Positions 1 to 64,000 of a stretch of 64,000 nt of DNA are shown piece after piece. Both the position numbers and the translations under genes were made by a program. Position 1 is the stretch's first letter; each line of letters begins with the position of its first letter. The stretch comes from Aedes albopictus (taxonomy: Eukaryota; Arthropoda; Insecta; Diptera; Culicidae). The notes under the pieces were generated by a model. The model made no database searches and had not been told where the DNA came from. It saw only the letters and a list, made by a program, of their open reading frames with translations. The stretch spans positions 275,385,694-275,449,693 of the forward strand of contig NC_085138.1 of NCBI RefSeq assembly GCF_035046485.1, written 5' to 3'.

Positions 1-2800
1 CACGTGCATCATCAGTAGTGCTGTAGCGCAGCAACGACTGACAGTTGCGCCAACTCACTAGGACTGGATGCACATGATTCATGCGTTCAGCCAAACAGCA
101 GTATTAATGGCGAGGCTTCTGCATTTGGACCCGACGAAGGAGTGAAAAATGACATTGATTATAAATTCTAGCAGCATCCGCAATATCTTCATCGCAATGC
201 AATAAATTGTACAAGTCTTGTTTTATGGCATATTAATAAATGATTCGACTTGTGAGCAACCGTTGTACAAGTTTTCTTTGTGGGTATTTGGATTCTACGT
301 AAACTTTTGTAAGTGCTTTGTTAAGAATAGCAATTTTAATCACCAACAAAACCGACATTGCCCACTTCCAGGAAACTATGCACAAAAACGATTAACTTTC
401 CCTTTTCCGAAACTCAATCACGATAGCAGACAATTGCTACTTCCACTCCGCCAGAAATCGCACAACAAAAACGAGAAAAAAAACACACCTCTCGAACCAT
501 CTCGTGAAATGACAAGATCACCCAACCGATTACCAAGGGGTCATCACGTCGTCGCCAAAATCGTTGCCGTTTCTCATCTAGCTGTAGGTAGGTATACCTT
601 CCACAGCAGCATCCGTGCAAAAAAACTCCGTGCCGACCATCTTCGCCCTCGCGCCATACCACGATCATCTATTTTGACCGAGCCGTGTTGGACGCCGCAT
701 TATTTTCCCCCAACCAACCGATCAGTTGACGGGTTCGTTGGCGTTGGTTTTTTTTTTTCGGTTAATTCCGAATCCATGTTCCAGCCTGCCGATTTTGATC
801 GCGCGCATTATTCTTTGGGGTACAGGCTTTAATGCGATAGGACTTACCGTCTTCCCATTTGCGACGACGACGTGCTTTGGTGAGCTTCATCGGCAGCATT
901 CGATCATTTTGGGGTCCCTGTGCGGTTGTGTTGAGACCAAATTGAACTCGAGTTTGTCATTCCATAGAAAGTATTTCAATGGACCTTCCTCACTGGAACG
1001 AGGGATTTCCTGGTGCAGAGGCGTTTTCAGGTAGTTTGGGTCTGTTCAATAAACACTGTCTTTGAACGGTGAAGTGGCTACACGTTCACTTCATAAGTTC
1101 ATGTGTTCGATCCCAGCCCCGGCACTTGCAACTTTTCGTCAGTTGCTCTTCCCCCGAGAGCGGCTGACACCTGACCCTCATCAGAGCATATGCTCTAACG
1201 GACCCGGAAACTTGGACATCGGTTAACGGCAACTCATAATGGACCCACAATCGGACTGGAGAAGGAACAAAAGCCACACTTTAACATCCTCGTGCTCATC
1301 ATTCTACCAGGGACGGACAGAGTAGAAAAGTGATAACAGCGCAAAGGTAACCAGTTCGATATAGTAGAATTAGAATAGAATACATTTAGGCGCTGTACAA
1401 AGTGTAAGTGCAGCTGCTAATTGGAATCGCTCACGCAGTGCCTTAGTGGACAAAAGAGCTGTTAAAATTAGGGAAGTTTGTAAACATTGCACCAACAAGC
1501 GGAGACGCTCCAATCGTTTTGAAACTTAACCCCTTGATTCAAACCCCAAACACACCTATATCTAGCAGCCCCTTTCTACAAAAAAGCAGCGAAAACCCAT
1601 GCAATGCACCTTTGTTTGCACAACAAGACAACACGAACGCGCGGTAAAAATGTAATTAACTTTCATTCACCCTCTTCTTTCACGTTGGCCAGAGCGCGCG
1701 CGGGCGCCTACCCAGAACCTTCCGCAAAGCACGGTGTACCTACGAGTTGCGCCCACCGTCAACGATCAATTGCTGTGGTTTCGCTTTTTCTTAATCACAC
1801 ACCGATCTATTGAATCGAAAGTGAACTACACCGAGAACCCGGCCGGAGAACCAAAGGCAATGGCAACCACCACCCGGACTGATCGTGCGATACAATTGAA
1901 AAGTGCATGCCCTGTTTGGGATATTTTTCATCGGAGCGCGATGTCTGAAGGAATTGGTCGTGTCGCGATCCTCCGCAAAGCGCTCTATGGTTTGTGCAGC
2001 GCAGTCCAAGATCGAAAACTGCGATTTTCATTGTTGGTACACTTTGAACCTTCGCCCGGTTCGACTGACACAGATTAGTTGCGACCGGGCAGGAAGGTGG
2101 TCGATCGAACGATTTGTGCCATGAGAAAACCAATAAATTACGGTTCGAGACCAGCATCTTTCAGAAACGATCAGTCAGCTATAGGTGAATTCGTCCAACG
2201 CTGCCGTTGCTTTTGTTTTCACGCACCGGCCGCCTCGGTAGACCGTTTTGGCTGTTGGACTTGTTTTTACTTTTCTCCCATTCTCCACGACCAAATCTAA
2301 TTACCACTGGCTGAGATTTCCGATAGCATTGTTTCAAACGTCTTACTTATTTCGAGCGACCCGGCCGAAAGTTTCCTTTTCTTTCGGCCCGATGGTCACC
2401 GGAGCGCGAGGTCCGTTTTCTCTTGTTTTCATTTCCCTGATATCATTCATACGCTGGCCCTTGGGTTTCTCGACGGAGAAAATTCTGCAAGCTGCAACAC
2501 TATGCCATATCGAATAATTGGGATCGTAGGTCTAGACTGATTGTATGCAAAAGGTAATGGTAAAACTCTCACAGGACGGTGATGCAGGCTGCAGCTGCAA
2601 GGAAGGGGAGAAAATGATAGTTTGTAAGCCCGCGGAATGACTTGTCTGTTTCATTGCAATATAGCGTTTGGTCAATGTAACAAACTGTTTCAGTTTGATG
2701 AATACATTTCGTTGGGTAACACATATGAATATAAACAAGACAAGTAGGAGTAACGTGATGAGCTTTTATTTATACGGATGGACAAAGATCACTAGCCCAC
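1..2800. other. Unassigned, apparently single-copy DNA
   Basis: I see no recognisable gene, transposon end or RNA gene here. Open frames up to 204 codons exist on both strands (for example 218-832 plus and 1807-2157 minus), but they overlap one another, have no domain I recognise and contain no convincing splice pattern, so I treat them as chance. Base composition is more balanced than in the repeat-dense parts. It may be intergenic or intronic DNA of a gene outside the window. Confidence 0.5.
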
Positions 2801-3002
2801 CATTTTTTTAATGGGAAACTGTTTGCCGTAAACATACACTAAAGTCTTTTTTACACGGTTTCGCGAACTTACACGGGTTTTCAACTTTCTCATGCTGTGT
2901 TAAGAAGGGAACTCTTACTAAAAGGATAAAAGGGGATTTATGGGGAAGGGCTGCAAGGTGGTTGTGGAGTGGTGGGAGGTGAGATCGGATGATGATGTAA
3001 GA

Positions 3003-4585
3003 GGTCTTTTTTTTCCTTCTGAACCATAGGGGGATAATCTGCTCAACAGACATCCTAACAGGAAGGTTAGGGTAGTGTGGGGCTGAGGCCGTCTTCTACA
3101 ACAAAAGTAAAAGCCAGGACTACTCTCTCCTCGTACCCACTAAACACATTCCTATGGTCGCCAAACCCTACGTCTCTCCGGATACACCAAGAAGGTATTG
3201 CTTCAGAGAGGGGCTAGTGCACATCGCACCCTCAAGGTTAGCTGCGTAGCCTAGCAGTAACGAACATCGATGACTCGCTCTGGAGAGTCCATCACGGTAA
3301 CATGCTGGCGCTTAGCCAGTTTCCCGAGTGGTCCTCGTTACTCCCTTTGTCCTCGGAAGGCGGGCAGGGTCAATCCCGCCCGCGCCCTACTGCGTACATC
3401 AAGAACTGATGCCCACATGCAACCCGATCTGACCTGCCGCGAAGGAAGGGTATCACTACCCTTCAGGCCCTATCAGATGCACCAGAAGGTTGCTGACAGC
3501 AGGGTCTCCACCTGCCCCGACCCTTGCCGGGGACCCCTTTCCAACCGCGGGCTCGGATCCAACCCAGTAGACCGACACCACGACAGCACCGCTACCGGGA
3601 CTTCCTCTCCGCGGCCACTCGACCACAGGGCACCGGTATAACCTACGAAGCCGACTCCGAACCCCTGGACCATCTCTTGTTCTGCATCTGTACTAGCCAC
3701 TCTCCGAGTCCACGCGCCACCTCCTCTGTAGCTCCCAGACGATGCGATATGGGTGATAGCCGTTGAAACGGCGTTCCAGCCAAACTCATCCCTACACATC
3801 CTCTGGACCAAGTTGTCCGGGTTTGTGTCCTCCCCGCATGTGGCAAGCATGCGGTCACGCATTGTGCGAAAACGCGGGCACACGAACAAAACGTGTTCCG
3901 CCGTTTCCTCTAAACCATTGCACACTGGGCATTCGGGAGAATTCGCATGCCCGAAACGGTGTAGATACTGTCGGAAGCAACCATGACCTGTAAGGACCTG
4001 TGTCAGGTGTAATGTAACTTCCCCATGGCGCATATTGCGCCTATTAATCCAACTATCTACCCTCGGTATCAACCTATGGGTCCACCTTCCTTTGGTGGAC
4101 GTGGAACTGTCCCACGCGCGCTGCTATTTGACCATACAGGCCATCCTGGCAGTCCTGCGTATGCCTCTTGGACCGCGCATTTCGAAGCACTCCATGTCCT
4201 CATTGATAAGAATGCTGATAGGCACCATACCAGTAATGGCGCAGAGAGCGTCGTTTGACACGGTACGGTACGCGCTCGCAACCCTCAGGCACATAAGCCT
4301 GTAAGTACTTTCCAGCTTCCGTTGGTAGCATTTGGTACTATGCGCGGTGCCTCACGCCGGGCTGCCATACCTAAGTATGGACGTAGCAACACTAGCCAGA
4401 AGCTTGCGCTTACTGGTGTACACCGCAGAGCTATTAGACATCATCCGGGACAGTGCCGCAATAGCTGTGGAGGCTCTTTTACAGGCATAATCGACGTGGC
4501 TACCGAAGGTAAGCATATCGTCGATCATCACGCCCAAGTGTTTGACGGAGCGCTTTGACAGGACACTAATCTGTCAATTCTCAAG
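3003..4585 (-). mobile_element. 5'-truncated R1-clade non-LTR retrotransposon
   Basis: Read on the minus strand, this copy begins inside ORF2 near 4585, just after the RT core, and runs through the C-terminal zinc-finger domain into a 3' UTR ending near 3003. It matches the larger plus-strand R1 copy at 32982-37780: the same sequence follows the ORF2 stop (3280-3470 versus 34780-34945 plus 37079 onward), and the same UTR block with an A-rich end occurs once here (3003-3195) but three times there. Truncation of the 5' end is the usual outcome of incomplete target-primed reverse transcription. It has the uninterrupted sequence at the point where the 2.1-kb DNA element sits in the other copy, so it serves as an empty site. 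The R1-clade assignment is from the C-terminal finger and overall layout, not from a search. Confidence 0.8.
3473..4555 (-). pseudogene. R1-clade ORF2 C-terminal part, broken
   Basis: Residual ORF2 coding on the minus strand. The segment 4352-4537 carries the region after the RT domain (GVMIDDMLTFGSHVDYACKR, then a stretch ending ILRYGSPA). The frame is then lost, and 3473-4072 (199 codons) holds the C-terminal cysteine motif CPVCNGLEETAEHVLFVC, a CCHC-type finger typical of R1 and related clades that probably binds template RNA or target DNA. Frameshifts between the two segments make it non-functional. The RT catalytic motifs and the endonuclease are absent because the copy is truncated upstream. 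It fills exactly the ORF2 stretch missing from the plus-strand copy at 34395-34425. Confidence 0.8.
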
Positions 4586-5390
4586 GATGTTCTAGGAGAT
4601 CTAAATAAGCACTTCCGCGAGTAAAGGCCTTAAGATCTATAAGCGTAATCAATGGGTTTTTGCTACACTAATGAAGCCGTGTAGTGTAACATCCTATAGG
4701 TCCATGAAGCATGGTTCTAGGGAGGACTACTTTCCAAAAAAAATCTAGATCAAGCAAGAACTTCCGCAAGTAAAGGTCAACAAGCATAATAATGGAATGT
4801 ATAATGTTGGAATAGTTCTGCAGATTAGTCATTTTCAAAGATAATCTAGTGTATCAAAGAACTTTGTTCTGTAGAGAACTACTATCCGAAAACATTCTAG
4901 ATCATCCAAGAACTTCCGCAAGTAAAACCTTAAGGCCTACTACTATAATAATGAAATGTTGTTACATTACTGATGCGGTGTAACATCCTACAAATCCTTG
5001 GCATTCTGTAAACGTGTTCTAGGTTATCCATGAACTTCCTCAAGTAAAGGTCTGAATGTACTAGCGTAATCAATCAATTGTTGTCACATTACTTATACGG
5101 CGTAACATCATACAAATTTATCGAGCACGGTTCTTTAGAGATGTTATTTTCAATGATGTTCTGGGTAATCCAAGATCATCCGCGAGTAACGGCCTTAAGA
5201 TCAATCAGCATGATCAATGGACTTTTGTTACATTACTGATGCGGTGCAACATCCTACAGGTCCATGGAAGACAGTTCTGTAGAATCTTATTTCCAAGGAT
5301 GTTCTAGGTCATCAAAGAACACTCGCAAAAAGGAAGAAGTACAAATGAAGATTTCCAAAGAAGCTCTAGGTCTATGGGTTTTCAGACCTT
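4586..5390. repeat. Degenerate tandem repeat, unit about 120-150 bp
   Basis: The phrase AACTTCCGCRAGTAAAGG recurs near 4610, 4759, 4910, 5031, 5173 and (weakly) 5315, i.e. at about 149, 151, 121, 142 and 142 bp spacing. Each unit also contains a version of GTAACATCCTACAGGTCCAT and an AGGATGTTCTAGG block. Units differ by many substitutions and small indels, so the array is old. The truncated R1 copy abuts it and may have inserted into it. No coding potential is seen. Confidence 0.75.
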
Positions 5391-6671
5391 TTATCTCGCG
5401 GTGCACTTTTTGAAAATATATTCTTACGCGGTGCTCTTGTCAAAAAAAAACAAACATGAAATTTAAAGTTCGTGTTTATGTGGCTTCCGCCGCGAATTTA
5501 GATATTTTATCACACGCCGGAATAATTTTGTTCCTGGCTTGTTATTCTTAGAAAGTTTTGGATTGGATTGTTATCCAAACCAGGATCTGGTTTTAATGAA
5601 ATTCGTGTCTGGTTTTATTAATAGCAAAATTTCACTACAATTCTAGCGAGACCCTCAACGAAGCTCCATGATCACTCGTGGAGTAAGTATTCATTGCACG
5701 CTGTACCAATATAGCATAGCATAGCATAGCATAGCATGAATACTTGCACAAATCTTGGATGGAGTTGCAAAGTTGAATATATCCATTGACATTGGTGATT
5801 TCGCTACTATCTACAATGCCCTAGATTGACTCAGCTCCACACACCTGGCCAAGTCCTTGCAAGCATTTATAAATCCCTTCATCAACTTAGAAAGAGCCCA
5901 GAACTGAAGCAGCTTCCAATAGATGAAAGGATGTTGAAAATAGCGAATTTTCAACTTATATGTAGTTATATAACAATATAGGGTATTAAAAATAGAACAA
6001 GTAAAAGAAGAAGCATGAAACATTCTCACCAAATTTGAAAGGTCCATCGTTAGATCCGTTTGATGAGCGATTTCACTGCTTCAGTGACGTCCAGTGGCTG
6101 AATCTTGAAAACTGGTTTTATTGGTTTTAAACTTGAAGACCGATGCTTGATCCTTAATCCAGAAATTCATCCGAAAAGCATTTCGCGTATTTCGTGTTCA
6201 CCTATTCTCCGGCGTTGCATTCAAAAATACGCGGAGCAAGAAAACACTTGACCTTATCTTGTTCATTAGGCACTACTAATCATAAATTTTCCAAAATTTC
6301 ACTAAATGGGTGGCATAATCATTTGAAAGTTTCTTATTCAGTTATTTCTTAACAGAAAAATTCTGACACCTGGTCATTGCACGCTGTACCAATATGTGCA
6401 AATAACTGCCTATTTGACGTATCAGACTTTGCCGTATGGCTATTACGTTTCATTAGTCAGTACACATGTGATAAAATATGGCACAAATTTCCCAAATGGA
6501 TGAGAACGCGTCTCTTGAGCCGACCTACTAACACGTGTGAAAAAAAGGGGCAAACTAATATTTGCACATGTTTGCCACTCGAGAACTGATCGGAGTTGCA
6601 AACATGACCAAATATTCGTCACATTAGCTTAAATGGAAAGTGATCAATTTGTAATTCATTAAAATTATCGC
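5391..6671. other. Unassigned AT-rich DNA with a short direct repeat
   Basis: No gene recognised. A pentanucleotide run (AGCAT)n lies at 5714-5738. The phrase CATTGCACGCTGTACCAATA occurs twice, near 5694 and 6376, directly repeated about 680 bp apart; the intervening DNA could be an insertion flanked by a long duplication, but I find no terminal structure to support that. Confidence 0.4.
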
Positions 6672-6683
6672 CGTAACAAAGTT

Positions 6684-7625
6684 ATATTCTTGTTTATCGA
6701 CCGTATTCTATTAATAACTTGATGATTTCGTGGCTATATCGGTCTCTTTCTACTTATAGTATAAGGGAGTAGAGATCAAAGTGGATAATGAAATGATAGA
6801 TATGATAGAATTCGTTATGTAGCGAACAAGTGTGAAATTTTTTCAGAAGGTGAAATTGGGCAAGTATAGGCCATGTATTGAACGAATACATCGAATGCGT
6901 GAAACTTCTGCCGTCCGACCTGTGCTTTTAAACAGATCGGCTTGGTTGGTAGTTCATACCACCTTACCAAGACTGGCAAAAGTTTCAGGCACCCGACTGT
7001 CTATGTATTGTTCTGTTTTCATCACAAATTCTATCGATCGGTAGCTTTTTCGGAATTCGCACTCCGTTCATAGGGGTATGCCTATATCGCGGCGTGTTCT
7101 TCCTATCAGCTTTTTCGATCTTATAGGATAGAACACTTTTCTTTTTAAGCCAAACTTTTTATATCATATTCTTGTTTATCGACCGTATTCTATTAAAAAG
7201 AAAAGTGTTTTATCCTATAAGATCGAAAAAGCTGATAGGAAGAACACGCCGCGATATAGGCATACCCCTATGAACGGAGTGCGAATTCCGATAAAGCTAC
7301 CGATCGATAGAATTTGTGATGAAAACAGAACAATACATAGGCAGTCGGGTGCCTGAAACTTTTGCCAGTCTTGGTAAGGTGGTATGAACTACCAACCAAG
7401 CCGATCTGTTTAAAAGCACAGGTCGCACGGTAGAAGTTTCACGCGTTCGATGTATTCGTTCAATACATGGCCTACTTGCCTAATTTCACCTTCTAAAAAA
7501 TGTTCACACTTGTTCGCTACCTAGCGAATTCTATCATATCTATCATTTCATTATCCACTTTGATCTCTACTTCCTTATACTATGAGTAGAAAGAGACCGA
7601 TATAGCCACGAAATCATCAAGTTAG
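6684..7625. repeat. Large near-perfect inverted repeat (foldback element)
   Basis: The left arm (about 6715-7149) is repeated in reverse complement at about 7190-7624, with only a few mismatches over roughly 435 bp and a spacer of about 45 bp. A ~31-bp phrase (beginning ATATTCTTGTTTATCGACCG) lies both immediately left of the left arm (6683) and inside the spacer (about 7164). The whole is bracketed by the 12-bp direct repeat GTAACAAAGTTA (6672-6683 and 7625-7636), which could be a target duplication. The arms hold a 70-codon open frame (6832-7044) with no recognised domain. A transcript across it would fold into a very long hairpin. Confidence 0.85.
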
Positions 7626-7639
7626 TAACAAAGTTAGGC

Positions 7640-9150
7640 AAATATTTGCACAACCATGTTTTTGCAAATTTATTTGGTCAGTACACACATTCAAAATAAA
7701 TTAGTCAAATTTTGCCAAATAGTTGCACCATTGCCAAAGTGTGTACCGAATTCTTTACGGGTATTTATTTTGGTAAACATTGTTTTAGGGTTTCCAAAGT
7801 TCTTATCAAAATATTAAAGATTGCTGGCTGTTTTAGAATTAGCTAATTCTTGAAATGATCATTAGCGCCTTGAAATTTTCGCATTTTTTCCTGTATATTA
7901 AAACTTGTCTTGAAATATTTTCCTCTTCAAGTGCAATTTAAAAACAAATAGAATCATTAAACTATTTAATAAACACAGATCACACCACTTGAACACTTCT
8001 ATAGCCCAGCGCAATACCTGTAGCTCGTAAACTTAACCGTACGATCGACCCCAGAGGTGCATATTTTAAGACCGGCTCGGCGAGACGTTCGGTTTTCATT
8101 TAAATTACACTCTTCCTGCCCTGCGTGTCTGCTCGGGTGGTTGATTGGTGGTCTGTTATCTCAATTTGATCATTTGTCCTCATTTCTCCGCGCGCCAAGC
8201 CGACACGGCCGACCTATCGAGAGGTGATAGTTATGACTTGGCAGCAAGCAGCGAAGTCCGCGCGATCAACATGGAGTGGGTGGAGACAATAAGATTCCTA
8301 TTTATATATATTTTACTCGAAAGCCGAGCGGAGATCGTGGCGGCGCGAACGGAGCAAGACCGAGGAAGAGTACTATTATTTTATATCGTCTTCTCCTTAT
8401 TTATGGTGCCCATTCTCCACAAGGCGTCGGTCCGATCCGTGGAGGTGAGGCTCCTCTATGATTTATTTTACTGTAAGCGTTTATTTATTCTTCCAATATG
8501 TAGGTCTGAGAACACGATCTCCGGTATTCTCCGTTTTGTTCGGAACCGTGCGATCGCTGCCCCAGTGGATTAATTCTTATTTGGGCTTAATTTGATGATT
8601 TCATTGAATTATAGCCGCGGTTATGATTTAGGATCGAGCATAAGGAGAACGAGAGCACCGCCAGTCACGAAGAGCCCACAATGGGGGTGAACGGTTCGAT
8701 GAGGTGGTATCAGGCATTGATTTCAAAGGGTTCACATCATGTGAACTCTAGCTGGCAGTTTCAAGAACAAATAGAACGTCGGTACAACGTTGAATGGCTC
8801 TTGGCGATCGATTATGATGCTGCTGCTGCTGCCGTCAAACGGTGAGTGGAGGGAGTAAAGTGGATCTGGATCGTGCAACATGTAATTATACGGATTTCTT
8901 AAGATCGGCTGCTTCATAATTGGAAGGAATGTACGCAAACGATTACCTCTCAATCTGAACTGGTGGCAGCAACTGAAATCGCCTGACAGTGATCGATTTA
9001 AAATAAGGGCCAAATAAGTTCAATGGCTGCACGTGGATGTTGAAAATATTTGCAGAAGTGAATGAAGTCAATTAATATTCTTTTATTACATGTTTAGCAC
9101 CAGTTACTTGCACCAAAAAACTGAAGCGAGTCACTGAGAAATTAACTCTC
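7640..9150. other. Unassigned region with a promoter-like, GC-richer block
   Basis: No gene family recognised. Around 7990-8580 the sequence is more GC-rich than its surroundings and contains a TATA-like TATTTTAAG near 8058 followed about 30 bp later by TTCGGTTTTCATT, which could be a core promoter or part of an LTR. A 142-codon open frame (8145-8573) has no recognised domain, and its protein is hydrophobic only in patches. A GCT/TGC run lies near 8818-8832. I cannot say whether this is a host promoter, an exon or a retroelement fragment. Confidence 0.3.
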
Positions 9151-9424
9151 AATTATGATTCCGTAATCATCTCACATTTACGATCTATAATATCAATATC
9201 ATCAGCAAAACCGAGCAGCTGAATTGACTTCGTGAAAATCGTTCCACTCGTGTTTATCCCCGGTCTCTTTATTACACACTCTAAAGCAATTAGAATTAAA
9301 CAGTAATCACGAATCCCTCTGCGAGATTCGAAGGGACTCAACATAAACGCACATCACTCGATCCATCGCCGCCTTGATCAACCGTATCAGTTTATCCGGG
9401 AATCCAAATTCGTGCATAATCTGC

Positions 9425-9480
9425 AGTGTGAAGAATTAGCTTAAGTTAAAATTCACAAATAAAAAGAAGTTTTAAAAAAA
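9425..9480 (-). mobile_element. 56-bp A-tailed micro-insertion in the RTE relic
   Basis: The phrase TGCATAATCTGC occurs at 9413-9424 and again at 9481-9492, bracketing 56 bp that end in AAGTTTTAAAAAAA. The other RTE copy (around 47195-47210) has a single uninterrupted version. A 12-bp duplication plus an A-rich end is the signature of target-primed reverse transcription; the insert itself lies in plus orientation (the strand field gives the orientation of its host). It looks like the extreme 3' end of some non-LTR element, cut to about 50 bp. Confidence 0.7.
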
Positions 9481-9519
9481 TGCATAATCTGCCATAGCTG
9501 GTCGCCGATTTAAAATCGA

Positions 9520-10092
9520 TTAACAAGTAATGTGTGGGCACGTTGTATTCGCGGCATTTTTGCAACACCTGGCGAATAGCGAACATCTGGTCCATTGTAA
9601 CGGTTCACACATGAATCCAGCCTGATGTTGCCCCAGGAACTCTTGCAATCGGTGCAAATTTGAGAGAGTATCACGCAGGTAGCGCTCAGTAGTGTGATCG
9701 CGCGATAGTTTCCGCAATCCAACTAGTCGCCCTTTTCGTAGATGGGACACACAATACCTTCCATCCATTCCTCCAGTACTACTTCCTCCTCCCAAATCTT
9801 GGTAATGGCGCCCAGTGTAGTGCTTCTCCACCGATTTTAGAAGCTTGATTGGTAGTTGATCTGCTCCAGCGGCTTTGTTGTTTTTCAACCGGCCAACCTC
9901 CTCCCCAATCTCTCGGAGGTTAGGGGCTGGACGTCTCTCGTCCTGCACACATACTCCTAGATCTGTTACCACGCCACCTTCGGTGCTTCCAACGTCGTTA
10001 TTGAGGTGGTCATCGTAATGCTGCCGCCACCTCACGCTCGCTCGTGAGAAGATTCCTGTAATTGTCTCGGCACATGTCGGCTTGTGGCACAA
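9520..10092 (-). pseudogene. RTE-like reverse transcriptase N-terminal part, broken
   Basis: A 190-codon minus-strand frame begins with sequence matching the connector before the RT (VRWRQHYDDHLNNDVGSTEG) and reaches KNNKAAGADQLPIKLLK, the conserved entry motif of RTE/CR1-like RT domains. After that the frame shifts repeatedly; QHQAGFM and the region of the following motif are recognisable only piecemeal. No YADD-type catalytic box survives. The homologous sequence in the plus copy is at 46590-47165. Non-functional relic. Confidence 0.8.
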
Positions 10093-10317
10093 ATCCTCTG
10101 CACGAGCGGTTCAGCTTCTCATAAAACTTTCGTGTGTCCTTGGCGTGGTACAGCTCTTGCAATATTCTCGCCCATGCAACATCTTTTCGTTTTTAAACTG
10201 TTCACATTCGCCGTCGCACCAGTCGTTTCTGTTATTCAGAGTCCCTAAGCCTAGTGCTGCAGCCGAGGTACTATCTATGGCGGAATGAAGTTCCTCCAGC
10301 CATCTTCAAGTGTACAA

Positions 10318-11737
10318 TCTAAACTCCTACTACACGGCTTCCATCTACACGGTCATCTTTTACACGGATTCCTATTACACGGCAGTCCGTGTTGTAGAGG
10401 AATCCCAGAGCTTATGAGATTTCGCCTAATTTGGGGGGTGAGCGAATATCTCTGGCGTATTACAAGATAGCACCATACTTTCTTTGGCAAAGTTTAAGTA
10501 TTAGAATAAATCTATCACACAATGTCAACTAACATCCAGCTAGTTGGCTATTTGACCGCTAGAGGCGCTATGTAGAAGCGGTTGCTATGTACACTCGCCA
10601 GTAGAAGCACTCATAAGTTATCACATGCGATATCTCAAGATCTACTTTATTTGGAACAATTCTGTCTTCGGCAAAGTTATTCAGTAGGTCAAGCACAAAC
10701 TGGTGATTAACGAATAAGTTTGTGATTTCGTCGCTAGGTGGCGCTAGTCGTCATGTAAAGTTTCAAACTTCTCTATTTCGGGATCCAGAGCGGATTGAAA
10801 AGTGGCGTCTTCGGCAAATTTCTTCAGGAAGTCAAGAGCTGTCTGGTGATTCAACATTTGGTTGATGATTTAGCCGCTAGGTGGCGCTAGTCGTCATGTA
10901 AAGTTTCAAACTTCTCTATCTCGGGATCCAGAGCGGATAGAAAAGTGGCGTCTTCGACAAAGTTCTTCAGCAAGTCAAAAGCTATCTGGTGATTCAACAT
11001 TCGTCGCTAGGTGGTGCTTGTCGTTAGGTAAATTTTCATACTTCTCTATATCGGGATCCAGAACTATCAAGAACTATCTGGTGACTTACCATTTAGTACA
11101 GGATTTCGCCAAGAGATGGCGCTAGTCATCAAGTATAGTTTTATACTTCTCTGTCTCGGGATCCAGAGCAGTTATAAATGTGGCGACTTCGGCCATGTTC
11201 TCCAGGAAGTCGAGAGCTATCTGGTGATTTAACATTTAGTTGATGATTTCGCCAAGACATGGTGCTAGCCGTCAAGTATAGTTTCAAACTTCTCTGTCTC
11301 GGAATCCAGAGCAGATAAAAAAAGTGGCATTAAAACTCCTACTACACGGTTGGTTCGGGGGTGCAGTAGGAATCCGTGTTGTAGATATCCCAGAGCTTAT
11401 GGGATTTCGCCTAATAGGGGGTGTGAGCGAATATCTCTGGCGTATTACAAGATAGCACCATACATTCTTTGGCAAAGTTGTAGTACTAGAATAGATCTAC
11501 CACACAATGCCAACTAACATCCAATAAGTTGGCAATTTGGCCACTAGAGGCGCTATGTAGAAATGGTTGCTATGAACACTCGCCAGTAGTTATCACATGC
11601 GATATTTAAAGATCTACTTTATTTAGAACAATGCTGTCTTCGGCAAAGTTGTTTAGTAAACCAAGGACTATCTCATGATTCACTAATTAGTTTGTGAATT
11701 TGTCGCTAGGTGGCGCTAGTTGTCAAGCTGCGCCAAG
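10318..11737. repeat. Repeat-rich insertion in RTE relic with duplicated ends
   Basis: The RTE coding sequence stops near 10310 and resumes near 11740. The inserted DNA begins with CTCCTACTACACGG at 10321, and a diverged copy of its first ~400 bp recurs at 11335-11720 (same order: CCTACTACACGG, ATCCCAGAGCTTATG, GCGAATATCTCTGGCGTATT, GATAGCACCATAC). Between them, a ~125-135-bp unit containing GTCGCTAGGTGGCGCTAGTC, GGGATCCAGAGC and TCTGGTGATTCAAC repeats about five times (near 10735, 10870, 11000, 11105, 11255). This is either a small composite element with direct terminal copies or an expanded satellite. No ORF is credible. Confidence 0.7.
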
Positions 11738-12284
11738 CTGCTCTTCCGTTGGTAGAGTCACTGCAAACGGAGACGCGTAGTCTTGAGCCACTTCTAAGTA
11801 ACGTTATGCAACCGCTCGATGTTGAGATGCAACGTTCCACTTTGACGCGTGGTAATAACCGATTAAAGTTTTGAGCGCATGCACAGTGACTAGGTAGTGA
11901 TCCGAATCAATATTCGCGCTGCGGTATGTGCAGACATTGGTTGTAGCCGAGATGAATTTACCGTCGATTAGATTGTGGTCGATTTGGTTTTCTGTTTGAT
12001 AGTCGGGTGATCTTTAGGTGGCTTTATGAATACTTTTGCGGGGAAAGAAAGTGCTGCGGACTACCATACCACGAAAAGATGCAAAGTTTACGCATCCCAT
12101 CCTACCTGCGCGATCATGTCGCCGATGGCGAGAAACCATCATGTGTTTGTTTTAATGTTCGAAAAACTCTTATTTCTTTTCATCAGGTCACCCATCGTGT
12201 GGGCAGTGCACGTTGATGATGCTGTAGTTGAAGAAACGGCCCTTAACTCTCAACATGTACGTACATCCTTGCGTTGATCGACTG

Positions 12285-12540
12285 CTATCCGATCACACGT
12301 CTTCGCATCTTTCCCAACACTATAAATTTTGTTCCCAGTTCATTGGTGGTGTCACAGCTTTGGTAGAAGGTAGCCGATCGATGCCCGCTTTTCCACACTT
12401 TCTGTTCAGTCCAAAAAAGTAACTGGAACGCCATGACGCTGTAGTTGTAGAAGTGTAATTCATCGTAGATTATCCTGTCACATCCTGCAAAACCAAGTGA
12501 CATGCAATTCCATGTTCCAAGTTTTCAATCGCAGTCCTTT
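12285..12540 (-). pseudogene. RTE-like endonuclease N-terminus, broken
   Basis: The minus-strand frame contains SLGFAGCDRIIYDELH and, further on, KVWKSGHRSATFYQSC, matching the plus-strand copy at 45130-45290, where the homologous text follows GTWNCKSLGFAGCDRIIYDE. These are the N-terminal strands of an AP-like endonuclease that nicks target DNA. The catalytic Q-E pair seen in the other copy (LQELCWTG) is altered here (LLFWTE), so this copy is inactive. The coding continues in disrupted form to about 11740, where it meets the insertion. Confidence 0.75.
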
Positions 12541-13270
12541 TTTCGTCGCGTGCATCTTAGCTGATTGTATCGAGTCGTACTTTCTCCTATGTTGTTCGTA
12601 ATGGGATTTTTACGGGTGGCTTGCTGGAGCCACGCCAACACTCCTGTCTCGTTGGAGGGCCATCGTGCCAGTCCTGTTAACGTCCCACCTCCTTGGTGAA
12701 CAGACGCTCGGGTCGTACCTCCTCAATCTAGCTGAAATCAGAAGGACAACAGTGCCCAAGTTGCACTACCAGTTAAACTTACAACTGCTAGCTGGCGATC
12801 TTTGTCATCGCTTTACTCATGGAAGCATAGGTAGGAAATATGAAAATTTCAGCTCAATCGGACTTTGCTAAGTGTTTAACCAAAACGATCAAAGTTTGGC
12901 TGTTTCGAAACACGAAAAATATCCCATGATACATGAAAATCGTTTTTTTTATGCCAAATGCCTTTAAAGTGCATGAAACGACGAGATCTGGTGTTATCTC
13001 AAAATTTTTTTTTGGAAACAAAAATACTTTTTGGACTTATTAGCCGAAGCAGAAATTCGCAATGGTTGTTACGCCCTTTTCATATGTTGGTCTAGGAATA
13101 TCTTAACAAAGTGTTACATGCCAATAAAGGATCATGATTTCAAACTATACAAAAATATGACTGGTAATTTTTCTGGAAATATTTTTTTTTTTTGTTTTTA
13201 ATTTCCATCCCAAAGACCCACTCTATTTAAAAATAAATGAGTTACGGTTATATAAGAGATTTTTTTATTA

Positions 13271-14053
13271 CCGTAATCCGGGGTATCATTGATCAGCGGG
13301 GTAACATTGATCGGCTTGACCCACCTCATGAAATGTTCAAACAAGCATTTTACATTGAATCAGTTTCTGCTATGGAATGGCATATCGTAATCTGCTATCA
13401 TTTAGCTATTAAATGACATGCAATTTATGAAAATTGAATTTCATAAACATTAAATTAAATCGATTTTTCCATAACTGTGATTCGTAACGCAATGAGATAC
13501 ATTGTCAAACATTCATGCTTGGCGTAAATACTAGACACAATATAAGGCTCGAAATCACTGTATTACTTCAATATGATATCCTAGAGTTGGATTTAATAAA
13601 CGAAACTTTTATAAAAATGCTATTTTTTAGTAAAATATACGATTTATTAAAAGTCGGCTATCAATTCCTTAAGCCATTGCCTACCTTTAGGTGTTTTTCG
13701 TGGTTTAGAGGATTTTAATCCTAAAATAACTTAAAAAGTACATAATTTGTAAGAATTTGGACAACATATTCGAGATCAGCGACCCCGAATTTAGTAAGTA
13801 AGGGTATTTTCAACACAAATGAACATTGATCACTGACATGATCAATGTTACCCCAAATCAACACAATCAAAAATTAGATTAGAAAACCTTTTTAAACATG
13901 TTTTAAAGTTTTGCAATACTTTTTCGAGTAGCTTAACACATACTCAGAGGTCCAGTACTTGTTTTAAAAATATAAAACATGTAACGTTTGATTTAACAAG
14001 AGAATTATTCAAGAAAGAAAGAAAATTCTGATCAATGTTACCCCGGATTACGG
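13271..14053. mobile_element. TA-flanked non-autonomous DNA element (CCGTAATCCGGGG ends)
   Basis: Terminal inverted repeats CCGTAATCCGGGGTATCATT at 13271 and the reverse complement ending GGATTACGG at 14053 are flanked by TA on both sides (13269-13270 and 14054-14055), as expected of Tc1/mariner-type targets. GATCAATGTTACCCC-like phrases recur inside. The 783-bp interior is AT-rich; a 67-codon frame (13515-13718) has no recognised domain. It is nested within the long-TIR element, so it inserted later. Confidence 0.75.
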
Positions 14054-14107
14054 TACTTATTTTTGTCTGTATTCACGAGATTTTTAACCCTAGGATGCCC
14101 ATAATTG

Positions 14108-14475
14108 CATAGTTGACGTAAGCGCCACTGTAGTTTTTAACACACTTTTGTAATTTTAACAATGAATAATGGAAAGTTTAAGGTTTTTTCACGTTGACAT
14201 CTAGCTAGTGATTGGATCTTGTGCTCTATTGAATAAAACTGGTCACAATGATGCACATGTGATAGATATTCGCTTGCTATATTGACGACGACTGTTTTGA
14301 AGACTTTCGAATAGTTTTGGCGTTTCAGTCTTTTCGGGGTCAAAAACAACTAAATGTTTTCTTCTTCCAACGTTTTGATCCTTATTGGCCCCGAAAAGAC
14401 TGAAACGCCAAAACTATTCGAAAGATATTCGCTTGTGAATGCTGACATTGTCAATGGTGATTACGTCAACTATGC
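14108..14475. repeat. Interrupted palindrome
   Basis: The block around 14304-14343 (ending CAGTCTTTTCGGGG) is repeated in reverse complement at about 14389-14424, with a ~45-bp centre. A further pair CATAGTTGACGTA (14108) and TACGTCAACTATG (14462) extends the symmetry outward. GATATTCGCTTG occurs in the same orientation on both sides. Probably a small foldback element; no clear target duplication. Confidence 0.6.
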
Positions 14476-15079
14476 GATCATGGGCAAGTTAGGCAACATG
14501 CCTAAGGCTAGTTCATCTCGGGACCCACGTTTTACTTCCCTTCCGAAGGAAGAACCCACAATTTGTGAGTATGTCAGGAGTGGGATTCGATTCCAGGTCA
14601 TCGGCGTGATAGTCAAGTGTTCTAATCACCACACCAGGTCCGCTCCACATGTTTTAATAATATTATCTTATTTTTTCATTTATTTTTTCTACAAAAAGGA
14701 CTAGTCCAACGCAAAATAAGTGAACCACCCTAACTAAATATGACATATAGTATGCCAGCAGTCGCCAACGATGATAAGACATGTTCCAGTACTAATACCA
14801 TGAATATTTCAGCAATTAAATTGGCATCCTCCATTTCAAATTTATTTCATTCCCCCAACTCAAAAGTCGAAAAAGTATTTTTTTTTTCAAAAAAAAAATG
14901 AGATAACACCAGATCTCAACGTTTAATGCATTTTTAAGACATTCGGCATCATTTTTTTTTTTCGATTTCGAAAATTTCATGTACCCTACCTTGGGATATT
15001 TTTCGTGTTTCAAAACAGCCAATTTTTTACCGCTTTGGTCAAACACTTAGCGAAGTCCGATTGAGCTGAAATTTTGTAT

Positions 15080-16850
15080 GGAGCCTTGTTTTGAGGAGAC
15101 GAAACTTTTGAGCAATACCCTTTTTTGAAATTCGATGGTCAAATTTTTCCCATACATTTCATTGGCAACCTACTCTCCACTCACAATTTTGCATTCCCCA
15201 AATTGGATCCAGTATCGCTGTTTACAATAACTGGTTTATCTGTATCATACAGATTATCGATGATTTGTACGGGTTGCGCAAAGAAGTCGCACGAATCATT
15301 GACTACCTTACTGCCAACTTAGTTTTTGTATCCAAGATCTTTAGCAAGTGTACACTGTACATCCTAGCATTCTATCACGTGCCATGCAATTAATATTCGT
15401 GAAAAATGACATAACCAAGCAAGATCGATGCAACTTCACTACAATATTTATCGAGTTGCTTCAACGTAATGATGGCTCAACTGCAACATAGTAATGCAAA
15501 GCATAGCACCAGCGAATAGAGCGGTACACCTGAAGCACGTACCTAACTTAGGTTTTTTTTGCTAATCGAACGTGCCGATCAAAACCTAATGGGTATGCGA
15601 ATAAGTGTCTAAAAGGTACACCAAACAAATTAAGTGATAGCAGCCCACAGCTTGGATCGGCCGATGGCACCAGCAAGCCGCCGCCGCCGCCGCGCCGGTT
15701 GCTTAGCTGCACGAAGATGCTGCGGCTAGCCATTAGATTGGATCCAAGTTTCTTTCTGCGGTCGAAGCATTAGACCTACACCATCAATGAAACCCATCTC
15801 AGGTGGTTATGATGTTTGAGGCCCTTGGTGGTCTGTTATTATGGTAGTGACGCTAATTGAGGCTCTTGGTGGTCAATATTCGATTGGAATTTAGGCTTTC
15901 AGATGTGTGTTTATATCATCTGAGAGTGGTCACATTAGCAACGCTACCGCTACGTTCAATTTGGCTTTTCAGGCGAATTGTCTTGTATGAGGGGTCACAG
16001 CAAAATTTATAATTTGTCCGACATGGGAACTTTACGTTCTGTGTAGCATTGCATTTGGCTTATTAATCCATTTCCTCCCATTAGTGATGATTCCCATCTG
16101 TTTCTTCCTGACAAACATTTTTAATGTTATTTCGCACTTAACGCACCGATGAAATCAGGTTATATGAATCCGCCTTCAAGCCGGTCGGCCAGTTCATGAA
16201 TGGCACGCATTATCCGACAGTCAACGATGGCGATAAGTTGGCTCAAGTGTTTTTGCCGAGGCTCTCGCTTTCCACCAAAAGTAAGCTGCCATCCGGCTTT
16301 ATATGAACTGGCTTGGTTAACCGCGTTCCGTTAAGCGTGACGCGTCTTCCACCCTCGCAGAATTCGTTTGGCAAATGTTGTTGAAACTGTGGAACAGTTT
16401 GATAAAACTATGGGCTATAATTGATAACAAATTGTTATTGAATATAATTTCCGATACCAATGATATTACTTTTTGAAAAATTGGCCACTATTATTTTAAA
16501 AAGTTATTTGGAGGATACATTTTTGCAAATAATCATCCCAATAACAAAAACTGGCCATTGATTTCAACAAACACGCCAACCGTGCGGAGGGTATCTCATT
16601 TCGCGGAAATAGCGTGCGGATGACGGCGACCACTGTCACTATTTTGAAAGTGAACCCTGCAAAGCTTCTCACAGTTCAGTTATGAATAAGATGTTTATCT
16701 CGGGCGACCAGCACGAGTAAGTGATAGTTGCTCGGCTTTCATGTTGACGGCGACGACGCTGCTAGCTAGTCAGAGACAGACATCGAATGAAAAAGATTTA
16801 TTTTGTGAAACTATTGCCATGATTCAGTGTAGTGGGGTTGGTTTGCATTA
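15080..16850. other. Unassigned DNA around a possible host exon
   Basis: Apart from the exon-like segment at 16159-16280 I see nothing to annotate. A CCG/GGC-rich run at 15680-15700 gives a poly-glycine stretch in a minus-strand frame (15548-15733) that I judge to be chance. No transposon ends recognised. Confidence 0.4.
16159..16280 (+). CDS. Possible internal host exon, unidentified
   Basis: The 122-nt segment is preceded by an AG (16157-16158) and followed by a good donor, AAAA|GTAAGC, at 16281. Its open frame reads smoothly (includes ESAFKPVGQFMNGTHYP and DGDKLAQVFLPRLS) with codon use that looks like coding DNA and unlike the AT-rich surroundings. A possible acceptor (CCACCCTCGCAG) occurs 80 nt downstream at 16360, but I cannot follow a convincing next exon. 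The frame is open for 54 codons in total (stops at about 16138 and 16306). I do not recognise the family. It could be an exon of a gene whose other exons lie beyond these repeats, or a pseudogene remnant. Confidence 0.3.
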
Positions 16851-17044
16851 CAGTCAGGTCTTTTTTTTACGCGGTTTTCATTTACGCGGCCGCGTAAATG
16901 AAAACTCCATACAAAAAAAAAATCGTCTTATTTTTGCATGATTCGTCGAGAAATAGTGAGACTTTTTTTACGCGGTTTTTTAAATTTTGAACTGAGTTTT
17001 TTTTTACGCGGTACGTATCCCCCGCGTAAAAAAAAACCTGACTG
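16851..17044. mobile_element. MITE with CAGTCAGGT ends and ACGCGG repeats
   Basis: Inverted ends CAGTCAGGTC (16851) and ACCTGACTG (17036-17044) enclose 194 bp, with further inverted phrases TTTTTTACGCGG and CCGCGTAAAA repeated internally at 16868, 16895, 16970, 17005 and 17021. The central GTAAAT palindrome around GCGGCCGC (16894-16901) is also symmetric. Flanking duplication is not clear (TA left, TT right). Confidence 0.65.
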
Positions 17045-17304
17045 TTCTGAGTGTGGAGCGCAGTCAGATTGATTACAGCGAGATTCCTTCAGGCAAATAG
17101 TGAAACACTTTAGCTATTGATACCAACAGGGAATGTCACCGTTGTATTCGACATGAACAGTTGCATCGATTTGAGGCCCGCGACTATAAACCTAAAGTAC
17201 AAACTTCGCCATTTTAGCCATACTAACAATAGTGACATTAGATTTCATTCAGATAGTACGTAAAATTTAAAAAATTTAGACCGCATCCTGGGGACGGATA
17301 ATAT

Positions 17305-18169
17305 CGTATCAAATACGCGCACCCGCCGGCAACAGTAATTGGGTTGCGAATGGGTCCAACTTGGCGCAAATATGGAAACTAGGTGAATACCTAGTCCAGA
17401 AGTTGGTGTCAAAATCTAACGAAAGCTTCGTGGTCTTCAAAGTCAAAGGGGTCTCTTCTGTAGCTGCCTCCTCAGTGTCAATAGAGCAGTGCACGCAAAT
17501 GCTGGCAGGATTATCAGGGCAAAGGCCGGTGCTGATAACGGGTGACTTCAATGGAGATCAGATCCTGCTACAGATATTGGCCATACTGGATGTCAATTTG
17601 GCTAATGTTGGTACATAAATGCACCATTATCCGGAAGGAGTGTTGCCGACGTTACCTTTTGTAGTCCTGGCCTAACAAATAGTTCAATCTGGAAGGCAGA
17701 TCTATATGCCTACACTCACAGCAATCACCTGACGACAGTTCGCTACCAGCATCAACTATACGAATGGCCAGTGGGCGCAGGAAGCGGCGACCAGGCCATG
17801 TCTTTGCAGGAGAAACACCACACCTCATCAACGACTGAACGTGAACAGTTATTCAAGGAGGCGCTCTGCTGTGGCCGAAACTAATCCTGTCTCAGCGTTG
17901 ATCAGCTGCCAGCGGTGATCTTGGGCGTATGTGATGTCGTCATGTCAAGAGAATTTTATTCTAAGAATGAACACACATACTGGTGGACTCAAGCTATTGC
18001 GAATCTACGCCACGTCTGTCTCTGGGCCAGGCGACGGCGACGGATGCAGCGAGCATGTACTTATGAAGGGTGAAATGAACGTCCGGTGGCGTTTGCGGTT
18101 GCCAAAGTCGCGCTCTTGACTGAAGAAAGGGCAGGCAAAAAGGTATGCTATGTGGGCCTATGTCAGAGT
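17305..18169 (+). pseudogene. R1-clade ORF2 endonuclease and linker, decayed
   Basis: The frame 17361-17618 contains GVSSVAASSVSIEQCTQML and LITGDFNGDQILLQILAILD, the diverged counterpart of the GDFNA endonuclease motif at 25550-25570 in the younger copy. From 17640 to 17760 the text matches the stretch leading to the SDH box, but here reads SNHL, so the catalytic Asp-His pair is damaged. Several frameshifts and stops follow through the linker (17770-18169), which corresponds to 33000-33270 of the younger copy. Clearly non-functional. Confidence 0.75.
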
Positions 18170-21013
18170 TAGAGGTGGGCCAAACGGCTCACCTGAGTGA
18201 TCGGATCCGAGCCAGATCAATCATTCTAATGAACCGAATCTTCTTAACGGATCTGCGGGTCAGTCATGAATGACCTAACCGCACCGGGCTGCCTGAACTT
18301 TACGACACGTGCTTTTTCCTCACGCCAAGAAAACACAGCTAAACAGAGATGTCTCCGAACACTCGCCACCACAATCTAACCATCCGCCGCCTTTCTGTCC
18401 CCTGGTGGAGACTTCACGCATGCGGTCCACAAACAACGCACACGATGCTCAATCGGGAGAGCGTAGATCCGACTGTCCTGTGCGACCTGACTCTAACGAC
18501 CCAAACATTGTTACCGACAATAACGGCAACAATGGGAAGCCAAGTATAATCTTAAATGTTTGTTTTGTTTTTGTATTTATATTTGTTAGTTGTTTTGCTT
18601 AAAGTAAGAATAATAATAATAAAACTCGCTATAAAGATAAATGTTAGTAAAAAAAAATAAAATAATGAAAAGTTGTTAGTATTGTTAGTAAAAAAAATGC
18701 TATTTGGGAACCCCTGCTCCCATAGAAATCTACTATTCAAATTAGTTAAGAAATTCTAATGCAGGGGTTTTCAGACCATGCACCGCGGTGCACTTGGTGC
18801 ACCGTGAAGTAATAACAAGTGCACCGCGGCACTACAGAAAATTCTTACATATTTTTTATATAATTCATTGAAAGTTTATTAAAAAAAATCATTAGAATTA
18901 ATTAGAACAATAGGACAGTGGCAATATACTTCAATTTTCTCCAATTCGCTCCAAGTTTCCATGATTCACGCCGGTGAGTTAGTCTTGAATCCAGCAAAAA
19001 CTATCTCAGATATTCGCGAAGAGTCATGGAACAACTCTCGATTTTATTTTTGTCATATCATCGTGAATATCATTCACAAGTATCCTACAAGAAATCTGCA
19101 ATGAATCCTCAATCGAGTTGCTGAAAAATCTCAGAGAAAATCTAACTATTTCAAAGGCTTTGCTTAATACCAGTGTAGGAACTCTAAATCAGTTGACCAA
19201 AAATACTACTTACATCATTTTTATGATTTTCGAAAGAATCTTCTTCCGAATTGGTTCTTGTCAATTGGAAGAAAGTTATCATAAATCTAGTCAATAAAAT
19301 TTGACAAATTTATGAACATGAAGCTTCCAAGGGTTTTGTTAGGAATTTGCCATAGATTTCTTCAAAATTCCAGCAAAAGCCTTGGGAAAACGTCTATCAA
19401 AAGCCATACTAGAGTTCAAAAAGGGGTCATCCAAGCACTTAACCGAGGTTATCGTTACGAATCTTCATAATCAATATACTACTAATTTGGCAGGAGTTTT
19501 ACTATGAATCTGCTTTAAAAATTTCCAGAAATATTCCTAATAGGGAAATATTCAGTCGAACAGCTACGTGTCACTTCACTATACTCCGATAAGTAAAACG
19601 CAAAAATGCAGGACAGTGTTATAGCCAATAAGAGCTTTCTTTCAACAAAAACTTTTTTGACAAATTTGAATTTACATTTTTCTTAAAAATAATGAGCATG
19701 TGCACCGCGCAGCGATTTATTTCCAAAAAGTGCACCGCAAGCCAAAAGATCTGAAAACCCCTGTTCTAATGTATGCCCCTCGATGGAGTACTAGGTTGGG
19801 TTAGAAAGGGGAACAAAATGTATATGTATAAACACGAAATCCGGGATAGAAAGACTTGCCAAAGGAAGATCATCGGAGGGGGAGGGGGGAGTGATAGAAG
19901 AGAAGGAAGAGATCTTTGGAGGAGCAACATGGGAAGGAGGAATCTCGGGCAGTCGTTTTCGGGATAGCAAGCGAACGAGAAGTTCGAGAGAAGTGCTTGA
20001 GGAGGTATTGCGATGGTAATCTCCAAGGCGGGCCACGTGACGAAATTTGTGCGATTTTCGAGGTGACAAGTGCTCCAGCGTTCGGACTGTTTTCGGACTG
20101 GCAAGTGCTCCAGAGGTCGGAGACCTCCTAAACCAGATTCGCGGGTCAGCCATTACACACCAGAAACGTATTCTTTGGAATTAGCACCCGATCCATTGCT
20201 ATCCAACGTGAAGTTAACCGGACAAATCTTCCGGAAGGGATCACCACCAAGTCTTGGGCCACCCTACTCCGGTACGCGAGCCTCACCTTGTGAGTTTGTG
20301 ACATGCTGCCGACCATCGGTCCCGAACCCATCCCTTCACCCGAAGCGCCACCGTCTCGGCGCTCGCTCTGGCTATCATCGTGTTGACGCCGACCACGTGC
20401 TCCGGCAGGTATGTCAGCGTCTCCTCTCCCTCTACCTCCCCGCAATGTGCCCCAACGAAGAAGATAAAAATGATGTTTGTAAATACTAACCCAGTCACCC
20501 AGATATCAATATAGTAGAATAGAAAATCAACTCGGTCCCTTTGGTTTCCAAAAGCGAGAGATTAATTTCCCTACCAGTCTGCTTGGTCTTTCCCTTGTTC
20601 CGCTAAATTCAGTTGGCAGGTAAGTGTAGGATTGTTCAAGTTTCCCCCTGGTCAATGCCGACCCTGAGAGACTTTTAAGGTGAGCTGGCCTGGGCGTATG
20701 GACGCCGATGCCACAGGACGCGTGGACCGTCCCATCGATAGTTACAACATGCAGCTAATACTCACACATTTTGTGGGGTGCGGGTTTGCCTTAACACACC
20801 AATAGAGTGAGTGTCGTATACTGCACCTGAGAGATTCAGCTGCTAGCAATCCAGAGCGACGCAAAGAGGGGCGAACGGTTCTTTTCTCGGATCTTTCATA
20901 CAGAGGCATGTAGATAGGAGATTCAGCTCTCTTTTGAAAAGAGTCACGGTTCACTCACTCACTGCACTGATCCGGATCTTTTTAACGGCTCCTGATCTGA
21001 TTACCCTTCTCTA
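18170..21013. mobile_element. Non-autonomous hAT element with 8-bp TSD
   Basis: The 8-bp phrase GTCAGAGT at 18162-18169 and 21014-21021 flanks imperfect inverted ends TAGAGGTGGGC and ACCCTTCTCTA; the uninterrupted target GTCAGAGTGCCAA is present in the younger R1 copy near 33268-33280. An 8-bp duplication and TAGAG-type ends fit the hAT superfamily. Without the hAT nested within it (18762-19763) the element is about 1.83 kb. Subterminal GGATCCGAGCC/GATCCGGATC-like motifs occur near both ends. Open frames (for example 18309-18602 and 20070-20489) show no transposase motif that I recognise. Confidence 0.8.
18762..19763. mobile_element. Nested non-autonomous hAT element, 8-bp TSD TTCTAATG
   Basis: Ends CAGGGGTTTTCAGACC (18762) and its near reverse complement GATCTGAAAACCCCTG (ending 19763) are flanked by TTCTAATG (18754-18761 and 19764-19771). 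GTGCACCGCGG-type phrases lie subterminally at both ends. The interior is AT-rich, with no ORF. The 8-bp duplication and CAGGGG ends are typical of hAT elements. Being inside the 18170-21013 element, it is the youngest layer at this site. Confidence 0.88.
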
Positions 21014-21053
21014 GTCAGAGTGCCAATATGAACCATTGGGTGATACCTACAGG

Positions 21054-21454
21054 CAGTGCTGAAAATTTCATTTCGTCATATCTAAATTCAACCACCTACA
21101 GCTCATTTTAGAAGCTGAACCTGAGAATATGGTATATGAAACACTTGTGAGGCTAGACCAGCTCTGCAAGAAAGTCACGGAAAAACCGCTATTTTTCGAA
21201 TATTTGATGTAAATGTCACGGACTACCTTTGAAAAATGCCAAATGATATTCACCGTGAATATCATTGGGATTTTTTCGAAGGTAGTCCGTGACATTTACC
21301 TTAAATATTGAAAAAGGAGTGGTTTTTCCGTGACTTTCTTGCAGAACTGGTCTAGCTGCATATGTTTTTCATACACCATATTCTCAGGTTCAGCTTCTAA
21401 AATGAGCTGTAGGTGATTGAATTTAGATATGACGAAATGAATTTTTCAGCACTG
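21054..21454. mobile_element. Palindromic hAT MITE, 8-bp TSD CCTACAGG
   Basis: CAGTGCTGAAAA at 21054 and TTTTTCAGCACTG ending 21454 are the tips of arms nearly 200 bp long, so the whole 401 bp is one imperfect palindrome centred near 21250. It is flanked by CCTACAGG at 21046-21053 and 21455-21462. The target corresponds to the R1 sequence at 33312-33345 (CTCCTACAG...). hAT affiliation is from the 8-bp duplication and CAGTG ends. Confidence 0.88.
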
Positions 21455-21462
21455 CCTACAGG

Positions 21463-22270
21463 GCTAAATGGGCTAATGGCTAAAACACGAAGAGTAAACG
21501 CTCTCACCGTGCAGTCTCCAGAGATTCTGTAGAGGATCATCGAGGTTCTTCCCCCGTCATAATCCGAGTCCTTCGTCTCATAATCATTTGTTAGAACTCC
21601 AGATCTGCTATGCAGAAGTTTCTGGACAAGGGTGTCTTCCCAGAGGTTTGAAAGCGGCAAAGCCTGGTCCTATTGTCAAAGGCAGGGAAACCGCACGGTA
21701 TCCCGTCAGAACTGGTTCATATATGCTTGATCGACACGGTAGGGATGGTTCTTTAGAGGATCACCCTCAACCGACTGGTGAGCTATACTGGTGGAGTAGA
21801 TGGTCTTCTGAGCAACTAGTCTGGCTTCCGGAAGGGAAGGTAGACCGTAGGTGCTATTCTGTCGGCTGCTAAAATGTCCGAGATGGATGTCTAGCGTATG
21901 AGAAGAGAATTCGCCACTATTAATAGTAGAATCTCTTGACGTAGCACCAGTTGGGCAACTATTGCCAAAACGCTCCAAAGTCTGAGTACACCTAAGTATC
22001 TGTACAAGATTTTCGAAAACCAGTTCAACTGTTTCACGACATAGGAGTGTGTCGGAAGTGCTTTCGTATTACCCCAGGAGTACCGCAAGGTTCCATCCTG
22101 GGTCCAGTGTTTCGAAATGTCATGTTCAACGAGATGTTGAGGTTTCCCATACAAACTTCAAGCGTTTTGAGCGTCCCCTTAGGCTTAATCGATTTTGCTC
22201 AAATTTTGAACGTAGATTCTGGGAGTCTAAAACAACTAATTCGGGAAGTAAGACTTGGTATTTTTCAAAA
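21463..22270 (+). pseudogene. R1-clade RT domain, decayed
   Basis: This stretch aligns in order with the RT of the younger copy (33340-34190): the region before the RT (21490-21560), the finger segment (21590-21740), a remnant of the motif NQYGFRKGRSTVD as broken text near 21815-21850, and PQGSILGPVF with flanking residues in the frame 22047-22361 (GVPQGSILGP at about 22076-22105). The FADD catalytic box is lost near 22190 (RFCSNFE-type text). Multiple stops and frameshifts; an old dead copy. Confidence 0.75.
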
Positions 22271-22560
22271 TTTTTGTTTTTTATATAAGTGTGGGCCACC
22301 TTTGCCAGCATGCTACCGTGATGGACTCTCCAAAGCGAGTCATCGATGTCCGTTGCTGTAGGCTACGCAGCTAAGCTAGATGTACACTAGCCCCTGTGCG
22401 ATGTACACTAGCCCCTCTCTAAAGCAATGCCTACGGGGCAGCAGGGACGAAAGTCATGGGGCCTGACGCCCCCCCCCCCTTGCGAGTCAGCCGCGTAGTC
22501 CTCGGCTAAGAATAGAACTACTAACCCCAATTCAAGGTGTCAAGCGACCCGTGCTGAGGA

Positions 22561-23368
22561 ATGAGTGATCGAGGGGGCGAAAAAGATGCTCGATCTTTAA
22601 CGGAGCCTGTGGGGTACCTGGGCACCCCCCACAGTAAGCTGTCCCTTACCGCGTTAATGCAGGGCTATGGCGTGGTGGACATTCTTTCCCGTGCGACTCG
22701 TGGGATTAATCATGAAATCAAACAAATCAAGCAATCAGAATTCAGGTGGAAGTAGTGGTGGGATCAACCCCTTCGCAAGAAGCGGGTTGATGAGATCTCC
22801 GACAAGGAGAAGTGAGGAGATAGGCGCTGGGAGTTGCGTACGCAGCTAGAGCGTGGGTGCTCCAGTCCACTTCCCGGCAAGCCAGCCGGTGGAGGTTATG
22901 GACGGAGCGTGGTTGTTGAGGGCCGTCAACCGAGAATCCAAAGGACGGTCCGCAATAGAGGTGGCTGAGCAGCAGCTTGGCGAAATCATCGACTTTGCGT
23001 CCACTAAGTCGAACATAAGCAAGGACCTGAAAACGGCCTTGCTTCGACTTAGGGCGTCGATCGACGATGCCAAGCAGGAGCACGCGGCACTCGCGTTGCT
23101 GACTGTTGCAGCAGCGGAGCCTGCAAATGAGAAAGTGCCGAAGTTTACCCAAACGGAGGCCTTCTCCTTCGCAGGTAGTCCGAAGAGAGTGGAAGCGAAT
23201 GCTCGTGACAAACGTGACAAGCATTCGCAGAAGCGGGCGAGGCAGCCGTCAGGTGAGGAGCTGTCTGGCGGCGCCCGCAAGGCCAGGCGTATAATAACCC
23301 CGAAAGTCGGTAATAATGCCGGAAAGTCGGATCCAGTTCGAGAGTTCGAGAGCTCTCAACTTTATTAA
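22561..23368 (+). pseudogene. R1-clade ORF1 5' part, broken
   Basis: An ATG at 22561 opens 64 codons (MSDRGGEKDARSLTEP...). A frameshift near 22740 and an in-frame TAG near 22847 separate this from 22853-23368, which reads as a basic, alanine- and lysine-rich protein segment (ESKGRSAIEVAEQQLGEIID; then KRVEANARDKRDKHSQKR), typical of the N-terminal half of R1/I-type ORF1 nucleocapsid proteins. Coding stops at the satellite-bearing insert. The zinc-knuckle half of the same ORF resumes at 24535. ORF1 protein normally coats the element RNA. This copy cannot make it. Confidence 0.7.
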
Positions 23369-23369
23369 G

Positions 23370-24297
23370 GTCAATAACGGCGCCGGCCACGTCCTTACGG
23401 TCATCGAGGAAGGGAGGGAATGTTAGTAAGACAAACGTTGTTAAAAAGACCGCGAATCGCTGCATCTCCACGTTTGTCTCAGGAAGGATTTTTTGTTAGT
23501 AGGGTAAGGTACATTGTCAGTCCGGGAGTCACCTATGGTTGGTGATATAATTTGACAATGGATCAATATACACAAACCGCCGTTAACAACCGACCACTTT
23601 TCGACGCAAAAATTAGCCAAAAAGAAAATTCTATCGCGCGTCTCCACTCCACTAGGGAGCAGAAACCTTTAGTCTATTCCACACAGAAATACACTGAACG
23701 CGACTCACTTGTCGGCGCCCGGATTTTTTCTCGACTGGCGAGCCCGAACTAACACTTTTCACTCTTTTGTGTGAATGCAAAAAATGAAAGAAAATATTTA
23801 TTATCAACTTAGTGTATTGAGAACTAGCGCGACGGGAAGCGAAAAATTCGAAACCGACTCGACTCGCGACGCATCCACCGCACACTGAATTCGACCGCAT
23901 CGATGTTATTCTTTCTCGTTCACACTGCAGCGCGACGGGAAGCAAAAAAATCGGAACCGACTCAACCCGCGACGCATCCACCGCACACTGAATTCGACTG
24001 CATCGATTTTATTCTTTCTCGTTCACACTGCAGCGCGACGGGAAGCAAAAAATTCGGAACCGACTCAACCCGCGACGCATCCACCGCACACTGAATTCGA
24101 CTGCATCGATTTTATTTTTTCTCGTTCACATTGCAGCGCGACGGGAAGCAAAAAATTCGGAACCGACTCAACCCGCGACGCATCCACCGCACACTGAATT
24201 CGACCGCATCGATTTTATTCTTTCTCGTTCACACTGTAGCGCGATGAGAAGCGAAAATTCGGAACCGACTCAACCCGCGACGCATCCACCGCACACT
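23370..24297. repeat. Insert with 4.6 copies of a 103-bp tandem repeat
   Basis: Units begin GCGCGACGGGAAGC at 23827, 23930, 24033, 24136 and 24239, exactly 103 bp apart. The last unit is cut after about 59 bp where R1 ORF1 text (VIKTEQSKYSDVLK) resumes at 24300. Units are about 95 percent alike by eye and each contains GAATTCGA, ATCGAT and a TTCTTTCTCGTTCACACTG block. The upstream 450 bp (23370-23826) is non-R1 sequence with no recognised ends. Period regularity and similarity imply recent amplification. Exact insertion borders are uncertain. Confidence 0.85.
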
Positions 24298-24351
24298 CTC
24301 GTCATCAAGACTGAACAGTCGAAATACTCGGACGTCTTGAAGGTGAAGATA

Positions 24352-24532
24352 TGACGAAGCCACACCTCGAATTTTCAAGAGCACAAATCTGAAGAACCGA
24401 ATGTCGGTTTGCGCTGAAAAGTTGATCGATTGGTCACCACCAGTGGGTAACCAATCGATCAACTTTTCAGCTTAATTCGACATTCGGTTCTTCAGATTTG
24501 TGCTCTTGAAAATTCGAGGTGTGGCTTCGTCA
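24352..24532. mobile_element. Palindromic TA-flanked MITE in R1 ORF1
   Basis: TGACGAAGCCACACCTCG at 24352 is matched by CGAGGTGTGGCTTCGTCA ending 24532; the arms extend about 80 bp to a centre at about 24440-24450 and are almost perfect (…GATTGGT / ACCAATC…). TA occurs on both sides (24350-24351, 24533-24534). It cuts R1 ORF1 between SKYSDVLKVK and SCDAKLEGLG. Length 181 bp, no coding capacity. Confidence 0.88.
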
Positions 24533-24534
24533 TA

Positions 24535-25204
24535 TATTCACCTGAAGGCAATGAGTTGCGACGCCAAGCTTGAGGGTCTTGGAGCCGACGTACGCAGTAT
24601 CAGACGTACTCGTACGGGCGAAATGATCTTGGAGCTTAAGCGCGAGAAGGATCACAAGGGCGCCGCCTACAAGAGGCTGGCAGAAGAGGTCCTTGGTGAT
24701 GGTGTGGAGGTGAGGGCTCTTACGCATGAGGCGACTCTGAATGTCAAAGACCTAGACGAGATCACCGAAGCGGCAGAGCTCGTCACGGCACTGCGGCAAC
24801 AGTGCGATGTTCAGGTGGCCGCCACAACCGTCAGGCTGCGGAAGGGGCCAGCAGGGACACAGATAGCTCTGGTTCAGCTACCTGTGGCGGACGTTAAAAA
24901 GTCCGTTAAAGTAGGGCGGATAAAGGTGGGCTGGTGCGTATATCCTCTGACATTCCACGAGCCACCAGAGGTTTGCTTTAGGTGTCTGGAACCAGGACAC
25001 AAGTCGTGGGACTGCAAAGGCCCCGACAGGCGCAAACTGTGCAGGCGATGCGGCGCTGAAGGTCATAAGGCCCAAAGCTGCACGAGTCCGCCCATCTGCA
25101 TGATCTGTACCGGGAAATCCTCGAACAACAGACATCCGATGGGTGGTCCAAGGTGCCCGGCCTTCAAGAAAGCCGTAGTGAACAACAAATCACAGTGCAG
25201 GTAA
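24535..25204 (+). pseudogene. R1-clade ORF1 3' part with CCHC zinc knuckles
   Basis: The open frame (in frame from 24500, which includes MITE sequence) carries MSCDAKLEGLGADVRSIRRT, then the nucleic-acid-binding C-terminus: CFRCLEPGHKSWDC (C-x2-C-x4-H-x4-C), CRRCGAEGHKAQSC (same spacing) and a third, longer finger CMICTG...HPMGGPRC, at about 24975-25160. Three fingers in this order are characteristic of R1-clade ORF1. The stop TAA is at 25202-25204 and overlaps the beginning of ORF2, as usual for this group. The 5' half of the ORF is separated by two insertions, so no intact protein can be made. Confidence 0.85.
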
Positions 25205-25928
25205 CGCAGCTGAACCTGAACCACTGTGATGCGGCTCAGCAACTGCTTTGTCAGGCAGTTTCTGAGTGGGAGACGGATATCGCTATCGTATCGGACCCAT
25301 ACCGAGTACCCGCCGGCAACGGCAACTGGGTCGCGGATGGGACCAGAAAAATGGCGGCGATATGGACGACGGGTAAATACCCCATTCAGGAGTTGGTGTC
25401 TACTACCTATGAGGGCTTCGTGGTCGCCAAAGTAACGGGGTCTTCTTCTGCAGCTGTTATGCGCCTCCGCGGTGGCCGATCGAGTAGTTCACGCAAATGC
25501 TGGACCGATTAACGACCGTGCTAACAGGGCGAAGGCCGGTGGTAATAGCGGGCGACTTTAATGCCTGGGCCGTGGAATGGGGAAGCCGTTTCACGAACCA
25601 GAGGGGTCAGATCCTGCTAGAAACACTGGCCATCTTAGATGTCGACTTGGCTAATGTCGGTACCTAGAGTACCTATAGTCGAAACGGAGCGGAGTCAATT
25701 AGTGACGTGACCTTTTGTAGTCCTGGCCTAACAAGTAGTTCGAACTGGATAGTAGATGATGGCTACACTCACAGCGACCACCTGGCGGTTCGCTACAGTA
25801 TCGACTACAACAACAGCAGGCAGCGGATAGAAGAAGAGGAGGCTAGGCCAAGGCCAAGCCCTCGTAGGTGGAAGACATCATACTTCGACGAAGAGGTATT
25901 TAGGGAAGCGCTCCGCCGTGAGCGAAAC
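25170..25928 (+). pseudogene. R1-clade ORF2 endonuclease, split by Ty3/Gypsy insertion
   Basis: Starting near 25190 the text reads VTQLNLNHCDAAQQLL, then ETDIAIVSDPY, the N-terminal part of an AP-like endonuclease that cleaves target DNA. A frameshift near 25450 breaks the frame; the motif GDFNAWAVEWGS (about 25550-25585) lies in another frame, an in-frame TAG follows near 25666, and SDHLAVRYSI (25780-25810) carries the catalytic Asp-His. Coding continues to RRERN at 25928, where the LTR retrotransposon begins. After that 7.05-kb insertion the protein text resumes at 32982. Confidence 0.85.
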
Positions 25929-26187
25929 TGTGTGGTACTAATACCCCTCGGAAGGAGATGTTAATCGTGTATCCGAACGTTTGCCATAAAACCCGAACAC
26001 GATTCGGCTTACCGTCCACCAACTCGACCGCCAAGTTGACGGCAGCCCCGACAACCAACCACGAGGCATCAGCACGAGCAACTCTCGTCCTCTTTCGTTA
26101 TCGGACCATCAAGGCGTGTGGACGCATTGGGTAAGTTGCTGCGCGTTTCCCTAAACCCGCCAAACGGTCGTCAGCCAAATCGGCACA
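25929..26187 (+). repeat. 5' LTR (259 bp)
   Basis: Begins TGTGTGGTACTAATACCCC and ends CCAAATCGGCACA. By eye it is identical to the 3' LTR over all 259 positions. It should provide the promoter and the start of the transcript. I see no classical TATA box. A strong splice-donor sequence, TTGG|GTAAGTTG, lies at offset 202 (GT at 26131-26132), downstream of where transcription would have to start for it to be used. Confidence 0.96.
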
Positions 26188-26188
26188 T

Positions 26189-26206
26189 TGGCGAACCTGC
26201 CAGGTT
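26189..26206 (+). promoter_or_regulatory. Presumed tRNA primer-binding site
   Basis: TGGCGAACCTGCCAGG begins one nucleotide after the LTR end; TGG is complementary to the CCA tail of tRNAs, and the position is the usual one. I cannot name the tRNA with certainty. Note that this site lies downstream of the LTR splice donor and therefore within the proposed leader intron. Confidence 0.65.
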
Positions 26207-26375
26207 ATTTCCTGGAAATGCTATCGATTTTGTGATTAACTTGAACATGGTTATGTTGTGCATCTGGAAATTCGCGTTGAGGAAAATCTAAAATTCAGTA
26301 AAATGAGCGGACTGGAAACCACGTGTAGCGAAAATGCGATTTTGTTTAGTACTGGTTTGCGGAAAAATGCCGCAA

Positions 26376-26735
26376 GGTGTTCTAGAAGAACACCGGAGAA
26401 GCAGACGAAAACGTTTTCGTTAGGTGGCTTCGGAGCGCATCCCAAAAAAAGTAATCATGGAATCCGCAAGGTGTTCTGGAAGAACACCGGAGAAGCAATT
26501 GACAAAAGTTTTGGCAATTTGGTAGCTTCAATGTGTCGTGGTTTGTGACGGAGAAAGGTCACAAGGTGTTCTTGAAGAATACCGGAGAAGCATGAAACAA
26601 TTCGTTTTGGTAGCTTCGGAATGAGTCTAGAATGCTAAGTATGCGACCACAGGCATGTGACTGATAATGCACAAGAGGTGTTCTAGAAGAATACCAGAGA
26701 AGCGATTGCCTCAATCTTGGTAGCTTCAGTGAGAA
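26376..26735 (+). repeat. Four hairpin repeats in the retrotransposon leader
   Basis: GGTGTTCTNNAAGAAYACC occurs at 26376-26394, 26470-26488, 26565-26583 and 26677-26695 (spacings 94, 95 and 112). Each forms an 8-bp stem with a 3-nt loop, is followed by GGAGAAGC or AGAGAAGC, and about 40-60 bp later by TGGTAGCTTC or GGTGGCTTC, so GAAGC can pair with GCTTC as a second, outer stem. The two centre bases vary (TA, GG, TG, TA) while TTC and GAA are invariant; copy 3 and 4 stems keep pairing through G-U. The same core, TTCnnGAA, is also the inverted unit of a heat-shock element. Confidence 0.75.
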
Positions 26736-27054
26736 AAAAGTTTGCATGGACGATCACTATTATTTTATGCTGTGATAAGGCAGCAACAATGTGTCCTAAA
26801 ATAGCAAAGTTTTCCTTGCTTGGCTTACTCCATGTGTATCGCAGTGACTTGCTTGTATTGCTCCATTGCACGAAGTTTTGGAGAGCACGACAAATGAATG
26901 ATCTAGAGCAAACGTGACGTACATACTTGACTTATACTACTTGCCAATGCGATGGGGTTAAAAAAAACAGAGATGACTATCATCAGTGGACGTTTTGAGA
27001 ATTCTATATGTTAATCATTACACTCTGTGTCTCTATTTCGAACAGATCACAAAT

Positions 27055-30000
27055 ATGTTCAGTGGTGGAAAATACGTATTAGCCCCGGCCGCCGATGATG
27101 GCACGGACGGTTGTGAAACCCAGAGTGATATACGTTCTTTTGACTGTGACGATCTGGACGTGGCTGCCCATGAAACCGTCGAAACGGATGGAGTAACCTG
27201 GGTAGAGACCGAAGATGTGAATGAGAAGTCGCTGCGTGTAGAACCAATGACCGACAACGTAACGAAAAATCGTTCACTTGAAACTGATCCGATACCGAAT
27301 ACGACTACGACAGAGGAGAAGGAAGATCTCGGCTACGCGCCGCAGCCCGGTATTGCCGAAAGAGGATGCAACATACGGTGGGATCTCATTCCCAAGTTCC
27401 CAAAAGACATTCCGTCCAATAAGCTTTGGGAAAATTGGCAGAGATTTATCGGAAACTTCGAAACAGCGGCGTCTCTTTCAACCTTTACCGGATCCGCAGA
27501 CCGCGCAAAGTTGCTGTACTTGTCGCTAGGACAGTCATTGCAAGATATTATCAGTGCGGCAGACCTAGAACCGAACTATCGCGACCCGAGATGCTACTCG
27601 ACCTTCGTCGCAAGCGTGAACAACTACTTTAAGTCGATGACCGACACGGCCGCGGAGCACGAGGCGTTTCAAGCGATGCGGCAGGCGAAAGGTGAAACAA
27701 TTGTTTGTTTCCACGCCAGACATACCCGTAAAGTTCGACTCTGCGGCTACAGTCCCTCCGACCAAGTTCGTTTTGTCCTTGCACAACTTCTCAAGGGAAT
27801 GCAGAATCGCCAAATAGCAGTTGCTGCTAGGACATACGGGCACGATGCAAGCTATATCGTGCAAGCAGCTACAAGGGTCGAGTCCCTAGCCGAACCATAC
27901 GAAGCCGACCAACAACGTGTGGAGAACAGTCCGCCTGAAGTTCATGCCATCAACCGAAAACGAGAACACAGCCGTGAAAGAGAATCCTTCCGTAAAGTCC
28001 GGAAGGTAGAAGCGAACAAGGGATTCCGATACACAAATTCGAGAGAGCCATCACAGAATCATCGTAAAGGTCAACGCAATCGGTGCTGGAAATGTGGGTA
28101 CCTGTACCACAAAAGGAATGTCTGCCCGGCTATGGATAAACCGTGTAACTCATGTGGTCGAGTTGGACACTTCGCTTCAACCTGCCGGGGAAACTCAAGA
28201 AGTGCGGGGGCTAACTCCGTACAAGAAACTCGAAACGTCCCACTAAAGCCTCTCCCACCAGGATGGACCCAGGACTCGAACGACGAGCAGGTATGATTTC
28301 ATTTTTACTAACGTAAAGAAAATGTGAACTCCTTCAGAGAAATCAATAAACATCGACTGGCAATATAGAACTTTTTTTTCATTAAACATACTCATACTAC
28401 TCAAGAAAACCAACGCAATAATCGGAAGATTAAGTTCCCTTCATTCAGCTGCCGCCCTTTTCTTATTCTGTTTTGTTCTAGCAAGTAAATTCGGTTATTT
28501 TCCTGAGTGACGCAATTGTTCGCTGTCGTCTGGGCTCGTCGAGTCCTTACAACTTCCTTGTAGATTCAGGGGCTGACGTTAATATCATAGGTGGGAACGA
28601 CTGGATGTACCTGGAAGCTGAATTTCGTAACGGGATGGCCAAACTGGACCCGATACATGAATTTGAAGCTAGGGAACTTCGTGCATATGCAGTAGAGGCA
28701 CCAATGGCAGTACGTTGTGCTTTCAGAGCAGTGGTTGAAGTGGTAGGCGCCATCAAACCAACCGTGACAGCTGAGTTCCTCGTTGTGGATGAAGGACGTC
28801 GGTCCTTACTTGGCCGTCAGACAGCTAGCGAATTGAAGCTGTTAAAAGTTGGGCTTACTGTGAACAGCTGTGATCAAGCGCCCGCGACCGGAATGTTCCC
28901 AAAGGTACCTGGCGTAAAGGTAAAATTCAGTGTCAACAAGGCAATCCCTCCTACGAAGAATGCCTACTACAACGTGCCAGCAGCGTTTCGTGAGGCTGCA
29001 AGAGAACGGTTAGAAGACATGGAAGCACGTGGCATCATCGAACGAGTGACGAAAGCACCTGAGTGGATCAGCGGGATGTCGGCGGTACCCAAAGGTAAGA
29101 ATGACTTCCGTCTTGTAGTCAACATGCGCGCTCCAAACAAGGCCATACAGAGGGAATACTTCCGCATGCCTCTAATTGATGAGATGAAGATAAAACTTCA
29201 CGGGGCAAAGTTTTTCACTAAGCTGGACCTCAACAACGCCTACCACCATCTCGAACTGTGCAAGGAATCGCGCGACCTTACCACATTCTTGACTGAAACT
29301 GGTATGTACAGATTTACACGCCTAATGTTTGGAGTGAACTGTGCACCTGAGATCTTTCAGAGGGAGATGTGCCGCTTGTTGGAGGGCGTGGAAAACAAAA
29401 TAGTTTACATCGATGATGTACTAATATTTGCCGATACGTTGGACAAACTAAGAAGAACAACTGCTCAAGTTCTGGAAATACTTCGAGCAAACAATCTCAC
29501 CTTAAACCAAAAAAAATGCGAGTTCGATAAAACCTTCGTAACATTCTTGGGACATGGGCTAGATGAAAAGGGGTTCCACGTAGATGAAGCAAAAGTAAAG
29601 GCGATCCGGCAGTTCAGAGCTCCAGCTAGCGTTTCTGAACTGAAAAGTTTCCTGGGACTTGCCGCATTTGTCAGCCCTTATATCAAGGACTTCGCGAAGA
29701 TCTCAAGCACCCTGTGGGCCGCCACTACCAGCAAAGATTGGTCTTGGGGTCCTGAAGAACTTGCAGCTTTCAACGCACTCAAAGAAGGAATCACAGAATG
29801 TACAACGACCCTCGGTTACTTCTCGGATAACGAGAACACGATTTTGTATACTGACGCATCACCCAAGGCTCTCGGTGCGGTTTTAGTACAAGAAGGTTCA
29901 AACAAGCCCCCACGCATAATCAGTTTTGCTTCAAAAGCCCTAACCGACACGGAAAAACGGTATGCGCAAAACCAGCGTGAAGCACTGGCCACCGTATGGG

Positions 30001-31646
30001 CGGTGGAACACTTTTCGTTTTTCCTGCTTGGGCGGCACTTCACGCTGAAAACAGATGCACAGGGTGTCGCGTTTATTTTGAATCGTTCGCGGGAGAGTTC
30101 AAAACGGGCCTTAACTAGAGCCGATGGATGGGCCCTTCGGCTCAGCCCATACGACTATGAGGTGGAGTATATCCGTGGTCGCGAAAATATTGCTGACCCG
30201 CCCTCACGACTGTACACGGGAAACGATGCCCCGTTTGACGATCAGCAAAGTCCATGGGAAATTGCATCCTTAGAAGCGAAATCTGTCGGATTTTTAACGG
30301 TTAAGGAGCTCCAAGAAGAAACAGCGCTGGATACAACTCTCCAGAGTGTGATAGATGCACTGGAAACACGAAGTTGGACCGACGAGCTTAGAACATTTGA
30401 AAATGTGGCAGCGGATCTCTCGCTTAAGGATGGAATCTTAGTTAAAAACGGGTGTGCCGTGGTTCCTACCAAGCTGCGATCGAAGACATTGAACCTGGCC
30501 CATAACGGTCACCCAATGACTGCCAAGCTTAAGAGCATTTTAAGAGAGCGAGTTTGGTGGCCCAGGATGTCATCTGATGCAGAAGAGTGGGTAAAATCAT
30601 GCCAAACTTGCGCGATTAATGGGCGACCGGAGAAACCCACACCAATGAAGAGAATTCCAGCACCACAAGCGGTTTGGGAGACCATAGCATTGGACTTCAA
30701 CGGCCCTTATGCGAGGTTCGGAGGGATTTCCATTCTGCTGATCGTCGATTATAGGTCAAGGTAACGTAATAGATTTTATTTTAGCTTGTACATTTAAGTA
30801 TTATTTTGTTTCAATGCTGATAGGTTCCTAATTGCCCGTCCGGTGAGGTCCACAAACTTTGAGCAGACAAAGGGGGTGTTGGAGGACGTTTTCGCACGCG
30901 AAGGCTTCCCAAAAACTATTCGCTCCGATAACGGACCACCGTTTAATGGTGATGAGTATCGAGCTTACTGTGCCGACCGGGGTATCGAAGCTGTTTTCTC
31001 GACTCCTCTGTTTCCGCAGCAGAACGGCCTCGTCGAGAATTACATGAAGCTGGTGAACAAGGCGATGGCCACCGCCGTCAGCAATGGATCCTGCTTTAAA
31101 ATAGAATTACAAGCCGCCATCAACGCGCACAATGCGGCCGCTCACTCCGTTACTGGACATCCACCGGAAGAGATAATGATGGGACGAAAGATAAAACGAC
31201 ATCTTCCTTTGCTGCATCACGAAAAAGTAAATCATGACGACGAAGCTATTAACCGCAGAGACAAACTAGCAAAGCTTAGATCGAAGGAGCGCGAAGACAT
31301 CAAAAGAGGAGCACGCACAAGTCGCGTAAGCCCAGGGGATACGATTATCATCGAGCGACAAGCCCGCGCCAAAGGTGAAAGTAGATTCGATCCACAGAAA
31401 TACACCGTGATTCAAGAGGACAATGGGAGCCTTGTTTTACAAAATGTTCACGGCCAAATTGTAAAGCGGCATGTAACTCAGACGAGGAAGGTGGGACACT
31501 GGCGCACTCCTACCAATAACACTGGCGAAACTACCCTGGTCAACACAAACGATGACATCCGAGATGCTGGTCCGTCTGAGCGGCCCCGTAGAATGAGAAC
31601 CGCTCCTTCTTATATGAAGGACTACGTCCAAGCACTTGAAAATTGA
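27055..31646 (+). CDS. Ty3/Gypsy gag-pol polyprotein, three exons
   Basis: Exons 27055-28290, 28482-30760 and 30824-31646 give 1445 codons plus a stop, with no internal stop. Gag: two C-x2-C-x4-H-x4-C knuckles at 28084-28125 (CWKCGYLYHKRNVC) and 28144-28185 (CNSCGRVGHFASTC). Protease: LVDSGAD at about 28557-28577. RT: KLDLNNAYHHL near 29222 and YIDD at 29406-29417. RNase H: YTDAS with Asp at 29853 and LKTDAQG near 30050. Integrase: H-H-C-C finger (HNGHPM...CQTC, about 30505-30612), then catalytic Asp at 30693 and 30927 and Glu at 31035, spaced D-x56-D-x35-E only when the second intron is removed. A basic C-terminal region follows. The ATG at 27055 is preferred because the 26986 ATG lies in the proposed leader intron. 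Without splicing, translation ends at TGA 28294-28296 and yields Gag alone. Confidence 0.9.
28291..28481 (+). other. Intron between gag and protease (191 nt, phase 0)
   Basis: The donor is GAGCAG|GTATGA and the acceptor is TTTTGTTCTAG|CAAGTAAAT, with a strong pyrimidine tract (28452-28479). Exon 1 ends with a complete codon and exon 2 begins in frame 0. The protease frame has no ATG until 28605, 123 nt after the acceptor and downstream of the catalytic DSG, so the protease can only be made by joining to upstream coding. Retention puts a TGA three nucleotides after the donor. The intron contains stops in the gag frame and no coding conservation that I can see. Confidence 0.85.
30761..30823 (+). 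other. Intron inside the integrase core (63 nt, phase 2)
   Basis: The donor is TCAAG|GTAACG and the acceptor is CAATGCTGATAG|GTTCC. The length fits the short insect intron class. Splicing completes an arginine codon (AG + G) in the typical VDYRSRF-type strand of the integrase core. Retention stops translation at TAA 30762-30764, leaving protease, RT and RNase H without the second and third catalytic integrase residues. Removing exactly these 63 nt gives 56 residues between the two aspartates, normal for the family. Confidence 0.9.
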
Positions 31647-32711
31647 TTGATAATGTTGATTCTGGGACATAATATCGTTGTATTTGTTTCTTTCATCAGT
31701 AAAATATGACATTTTAACTACGTTGCATTCACTAAAAAGAAAAGAAAATAAAAAAAAAACAGAAACAAACTCAATCGAATACTCACCTTTGACCCGAAAT
31801 CACCACAAAATTCATGCTAGGCGGTCTAGTCCTTGGTCTAGTCATAACACTAAAGCAAAACAAGAACGAAAGAACGCTGACATACGACAATGTAACTGCA
31901 AAGATGCAATTTTACTTTGAACGCTCTGATTAGCGGTAAATAAACAAAAACTGCAGTTGACGGGCGTATGACTCGTATGACAACAACAACAGTGAAACAG
32001 ATGTCGACATCGAACGGTACTGCGGTAAAATAGAAAAAATCCAACGGGGTTGCGGTGGTTTCGACCGCCGCAGTCGTTCCGCAAACGTCAAAAGTGCTCG
32101 GTTCACGCTAAAAAGCTCTCACTCACTTGGTTGCCACAAAATTCAAAAATAATGAAAATTGTTTCATTTATGGTTTATGTAATCGCAATTGCTGCCACAA
32201 CATGTAACTTATTTCTAAACTATATTAGGTGTAGTTTTAGCACTTTAGTATGCAGCTGTACGCCATTAAACATAATCTAGATTCTCAACTATTTATTTTT
32301 GTTTCAAGGTTGTGTGCAAACTTTTTGAAGTGTGCAGCAGTTTGACGTTTGCGGAACAGGTCTTCTTTGTCTTCTTCACTCCGCCAGGTTGGAAGATTTC
32401 TCTGGATAAGCAATAATCAATGTCGACCGAAACTGACCGAAACTCGAGAACCGAAACATATCGCGTGAAATATTTCAATTTCAAGCGTAACTTTTGGTTG
32501 GCGCTGATTACTATTACAACTGTCTGTATCGAAACGACGACTTTTTTAAAAGGGTGATGGAAAGCAATGAATCTGAATCGTCATCGTGAATGGCTAATAC
32601 ACAGCTGCGCAATATTGAACGTTATTTTTCATCTTTTCTCAATAAAAATCAGAATGAAGAACTAACGCTCAGGTTTAGCAATGGAAGAAACGGTAGTTCT
32701 TCCAATTATTG
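31647..32711 (+). other. Retrotransposon 3' untranslated stretch
   Basis: About 1.07 kb between the pol stop and the polypurine tract. Only short overlapping frames exist (none above 112 codons outside the LTR), with no signal peptide or transmembrane pattern of an envelope protein and no splice acceptor with a following ORF that I could find. AT-rich; function unknown. Confidence 0.6.
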
Positions 32712-32722
32712 TGGGAGGGGGA
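32712..32722 (+). promoter_or_regulatory. Polypurine tract
   Basis: TGGGAGGGGGA lies immediately before the 3' LTR; this purine run would prime plus-strand DNA synthesis. The preceding sequence is AT-rich, so the tract stands out clearly. Confidence 0.85.
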
Positions 32723-32981
32723 TGTGTGGTACTAATACCCCTCGGAAGGAGATGTTAATCGTGTATCCGAACGTTTGCCATAAAACCCGAACACGATTCG
32801 GCTTACCGTCCACCAACTCGACCGCCAAGTTGACGGCAGCCCCGACAACCAACCACGAGGCATCAGCACGAGCAACTCTCGTCCTCTTTCGTTATCGGAC
32901 CATCAAGGCGTGTGGACGCATTGGGTAAGTTGCTGCGCGTTTCCCTAAACCCGCCAAACGGTCGTCAGCCAAATCGGCACA
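32723..32981 (+). repeat. 3' LTR (259 bp)
   Basis: Same ends and length as the 5' LTR and identical by eye, including the GTAAGT donor at 32925. It should supply RNA 3'-end formation, though I see no AATAAA. Followed directly by the GAAAC duplication. Confidence 0.96.
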
Positions 32982-34779
32982 GAAACTTACTCGGTTTAGA
33001 CGGCGACGAGCTGGTAGCGGTGCTCTCACGTGCGTGTGATGCGACCATGCCTAGGAGAGTCCACCCTAGAAATGGGAGGCCACCGGCTTACTGGTGGACC
33101 GACGCGATTGCGGACCTGCGCCGCGCCTGCCTACGAGCTAGGCGGCGGATGCAGCGAGCACGATCAGAAGAAGAGCGAAACGAACGGCGGGTGGTGTTCG
33201 CCGCTGCAAAAGCCGCGCTCAAGACCGAGATAAGAGCAAGCAAAAAGGCCTGCTTCGAGGGTCTCTGTCAGAGTGCCAATACGAACCCGTGGGGTGACGC
33301 TTACAGGATCGTTATGGCAAAGACGAGAGGGGTGATGGCTCCTACAGAGCAATCTCCAGAGATGTTGGAGGGGATCATTGGAGGACTTTTTCTGCGTCAT
33401 GATCCTAGTCCTTGGCCTCCTTTCGTAGGACAGCCGGGGACTGGGGCTGGCGATGAGGAGAGGGTCACCGATGTGGAACTTGCGGGGATAGCTAAGTCCC
33501 TTAGCGTAGGTAAGGCCCAGGTCCGGACGGAGTTCCGAACCTGGCCTTAAAAGTAGCTATTGCAGAGGCTCCCGAGATGTTCAGGTCTGCTATGCAGAAA
33601 TGTCTGGACGAGGGAGTTTTCCCAGAAGCTTGGAAGAGGCAGAGCCTGGTACTATTGCCAAAGGCGGGGAAACCACCCGGAGACCCGTCGGCATATAGAC
33701 CAATATGCTTGATTGTCACGGCGGGGAAGGTGCTCGAAAAGATCGTCCTCAATAGAATGTTGCGGTTCACCGAGGGCGAAAATGGTCTTTCGAGTAACCA
33801 GTACGGCTTCCGGAAGGGGAGGTCCACCGTAGACGCTATCTTGTCGGTTACAAAAACCGCCGAGAAAGCACTCGAGCCTAAGAGGAGGGGAATTCGCTTT
33901 TGCGCGGTAGTGACTCTGGATGTAAGGAATGCGTTTAATAGCGCCAGCTGGTCTGCTATTGCCGATGCGCTCTTGCGTCTGGGGATACCGGAGTACCTGT
34001 ACAAGATTCTCGGAAGTTACTTTCAGAATCGTGTACTAGTCTACGACACGGAGGTGGGTCGGAAGTGCTTTCACATAACCTCAGGAGTCCCGCAAGGTTC
34101 CATCCTGGGTACGGTGTTATGGAATGTCATGTACGACGAGGTGTTGAGGTTAGAGTATCCAGTGGGAGTGGTGATTGTCGGATTTGCCGACGACATTACG
34201 CTCGAAGTCTACGGTGAAACGATCGAGGAGGTAAAGTTGACTACCAACCACTCGATCAAGGTTGTGGAGGCGTGGATGCGGTACAGGAAACTGGAGCTGG
34301 CTCACCACAAGACAGAGGTGACGGTTGTTAACAACCTGAAGTCGGAGCAGCAGACGGAGATCAGTGTAGGAGAGTGTACTATCCTGTCAAAGCGCTCCGT
34401 CTGTGTCTCCGTCCGAGGATGTGTAGGGATGAGTTTGGCTGGAACGCCGTTTCAACGGCTATTATCCACATCGTCTGGGAGCTACAGAGGAGGTGGCGCG
34501 TGGACTCGGAGAATGGCTAGTTTAGATGCAGTACAAGAGGTGGTCCAGGGGTTCGGAGTCGGCTTCGTAGGTCATACCGGTGCCCTGCGGTCGAGATCGA
34601 CCCTTACAGCGATTAAGTGGCCGCGGAAAGGAAGTCCCGGTAGCGGTGCTGTCGTGGCGTCGGTCTACTGGGTTGGATCTGAGCCCGCAGTTGGAAAGGG
34701 GTCCCCGGCAAGGGTCGGGGCAGGTGGAGACCCTGCCGTCAGCAACCTACGGATGCATCTGATAGGGCCTGAAGGGTAG
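32982..34779 (+). pseudogene. R1-clade ORF2 linker, RT and C-terminus, broken
   Basis: After the Gypsy element, ORF2 resumes with LLGLDGDELVAVLSRACDAT and runs open to about 33520, where one base appears to be missing in the GKAQGPDG-type motif, shifting the frame. The RT continues open from 33577: SAYRPICLIVTAGKVLEKI, NQYGFRKGRSTVDAI, LDVRNAFNSASW (catalytic Asp of motif A), GVPQGSILGTVLWN and GFADDITL (FADD box near 34188). After ILSKRS (34395) about 0.7 kb of ORF2 is deleted and replaced by a ~16-bp filler; the frame then rejoins near the C-terminal end (GCVGMSLAGTPFQRL), so the CCHC finger is lost. Little diverged but dead. Confidence 0.88.
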
Positions 34780-34943
34780 TGATACCCTTACTTTGCGGGC
34801 AGGTCAGATCGGGTTGCATGTGGGCATCAGTTCTTGATGTCCGCTCAGCAGTAGGGCGCGGGCGGGGTTGACTCTGCCCGCCTTCCGAGGACAAAGGGAG
34901 TGGCGAGGACCACTCGGGAAACTGGCTAAGCGCCAGCATGCTA

Positions 34944-37078
34944 CCCAAGTAACACAGATTGTTATATAATAGTTGAAAATTCACGTTTAATACTAATTCA
35001 GTTGTTCATTTCTTGTTATATTGACTTAATATCGAACACTTATAAAATCAAAACAGCGCAAAAAATGGCGGCTTATAAAACATCTTACAAGTTATTTCAG
35101 ATGTATTCTAATACAGTTAAAATACAATTAAAATACATCAGCGGTACGTTCAATCCATCGTTTAAATGACAATTAGTTATAATTAAGTGGTTCGCCAACA
35201 ATAAAAACTTGCAAAAATCCTATATGATACAAACACAATGACTGGTTGTAATTAAGCTGCTTTTAAGTAATATAACTTGAAGACGTCATTTATACTTCAT
35301 ATAATAGATATATGTTTAGATTAAGTTATTTTATGGCGATATAACTTGAAAATGCCATTGTCATAACAAACATATGAAAAAAATCAATGGGAAGGGAATC
35401 GCTTTACCTAAACTGACAGGTAACAAAACAAAAATATTTATAAATATACTTCGCTTTTCAATCCCAAAAATGAATCCTATGAGATGAATTCAACTGCATT
35501 TTATAAACTACTCTGATAGACTCTGATGATTAATTTTGTAATGGGATTAACTCGGTGGAGATAGTGATGTTTTTCCTGCGCTTCGAGATTTATGGTAAAA
35601 CATCTCTTTTTACTTCTCCATAAATTAAGCGCCACTGACTTGAATCAAAAATGTAACATAGATCAGCTAAATAATAGCCCTTCATAAAGATTTATTTTAA
35701 AATCATGCCAACAAGCAATATGGCAGACTATCCAAATAGCTTACAGTGCCGTTCAAAATATGTTACAAATTTAATATTTTTTTTAATTAATTCTACCCGA
35801 TTCATTGCGATATACTGCTAATGCATCAAATGGCATTTGAATATTTAAACACTATAAATACTTGCAACTACAAAAATAGTTTGGTTTTATAACAAATTCG
35901 AGAGATTAGAATATCCTAGTTTTATTTACATAATGCAAATGTGTTCATATGTTTGAAAGGCACTGTAATCTGAAGAGTCACTCTGAGGAAAATGCGTATT
36001 TCTACTATCTTTGATTTGTAATTAAGTTGGAGCTACGTTTTAATTACATCATAACAACAATTACAAAATAGAGTGTGAAAGATTTTTCATAATCATATCA
36101 TGTATTGACGACATTTCTACAACTTACGTACAATTACCTTGGCCTTTCTGCTTTTGTGGACTACATTACAACATTGAAATAACTAAATTATAACTTATTC
36201 CCTAATGAGGCCAGATCTGTCAAATGCCAGAAAAATGTCAACAATTGAACCGCTTGTATTATTTATGGCCCTTTCGTTTCGTTTTACTCCACGGGATTTC
36301 GAGTGGACATTGAATTATTTACCCGGTCAACACGTCCATAACGCGTCCGCGGTTAGACGGATTCCACGAGTGGTTCCCTGTGCTTCACATCCGGTAGTAG
36401 CAGATTTGGTACAATCCGCAGTTATTAGAAGTGCCGCTGTTTTGAAGTGAAAAAAGCTACTTCAGAAAGAAGACAAATCCTCCGAGGATGATGATTAGCA
36501 TTACAACTCCAGTGCTGCTGAGCGGTATTTCGTTCTATTTAAAGAGGTAACAATTGAATCCGTGTAGTTCGTAGATTACGGGCGGTTAATACGGGTGGAC
36601 CACCGATTAGGTTCAATCTGCCCTTTTGGGCAGGCGGTTAGCGCATAATGGTTAGTGCACCCGATGTAGTGAATGTTAATCCTATTAGGTGAAGGTGTTT
36701 ATTTTGAGAAGTGAAACTGCAAAGAAAGTGGCATGTGGGACGGGAACATTTGTCAAGTGGTTGATTGATGAACCATCGCTTTTACAATAATCTAATACTG
36801 CCCATAAAAAGCGAGATACGAGAAAGTAAATACTGGCTGCTTTCACGATTGCCGTGAGGTTTGATGCATGCTCTAATAATGTTATTTAATTGTATTATCA
36901 ATATATTCCAAACAGAATAAAAACTATGAGCGAAAAAAATGTATTTTTGTAACATGTAATCCTTCAACATAATTAGAGCTTGATTTTGACCAAAGATGTT
37001 TAGCGCAACGCATATATGGCACTTATAAATCAAATTTCAAAATATAGATTTGCAAAGATGTTTTCTGTGTTACTTGGG
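34944..37078. mobile_element. 2.1-kb TA-flanked DNA element without transposase
   Basis: CCCAAGTAACACAGA at 34944 and TCTGTGTTACTTGGG ending 37078 are inverted ends, with TA on each side (34942-34943, 37079-37080). The empty site GCATGCTACCGTGATGG is present in the older R1 copy (22307) and, in reverse, near 3290-3305. The 2135-bp interior is AT-rich; frames of 81-83 codons (36205-36450, 36782-37033) have no transposase motif. The ends resemble those of the 268-bp element at 56123 (CCCAAGTCACC). Unusually long for a MITE, it may be a deletion derivative of an autonomous element or have captured other DNA. Confidence 0.85.
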
Positions 37079-37181
37079 TACCGTGATGGACTCTCCAAAG
37101 CGAGTCATCGATGTTCGTTACTGCAGGCTACGCAGCTAACCTTGTGGGTGCGATGTGCACTAGCCCCTCTCTGAAGCAATA

Positions 37182-37775
37182 CCTTCTTGGTGGTTCCGGA
37201 GAGACGTAGGGTTTGGCGACCATAGGAATGGTTTAGTGGGTACGAGGAGAGAGTAGTCCTGGATTTTACTTTTGTTGTAGAAGACGGCCTGTCAGACCTA
37301 CACTACCCTAACCTTCTGTTAGAGTGTCTGTTGAGCAGATCATCCCCCTATAGTTTAGAAGGAAAAAAAAAACAATGCCTTCTTGGTGGTTCCGGAGAGA
37401 CGTAGGGTTCGGCAATCACAGGAATATTGTTTAGTGCGCAAGGAGAGAGCAGTCCTAGCTTTTACAATTGTTGTAGAAAACGGCCTTACCCCCACACTAC
37501 CCGGACCTTCCTGTTCGGGTATCTGTGGAGCAGTTTTCCCCCTTATATGTTTTAGAAGAAAATTAAAAGTGCCAGCATGCTTCTTGGTGGTAGAGGCGAA
37601 GGGTTTGGCGGCCTTGGGCATGTTGTTTAGTGGGTCGTAGAAAGAGCAGTCCTGTCTTCTTCTTTTGTTGTAGAAGACGTCATTAACTTCACCCTACCTG
37701 GACCTCCCTGTTGTCTGGGGAAGTGTCTGCTGGGCAGATTATTCCCCCATAATTTAGAAGAGAAAAAATAAACTA
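37182..37775 (+). repeat. Three tandem units of the R1 3' UTR
   Basis: Units start with CTTCTTGGTGG at about 37183, 37379 and 37579 (196 and 201 bp apart). Each contains a version of AGAGCAGTCCT, TTTTGTTGTAGAAGACG and a pyrimidine-rich CCCTANCTGGACC-like block, and ends in GTTTAGAAGRAAAAA. The minus-strand R1 copy at 3003 has a single unit. The tail of each unit looks like an element 3' end, so the triplication may reflect serial end addition or slippage during reverse transcription. Confidence 0.8.
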
Positions 37776-37799
37776 TGTAGTGATTTTTTTCATCTTGAA

Positions 37800-38035
37800 C
37801 ACCATTTCATCGATTATTGCCCATATCGTGTGAGAACAGAGGAGATGGCGCATTAATTCGTATCTTGGTCAACCACTACCAAAAAGGGGTCCCAGGGTTC
37901 GGAAGTCACACATGCCACTCTGGTGCCCTGCGTCAAACTCGGCCCTTCTATCGAACAAATGTCCGTGTCGAAGATTCCGTGGTATATCGTAGTCGTTGCG
38001 GCAGTCTACTAGGTTCCCATGGTATGGTATGTGGT
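37800..38035 (+). pseudogene. R1-clade ORF2 C-terminal remnant
   Basis: Starting at CCCATATCGTGTGAGAAC the text follows, with many changes, the sequence at 34470-34700 and 3560-3750 (reverse), including AGAGGAGATGGCGC, GGGGTCCCAGGGTTCGGAAGTC and GGTGCCCTGCG. It lies immediately after the younger R1 3' end, so that element may have inserted into an older R1 relic. An (AATAC)n run follows at about 38105-38128. Confidence 0.65.
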
Positions 38036-38188
38036 CCTCAGGACGCCGAGATAGCACGACAGGCAACTTTAAGTATCGAATGTTATTGTTGCCGTTTCGT
38101 AAAATAAATACAATACAATACAATACAATTAAAATTGATAGTAGTTTATTTTATTGTGTAAAAAATGCGTAATTTCAAAAACAACTCA

Positions 38189-38801
38189 GTTCTAGGTTAG
38201 GGAATTCGGCTTATCAGTCGTTTTTTCTCTAGAATGAAAACGGTTTTCGATTCGTCCCTACGTTTCGGTAACGGTTGTTACCATCCTCAGGGGAAAATCA
38301 GTGGAATCGTTCTTTGTTTGGAGGCTTTGCTGTGCATTTGTGCATTTGGGTTTTTGGTACTTGTACATGCGTACTTAAGGGCCCATATAGCCGAGGCGGT
38401 AAACGCACGGGTATTCAGCATGACCATGCTGAGGGTGACGGGTTCGATTCCCGGTCGGTCCAGGATCTTTTCGTAGAGGAAATTTCCTTGACTTTTTTGG
38501 GCATAGAGTATCTTCGTGCCTGCCACACGATATACGCATGCAAAATGGTCATTGGCAGAGGAAGCTCTCAGTTAATAACTGTGGAAGTGCTCATAGAACA
38601 CTAAGCTGAGAAGCAGGCTTTGTCCCAATGAGGACGTTACGCCAAGAAGAGAGAGAGACATGCGTACTTAGTGCTATGTTTTTTTTGCTAAAATTCGGTA
38701 TTTTTTAGCACTTTTAATATTGGACAGTTTCTGCACTATTTTGGTTTGGACTGTATTTTTATGGTTGTTGGACTGATACGCCGAATTCCCTAACCTAGAA
38801 C
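38189..38801. mobile_element. Foldback element carrying a Feilai SINE
   Basis: GTTCTAGGTTAGGGAATTCG at 38189 matches its reverse complement ending at 38801 (CGAATTCCCTAACCTAGAAC); the arms are about 30 bp. The phrase CAAAAACAACTCAGTT is found at 38176-38191 and again at 38832-38847, so a 16-bp duplication may flank a slightly larger insertion. The interior is mostly the SINE at 38378-38657. Confidence 0.6.
38378..38657 (+). mobile_element. Feilai-type tRNA-derived SINE, plus strand
   Basis: It has a tRNA-like head with A box TAGCCGAGGCGG and B box GGTTCGATTCC (about 38388-38452), a body (GGAAATTTCCTTGAC; ATGGTCATTGGCAGAGGAAG) and a tail CGCCAAGAAGAGAGAGAG. A 13-bp duplication ACATGCGTACTTA lies at 38365-38377 and 38658-38670. 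A second copy is at 56912-57196 in reverse. Feilai is the abundant SINE of Aedes aegypti; this identification is from memory of its features. Confidence 0.85.
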
Positions 38802-38809
38802 ATAGATCC

Positions 38810-39500
38810 AACAGTCGAACTCTCGTACATCCAAAAACAACTCAGTTAATAAAAGTAGCATTGCCAAATAATGAAGTATGTTATTTTTGTTTTATACAGA
38901 TAAAATTTCCGTATCTTGATATAAAATTTAATCTAACCTTGTAGAGTACAAGGCTTGCTGTATAGGTTCAAATCTGTGAATAATGTATAAATTTCAATGA
39001 GTTTTTCAAAGCACTATCAAAGTTACTCTAAAATAAAAATATGACATCCACTGCCATCCACAGTACTGCCTTAGAAATATAAAACTAAGAAAAATGTTGT
39101 AACATGGCAAAATAAGAAATAAATCAGCTGAACAAATATAAAAGCTCCCCCTTTTCTCATTGAGTGAAATTGATGTAGTGACATCACAACAGGAAATGTT
39201 TTACTAGACTAGCATATTATAACTCGAAATATGTTTTTTTAGAACGGTTAAGATCAAACATTCTCAGATCGCATTTATCACGTGCAAAATTTTAATAGAA
39301 TTGTCCCCTACCAGCTTGACAGAATCATCATCGCACCGCATCAACATGAAGACAAGTGCTCTTGTTTCAACCACTCTGGTCCCGTGTAGGTACATACAAT
39401 TAAAAATTAAATTTCCATAGGCTCTGGTGGATCGGTAACAGTAGTGTAAACACCCGTCGGGCTTGGTCACATCTGATAGGACGCAGCGGACAGCAGTGCC
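38810..39500. other. Unassigned AT-rich DNA
   Basis: Nothing recognisable. An overlapping minus-strand frame of 107 codons (39264-39587) runs into the MITE at 39506 and is not credible as a gene. Confidence 0.4.
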
Positions 39501-39505
39501 TAGTA

Positions 39506-39676
39506 GGGGGCTCTTCATAAACCACGTAGACCAAAATTTGGCCATCTCAGACCCCCCCCCCCTCCCCCCTCGTAGACTTTTGTCCATACAAAAATTTTGA
39601 AATTTGTATGGAGCGTAGACTTTGGACAGACCCCCCCCCCAAGTCCAAAAAGTCTACGTGGTTTATGAACGGCCCC
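39506..39676. mobile_element. TA-flanked MITE, GTCTACGTGGTTTATG family, copy 1
   Basis: GGGGGCTCTTCATAAACC and the reverse complement of GGTTTATGAACGGCCCC form the ends, with the ACCACGTAGAC/GTCTACGTGGT core in both arms. Long C runs in the interior (39550-39562, 39631-39641) are complemented by symmetry only in part. TA flanks both ends. Related copies: 62812-62962 and, degraded, 52362-52467. Confidence 0.75.
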
Positions 39677-40506
39677 TAGGTAGTCCAATCCATCATCGAT
39701 GCGAACGAGCAGTCGCCACGACAAGAACGGATGATTGTGTTCTGCTGTGAGTAGTGTGCGGGTCTCCTACAGCGCCACTGCTGATGCTGCTGCTATGTGC
39801 TGATGCAACCCAGTGATGGTTTCGCCTGAATCATTGATTACAATTGCAGTGCAATTTGGTCATCCGTGTGGCAACTGGAAACCCAACTAGAACACTGATT
39901 GTATCCAGTAGTGGGTACTGGCTCGTGGACCTGAGTCTGGGTCGGTTCGGTTCGCCCGGCAATAGATGGTGGCATACTTCTTTTATTTACCAGCGCCTGA
40001 AGCCCAACACGCAGCAATCGCCAGGGCTATCGATTCTAACCCCAATGGAGTCGACTGCCACACCAAGTGATTCCGACTCTACAATGTTGCATAGCTGATG
40101 AAGCCTGCCATCGACCACGGTCGGTTCCTCCAGGGACCCGACAACCAGCATGAGATTGCAGCTGCATTTCTTCCATTATTTGCGTAAACGTAGGAATGCG
40201 TCTGACCACGTGAAACGAGGCATTTTGACGAATGAATGGCCCTATCATGATGATGCTGATGCTGATGCTGATGCAAATGCGTTCCTGTGGATGGAATGGA
40301 CTGCTGGTAGGTGTACTTCTGTTCATTTGATTAGGTTTTGTTTTGTGACTTTTTCAGTGATGATTGCAGAAATCCGGGTATGAAAGCCAAGAATGTCTTT
40401 CTGGACAAATCAATTTTGTATAAGGTTACTAATACATCGGCCTATCTCTTAGAAGTTTTGGCATTTTCTCAGATTCAATACTATAACTTGGAAGGCATAA
40501 TAAATA

Positions 40507-40726
40507 TAGACACTATAGATTCCATAGACTCGCGGAGACATGGTTGAGGAATACGATTTTAGTGTGTTTTGCCATGAATTTAGAGTGTACCGGGTGAATA
40601 TGACGTCACGCAATTCATTGTCGCTATTGAAATCGTGACGTCATGCTCGTTTGGCTACACGAACTGACAGTTCGTTTGGCTACAGTTGTCTTCGCCTCCG
40701 CGAGTCTATGGAATCTATAGTGTCTA
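40507..40726. mobile_element. TA-flanked MITE carrying two TGACGTCA sites
   Basis: TAGACACTATAGATTCCATA at 40507 is matched in reverse complement by TATGGAATCTATAGTGTCTA ending 40726, with TA outside each end. Two perfect TGACGTCA palindromes (the CREB/ATF consensus) lie at about 40601-40608 and 40638-40645, and CGTTTGGCTAC is directly repeated at about 40649 and 40673. Length 220 bp, no coding. Confidence 0.82.
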
Positions 40727-40729
40727 TAA

Positions 40730-43140
40730 TAATAAATAGGGCACGAGTGCCATAATTAATCTCACGCTCCCATGTTCATCCTATTCGAAAACAAGCGATT
40801 ACAGCACCAATTGCATCCGTTCTTTTTGGTTCCATGCGTGCTCACTAGTAACAAAAAATACAAAAATAAAAAACAAAACAAACAGCGCTTCAATCCTTTG
40901 TTTTCCGTAGGATGAAAATGGGAGCCACATGCTTAATAAGGGAACCAATACCCTATTCAATTATACACGAAATGATAAGGCTGAAAAGGTTAAACTATAA
41001 TGCGCTACAGTGTATAACCAAATGACTGTTGTGCAAAATTATATTTATGTTTTTACCTGGGAAGGATGGCAATGACCTGGCATACAATATACAGATAGAA
41101 TTTAAAACCTAAACTTGGATAGGAGAAAACATAACCAATCCGTCAAAGCTCCCAAAACGACATCGAGCGTAGATAGAAGCGGTGTTAGATAAACGAAGCA
41201 AGAAACAAATCATAGGATGATTGATTTGAACTATTATTACAGATGTGTATCATTATTCTCTCCCTATGCCTGACCATCTCGTTTACTCATTTTACTGCGG
41301 ATCGTCCAAATTGTGTTTTGTTTCCCTCCATTTGGTAGAGCGACCCATCGCACTCGTCATGACTTGGACCCACAGACCCGTGGCTACGGGAAAGATCACG
41401 CAGATCAAGCAGGGTTGAAGCGTTGGGTAAGCAAGTGAAATACGTCAAGTCAGGCCATGTGTACCTGAGCAGCTTGAACCCTTTCCTCAACCATGATCGT
41501 TTCACTTCGCTCATACCGTATAGTTGCCTTCAAACTAATCACTTCTAAACGATCATCCCTGATTGCGCGCGATTGGCCCTGGTTCAACGTGGTCCACGAC
41601 CGAAAATATCCATCCATCCGAGCGCAGGCAGATACGAGACAGCTAGCCGGCAAGAGGCGAGAGCGAAAGAGATCCATTATTGAGTGATGCCGCCGCCGCC
41701 GTCGTTGCCGCCGGGCGCAATCTTCAAGAACACCGATGGCCCGGCTAGTTAACCCTCTACTTCCCATGGTTGCTCTAGAGCACCATCGATTTTCGACGAA
41801 CTCGAGACAAACGGAATCAGATGAATATGATGCAATAGTTTTTAGAATATGATTGTAATCTCATTAGGTAAACCCAACTCCCAACTACTTGTTTCAATAG
41901 TGGAACTATTGATAAACAATCAAAATACTATTGATTTACAACTAAAATTTTTTTCGTTGATTTCGAAAAATTTGACCAATTTGCAATAAGTTTTGTTCAA
42001 GCACTTTTTTCGGAAACGCTTTCCTGGCATAGAAATAGTCGTTCAAAGTCGTGGGAAGGAAAGGGTTAAAATCGATTTAAAAAATAAACCGCCATGAAAC
42101 AAACGAAGAAGATGACACAGTGGAGTATAATCTCAATTACTCTAGCGACTTGGAGTGGATGAGAAGAGGAAAACCTATCTGCTTTCTGTCCAAACCGAGG
42201 CCCGGGAAGACGAATTGGGAACACACAAAAACAAATGCTAATGCCAACAGGCAAATCTATAATTTTGAATACCGCCTTGAGTGACGATATCACTGTGCCC
42301 TTGGTTTGGAATGCTGCACTTTATACTTTCACCTCGTCGTTTGTTGTTTCTGTGCACAGAAACTTAAAACGACATTCGTCAATGGGTAGCTTAGGCTGAC
42401 TGAAGACTGTTCGTACAGTAATCATAAACCGGTGCGCGGTGGGCTAAAAGCAGGTGTTCAAGAAATGTTATCATTATAAGATACGCAGCCGGTCCCCCAA
42501 TTTATTGGATTTCCCGATCATGAAAACTGGGATTACAAAAAAAAATCTTTGGTCTGCACACCTTCCCAATTATTTTGATGATTGTTTATAATCTTTTTAC
42601 ATTACCATAATAAATGCTCTATTAATGCATCCTTGAATGCGCATTGATCATTACTGACAGATGCAAAAAAAAATCAGCAAAAGAAACTACTGGATAGGCA
42701 TTGACGATGTAGTTTAATCCAATAGTTAAATTCCATTAGCAAAGGTCATTCTAAGCGTAGAAAAAGCCGGCAATTCCTAGCTCAGTCGCACCACTGGAAA
42801 CCCCCAAAAAGGTTGATAGCTCTTAAGCCTGAAAACAAGTGCCGGGTCATTGCTGCCCAGCGTCAATTTGACATTCAATGACATTACTATAATAAATGAT
42901 AGCCAATGCATGAATGAATATGGAGCTTGATCACCTTGTCGATCAGCTTATCAAATAATCGTTCCACATTTTGTTATCAAACAGCTGGAGAGCTGGAGCT
43001 CCGTGCTATGCTTCCGTCTGGTAGCGAGATTGGTTGTGCTCAAACAGGCCACCTACGAATTACTTACGTTCCGAGCAATCAATAAAAAGATTAAAATACA
43101 TGCATGTTGTGAAAGATTATTAGTATGCAATTTCATAACT
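40730..43140. other. Unassigned DNA
   Basis: I see no gene or element ends. An arginine-rich minus-strand frame (41450-41767) over a CCG/GCC run at 41690-41712 is probably chance. A TGATGC run lies just upstream at 40249-40274. The rest is AT-rich with no clear repeat structure. Confidence 0.4.
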
Positions 43141-43144
43141 TACT

Positions 43145-43255
43145 ACTCATAGACATAGGGTGGCCCACACTCATATAAAAAAACCTAATTAATCCACTTA
43201 GCGGATTAATTAGGTTTTTTTAAATATAAGTTTGGGCCACCCTATGTCTATGAGT
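43145..43255. repeat. Compact 111-bp hairpin element
   Basis: ACTCATAGACATAGGGTGG at 43145 is matched by CCACCCTATGTCTATGAGT ending 43255, and the symmetry continues through GGCCCA and CCTAATTAATCC/GGATTAATTAGG to a loop of about 8 nt (ACTTAGC). The loop phrase TCCACTTAGCGG is repeated just outside the right end (43254-43265). A related phrase, ATATAAGTGTGGGCCACC, occurs at 22273. Likely a foldback MITE inserted just before the RTE leader. Confidence 0.75.
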
Positions 43256-43726
43256 CCACTTAGCGGGGCTGCAAAACGGTGAGTCGATAAGGAGAGCGTC
43301 CAACATAGCTCTGGTCCTCACAAGTTCCTACCTCATGCTTCCACGGGTCAAGCGATGACAAAGACCGCCAGCTAAGAGTTGTGTGCTTATTTAGCTGGTA
43401 GTGCAGCCTGGGCACTGTTGTCCTTCTGACTTCAGTTAGATTGAGGAGGTATGATTCGAGCGTTTGTTCACCAAGGAGGTGCGGCTCAAACAGCGTCTGT
43501 TCTGGCATCTAGTGGCTGAGTAAGAAACGCTGCACCACGCCCAGCTAGATCCAAGGTGGTAGCCCCATCAGCGTGGTCGTCCCAGTGTTGGTTGGGACGT
43601 TAAACAGAACTGGCACGATGGCCCTCCGGCGAGACAGGAGTGTTGGCGTAGGCCCAATAAGCCACCCGTAAAAATCCCCATTGCGAATAACATAGGAGAA
43701 AATACGACTCGATACAGTCGGCAAAG

Positions 43727-45077
43727 CAGAGATGCATTTGAACGTGTTCTGTTCATGTTCTGTTCAAAAGCTGTGCTCACGTGAGCCGTGTTCAAGTTCA
43801 AACACTAGTGGGTGTTTGAACGCAGTGCACTGTTTAGCTAAGCAACGATTTGCCGATTTCACTTTCATTCGGTCATCACCGCTAAGACGTGACTGTCGAT
43901 CGACGTCAATCGAAGATTTTCATAAGGTTTTAGCGTTCATCGTTGGATTGCAGAACCTACGAATCTGATAGCAAATTCCCCGTCCATGAATAGATACATA
44001 GATGAATAGATAGTCAGGTTTGCTGTTACCTAAATAAGGCTTCCTTTCACTATCCTAGAGCTTCTAAACGCCTAGGCCTCATTGCACAGGGTCGAGCCTC
44101 GGCCCCTTCCTTGACATCAATTTCATCCCAATTATAAAATGTTGGATCAGAACTGCTACTTGCTAGTCTTGTCGTTGCCCATATGAGCCATGGTACGGCG
44201 TGAGGAGCACCACGGTCCGTTTCTGGTGCGGTTTGAATAATGAGGGTAGTTTTTGTCTCGGGCACCATGTACCCGTGCACTCAAGATTCAATTTAAAGAC
44301 ACTTAATAGTTATAAGCTTAATAAATTATTACCCATCGAAAAATTTGGTTAGCTGCTGGATGGAAAATAACCAATAAATCGCGATGGGTGATAAGTTGAA
44401 TTTATACACTGATGTGTGAGCTCGCCTCGTCAAACATCTACACTATAGTCTTATCCGTGGACAAATTACTGGCTCTGAGTCTGAACTGTCAGTTTTGAAC
44501 ACCGTTGCGTGAGCCATCTAGTTACCTACACACCTAGAAAATATCATGTAATTTTAAGTGTCCTGAACCTGACATATACGAGCATCTCCAAAAACACAAA
44601 TTTAGAGGTTGAAACATGTAAATTTACGTCTTTCAAGACACCCCAAAATAAACTTATTTTTTCTTAGCGTCTAGCAATCGCTAAAACCGATTTGACAGAT
44701 GAAACATAGAAAAGTAAAATAATGCCATGCATGGATTCGAACACCGGATCTCTTGATCGTGAGCCGCATCTCTTACCCCTCGGCTATTTCACCTTAGAAG
44801 CTGGCTGATGAACGTGATACTGCTTCTACGTTTCTGGTGAAACGAATTTGTTGACATCTAACGCAACCAACCAGCACTTACATGATGCGCGTAAAATTGA
44901 GTCCAAATTATGATTCAGTCTTGAAAACATTTACATTCTTTGGTGATTCCGTTTCGTGCAAATTTCAGAATTTCTAAGTGTGTAGATTTTGTTCAAAAGT
45001 GTGAATACGCACTTGAGAGCAATCAGGGAACACTTGAGGCACGCTCACCGCTCATGAGCGTTCAAAATGCATCTCTG
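43727..45077. mobile_element. Non-autonomous hAT element, 8-bp TSD CGGCAAAG
   Basis: CAGAGATGCATTTGAACG at 43727 and GTTCAAAATGCATCTCTG ending 45077 are inverted ends, flanked by CGGCAAAG (43719-43726 and 45078-45085). CAGAGATG-type ends with an 8-bp duplication are typical of hAT. Removing the element joins RTE leader sequence as in the minus-strand copy (12535-12570). No transposase ORF. It contains a later TA-flanked MITE (44529-44982). Confidence 0.9.
44529..44982. mobile_element. TA-flanked MITE with an internal tRNA-like block, copy A
   Basis: CACACCTAGAAAATATCATG at 44529 and CAGAATTTCTAAGTGTG ending 44982 are inverted ends with TA outside (44527-44528, 44983-44984). On the minus strand a tRNA-like segment carries A box TAGCCGAGGGGT (44786-44775) and B box GGTGTTCGAATCC (44745-44733), about 30 nt apart. 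Copy B at 60877-61743 shares the whole structure. It could be a SINE-like head captured in a DNA element, giving it a polymerase III promoter. Confidence 0.82.
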
Positions 45078-45099
45078 CGGCAAAGACCCACGCGACGAA

Positions 45100-46180
45100 A
45101 TAAGGACTACGATTGGAAACTTGGAACATGGAATTGCAAGTCACTAGGTTTCGCAGGATGTGACAGGATAATCTACGACGAACTACATCCCCGCAACTTC
45201 GACATCGTGGCCTTGCAGGAACTTTGTTGGACTGGACAGAAAGTGTGGAAAAGCGGGCATCGAGCGGCTACCTTCTACCAAAGCTGTGGCACCACCAATG
45301 AACTGGGAACAGGATTTATACACACTTAATTTTGATTACCGAGTTCAGTAATTTTTTGACGAGATTAAAACTGCTGAGCACCGAACTCGTTCATCAAAAA
45401 TGCATTGTTTACCTTTTCCATACGATTTTGACAGTTGTTTTACAGAACCTCAGTAAAATCGATTACCGAAACTACCGAGATCGTACTGCTGTTATAATCT
45501 CGTCAAAAAAGTACCGAACAGGTAATTCAGAAATAAGTGTGTAGTATTGGGCAAGATGCGACAACGTGTGATCGGGTGGCAACCGATCAACGCAAGGATG
45601 TGCATGTTGAGAGTTAAGGGCCGTTTCTTCAACTAACAGCATCATTAACGTCCACTGCCCACACGAAGGGACACCTGATGACGAGAAAGAAGCGTTCTAC
45701 GCGCAGTTAGAGCAAACATACGATGGTTGCTCACCGCGTGACGTGAAAATCGTTGTCGGCGACATGAACGCGCAGGTAGGAAGGGAGGAAATGTACAGAC
45801 CGGTAATTGGGCGAAACAGCCTGCACGCCGTATCGAGTGATAACGGCCAGCGAGGCGTAAACTTTTCAGCCTCCCGTGGTATGGTAGTTCGAAGCACCTT
45901 CTTCCCCCTCAAACATATCCACAAAGCCACCTGGAGATCACCCGACCAACAAACAGAAAATGAAATCGACCACGTTCTAATCGACGGTAAATTCTTCTCG
46001 GATATAACCAATGTCCGCACATACCACAGTGCGAATATAGATTCGGATCACCACTTAGTCGCTGTATGCATGCGCTCAAAACTTTCGACAGTTATCACCA
46101 CGCGTCGAAGTCGAACGCCGCGGCTCAACATCGAGCAGCTGCGTAACGTGAAAGTGGCTCAAGACTACGCGCAGCAGTAA
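45100..46180 (+). pseudogene. RTE-like endonuclease, split by a MITE
   Basis: The segment 45106-45320 reads KLGTWNCKSLGFAGCDRII then FDIVALQELCWTGQKVWKSG, an AP-like endonuclease N-terminus with the catalytic Gln-Glu. A MITE interrupts at GTGFI; on removal (one TA kept) the frame continues VLGKM. From 45743: KIVVGDMNAQVGREEMYRP, the GDMNA motif with catalytic Asp and Asn, then ENEIDHVLIDGKFF and SDHHLVAVCMR, the terminal Asp-His. A stop TAA at 46178 and others (near 45550-45640) break it. The protein would nick target DNA to prime reverse transcription. Confidence 0.85.
45321..45541. mobile_element. TA-flanked MITE in the RTE endonuclease
   Basis: CACACTTAATTTTGATTACC at 45321 and AATTCAGAAATAAGTGTG ending 45541 are imperfect inverted ends with TA on each side (45319-45320, 45542-45543). 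Inner inverted phrases TTTTTTGACGAGATT and AATCTCGTCAAAAAA add a second stem. Precise removal with one TA restores the endonuclease frame. The tips resemble those of the MITE at 44529 (CACACYTA), suggesting one mobilising transposase. Confidence 0.88.
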
Positions 46181-46329
46181 GCAGTTGCCCTACCAACGGA
46201 AGAGCAGCTTGGCGCAGCTACACTTGAAGATGGCTGGAGGGACATCCGATCCGCCATAGGTAGTACCTCGGCTACAGCACTAGGTTTCGCGACTCACAGA
46301 ATCACAGAACGACTATTACGACGGCGAAT

Positions 46330-48190
46330 GTGTACAGTTGAAAAATGCAGCATGGGCGAGAATGCTGCAACACCGTACGAAAGCGAATGAGGCACGTAAC
46401 AAACAGGCGAGGAACAGGCAGAACTCAGTCTTCCGGATGAAGAAGCGCCAGCAGGAAGAACGAGATCGCGAAGCGATGGAAGAGCTGTACCGCGCTAAGG
46501 AACCACGAAAGTTCTACGAGAAGCTGAACCGCTCGCGCAGAGGCTTTGTGCCGCAAGCCGACATGTGCCGAGATAATCACGGAAATATTCTCACGAGCGA
46601 GCGTGAGGTGGTCGAGAGGTGGCGGCAGCATTATGATGAGCACCTCAATGGCAACGTTGCAAGTACCGAAGGTGGCGTGGTAACAGATCTAGGAGTATGT
46701 GCACAGGACGAAAGACTTCCGGCCCCTGACTTCCAAGAGATTGAGGAGGAGGTTGGCCGGTTGAAACACAACAAAGCCGCTGGGGCAGATCAACTAACAA
46801 GCGAGCTTCTAAAAGACGGTGGAGAAGCACTGAGGAGAGTACTACACTGGGTCATTACCAAGATTTGGGAGGAGGAAGTATTACCGAAGGAAAGTATTGT
46901 GTGTCTCATTTACAAAAAGGGGGACAAGTTAGATTGCGGGAACGATCGCGCTATCGCACTATTGAGCACTGCCTACAAGATACACTCTCAAAGTTTATGC
47001 CACCGTCTATCACCGACTGCAAGAGAGTTCGTGGGGCAATATCAGGCTGGATTCATGAGTGAACGCGCTACAACGGACCAAATGATCGCCATCCGCCAGA
47101 TATTGCAGAAATGCCGTGAATACACCGTGCCCACTGCCCACCCAACATTTATTCATCGATTTTAAATCGGCGTATGATACAATCGATCGAGACCAGCTAT
47201 GGCAGATTATGTACGAATACGGATTCCCGGATAAAGTGATGCCTACGAATGATCAAGGCGACAATGGGAGTGATGTGCGTAGTTCGAGTATCAGGGACAC
47301 TCTTGAGTCCTTTCGGATCTTGGCAACGTGCTTACTGTTTCACATTGCTTTAGAGGGTGTAATAAGGAGTCCGGGAATAAACACGAGTGGAACGCTTTTC
47401 ACGATGTCCGTTCAGCTGCTTGATTTCGCTGATGATTTTGATATTATTGAGACGATGGCGGAAGCGTACATCCGACTGAAAAATGAAGCCAGGCGAATTG
47501 GATTAGTTATTAGTGTGTCGAAAACAAAGTACAACATGACAAAAGGCTCCAGGGAGGAATCACCGCACCCGACACCCCGAATTATTATCGAATGATGCAA
47601 TCGAGGCGGTCGAAGAATTCGTGTACTTGGGCTCACTGAAGTCTGCCGACAACGACACCAGCAGATTCAGAAAAGCATTGTAGCAGGTAATCTACTTAGG
47701 ACTCCGAAGAACTCTACGATCGAACAAAGTTCGCCGTCACACGTAGTTAAATATCTACAAAAGGCTGATTAGACCAGTAGTCCTCTATGGGCATGAAGCA
47801 TGGACTCGACGTGCAGAATACCAACGCGCCCTTGGAGCTTTCGAACGGAAGGTGCTGCGTACCATATATGGCGGAGTGCAGATGGAAGACGGGACTTGGA
47901 GAAGACGAATGAACCATGAAATGCATCAGCTGCTGAGAGAACCAACCTCGTCTACATCGTGAAAATCGGGAGTGACGGTGGGCGGATTATGCCATCAGGA
48001 TGTCGGATAGTAACCCGACTAAAATGGTTCTCGAGAGTCATCCAGCTGGTACAAGAAGACGTGGTGCGCAGCGAGCTAGATCAAGTGGAGGACGATTTGC
48101 GAACCCTTCGCAGAATGTGGAACTGCAGTCTTCATGCAGACACACAGCCATGGTCCGAGTCGGAGACGACTCATGCCATAGTCTGATCGG
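46330..48190 (+). pseudogene. RTE-like RT and C-terminal domain, broken
   Basis: An open frame (46338-47165) covers a basic connector rich in charged residues (NKQARNRQNSVFRMKKRQQE), then the RT entry KHNKAAGADQLTSELLKDG, IVCLIYKKGDKLDCGNDRAI and QAGFMSERATTDQMIAIRQI. A frameshift at about 47150 separates FIDFKSAYDTIDRDQLW (motif A, Asp at about 47160). A segment with motif B is missing, and LLDFADDFDII (motif C, FADD-like) follows near 47418-47450. The remaining text (EFVYLGSLKS; ALGAFERKVLRTIYGGVQ; WRRRMNHE) is the RTE C-terminal region, with several stops. Dead copy. Confidence 0.85.
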
Positions 48191-48199
48191 TGAGGTAAG

Positions 48200-49195
48200 C
48201 ATTCAGCAACAGAGGCAATTCAAGAGTTTTAGGCGGGTTTCAGGGGTGTTACGGAGGTGTTTTAGATTGTTTCTGTGGGCCTCACGTGCATTACATGAGG
48301 TCCGAGGGATTTTTGAGACAATTCAAGATGATTTCAGAGGCATTATCGGTGATTTCGGAGCGTCTCAAGTGCCTCATATCGGGTTTTAGGGGAATTTCAG
48401 AGACATTTTAGGAAAATTCAGAGTATTTTTGGCGAGTTTCAGATTCGTTATGGAGATCTCAAATGCGTTACGAGGGGTCCAAAGGTTTTTGGGGGATTTC
48501 AGAGGCAATCAAGGAAGTTTCAGAGGATTTCCTTATGGTTTCAAGGGCGTTACGCAGGCTACTTCGTGGGTTTCGGGGGATCTCATGTGCGTTACATGGG
48601 GTTCAAAAGGGTTTTAGTAGGATTTCGGAAGTATTTCTGGAAATTTTAGAGCATTTTCGGCAGGTTTCAGATGCGTTCAAAGGTTTTTCAGAAAGCCCAT
48701 CACGAAAACTTGGAAATCCTTTAAAAATAATCGCATTAAAACTCTTTTGAAATCCCCTTAGTTAATTGGGTTTTTAAATTAAGAAAAAATTAAGTTATTT
48801 TTTGATTTTATTCAAAAGAGCACCTTTTTCTGAGCCTCTATGATTTTTTTTTTTCAGATTTTTAGAACTTTATTTTGGTACCTAAAACCAAGAACCTCCT
48901 GAAATACACATAAAACCCGCTTGAAACGTCGCTGAAATGCTATCGAACGCTCCTAAAACCTCTAGAAACGCCCTTAAAACGTTTCTTTAACACCCTATAA
49001 CTTTCTGAAACTTCTTGTAACGCCTTTTGAAGATTTCCCTGAATTGCCTTTAAAGCCGTCTAAAACGTCCCTGAAGCCCCCATAATACAATTGAAACCCT
49101 GATCGCCCTTGAAATCCTCATAATCCCATTAAAACGCCAACGAAACCTCAAAGAACGCCTTTTAAAGGCTATTGAAACACCCAGGAACAACATCG
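48200..49195. repeat. Degenerate low-complexity GTTTCAGAGG-type repeat
   Basis: From 48200 to about 48700 variants of TTTCAGAGG, GTTACGGAGG and GGGGATTTC recur every 20-30 bp with no fixed period. From about 48890 to 49180 the complement type dominates (CCTGAAA, CCCTTGAAAC, CCTTAAAACG), so the two blocks are roughly inverted around an AT-rich centre at 48760-48880. Open frames here (48000-48389, 48463-48750) are repeat-driven, not genes. A similar block starts at 63880. Confidence 0.7.
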
Positions 49196-49574
49196 GGTCA
49201 AAGACGGGGAAAATTTTACCCAATATCGGACAACTGTTGGACCCACATCGGATAACTGTTGGATGGTCTATGTTGGGTTCGGTGGCCATAATAAAAACAG
49301 ATGAATGATAGTTTTATGTCGGGTTACACGACATAAAAGATGAACAAAGCTTTAAACCTGCTACACCACAATTTACGCTTGCTAGCTGGGCCTAATTTGA
49401 ATGATATGTGCCGATCATCAGTCGTTGGAGAGCCTTGACTGATGCAGGCTCCAATGCGAATTGCTGAAAAAAATACATAAAACAACAGCAACAATGGATC
49501 ACACTCTAAATTTACCAAGTTGTTTTTTATTTGTTCCGGGGAATCTAAGAACAACAATCACCCGACGAGAGGCC

Positions 49575-49797
49575 TAAAGTGTCCAATCGTTGTTATGGAA
49601 TGTCATGTACGACAAGATGTTGAGGTTCAAATTCCGAGTGGGCGTGGCTAACGCCGGCTTCCCTGAATATGCTGCAGATCTGCGGTAAATCGATCAAAGA
49701 GGAGGAGCTGACTGCTGCCCACTTGATCGAGAATATGAAGGATATTGTGAACCACAAAATTGAGGTGGCAAAAAACCGGAAGTCGGAGAACTACCAT
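49575..49797 (+). pseudogene. R1-clade RT fragment
   Basis: From GTTGTTATGGAATGTCATGTA (about 49589) the sequence follows 34110-34330 of the younger R1 copy: WNVMYDKMLRF, a changed FADD region, IKEEELTAAHLIENMKDIV and KIEVAKNRKSENY. It is about 220 bp long, with both sides lost or interrupted by the MITE at 49802. Confidence 0.75.
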
Positions 49798-49801
49798 TTA
49801 A

Positions 49802-50152
49802 GGCGAAACTGGAAGCATTTCGTCACTTTTTGGTTTTTGATTTTTTATTAAATAACGAAGCAATATTTTCAAAATCGGTTTTCGTGCACATGTAGAGTAT
49901 GGATCAAGGTATCTTCTGATTTTTTTTAGTAGTGGAAAATGTTTTTCGTTTTTACAGAAACCATTTTTGAACAAAATTTCACAAAAAAATGGTTTCTGAA
50001 AAAATGGAAAACATTTTCGACCTCAAAAAAATTCAGAAGATACCTTGATCCATACTCTACATGTGTACGAAAACCGATTTTGAAAATATTGCTTCGTTAT
50101 TTAATAAAAAAATCAAAAACCGAAAAACTGAGAAAATGCTTCCAGTTTCGCC
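49802..50152. mobile_element. Palindromic MITE with TTAA duplication
   Basis: GGCGAAACTGGAAGCATTTT at 49802 and AAATGCTTCCAGTTTCGCC ending 50152, with arms of about 150 bp each and TTAA on both sides (49798-49801, 50153-50156). A TTAA target fits piggyBac-type mobilisation. The arms include CATGTAGAGTATGGATCAAG and its complement. No coding. Confidence 0.88.
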
Positions 50153-50159
50153 TTAAGCA

Positions 50160-51860
50160 TACAACTCTTTGCCGGCGGTCTTTACCATGGTAAATGCATT
50201 TACGGACCCGCCGAAGTATGAGATAGTAGACTGAGAAACTCATAGTAATGTTGGACGCGTATACCAGATAATTGACCATTCTACAGCAAAAACAGACATT
50301 ATTTGTTGTGTAAATGTCATTAAATGTAAAACATATCATTGCACCCAAAACCACTGAATATAACTGATTGTCTGAGAGATTTGTATTTAAACAAAAAAAA
50401 AAACTGGCAGGCTTGAGTACATCTAGCATTAAAGAAGTCCTTTTGTTTTATATTCAGGTACCTCGATGCTAATTTTTATTGCTTACTCCCATTTTTCGTC
50501 CATCTTGGCTGTATTTGCTCGTAATATTGAATTGAGGTCCAGTAAGCTTTGGTGGTATAACTCTCATATGAAAAAAAAAAAAAAAAAGATTCCAGAGATT
50601 GACATTCGGAGCTACAATAGTATGACAGTTCAATTATGCGGTTGTCATCCAGCTAGTAATTATACACCACACAATGTTTGGCTCGCGTGGCGTTCCACCT
50701 TGACAATAACAACAGTTCAATTTCAAATGACACACACCACCAATTTGCTGCCGGAATCAGACGAACCTCAAACCCCGAGTGAGGGCGCAGCGTCCGTGGG
50801 CGCAATTGCTGCGAGTGTGCGTACCAATCAACATTGTTGGGCCCCTTACCGTGTCATTAGCGGTATCCAAAATTTCGATAATGACTTAATCCATTTTAAG
50901 TACGTGTCGAAATGTATGTTTGCTGCGTGTGCAGAGTTCCAGCCTAGCCGTCGTCGTGTACACAAATAAAAATATACACTCATTCGGTGCCGTATAATTA
51001 TCCGTCGTTTGGTTTACGGACAGCCGAGGGTCACTCTTGGTGATTTGAAATAGAGATGACGTGCCGGAGGAAAATATCACTTCAGGACGGATTAATTTGT
51101 TCTATTCCTACGCAAAAGCAATTCTTCTGCCCATCTAGCCGGAATATAGTATGAAAAGAGCAACAAACTGGTAAATTAAAGACGTCGCTCAAAACCCGGG
51201 GTCAGACTTCCAGCAAGACGGTGTTCTTTCGGTCAAACCTAATGGAATGCTGAACAGGAACCCGAGGAGGAAAGGATAACTGTGTTGTAGCCATAACAGG
51301 CAATTTTCATCTACATTAATATCAATTGGAAAATATGCGCTAAGCGAATTGGTAGATAAGTGTAAGGTTATTCAAGTTGTCCATAAAGGCGACCCTGAAA
51401 TACTTAGAGGATAGACAAACCGATCTGGAAAGGCAAAAACCAACTTGCTAGAACTGTTTGGCAAAACACAAAAAGGTCCCAAAACACTTTACTGTTACTT
51501 GTTACTGAGCTGTTGAATTAGTCGAGTGTAAATACAGTGGCGTTTCGGTTTTATCACTAGTCATTTTATTCACTACTCGCCAAATTCACTCTCGAATTAA
51601 TCACGGTTTTCGTTTCGTTTTTATCACGCCTTTTCTATCACTTTGTGAAATCGACATTAAATAGCACAGAACATAAAAATGTAATTGCGCAACTGACTTT
51701 TAGGGCTATCCGCAGTCTGGGGTAGTCTTGATTATGAGATTAAAGCACGAATAGCTTTCTTTGAATGTAGAGGTTGTAAGTGGATTCATTATTTCATAGC
51801 AAATATAAAACAAAAAGCAAAATAATTCTATTTCAAGTCAATTGTATATTTTATTGAATA
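50160..51860. other. Unassigned AT-rich DNA
   Basis: No recognisable gene. A plus frame of 167 codons (50466-50969) includes a run of lysines from a poly-A stretch (50570-50587) and shows no known domain; codon use is not convincing. No transposon ends recognised. Confidence 0.4.
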
Positions 51861-52167
51861 CTAGCTGCGCCGGCAAACTTTGTCTTGCCAAGCTGTGGTG
51901 GTTGGTCAACTGTTGAGGTTATTGCAGCACCTCATGACCTCACTCTAGATTGATTTCATTTTGATCGTGCTGAATTTCTTCTCGGCTAATAAAAATCAGT
52001 AATTTAACATTTTTAATACTTTTTCAGATGATTTTCATAACTTTTTCTACATTAAAACACAGCCACCCTGAAGACGGATCATAGTGTGCAGAAATTTTGC
52101 TAATCGGTTCACCCGTTCGTAAGTTTTAATGCCTCAAAGCGAATTTAAACTCATTTTTATTTGTAGA
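51861..52167 (-). mobile_element. Helitron-like non-autonomous element (minus strand)
   Basis: Read on the minus strand it starts TCTACAAATAAAAATGAG and ends AAGTTTGCCGGCGCAGCTAG followed by T, matching the Helitron pattern 5'-TC...CTAG-3' inserted between A and T. Length 307 bp, the same as the copy at 62162-62468, with which it shares the 5' (AAAAATGAGTTT), central (GGTGAACCGAT-like) and 3' (GGCAAAGTTTGCCGG-like) text. No Rep/helicase. Confidence 0.65.
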
Positions 52168-52361
52168 AGATGTATATCTCGACCCCTCGACTAGCTGTTA
52201 TGTATTGTATGTGTAAATAACTTTCATAAATGATTGATATTTTATTTTAATTTGCACTTTAGTCTTCTGGAATTTTATAAAATAAAATTATAATGATGTC
52301 CAGGATATGTGCATATCCTATTTCAGAAAAAAAAAACATTTGGGTATCTGGCCAAAGCCTA

Positions 52362-52467
52362 CGGTCCACACAAATTTTAGTAATTTTGTATGGATGAACG
52401 ACTACGAGGGGGAAGGGCGTCTAAGATTACCCAAAATGAGTCTACGTAGTTTACGGAGAGCGCCTGA
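52362..52467. mobile_element. Degraded relative of the GTCTACGT MITE
   Basis: Contains CCTACGGTCCACACAAATTT, GTATGGATGAACGACTACGAGG and GAGTCTACGTAGTTTACGGA, in the order seen in the copies at 39506 and 62812. The left end is too decayed to fix. Confidence 0.45.
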
Positions 52468-52815
52468 GCAATACAATCATTGACAGATTACTAAAACTGT
52501 TGTAGCTTTTCGATTTTTAGTAAAAATTCACATTTATTTTTCATTTCGCCAAATTCACGGTTTCGCTAAATTCACGGCAAAATTTTTTTTGACCGTGATA
52601 AAATCGAAAAACCACTGTAATACAATTCGAGACAACATTGATTCATTCTACATAATGTTACGGAAATTCTAGTAAAATGCTAAAAACTTCATGTAGAATA
52701 ACCCTAACTTGCTCTCTTATATATTATTAATTTATCCACTATTAATCACAATTTGAGAATACCTGGTGCAATTTTCAAAAATTAAGGCTAGTTCAAAACT
52801 ATTAAAGCGTGAAAG

Positions 52816-53072
52816 CACAGACAAACAGACGTAACACTTCGAACATTTTTCGATACAAATCAAAGTCATGGAAACATATTCGCCCAATGCTAAAAGGACT
52901 AAGTTTGACCGACCATGAACTAGGTGGCGGTATTGAGCAAACGTCAAACTCGAACAAAAACGATGCGAGCGCCATGAGTGGGCAGTTGGCCAACTATCAT
53001 ATTTTGAAAAAAAAAAAACGATAAATCGGTGTACGATGAGAATTATCAGAGTGTTACGTCTGTTTGTCTGTG
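52816..53072. mobile_element. MITE with CACAGACAAACAGACG ends
   Basis: CACAGACAAACAGACGTAAC at 52816 and GTTACGTCTGTTTGTCTGTG ending 53072 are 20+ bp perfect inverted ends. GTGAAAG lies at 52809-52815 and 53073-53079, a 7-bp duplication as read (the eighth base differs). Length 257 bp; superfamily unassigned. Confidence 0.85.
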
Positions 53073-53179
53073 GTGAAAGTTTTGTGTATATCTCCTATAT
53101 CAATAATCTTTGTCGAGATGCAATTTAACCTTAAAAAGCAATAGTTTCTTATCCGTTTTTGCATGACTTGGTCATTGAA

Positions 53180-54030
53180 CTCGGAACATCATGACTTATC
53201 AGTATAAAATCTCCCTATGTAGTTACTTTGTTCTGCTCGGGAAGAAACTGGGCGGAGAAGCTCTGGTTATGGTGGGTGCAGTGCGTCCGTAACGCTCGGT
53301 CCAAAGCGTAAAATTCGAAATGATACGTGTCCAGTTTTGACGTGTACAAATCAATGCAAATCAAAACGTTTCACAATAGTAAACGGGCAAGATTTCACTC
53401 GAATTGTAAAAGACTCTATTACAATGATTCTCTAGTTGAGCAGTTCGGTCATGTTTTGGCGATTCAATTCAAAGATGAATGCGAAGTTGGTTTATGGACG
53501 AACAGACATTTCTGCTCGGTCCGGTGCGAGTCGATCACCCAGCGAAGCTCGGCTACTGTTTGACCCGTCAACAACCGCCAGAGGAAGGTGGGCAAGAAAT
53601 CATCAAATTCTTCCAAACGAAGGCAATCGTGTGTCAAATGAGCGTTGCCAGCGTCGTCGACGTCTTCGTCGGGTTGGATGAAAGACAGCCTCCACTAGAC
53701 TGCGTACAATGTGCTTTACGCGCAGGATGCTGACGGACGATGATGATGGTTCAATTGAAGCCACAGCAATTGGACGAAATCAAGGGTACGAGCCGCGCAG
53801 GTCGCCTATAATTTAAACATCTCCAAATTTATTGTAAATTGCTAAGTGCCGTTGACTCACGCAGTTTCTGGTGGTGGCACAGACTTCAGCAGCTTGATGT
53901 AAGTAATGCTCAAAACATTTCTGCGAAAGAAGGTTTTTCTACTGTTTGTTGGGTGGGACAGGCAGCAGATTTGTGCGGTCAGAAGAGTCACGTATCAGAC
54001 TTCGAAATTCGCATTTTGTGATGATTTGGG
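53180..54030 (+). other. Unidentified region with TATA box and short ORFs
   Basis: CAGTATAAAATC at about 53196 could be a TATA box. About 30 bp on begin overlapping plus frames; the most protein-like is 53479-53733 (84 codons, includes LLGPVRVDHPAKLGYCLTRQ and EIIKFFQTKAIVCQMSVAS). A second is 53839-54021. No domain recognised, and no splice sites that join them convincingly. It could be a small gene, a non-coding transcript or a pseudogene. Confidence 0.25.
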
Positions 54031-54368
54031 GCGGTATGATATGAATGACTACCCTGAATAAATATTGGTTTTGGTATTTGGTAGATATTGAGTTCAGTGA
54101 TCTAGATAACTATGAATAATTTAGTCCAATCGTGACGTTTGTTGAATATAGTTTAACCCTAGTAGGATGTTAGGGTCAAATTTCCCGAATGGAGGAGAAC
54201 GTGCCTCTAGAGCCGACCTACTGATAGGGTCAATATGACCCAGATAGGCACGCTAAGCATGCACTACGCGATTGTGGTGCGAAAATCCTAACGTCTTAGA
54301 AGGGTGAAGGTGACATAATGCATTACTGCTTTCATATCAATCACTGCTTTTTAATGATGACTTGCCTT

Positions 54369-55414
54369 CCCAGACAACCAGAACTCGCATAAAAATGCAT
54401 AGATTTCATCATATTATCACTAACGTACCTCACAATCACATAAATATAAACCCTACGTGCAACCAAAGTGTGAAATTCATAGCAATAGATAACATTTTAA
54501 TGTTTTTTTGCGATGCACAAAAGAGAATCGCATAACAACGCCAGCAAACTCGCAAAATAACATTCGAAATCGTATTTTGCATTCTACGATGATTATGCGA
54601 ATTCCATCTTGTTATGAAATCTCTACTCGCATTAGTGTGTCAATCAACTTGCACAAATGCATAAGCAAATTTGTTTACGTATACATTCAAACTCACATAA
54701 GCGAGGATCTGTTATGCGTACATAATGTGATTTGAAATGTGATAACAAAGAAAAAGTTGGTGTTGGACTGTGGTTGCTGTGTGAATCCGTAGTGAAAGTG
54801 AAAAAATATCATTTGATAGTGAACTTTTTGTGATTATAAATTTGTTACAGCCATTTAAGTGACCCTAGAGGTTTAATTTAGAAGAGTTTTGACCAAGCCC
54901 AGGTAGGGAAAAAATACAGGACTTCACGTTCATCATCGGGTAGTTCGCCAAACTGCTTCGTACTCAGACACCACAGGTAGGTAATACATCTTTGGAAGAA
55001 CATTTATTTATTCAATAATTCAACGGACTATCTGAGAACATTGAGAAGAGTTAGAATGTCTTCACGAATTAACACCTTGTTTCACAAGAATTGTGTGGTG
55101 TCAAGTTTAAGATACCGGTTGTGAATCCAAAAGTAATAAGTTCAACACTGGAGGCGAGTTGCTATTTTTTGTTTTAATATAACAAGTCGCATAATATGAT
55201 TGGTTTCGTTGCAATATAGTATACATTGGTAATCGCAGATGATATCGCTTCAACTCATATAGTGTTGTCCTTCTTGCGTCAATGCACGCATATCGCCTCC
55301 ACTTTTGCACGCATAAGGCATATTTGCAACATACTATGCGATGAAACTTTTACGGTTAGTTTCACGTATAACAAGGTTGCAAACTTCGTTTAACGTATGA
55401 ATTGGTTGTCTGGG
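54369..55414. mobile_element. Non-autonomous element with CCCAGACAACCA ends
   Basis: CCCAGACAACCAGAACTCGC at 54369 and TGGTTGTCTGGG ending 55414 are inverted ends of 12 bp. The 1046-bp interior contains several CGCATAA/TTATGCG phrases in both orientations (GCGATGCAC, ACTCGCATAA, TTATGCGTA), suggesting subterminal binding sites. No clear duplication. The CCC tips recall the 34944, 56123 and 59948 elements. Confidence 0.6.
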
Positions 55415-55436
55415 TGCGCTTTTGAAGTGAAAAATG

Positions 55437-55705
55437 AATATTTCGGTTCTACCCCATTTGGCATAATGTCATTTGGCATAACGCCGTTTGGCATAATGCC
55501 ATTTGGCATAACGCCATTTGACTTAATGCCATTTGGCATAGAAGCTATTTGGCATAATGCCATTTGGCATAATACGAAGAACAGCCTTCTTAGTAAGAAT
55601 TTACATGAGCCTCGTTATGCCAAATGGACGTTATGCCAAATAGCTTCTATGCCAAATGGCATTATGCAAAACGGCATTATGCCAAATGGGGTAGAGCCGA
55701 ATATT
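55437..55705. mobile_element. Palindromic element built of ATTTGGCATAAYGCC repeats
   Basis: The ends AATATTTCGGTTCTACCCC and GGGGTAGAGCCGAATATT are inverted. Between them, CATTTGGCATAATGC/CATTTGGCATAACGC alternates six to seven times at about 20-bp spacing, then the reverse complement (GCATTATGCCAAATGG) five times after a centre near 55580. The plus frame therefore reads as an FGIMPFGITP repeat, which is not a gene. This repeat type is frequent in mosquito DNA. Confidence 0.75.
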
Positions 55706-56122
55706 TATGCTGCGGCGCAGCTGAAAAAGTATCATAACAATTAGGTTAATCGGTTGAGAACAAAAATATAACTAAATTGATAAACTAACATTTTGAATTG
55801 AGCCCTATTGTTTGGACCGACCTTGAACATAGCAACAAGCTGGCAACCTGGTCAACTTTTTTTAAAATTAATTCGACCTTTTTTTATTCGACCTTTCATT
55901 CCATTCGGTCATAATAATCCTAATGCACGACATGGGTTAAACATTCAATCATCTAGATTTAAATATTTTCTCAACAACAACCCTATAACCTTTATCAACA
56001 TGTTGAACTTGATTGAGATTTCCCAAGCGGAAATTTCTTCAGAAATTTCCGGAGAAATGCGTAAAAAAGATTTCTGTTGAATATGCTTCCGAGAAACTCG
56101 TAATGACAATTGGGGGCAATAA
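55706..56122. other. Unassigned DNA
   Basis: AT-rich, no gene or element ends recognised. Short perfect inverted phrase TTTCTTCAGAAATTTCCGGAG lies around 56035-56056. Confidence 0.35.
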
Positions 56123-56393
56123 CCCAAGTCACCACGGCGTTGAAACCTTATTGCATGCATATATACGGTTTATTTAGAGCAATCATTACTATGCATGAAC
56201 ACTTAAGGTTGATGCAAAGTGGAAATGGCAATAATGCGACTGATTAAAGATTATACCAGTATAATCGTAATTTGATTCTATAATTGCCCATTTCCACTTT
56301 AAATCAAACTTAAGTTTGCATGTAAAGTATTGGTTGCTCTAAATACACCGTATATCAGCGTGCAATAAGGCTTCAGCAACGTGGTTACTTGGG
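56123..56393. mobile_element. MITE with CCCAAGTCACC ends
   Basis: CCCAAGTCACCACGGCGTTG at 56123 and its imperfect complement CAGCAACGTGGTTACTTGGG ending 56393; the arms extend through CCTTATTGCA and TTTAGAGCAA to over 60 bp, and an inner pair GTGGAAATGG/CCATTTCCAC forms the centre. The tips resemble the 34944 element (CCCAAGTAAC). No unambiguous duplication. Confidence 0.75.
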
Positions 56394-56911
56394 AAAAGAA
56401 GCTCTGTGCAAGATGTCTGATGGAATCCTAGGAGCAATTATTTACTCTTTCAAATTATGAAGTACTTGCTAGAGAAATCCGTAGAAAAATCTTCGATACG
56501 CTATTCCTGCACAAATATTTCGTGAAAATACTTCATAGAGGCGTTGGTTCCTTGTTTTTTTTTTCATTAATCTATGGAGGAATCAATAACAAAATTGCTA
56601 GAAAATAAGTGTCAAGTTGAGGTAGTGACGCAGCCGAATATGTTTTTCTTTGATAATAGTTCAATACCACAGTTTTGTTTTAAGTGATCGATTGTTGCGT
56701 TTATATTTTATAGATTAAATTGTCTAACTGTCTTATCCAGCAATATTTTGTGGGTAGGACAAGTGCTACCCACTATTCGTACCACTGGTTACACATAATA
56801 TAGAATACAGAATTTCAGATATAGGGTCTTCTTCTATTTGGGCAGATATACCTATTTTGGGCACTTGCCATTATAATTAAGTCAATTTCTAACCGATTGA
56901 TTTGAGTTTAT

Positions 56912-57196
56912 GTCTCTCTCTCTCTTCTTGGCGTAACGTCCTCACTGGGACAAAGCCTGCTCTTCTCAGCTTAGTGTTCTATGAGCACTTCCACAGTTAT
57001 TAACTGAGAGCTTCCTCTGCCAATGACCATTTTGCATGTGTATATCGTGTGGCAGGCACGAAGATACTCTATGCCCAAGGAAGTCAAGGAAATTTCCTTT
57101 ATGAAAAGATCCTGGACCGACCGGGAATCGAACCCGTCACCCTCAGCATGGTCATGCTGAATACCTATGCGTTTACCGCCTCGGCTATATGGGCCC
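56912..57196 (-). mobile_element. Feilai-type tRNA-derived SINE, minus strand
   Basis: Reverse complement of the copy at 38378 with high similarity over its full length: tail TCTCTCTTCTTGGCG at the left, B box as GGGAATCGAACCC (57121-57133) and A box as CCGCCTCGGCTA near the right end. The head ends at GGGCCC (57191-57196). The duplication is not clear (ATGT on both sides). Open frames through it are not genes. Confidence 0.85.
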
Positions 57197-57199
57197 ATG

Positions 57200-58045
57200 T
57201 ATGTATAGAGTTTGATACTGTACGTGCCTAAAAATTCAAATCAATCCGTTAGAAGTTGACTTAGTTATAGCTGCAAATGCCCAAAATAGGTACACCTGCA
57301 CAAATGGTAGAAGACCCTACCACATTTTGATTGATGGACGCTACCTATTCAACGTTATCGACGTAGGCAAATTGAAATCATAATCAAGACCAACGCTTGC
57401 CATACTCATATTTAGGTTACCTATCTCATTCCTATAAAAAAGATGATTGCGCAAATATATATCTGCCAATATGTTTCCGAATGTTTTCTTATTAATTTCC
57501 GCCTCCATCCCTTTCGCGCAGTCATTTTTAAGCCCCATGACATCTATAAAACAGCTCACATAGGAAGTTATGCTTCAGTTACATTCTATCACTTCCAAGA
57601 TGAACAATTTCCATTGAAACTCTTTTCAAGCATTGAACCACGACTAAAAAGATACTGGGAAGTCCACACTGATTAGATGTCTCAAATTAGTTCCCTTTTT
57701 GATTTCTTCCTATGGTTCCTATACAATGTTTGCCAACGACAATAATAAAGAAGACAAAATTTGATTTAATCAAAGTGCTATAAAAAGCCTATGCCTATGC
57801 CTGGTCTTCCGTTCTACACCGATAATGATAAAAATGCAGCATCTGTCCACCGTAGTCTTATCACCACGCGACTTTCAAAAGAGCGGTAGCAATTAGACGG
57901 AAACCTTATCAGATACTCCAGACGCAAGACTGTCGTAACAACTGCCCACCTGTTCGATAGCCAAAGTATGTATGCGAAATGTCCAGATGGTCACTTTCGC
58001 ATTATCGAACACCTGTTGTCTCCATCATTCGCGTAGTAATATTTG
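57200..58045. other. Upstream flank of the NPC2-like gene
   Basis: No separate gene seen. Several CTTATC/GATAAG phrases (57830, 57855, 57905) may be GATA-factor sites for the downstream gene. A 77-codon frame (57443-57676) is not credible. Confidence 0.35.
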
Positions 58046-58049
58046 GAAA

Positions 58050-58100
58050 TTGATAAGTGAAGCTTATCAAATTTCGCCAATGCTTGACCCTGGTATAAAA
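58050..58100 (+). promoter_or_regulatory. Core promoter with GATA palindrome and TATA box
   Basis: TTGATAAG at 58050-58057 and CTTATCAA at 58063-58070 form a palindromic pair of GATA-factor sites separated by 5 bp. TATAAAA follows at 58094-58100, and a start is expected about 30 bp on, near CCAACAGTT at 58123-58131. In mosquitoes GATA factors drive gut and fat-body genes; tissue use here is inference. Confidence 0.65.
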
Positions 58101-58191
58101 GCTAAGCCTCCAGGCATTGGGAAGCCAACAGTTGATCCTGCTTTAACACCTAGTGTACACCCCGACCCAGACTCTCCAAACTACCAACAAG

Positions 58192-58748
58192 ATGTTCAAG
58201 TACCTGCTTTTGGCTGCGCTCATCCCAGCAGTTATGCTGCAGAACGCCGACAACGTCGACCACGAATCATGGCCCCAGGTTTCCATCCGCCCATGCGCCG
58301 GAGTTCGCCCACCACCCCGTCAAGTGCGCATTGAGGATTGCGTTGAGCTGCCATGCCTGCTGCCCCGTGGACGTGACGCCAACATGGCTATGGATTTCAC
58401 CGCTGGTAAGAATCTATCAAAAAACGTGTTGCGCACAAGAGCGTTGTCCCTAACAGTTCATTTACATCTACAGTCCAGGATGCTTCCAACCTGAACACCG
58501 TTGTGACCGCTACTGCTCTGGGAATCACTGCCCCCTATGAGCTGCCAGCTGAGCGTGCCGCTGCTTGCAACTGGCTGGTGCAATCCCGTTGCCCAATCTC
58601 GGCCGGAGAGGATCTGACCTACCACCTGAGCATGCCCGTGACTGCTATCTACCCACTGGTCAGTGTGACCATCGAAATCGATGTCGTTGACCAGACCGGA
58701 CAGTCCCACGGATGCTTCGTCGTCGATACCCGTGTGGTTGCTAACTAA
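58192..58748 (+). CDS. Secreted ML-domain (NPC2-like) lipid-binding protein
   Basis: Two exons: 58192-58405 and 58474-58748, joined across a 68-nt phase-1 intron (donor GCTG|GTAAGA, acceptor CATCTACAG|TCC), giving 162 residues. The ATG at 58192 is chosen over an in-frame upstream ATG-like start because it begins a signal peptide (MFKYLLLAALIPAVMLQ). The mature part has six cysteines in the ML/NPC2 pattern: RPCAG, EDCVELPC, AACNWL, SRCPIS and SHGCFVV, enough for three disulfides, and the terminal strand pair YPLVSVTIEIDVVD. NPC2 proteins bind sterols or other lipids in a beta-sandwich; insect genomes carry expanded families used in sterol traffic, chemosensation and immunity. Typical size for the family. 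Which paralogue this is cannot be told here. Confidence 0.92.
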
Positions 58749-58864
58749 GGTGTGCTTCGGTCAGTTTTAATTGAGTCTCGTAGAATAGTGTCGTGTTATT
58801 CTACAAGCTGTCACAATTAATTTATTATAACGAAATATAGGGGAGTTGATCAGCTGTGTCAAAC

Positions 58865-58870
58865 AATAAA
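58865..58870 (+). terminator. Polyadenylation signal of the NPC2-like gene
   Basis: AATAAA about 117 bp after the stop codon, in an AT-rich 3' flank; the likely end of the transcript lies 15-30 bp further. Confidence 0.6.
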
Positions 58871-59122
58871 CAACTTGTTTTATATGATGCTCCTTTTCCT
58901 GAACGTTAACACGAATTAAAACGAACAACTAAAATGATTCAATTCACTAGTCAATAGTGAAAGTGATATTAGCAACGTAACAAGAATGTAGTATATTGTA
59001 AAATAAATAAGTGATTTTTGAAAACTGTAGTACTTATCCAATAATTGGCTGCATGCGTATGCTCTAAGCAGACAGTGTAATAGTGGTGTCCTGAAACCGA
59101 TATTGCACCACAGATAGTTGGT

Positions 59123-60688
59123 CGGCGTTAAGTCAGAGGGGACCAAGTAACAAAATTGGCGAAAATAAGATTTTTAAGACATTTGATTAAGAATTACTTT
59201 AGCTATTTGGAACATTCACCCGATTTTCTTAATGTTACAATTAACGAGAGTTATAGCACAATTTTCTTTTGATTGTGCAGTCAGAGTGGACCAAATGCTT
59301 GATGTTAAGAGAATAGAGAAAATAAGTATTGGTTAAAATCCAGTTATCAACATAGTTTATTATCAAAATATAATACGTTTCCAAATCGTATGACTTCCTA
59401 ACGCATTTTCAGATTCAGATTAATCAAGAAAGCACGTGAAAACCCATTTTATTATGGTCAATATCGTATTTTACAGATCATCATGTTGAAGCAAATTGTG
59501 GCAATTCTCGTGCAGACAGAGTGGACCAAAAAAAAAATAGTTGGAATTACCTTATTCTTCGTAATCCTTTCCAAATCAAAAATAAATTGAATAAATTATT
59601 ATGAAATTATTATGAAATTATTATGAACTGGGTAACTATAATATTCCAAAAACGTACCGAACTATGAAAATACGTTCAAAAGTTGTTAGCTATTAAGTGT
59701 TCAAGTTAATAATTCTTAAATAGCTCATAGATTGACTACCCTTTCCTGTGATATTTAACTGTTGTACTTGGTCCACTCTGACTCAACATAAAAATTGAAC
59801 ATGGTAATCAACAGTGTAATAACAGAAATATCAAATTTCAAACTTCCTGCTCACATTATACATCCATCCTATTAACTGTTGTCCAACTTGAGCATTATTT
59901 TTTCATCAAATATGTACAAACTTGAATGTGAACTGTAGTTGGTTGTACCCGAGCAGAAAAGAATAGCAACAAAATAACATATCGAGGTATTTATCTTAAA
60001 TAACATTATACCTCGATATGCCCTTCATTAGGTGTACATAAGAGGCAAAATAACAAAAATGAATACCATAACTTTGAATAAATAACACCTGGAAAATAAC
60101 AAGTCTTGTTATTTCAATAATGAATGCATACCATAAATTTCAAGTGCTCTATTTGTTATCCAGAAGGTATGAAATAACAAAGTAATAACATGTCTTGCTA
60201 TTAAATTGAACAATTTTCGAAAGCTCCATGATGTAATAACAAATCTTGTTATTCAGTTATTTTCCCAGCTAAATCAACAATACCACATCAATACCTAACT
60301 TTGCTCAAATACCTCCATTTGTTATTGTGGTGTTCTCATAACATTGCGTAGAATAATATAGCAATACCAACTTGAGGTATTAGAGCACAGGTTGCTCTTT
60401 GCACGGTATTTGTAAGGTATGCCCCTCTGCTCGGGTAGATTTTCCAAAAATCGTTCAGCCAGAGTGAACTAAGTACAATCAATTACTAAGCAAATTATCG
60501 GTTTAAGCTTTTTTTTTACGTTTTTTCGTGATCAATACAGAGCGATGCTTTGATGAATAGTTATTAAGATTTATGGCAAAATGTCAAGAACATTTGTTGA
60601 AAAACTCAAAACTTATAGAGTTGCAAACTTTAAAGTGGTTTTCTAGAAAATAGGTAAAAGACACATGGTCCTCTCTGACTTAACGCCG
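59123..60688. mobile_element. Non-autonomous element with CGGCGTTAAGTCAGAG ends
   Basis: CGGCGTTAAGTCAGAGGGGA at 59123 and CCTCTCTGACTTAACGCCG ending 60688 are inverted ends. The motif CAGAGTGGACCAA or its complement recurs inside (59281, 59516, 59765 in reverse, weaker at 60463), spaced about 235-250 bp, as if multiple transposase sites were present. Length 1566 bp including a nested MITE (59948-60435). No duplication could be fixed, and there is no ORF of note. Confidence 0.75.
59948..60435. mobile_element. Nested TA-flanked MITE with CCCGAGCAGA ends
   Basis: CCCGAGCAGAAAAG at 59948 and CTCTGCTCGGG ending 60435, with TA on each side (59946-59947, 60436-60437). AATAACAAGTCTTGTTATT-like small palindromes are repeated in its interior (near 60096, 60185, 60235). 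It lies inside the 59123-60688 element. Confidence 0.85.
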
Positions 60689-60876
60689 ATCAGTCATCTA
60701 TGAAGTTTTCTTCTTCTTTCTTGCATGGTGTTCTAACTGGGACATTCAGCCTAATGTTCTATGACCATTGGAACACATAACAAGCAAAACACTCTTAGCC
60801 AAATGACGATTTTTGCTTATCACCCCCAACCGAAACAAAGTGCACCAGAGCGTTTGACAAATGGTGATTAAAAGTA

Positions 60877-61743
60877 CACACCTAGAAAAAATCATGTAAT
60901 TTTAAGTGTCCTGAACCTGACATATACGAGCATCTTCAAAAACACAAATTTAGAGGTTAAAACATGTAAATTTACGTCTTTCAAGACACCCCAAAATAAA
61001 ACGTATTTTTTCTTAGCGTCTAGCAATCGCTAAAACTGATTTGACTGATAAAACATAGAGAAGTAAAATATTGCCATGCATGGATTCGAACACCGGATCT
61101 GCTGATCGTGAGCCACAACTCTTACCTCTCGGCTATTTCACAGGTGGCTGATGAACATGATACTGATTCTACGTTTCTGGTGTAACGTATTTGTTGACAT
61201 CTAAGGCACCCTACAGACCACTCAAACGGTTTGACCAACATTTACTCCGCCCCCAGGTTGGTGGTTGAGTTGGTGCTGTGTTTGACCGTGTGTGATGCTG
61301 TTTGACGAACCGATTTGGCAGTTCGTCAAACCGATTTGACGGTTGACGGTTTGGTCGGCAAAAATCAAACCAGTTTGATTTTACTCAAACCAACGGTGGG
61401 CGGAGCCAATGTTTGACGAACCGATCGTACCGTGTGTAGTGTTGTTGCACAAACACAGTGCGATTTCAAATGAGGGATGATGTTGGTGCAACCAAAGTGA
61501 CATGTTGGTGCAACACGATTTGGCAGTTCGTCATACGGTTGCAGAAACATTCGCTGGTTCGACCAACCAGGGGGCGGTGGCAATGTTGGTCAAACGGTTT
61601 GAGTAGTGTGTAGGGTGCCTAACGCAACCAACCAACACTTACATGATGCGCGTAAAAATAAGTCAAATTTGTGATTCAGTCATGAAAACGTTTACGTATT
61701 TTGATGATTCCGTTTCGTGCAAATTTCAGAATTTCTAAGTGTG
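60877..61743. mobile_element. TA-flanked MITE with tRNA-like block, copy B
   Basis: CACACCTAGAAAAAATCATG at 60877 and AATTTCTAAGTGTG ending 61743, with TA on both sides. About 95 percent like copy A (44529-44982) outside the nested insertion at 61205-61619, and it contains the same minus-strand A and B boxes (61136-61126 and 61094-61082). Without the insertion it is about 449 bp. Confidence 0.85.
61205..61619. mobile_element. MITE nested in copy B, 3-bp TAA duplication
   Basis: GGCACCCTACAGACCACTC at 61205 and its near complement GTGTAGGGTGCC ending 61619, flanked by TAA (61202-61204 and 61620-61622). Copy A carries the empty site CATCTAACGCAACC at 44858-44871, which proves the insertion. 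A 3-bp TAA/TTA target fits PIF/Harbinger. CAAACNGTTTGACNAAC phrases repeat in both orientations inside. Confidence 0.9.
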
Positions 61744-61889
61744 TAGAGGTTATGTCGTAAAAATTTGGAAGTTTGAAAAGAAAATACTCCATCGACGACT
61801 CAATCACTCAACGATTGACGACTCAACTCCTCAAATGCGAAATGGGACTCCACAAAACATAATCTCTCTTCGGGAGGCCAATCGTTTGT

Positions 61890-62161
61890 GTATATTAAAT
61901 ATTAAATATAAATAAAAATGGAATGGTGTTTGTATGTCACGAATAGGCTCGAGAACTGGTCAACAGATCGACATGATTCTTTCACTGTTGCATTTCGCCA
62001 GGGCTCCGACGTATTCGTACGAAAAAATAATTAGGAAAAGTGACCGGGAAGGCAAGAAAAACGGGAAAATCAGAAATTCCATTTTGAGGAGCATTTCTTC
62101 ATGGAACCGGATGTCAAAAAACAGAGTAGGCAGGCAGTACGACGTTTGCCGGGACTGCTAG
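61890..62161 (+). mobile_element. Helitron-like element, first of two abutting copies
   Basis: It ends GTTTGCCGGGACTGCTAG at 62161, the Helitron CTAG terminus, directly followed by the TC start of the next copy. The left side (AAATAAAAATGGAATGGTGT, about 61910) resembles the usual AAAAATGGAATG start but lacks a clear TC, so the 5' end is approximate. The phrase ATCGTTTGTGTATATTAAAT occurs at 61881 and again at 62486, bracketing both copies. Confidence 0.55.
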
Positions 62162-62468
62162 TCTATCTATATATATATATAAAAATGAGTTTGAAGTTCC
62201 TTTGAGGCAACAAAACTCAAGAACGGATGAACCGATCAGCATGCCTCTTGCACGATTCGGTTTGTATTCGTGGTGGCTGTGTTTATATGTACAAAAAGTT
62301 TCGAAAATCGACTGGAAAAGTAAGCAAATTGATAAAGTACTGGTTTTTCGTGACCGGGGAAGAAAATTAACACCATCCAAATTAAGTCAATCTAGAGTGC
62401 CATGCTGCAACGATCTTAACAATTGACAAATCACAACTGGGCAAGACAAAGTTTGCCGGGACAGCTAG
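62162..62468 (+). mobile_element. Helitron-like element, second copy (307 bp)
   Basis: It starts TCTATCTATATATATATA and ends AGTTTGCCGGGACAGCTAG followed by TA. It has the conserved AAAAATGAGTTTGAAGTTCC start, AACGGATGAACCGATCAGCA and a GGCAAGACAAAGTTTGCC near-palindrome (62442-62457) that can form the 3' hairpin. The same length as the minus-strand copy at 51861-52167. No Rep/helicase coding, so non-autonomous. Confidence 0.7.
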
Positions 62469-62469
62469 T

Positions 62470-62811
62470 ATTAAATAAATCTTAAATCGTTTGTGTATAT
62501 TAAATAAATTTACTTTTTTTATCTCTTTATTTGGGGGTTTTCTGCCGTAGGCAGGTTCATCCCGGAATCATACTTTTGCTATTGATTGAGATAAGACATT
62601 ATGATTTCTACTCAAAATTTCGGATTTTGAAATGATAAATATGTATATGGGCAGCTATTTGTATTATACCCTAGCGCACAGCTAACTGTCAGATATGCAA
62701 AATCACGAAGAGCTAAACGTGTTCGAGAAGTTTAAAGTAGCGCCACCTACTGTCCGAGTGGCTGGTCAGACTGTCAATTTTTTGTAGGTCCATAGCCTAC
62801 CAAACAACTTT
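62470..62811. other. Unassigned DNA
   Basis: AT-rich with no gene or element ends, apart from the repeated ATCGTTTGTGTATATTAAAT phrase at 62486. Confidence 0.4.
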
Positions 62812-62962
62812 GGGCTTGTCCATAAACTACGTAGACTCTAAAACGGGGGGGGAAGGGTCTATGCTCCATACAAATTTCGAAAAAAATGTATGGAAAAATT
62901 CTACGAGGGGGGAGGGGGAGTCTGAGTTGGCCTAAAAAAAGTCTACGCTTATGGACAGCTCC
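62812..62962. mobile_element. GTCTACGT-family MITE, second clear copy
   Basis: GGGCTTGTCCATAAACTACG at 62812 and the complement GTCTACGCTTATGGACAGCTCC ending 62962. The interior holds GTATGGAAAAATTCTACGAGG and G runs as in the copy at 39506. No clear duplication. Confidence 0.65.
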
Positions 62963-62969
62963 TTTGCCG

Positions 62970-63870
62970 AAATAAATTAAAATGTGCATAAATTAAGCAA
63001 GGCGTAAGAAGAGGCAATTTTGTGCATAAATTAAGTCAGAGCTGTATAAACCCCGTAACGTGGGTAGATCACCTTAGAATGGTGCGTTGCGGTGTAAGAT
63101 CTACCAAATCAAATTTTGATCTTGATATTTACTGTATTTTTTAATATTCCAAGATCAAAGTTTGATGCTCTTTTCCTTGTGTTTTGTAGTATTTGTGTTT
63201 CAATGTTCTGCTAATTAACATTTTATTTCAGTAGGATTCAGGTAAATGTATCGTACGATATAAATAATATTTTTAAAATATGTAACTGTGGCGAGCGTAT
63301 CACTAATATGTAGCTTATTTGACGTTTGATGTTAATATTATTTTATATTTCAGATTATCAACCGAAGAATCTAGTAATTCAACCAAATGCCAACACGATG
63401 ACGAGGAAACTAGGATGAATTGGGCAGACAACTGATTCGAAGCAGTCTAACAATGGTGTGCCTGAACGTTAACCAAGCGTATCCTTTGGAGTTTACCTTT
63501 CCACTAACAACACCCAAATTCCCGTGACACCTAGGCCTGAGAGATCGTAGAGTTGTCTACATTTTTCATAGGTGTCCAAAACTAACCATCCTTTCCCATT
63601 CCTCAGCAGTCGCAAGGACGTGGCCAGGACAGTGCTCGACCATTGATGGATTGCGTCAGTCTTGTCTAAGAGTCAGAGATTAGTCCCAAATCTTTGTGCT
63701 TTGGTTCGGACGGGAAGGAGGCAACCCTCATAACAGCGGTCTAGGACTGTACCACCTACGAATTTGTGCGACTCGCTTAATGCTAATGCTAATGCTAATG
63801 CTAAATTAAGTCAGAGCTGTATAATGAGGAAACTTAGTTCACGAGAACAGGTCTTGCTCCTGTGAGTTTG
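62970..63870. other. Unassigned DNA with a hexamer run
   Basis: No gene seen. AATTAAGTCAGAGCTGTATAA occurs near 63022 and again near 63804 in direct orientation, about 780 bp apart, and could mark the two ends of an insertion. A (TAATGC)n run is at 63778-63805. Confidence 0.35.
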
Positions 63871-63879
63871 AATTGAGAT

Positions 63880-64000
63880 CGAGGGCGTGTCCAGGAAAAT
63901 CCTAGAGAGTCCAAAAGAAGACGGTTCCGAGGGGTTTCAAGGGCGTTCAGGGAGTTTCCGGAGCCTTTAAAGGCGTTCCAACAGAGACCTCCTGAAGCGC
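63880..64000. repeat. Degenerate GGGTTTCAAGGGCGTT-type repeat, runs off the window
   Basis: The same low-complexity style as 48200-48700 (AGGGCGTTCAGGGAGTTTCC; GGCGTTCCAACAG). It continues past the end of the window. Confidence 0.5.

Follow-up and report, generated by a model that had tools for sequence, protein, structure and literature searches.

The question raised by this locus is how a Ty3/Gypsy retrotransposon whose gag frame closes upstream of pol makes Gag-Pol. In retroelements, the demand for Gag greatly exceeds that for Gag-Pol; many LTR elements use frameshifting or stop readthrough for Pol, and in animal Ty3/Gypsy elements the ratio of Gag to Gag-Pol is expected to be set on the ribosome. 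The element lies in a 64,000-nucleotide stretch of Aedes albopictus contig NC_085138.1 (positions 275,385,694 to 275,449,693; hereafter the window). A first-pass annotation of the window proposed that splicing, not frameshifting, makes Gag-Pol, with unspliced RNA as the template for new copies. Based on comparisons among related genomic loci, we consider this proposal very probably correct.

The window element is a young Ty3/Gypsy retrotransposon spanning 25924-32986, target-site duplications included; its features lie on the + strand, apart from the unstranded duplications. The 5-nt duplication GAAAC occurs on the left (25924..25928) and on the right (32982..32986), and the 259-nt 5' LTR (25929..26187) and 259-nt 3' LTR (32723..32981), both with TG..CA ends, are 100% identical. 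A probable primer binding site, TGGCGAACCTGCC (26189..26201), was assigned from its position just after the 5' LTR. The leader carries four spaced hairpin repeats of repeat family D2 (26355..26703), and folding of 26340-26740 gave a z score of -6.0 relative to 100 shuffles. At the other end, an AATAAA (32641..32646) that may serve as the poly(A) signal for long RNAs and a polypurine tract identified from the sequence (32712..32722) precede the 3' LTR. Pfam matches occur in the Ty3/Gypsy order of RT, RNase H, and integrase: RVT_1, RT_RNaseH, and Integrase_H2C2 in exon 2, and rve in exon 3 (33.3 bits, cut-off 32.6). The window Gag matches zf-CCHC below the Pfam cut-off (E 0.023; 15.2 bits vs 20.8), and the motif C-X2-C-X3-GH-X4-C is present in 36 of 45 Gag homologs. 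The 3' noncoding comparison with locus L005 is noisy owing to a 400-nt insert in the window copy.

Exon 1 corresponds to gag (27055..28290), an open frame with 45 Gag homologs that begins at ATG 27055. The predicted intron 1 (28291..28481; GT-AG; 191 nt) runs from the donor GAGCAG/GTATGA to the acceptor TTTTGTTCTAG; the sequence and the stop-to-stop frame list agree with the boundaries originally called. The gag stop (TGA 28294-28296) falls 6 nt into this intron, within the donor itself (GTA TGA). The TAG of the acceptor doubles as an in-frame stop bounding the pol frame, so that pol is open from exactly 28482. As had been claimed, no ATG lies 5' of the DSG protease motif in this frame, and P0001, the nearest protein in the databases, begins at a Met further downstream. 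Exon 2 (28482..30760) encodes the protease motif, RT, RNase H, the integrase zinc finger, and the start of the integrase core; its frame is closed by an in-frame TAA (30762-30764) inside the predicted intron 2 (30761..30823; GT-AG; 63 nt), which interrupts the integrase core. The remaining integrase is encoded by exon 3 (30824..31646), ending at TGA 31644-31646. The three exons contribute 1236, 2279, and 820 nt, for a total of 4335 nt or 1445 codons, which is the polyprotein length given in the first-pass annotation.

We compared related DNA loci within one genome. Both the donor and the acceptor of intron 1 could be located in 46 of the 48 loci that could be assessed, representing 28 families; the candidate intron 1 is not private to the window element but recurs in 27 other families of this genome that are related to it. 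The script that placed 38 of the introns accepted only phase-0 donors and acceptors, and phase is therefore no independent test of intron 1. In 27 of 28 families, the 21 nt up to the end of the gag stop contain an in-phase AGGT, which is more than chance would give: control windows upstream in gag have one in 23 of 717 cases. Of the 36 Gag homologs long enough to include the second zinc knuckle, 33 end just past the donor position; Gag proteins from other mosquito genera share this end point, and an NCBI model (P0121, itself a prediction) joins its exons at the mapped site. A scan of IMG/VR returned no match.

Three insertions have identical LTR pairs and target-site duplications, and all three keep both introns, which supports the claim that unspliced RNA was the template. 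Their intron 1 is 191, 195, and 189 nt long, with gaps in the intron, whereas the 4335 coding nucleotides contain no gap in either of the other two copies. As a point against the proposal, the gag differences among these copies show no third-position bias (2/7 and 1/7 at third positions). Across families, intron 1 length modulo 3 leaves remainders of 0, 1, and 2 in 8, 11, and 9 of the 28.

One locus, L025, lacks two introns. Aligned with its close relative L041, it is 99.8% and 99.2% identical along pol (99.8% over the first 1867 nt), and what it is missing is precisely two GT..AG segments, one of 141 nt where gag meets pol and one of 59 nt within pol. Its gag and pol form a single open frame. 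As judged from the two sequences, this pair is a natural experiment that shows splicing in a relative of the window element. The first-pass annotation had allowed that intron-less relatives might expose intron 1 as a private insertion; we searched for such relatives, and the only intron-less copy recovered is a derivative.

On one alternative, the spacer is not an intron, and Pol arises by programmed frameshifting or by readthrough of the gag stop. Many LTR elements make Pol in this way, but here it is extremely improbable: the spacer lengths in the three copies are not constant in phase, the families are spread over all three remainder classes, a stop at the acceptor bounds the pol frame, and L025 is missing precisely the GT..AG segment. 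A frameshift of fixed phase is excluded by the three copies, whose coding exons lack indels. It is improbable that Pol is instead made alone, either by initiation at an internal codon or, in the manner of foamy viruses, from a spliced RNA that skips gag. The pol frames of some relatives (e.g., P0010 and P0020) do reach an upstream ATG in intron sequence; however, the window element has no such ATG before the protease motif, and the single frame of L025 joins gag to pol. One could also regard L025 as an older intron-less state from which L041 gained two introns, in which case L025 would be silent on splicing. That L025 is the single intron-less copy known here (only 1 of 23 matches to its junction is contiguous across it) fits this reading, yet intron 1 is present in 46 of 48 assessable loci, candidate introns occupy both sites in L042 and L045, the sister families of L041, and L025 and L041 are nearly identical over the first part of pol; on balance, an ancestral L025 is very improbable.

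Intron 2 is restricted to part of the clade, with a candidate at this site in 10 of 50 loci. For the intron 2 site, all 8 candidates that were run had a GT-AG solution of the expected length. In other families, roughly six additional sites in pol carry candidate introns, and 3 of 31 candidate introns lacked a GT-AG solution (L046; L054, near residue 285; and L055).

Intron 1 also contains an AATAAA that the first-pass annotation did not report and that is a new observation here. In the window element, this hexamer occurs at 28345..28350, where it is predicted to act as the poly(A) signal for a short Gag mRNA, and otherwise at only three places, all 3' of pol. With families defined on pol, AATAAA is found in intron 1 of 22 of 27 families, compared to 5.1 expected from shuffles, although the nominal P of this excess is too small because the families share ancestry. 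It is the commonest hexamer in intron 1, twice as frequent as the next; it lies 23-73 nt beyond the gag stop and 5' splice site, and it is retained while intron 1 length varies within families. In an internal-intron control, 2 of 20 introns had AATAAA, these control introns being mostly shorter. Grouping the introns by their own similarity was rejected, as shuffled introns reach 0.63 identity; these groups, superseded by the pol families, had AATAAA in 8/9 and 6/8 groups (10- and 8-group runs). The match to the donor consensus is alike in intron 1 and in internal introns (6.54 vs 6.55 of 9), and the idea of a weak donor is therefore unsupported.

The intronic AATAAA suggests a second, terminating fate for the transcript. 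Whether RNA would be cut and polyadenylated in intron 1 to give a short Gag mRNA is, in our estimate, evenly balanced. The competing explanation, somewhat less probable than even, retains splicing as the source of Gag-Pol and treats the hexamer as an inherited bystander, with Gag made solely from full-length unspliced RNA. The introns are AT-rich and the families related, AATAAA is missing in 5 of 27 families (including that of L041, the relative with proven splicing), and we found no excess of T- or T/G-rich stretches after it, all of which favor a bystander. The count relative to shuffles, the margin over the next hexamer, and the preservation of AATAAA despite changes in intron length within families argue against one.

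If the hexamer does act as a signal, it would make intron 1 an alternative last exon, with the gag stop inside the 5' splice site, and one intron would choose among three products. Pre-mRNA spliced at both introns would be the Gag-Pol mRNA; pre-mRNA cut and polyadenylated in intron 1 would be the short Gag mRNA; and RNA escaping both would be the full-length genome, also able to make Gag. Because the genome would be this unspliced RNA, new copies would retain their introns. The efficiency of splicing would set the ratio of Gag to Gag-Pol, as first suggested. U1 snRNP initiates splicing and is also able to repress a nearby downstream poly(A) signal; at the donor, it would thus be a natural arbiter between splicing and termination. 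We give an even chance to intron 1 being a self-contained splice-or-terminate switch, shared by a large mosquito Ty3/Gypsy clade that kept gaining pol introns.

Parts of this arrangement have counterparts elsewhere. In foamy viruses, Pol requires splicing and is made from its own start without Gag, whereas the window pol would be joined in frame to gag; no ATG precedes its protease motif, and L025 is a natural gag-pol fusion. Ogre elements belong to the plant Tat lineage and have an intron inside pro-pol, and we know of no intronic poly(A) signal in them. Ogre, a plant Ty3/Gypsy element, is described in a review as having a functional intron that interrupts its coding region and is retained in the genome (PMC12786077). 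The window element is likewise an LTR element with a coding-part intron kept in the genome; however, it resides in an animal genome and its intron 1 separates gag from the protease, which places it outside Ogre. In Arabidopsis EVD and related Ty1/Copia elements, splicing together with premature cleavage and polyadenylation divides Gag from Gag-Pol output, the spliced short RNA giving GAG and the unspliced RNA giving GAG-POL (PMC8892269). A conserved intron 1 AATAAA, as an EVD-type short Gag RNA would need, is observed here at the level of sequence, but the superfamily differs and the fates would be reversed: spliced RNA would give Gag-Pol, and unspliced, cut RNA would give Gag. The intron-bearing genomic RNA of Caenorhabditis elegans Cer1 (Ty3/Gypsy) must exit the nucleus unspliced, its spliced RNA encodes the export protein CERV, and GAG and POL come from the unspliced RNA (PMC10309623). 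The window element would similarly have an intron-bearing genomic RNA needing unspliced nuclear exit, although no additional CERV-like protein is evident in it. Mosquito Mag-lineage elements, with which it shares superfamily and host group, include some whose 5' UTR carries tandem repeats, and the six passages on introns or splicing in the paper concerned contain no gag-pol intron (PMC3286476).

Searches of open-access papers returned no earlier report of this gag-pol intron layout in animal Ty3/Gypsy elements. The whole clade seems to set its ratio of Gag to Gag-Pol on the spliceosome, and probably also at a poly(A) site. If the switch reading is true, the gain of pol introns is an exception to the rule that introns are purged by retrotransposition. 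The loci also provide a natural test of intron survival through reverse transcription, as most copies carry introns and one that was precisely spliced coexists with the near-identical copy from which it came. Because a single genome contains 28 families, the success of copies can be compared directly with their splice-site and poly(A) features.

The Ty3/Gypsy element in the window spans 25924-32986 from target duplication to target duplication, and its two LTRs are identical (259 nt each). According to the first-pass annotation, its gag-pol is split by two spliceosomal introns, and the coordinates and frame arithmetic behind that claim hold: gag occupies 27055-28296, intron 1 lies at the gag-pol junction (28291-28481), and pol is divided into exon 2 (28482-30760) and exon 3 (30824-31646) by intron 2 (30761-30823). 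Downstream of the DSG protease motif, the domains follow the Ty3/Gypsy order of RT, RNase H, integrase zinc finger and integrase core. No env is evident in the element: the sequence separating pol from the 3' LTR has no reading frame that stays open for ≥150 codons. The window was placed at C3:275385694-275449693 of its assembly.

A search with the gag-pol junction identified three copies of the element in the genome (the window copy, L004 and L005), and a pol search returned the same three at 99-100%. All three have an identical LTR pair and a 5-nt target duplication; they are separate, recent insertions that each kept both introns, which indicates that the template was unspliced RNA, as had been argued from the window copy. 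Aligned to that copy, both L004 and L005 are free of gap events across the 1236 nt of gag, the 2279 nt of exon 2 and the 820 nt of exon 3. Elsewhere, each has two gap events in intron 1, and L004 and L005 have, respectively, four and three in the leader and eight and 15 in the 3' noncoding region. Since intron 1 (191, 195 and 189 nt in the three copies) is gapped and the coding exons are not, the gag-pol phase drifts while both frames stay open. This drift rules out a fixed-phase frameshift as the source of Gag-Pol, in agreement with the first-pass annotation, which favored splicing over frameshifting. Third positions account for 10/14 and 8/13 of the differences from the window copy in the compared part of pol, and for only 2/7 and 1/7 in gag.

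A spliced copy was found among related loci. L025 (C2:260552548) aligns to L041 (C2:351467500-351472800) with 99.8% (1867 nt) and 99.2% (1559 nt) identity in pol and beyond, and with 97.8% identity along gag (7 mismatches and 3 gap openings in 1502 nt). Relative to L041, L025 lacks exactly 141 nt at the gag-pol junction (GTAAAT to TTCCAG) and exactly 59 nt in pol (GTAATA to CGATAG). Because intron 1 and a candidate second-site intron are also present in sister families L042 and L045, it is far more probable that L025 lost both introns than that L041 gained both. When the L025 junction was used as a query, 23 matches were returned; the only one to run uninterrupted across the junction was L025, and in L041 and at one place on C1, the match was broken by ~140 nt. 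L025 ends in a purine tract followed by TGTGTGG, the same as the start of the window 3' LTR, which suggests that the element's own pathway made this copy. At the level of genomic sequence, the comparison shows in vivo splicing of both missing introns in this relative, from which we infer splicing of the window element by homology.

In a protein search of the genome, 59 of 7288 candidates were scored, and 75 matches were obtained. Our sample of 50 related loci comprised 30 from this search and 20 more selected from its match list. The intron 1 donor and acceptor were located in 46 loci (38 by script, eight by hand from the sequence); of the other four, L009 and L054 were not assessable, L026 is without a gag tail, and L025 is intron-less. 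All 46 introns are GT..AG, with lengths of 86-1096 nt (median 114), and they represent 28 families (80% DNA identity over the 5'-most 1500 nt of pol). With each family represented by a single locus, the donor lies within 21 nt of the gag stop end in 28/28 families, and an in-phase AGGT occurs ≤21 nt from the gag stop in 27/28, compared with 23/717 control windows; phase 0 was a requirement in placing donors and acceptors and hence is not evidence. Intron 1, as predicted in these loci, is a property of a clade. The longest, in L027 (1096 nt), is tenfold longer, contains three AATAAA motifs and perhaps holds nested repeats; its neighbor L026 has kept the acceptor and lost the gag tail.

Further introns in pol are candidates. 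One occurs at the place of intron 2 in 10/50 loci (L006-L014, L054). In 28/31 tries, a candidate intron of the expected length with GT-AG ends could be fitted; eight are at the intron 2 place, and the rest are at about six other places in pol (near residues 124, 165-170, 470, 620 and 715 of exon 2 and residue 89 of exon 3). One of the 28, the internal pol intron of L041, is confirmed through L025. In a quick tree rooted on six chosen database proteins, including P0146 and P0148, whose gag and pol share a single frame, intron 1 extends across the whole ingroup and the internal introns are scattered; given long branches and 14 open forks, intron gains cannot be counted on this tree.

Outside this genome, we found 45 Gag homologs, 36 of which reach the second zinc knuckle; 33 of these 36 end in Gln/Glu/Lys/His, then Val, then ≤7 residues, as expected from translation into a GTx donor (exceptions: P0191, P0194, P0199). 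Named homologs among the 33 belong to Ochlerotatus, Uranotaenia, Aedes, Toxorhynchites and Armigeres. In several assembled contigs, the Pol frame opens with residues that lead up to the conserved Pol start, the last two being Phe-Gln or Leu-Gln; read from protein rather than DNA, these residues would be a translated pyrimidine tract plus CAG. Some NCBI models, P0121 among them, fuse gag to pol at this mapped position (cf. L011). In the Pol proteins of two relatives, P0002 and P0016, ~20 additional residues sit precisely where the integrase intron would be, as though a stop-free intron were translated.

Intron 1 contains AATAAA in 41/46 loci. Among families with introns ≤400 nt, the motif occurs in 22/27, compared with 5.1 expected from dinucleotide shuffles (nominal P = 3e-13, which overstates independence because the families are related); the five without it include L041. 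In these families it is the commonest intron 1 hexamer (22 families; runner-up, 11) and lies 23-73 nt from the donor. Internal candidate introns, mostly shorter than intron 1, contain it in 2/20 cases. The window element has four AATAAA motifs in all: one in intron 1, at 28345, and three located 3' of pol (31747, 31939 and 32641). We looked for a T- or T/G-rich excess 3' of the intron 1 motif and found none; this result and the five families lacking AATAAA count against a poly(A) signal in intron 1. Intron 1 is predicted to act as an alternative last exon, which would provide a stop codon, a short 3' end and a poly(A) signal.

In the open-access literature, we found no animal Ty3/Gypsy lineage reported to carry an intron between gag and pol, and the passages on introns or splicing in a survey of Culex LTR elements mention none (PMC3286476). 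Passages on EVD describe splicing coupled with premature polyadenylation, but with the opposite assignment of fates to that proposed here (PMC8892269). Excerpts from other reports describe a functional intron in Ogre (PMC12786077) and special export required by the intron-bearing genome of Cer1 (PMC10309623).

The 5' leader contains four copies (26355-26703, spaced 94-112 nt) of a 19-nt inverted repeat (GGTGTTCT-N3-AGAAYACC), and it folds far better than shuffled sequences (z -6.0). The hairpin repeats are a possible packaging or export element; spliced and unspliced RNA would both carry all four, so the repeats alone cannot select the unspliced form.

Coding-like sequence runs on at both sides of the target duplication (25500-25928 and 32982-34779), and the element seems to interrupt an ORF of a non-LTR retrotransposon. 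The window copy alone has ~400 nt of 3' noncoding DNA (32020-32414) that is absent from L004 and L005; this segment looks like a nested MITE-like insertion, and a perfect 17-nt inverted repeat lies within it (32076-32092/32341-32357).
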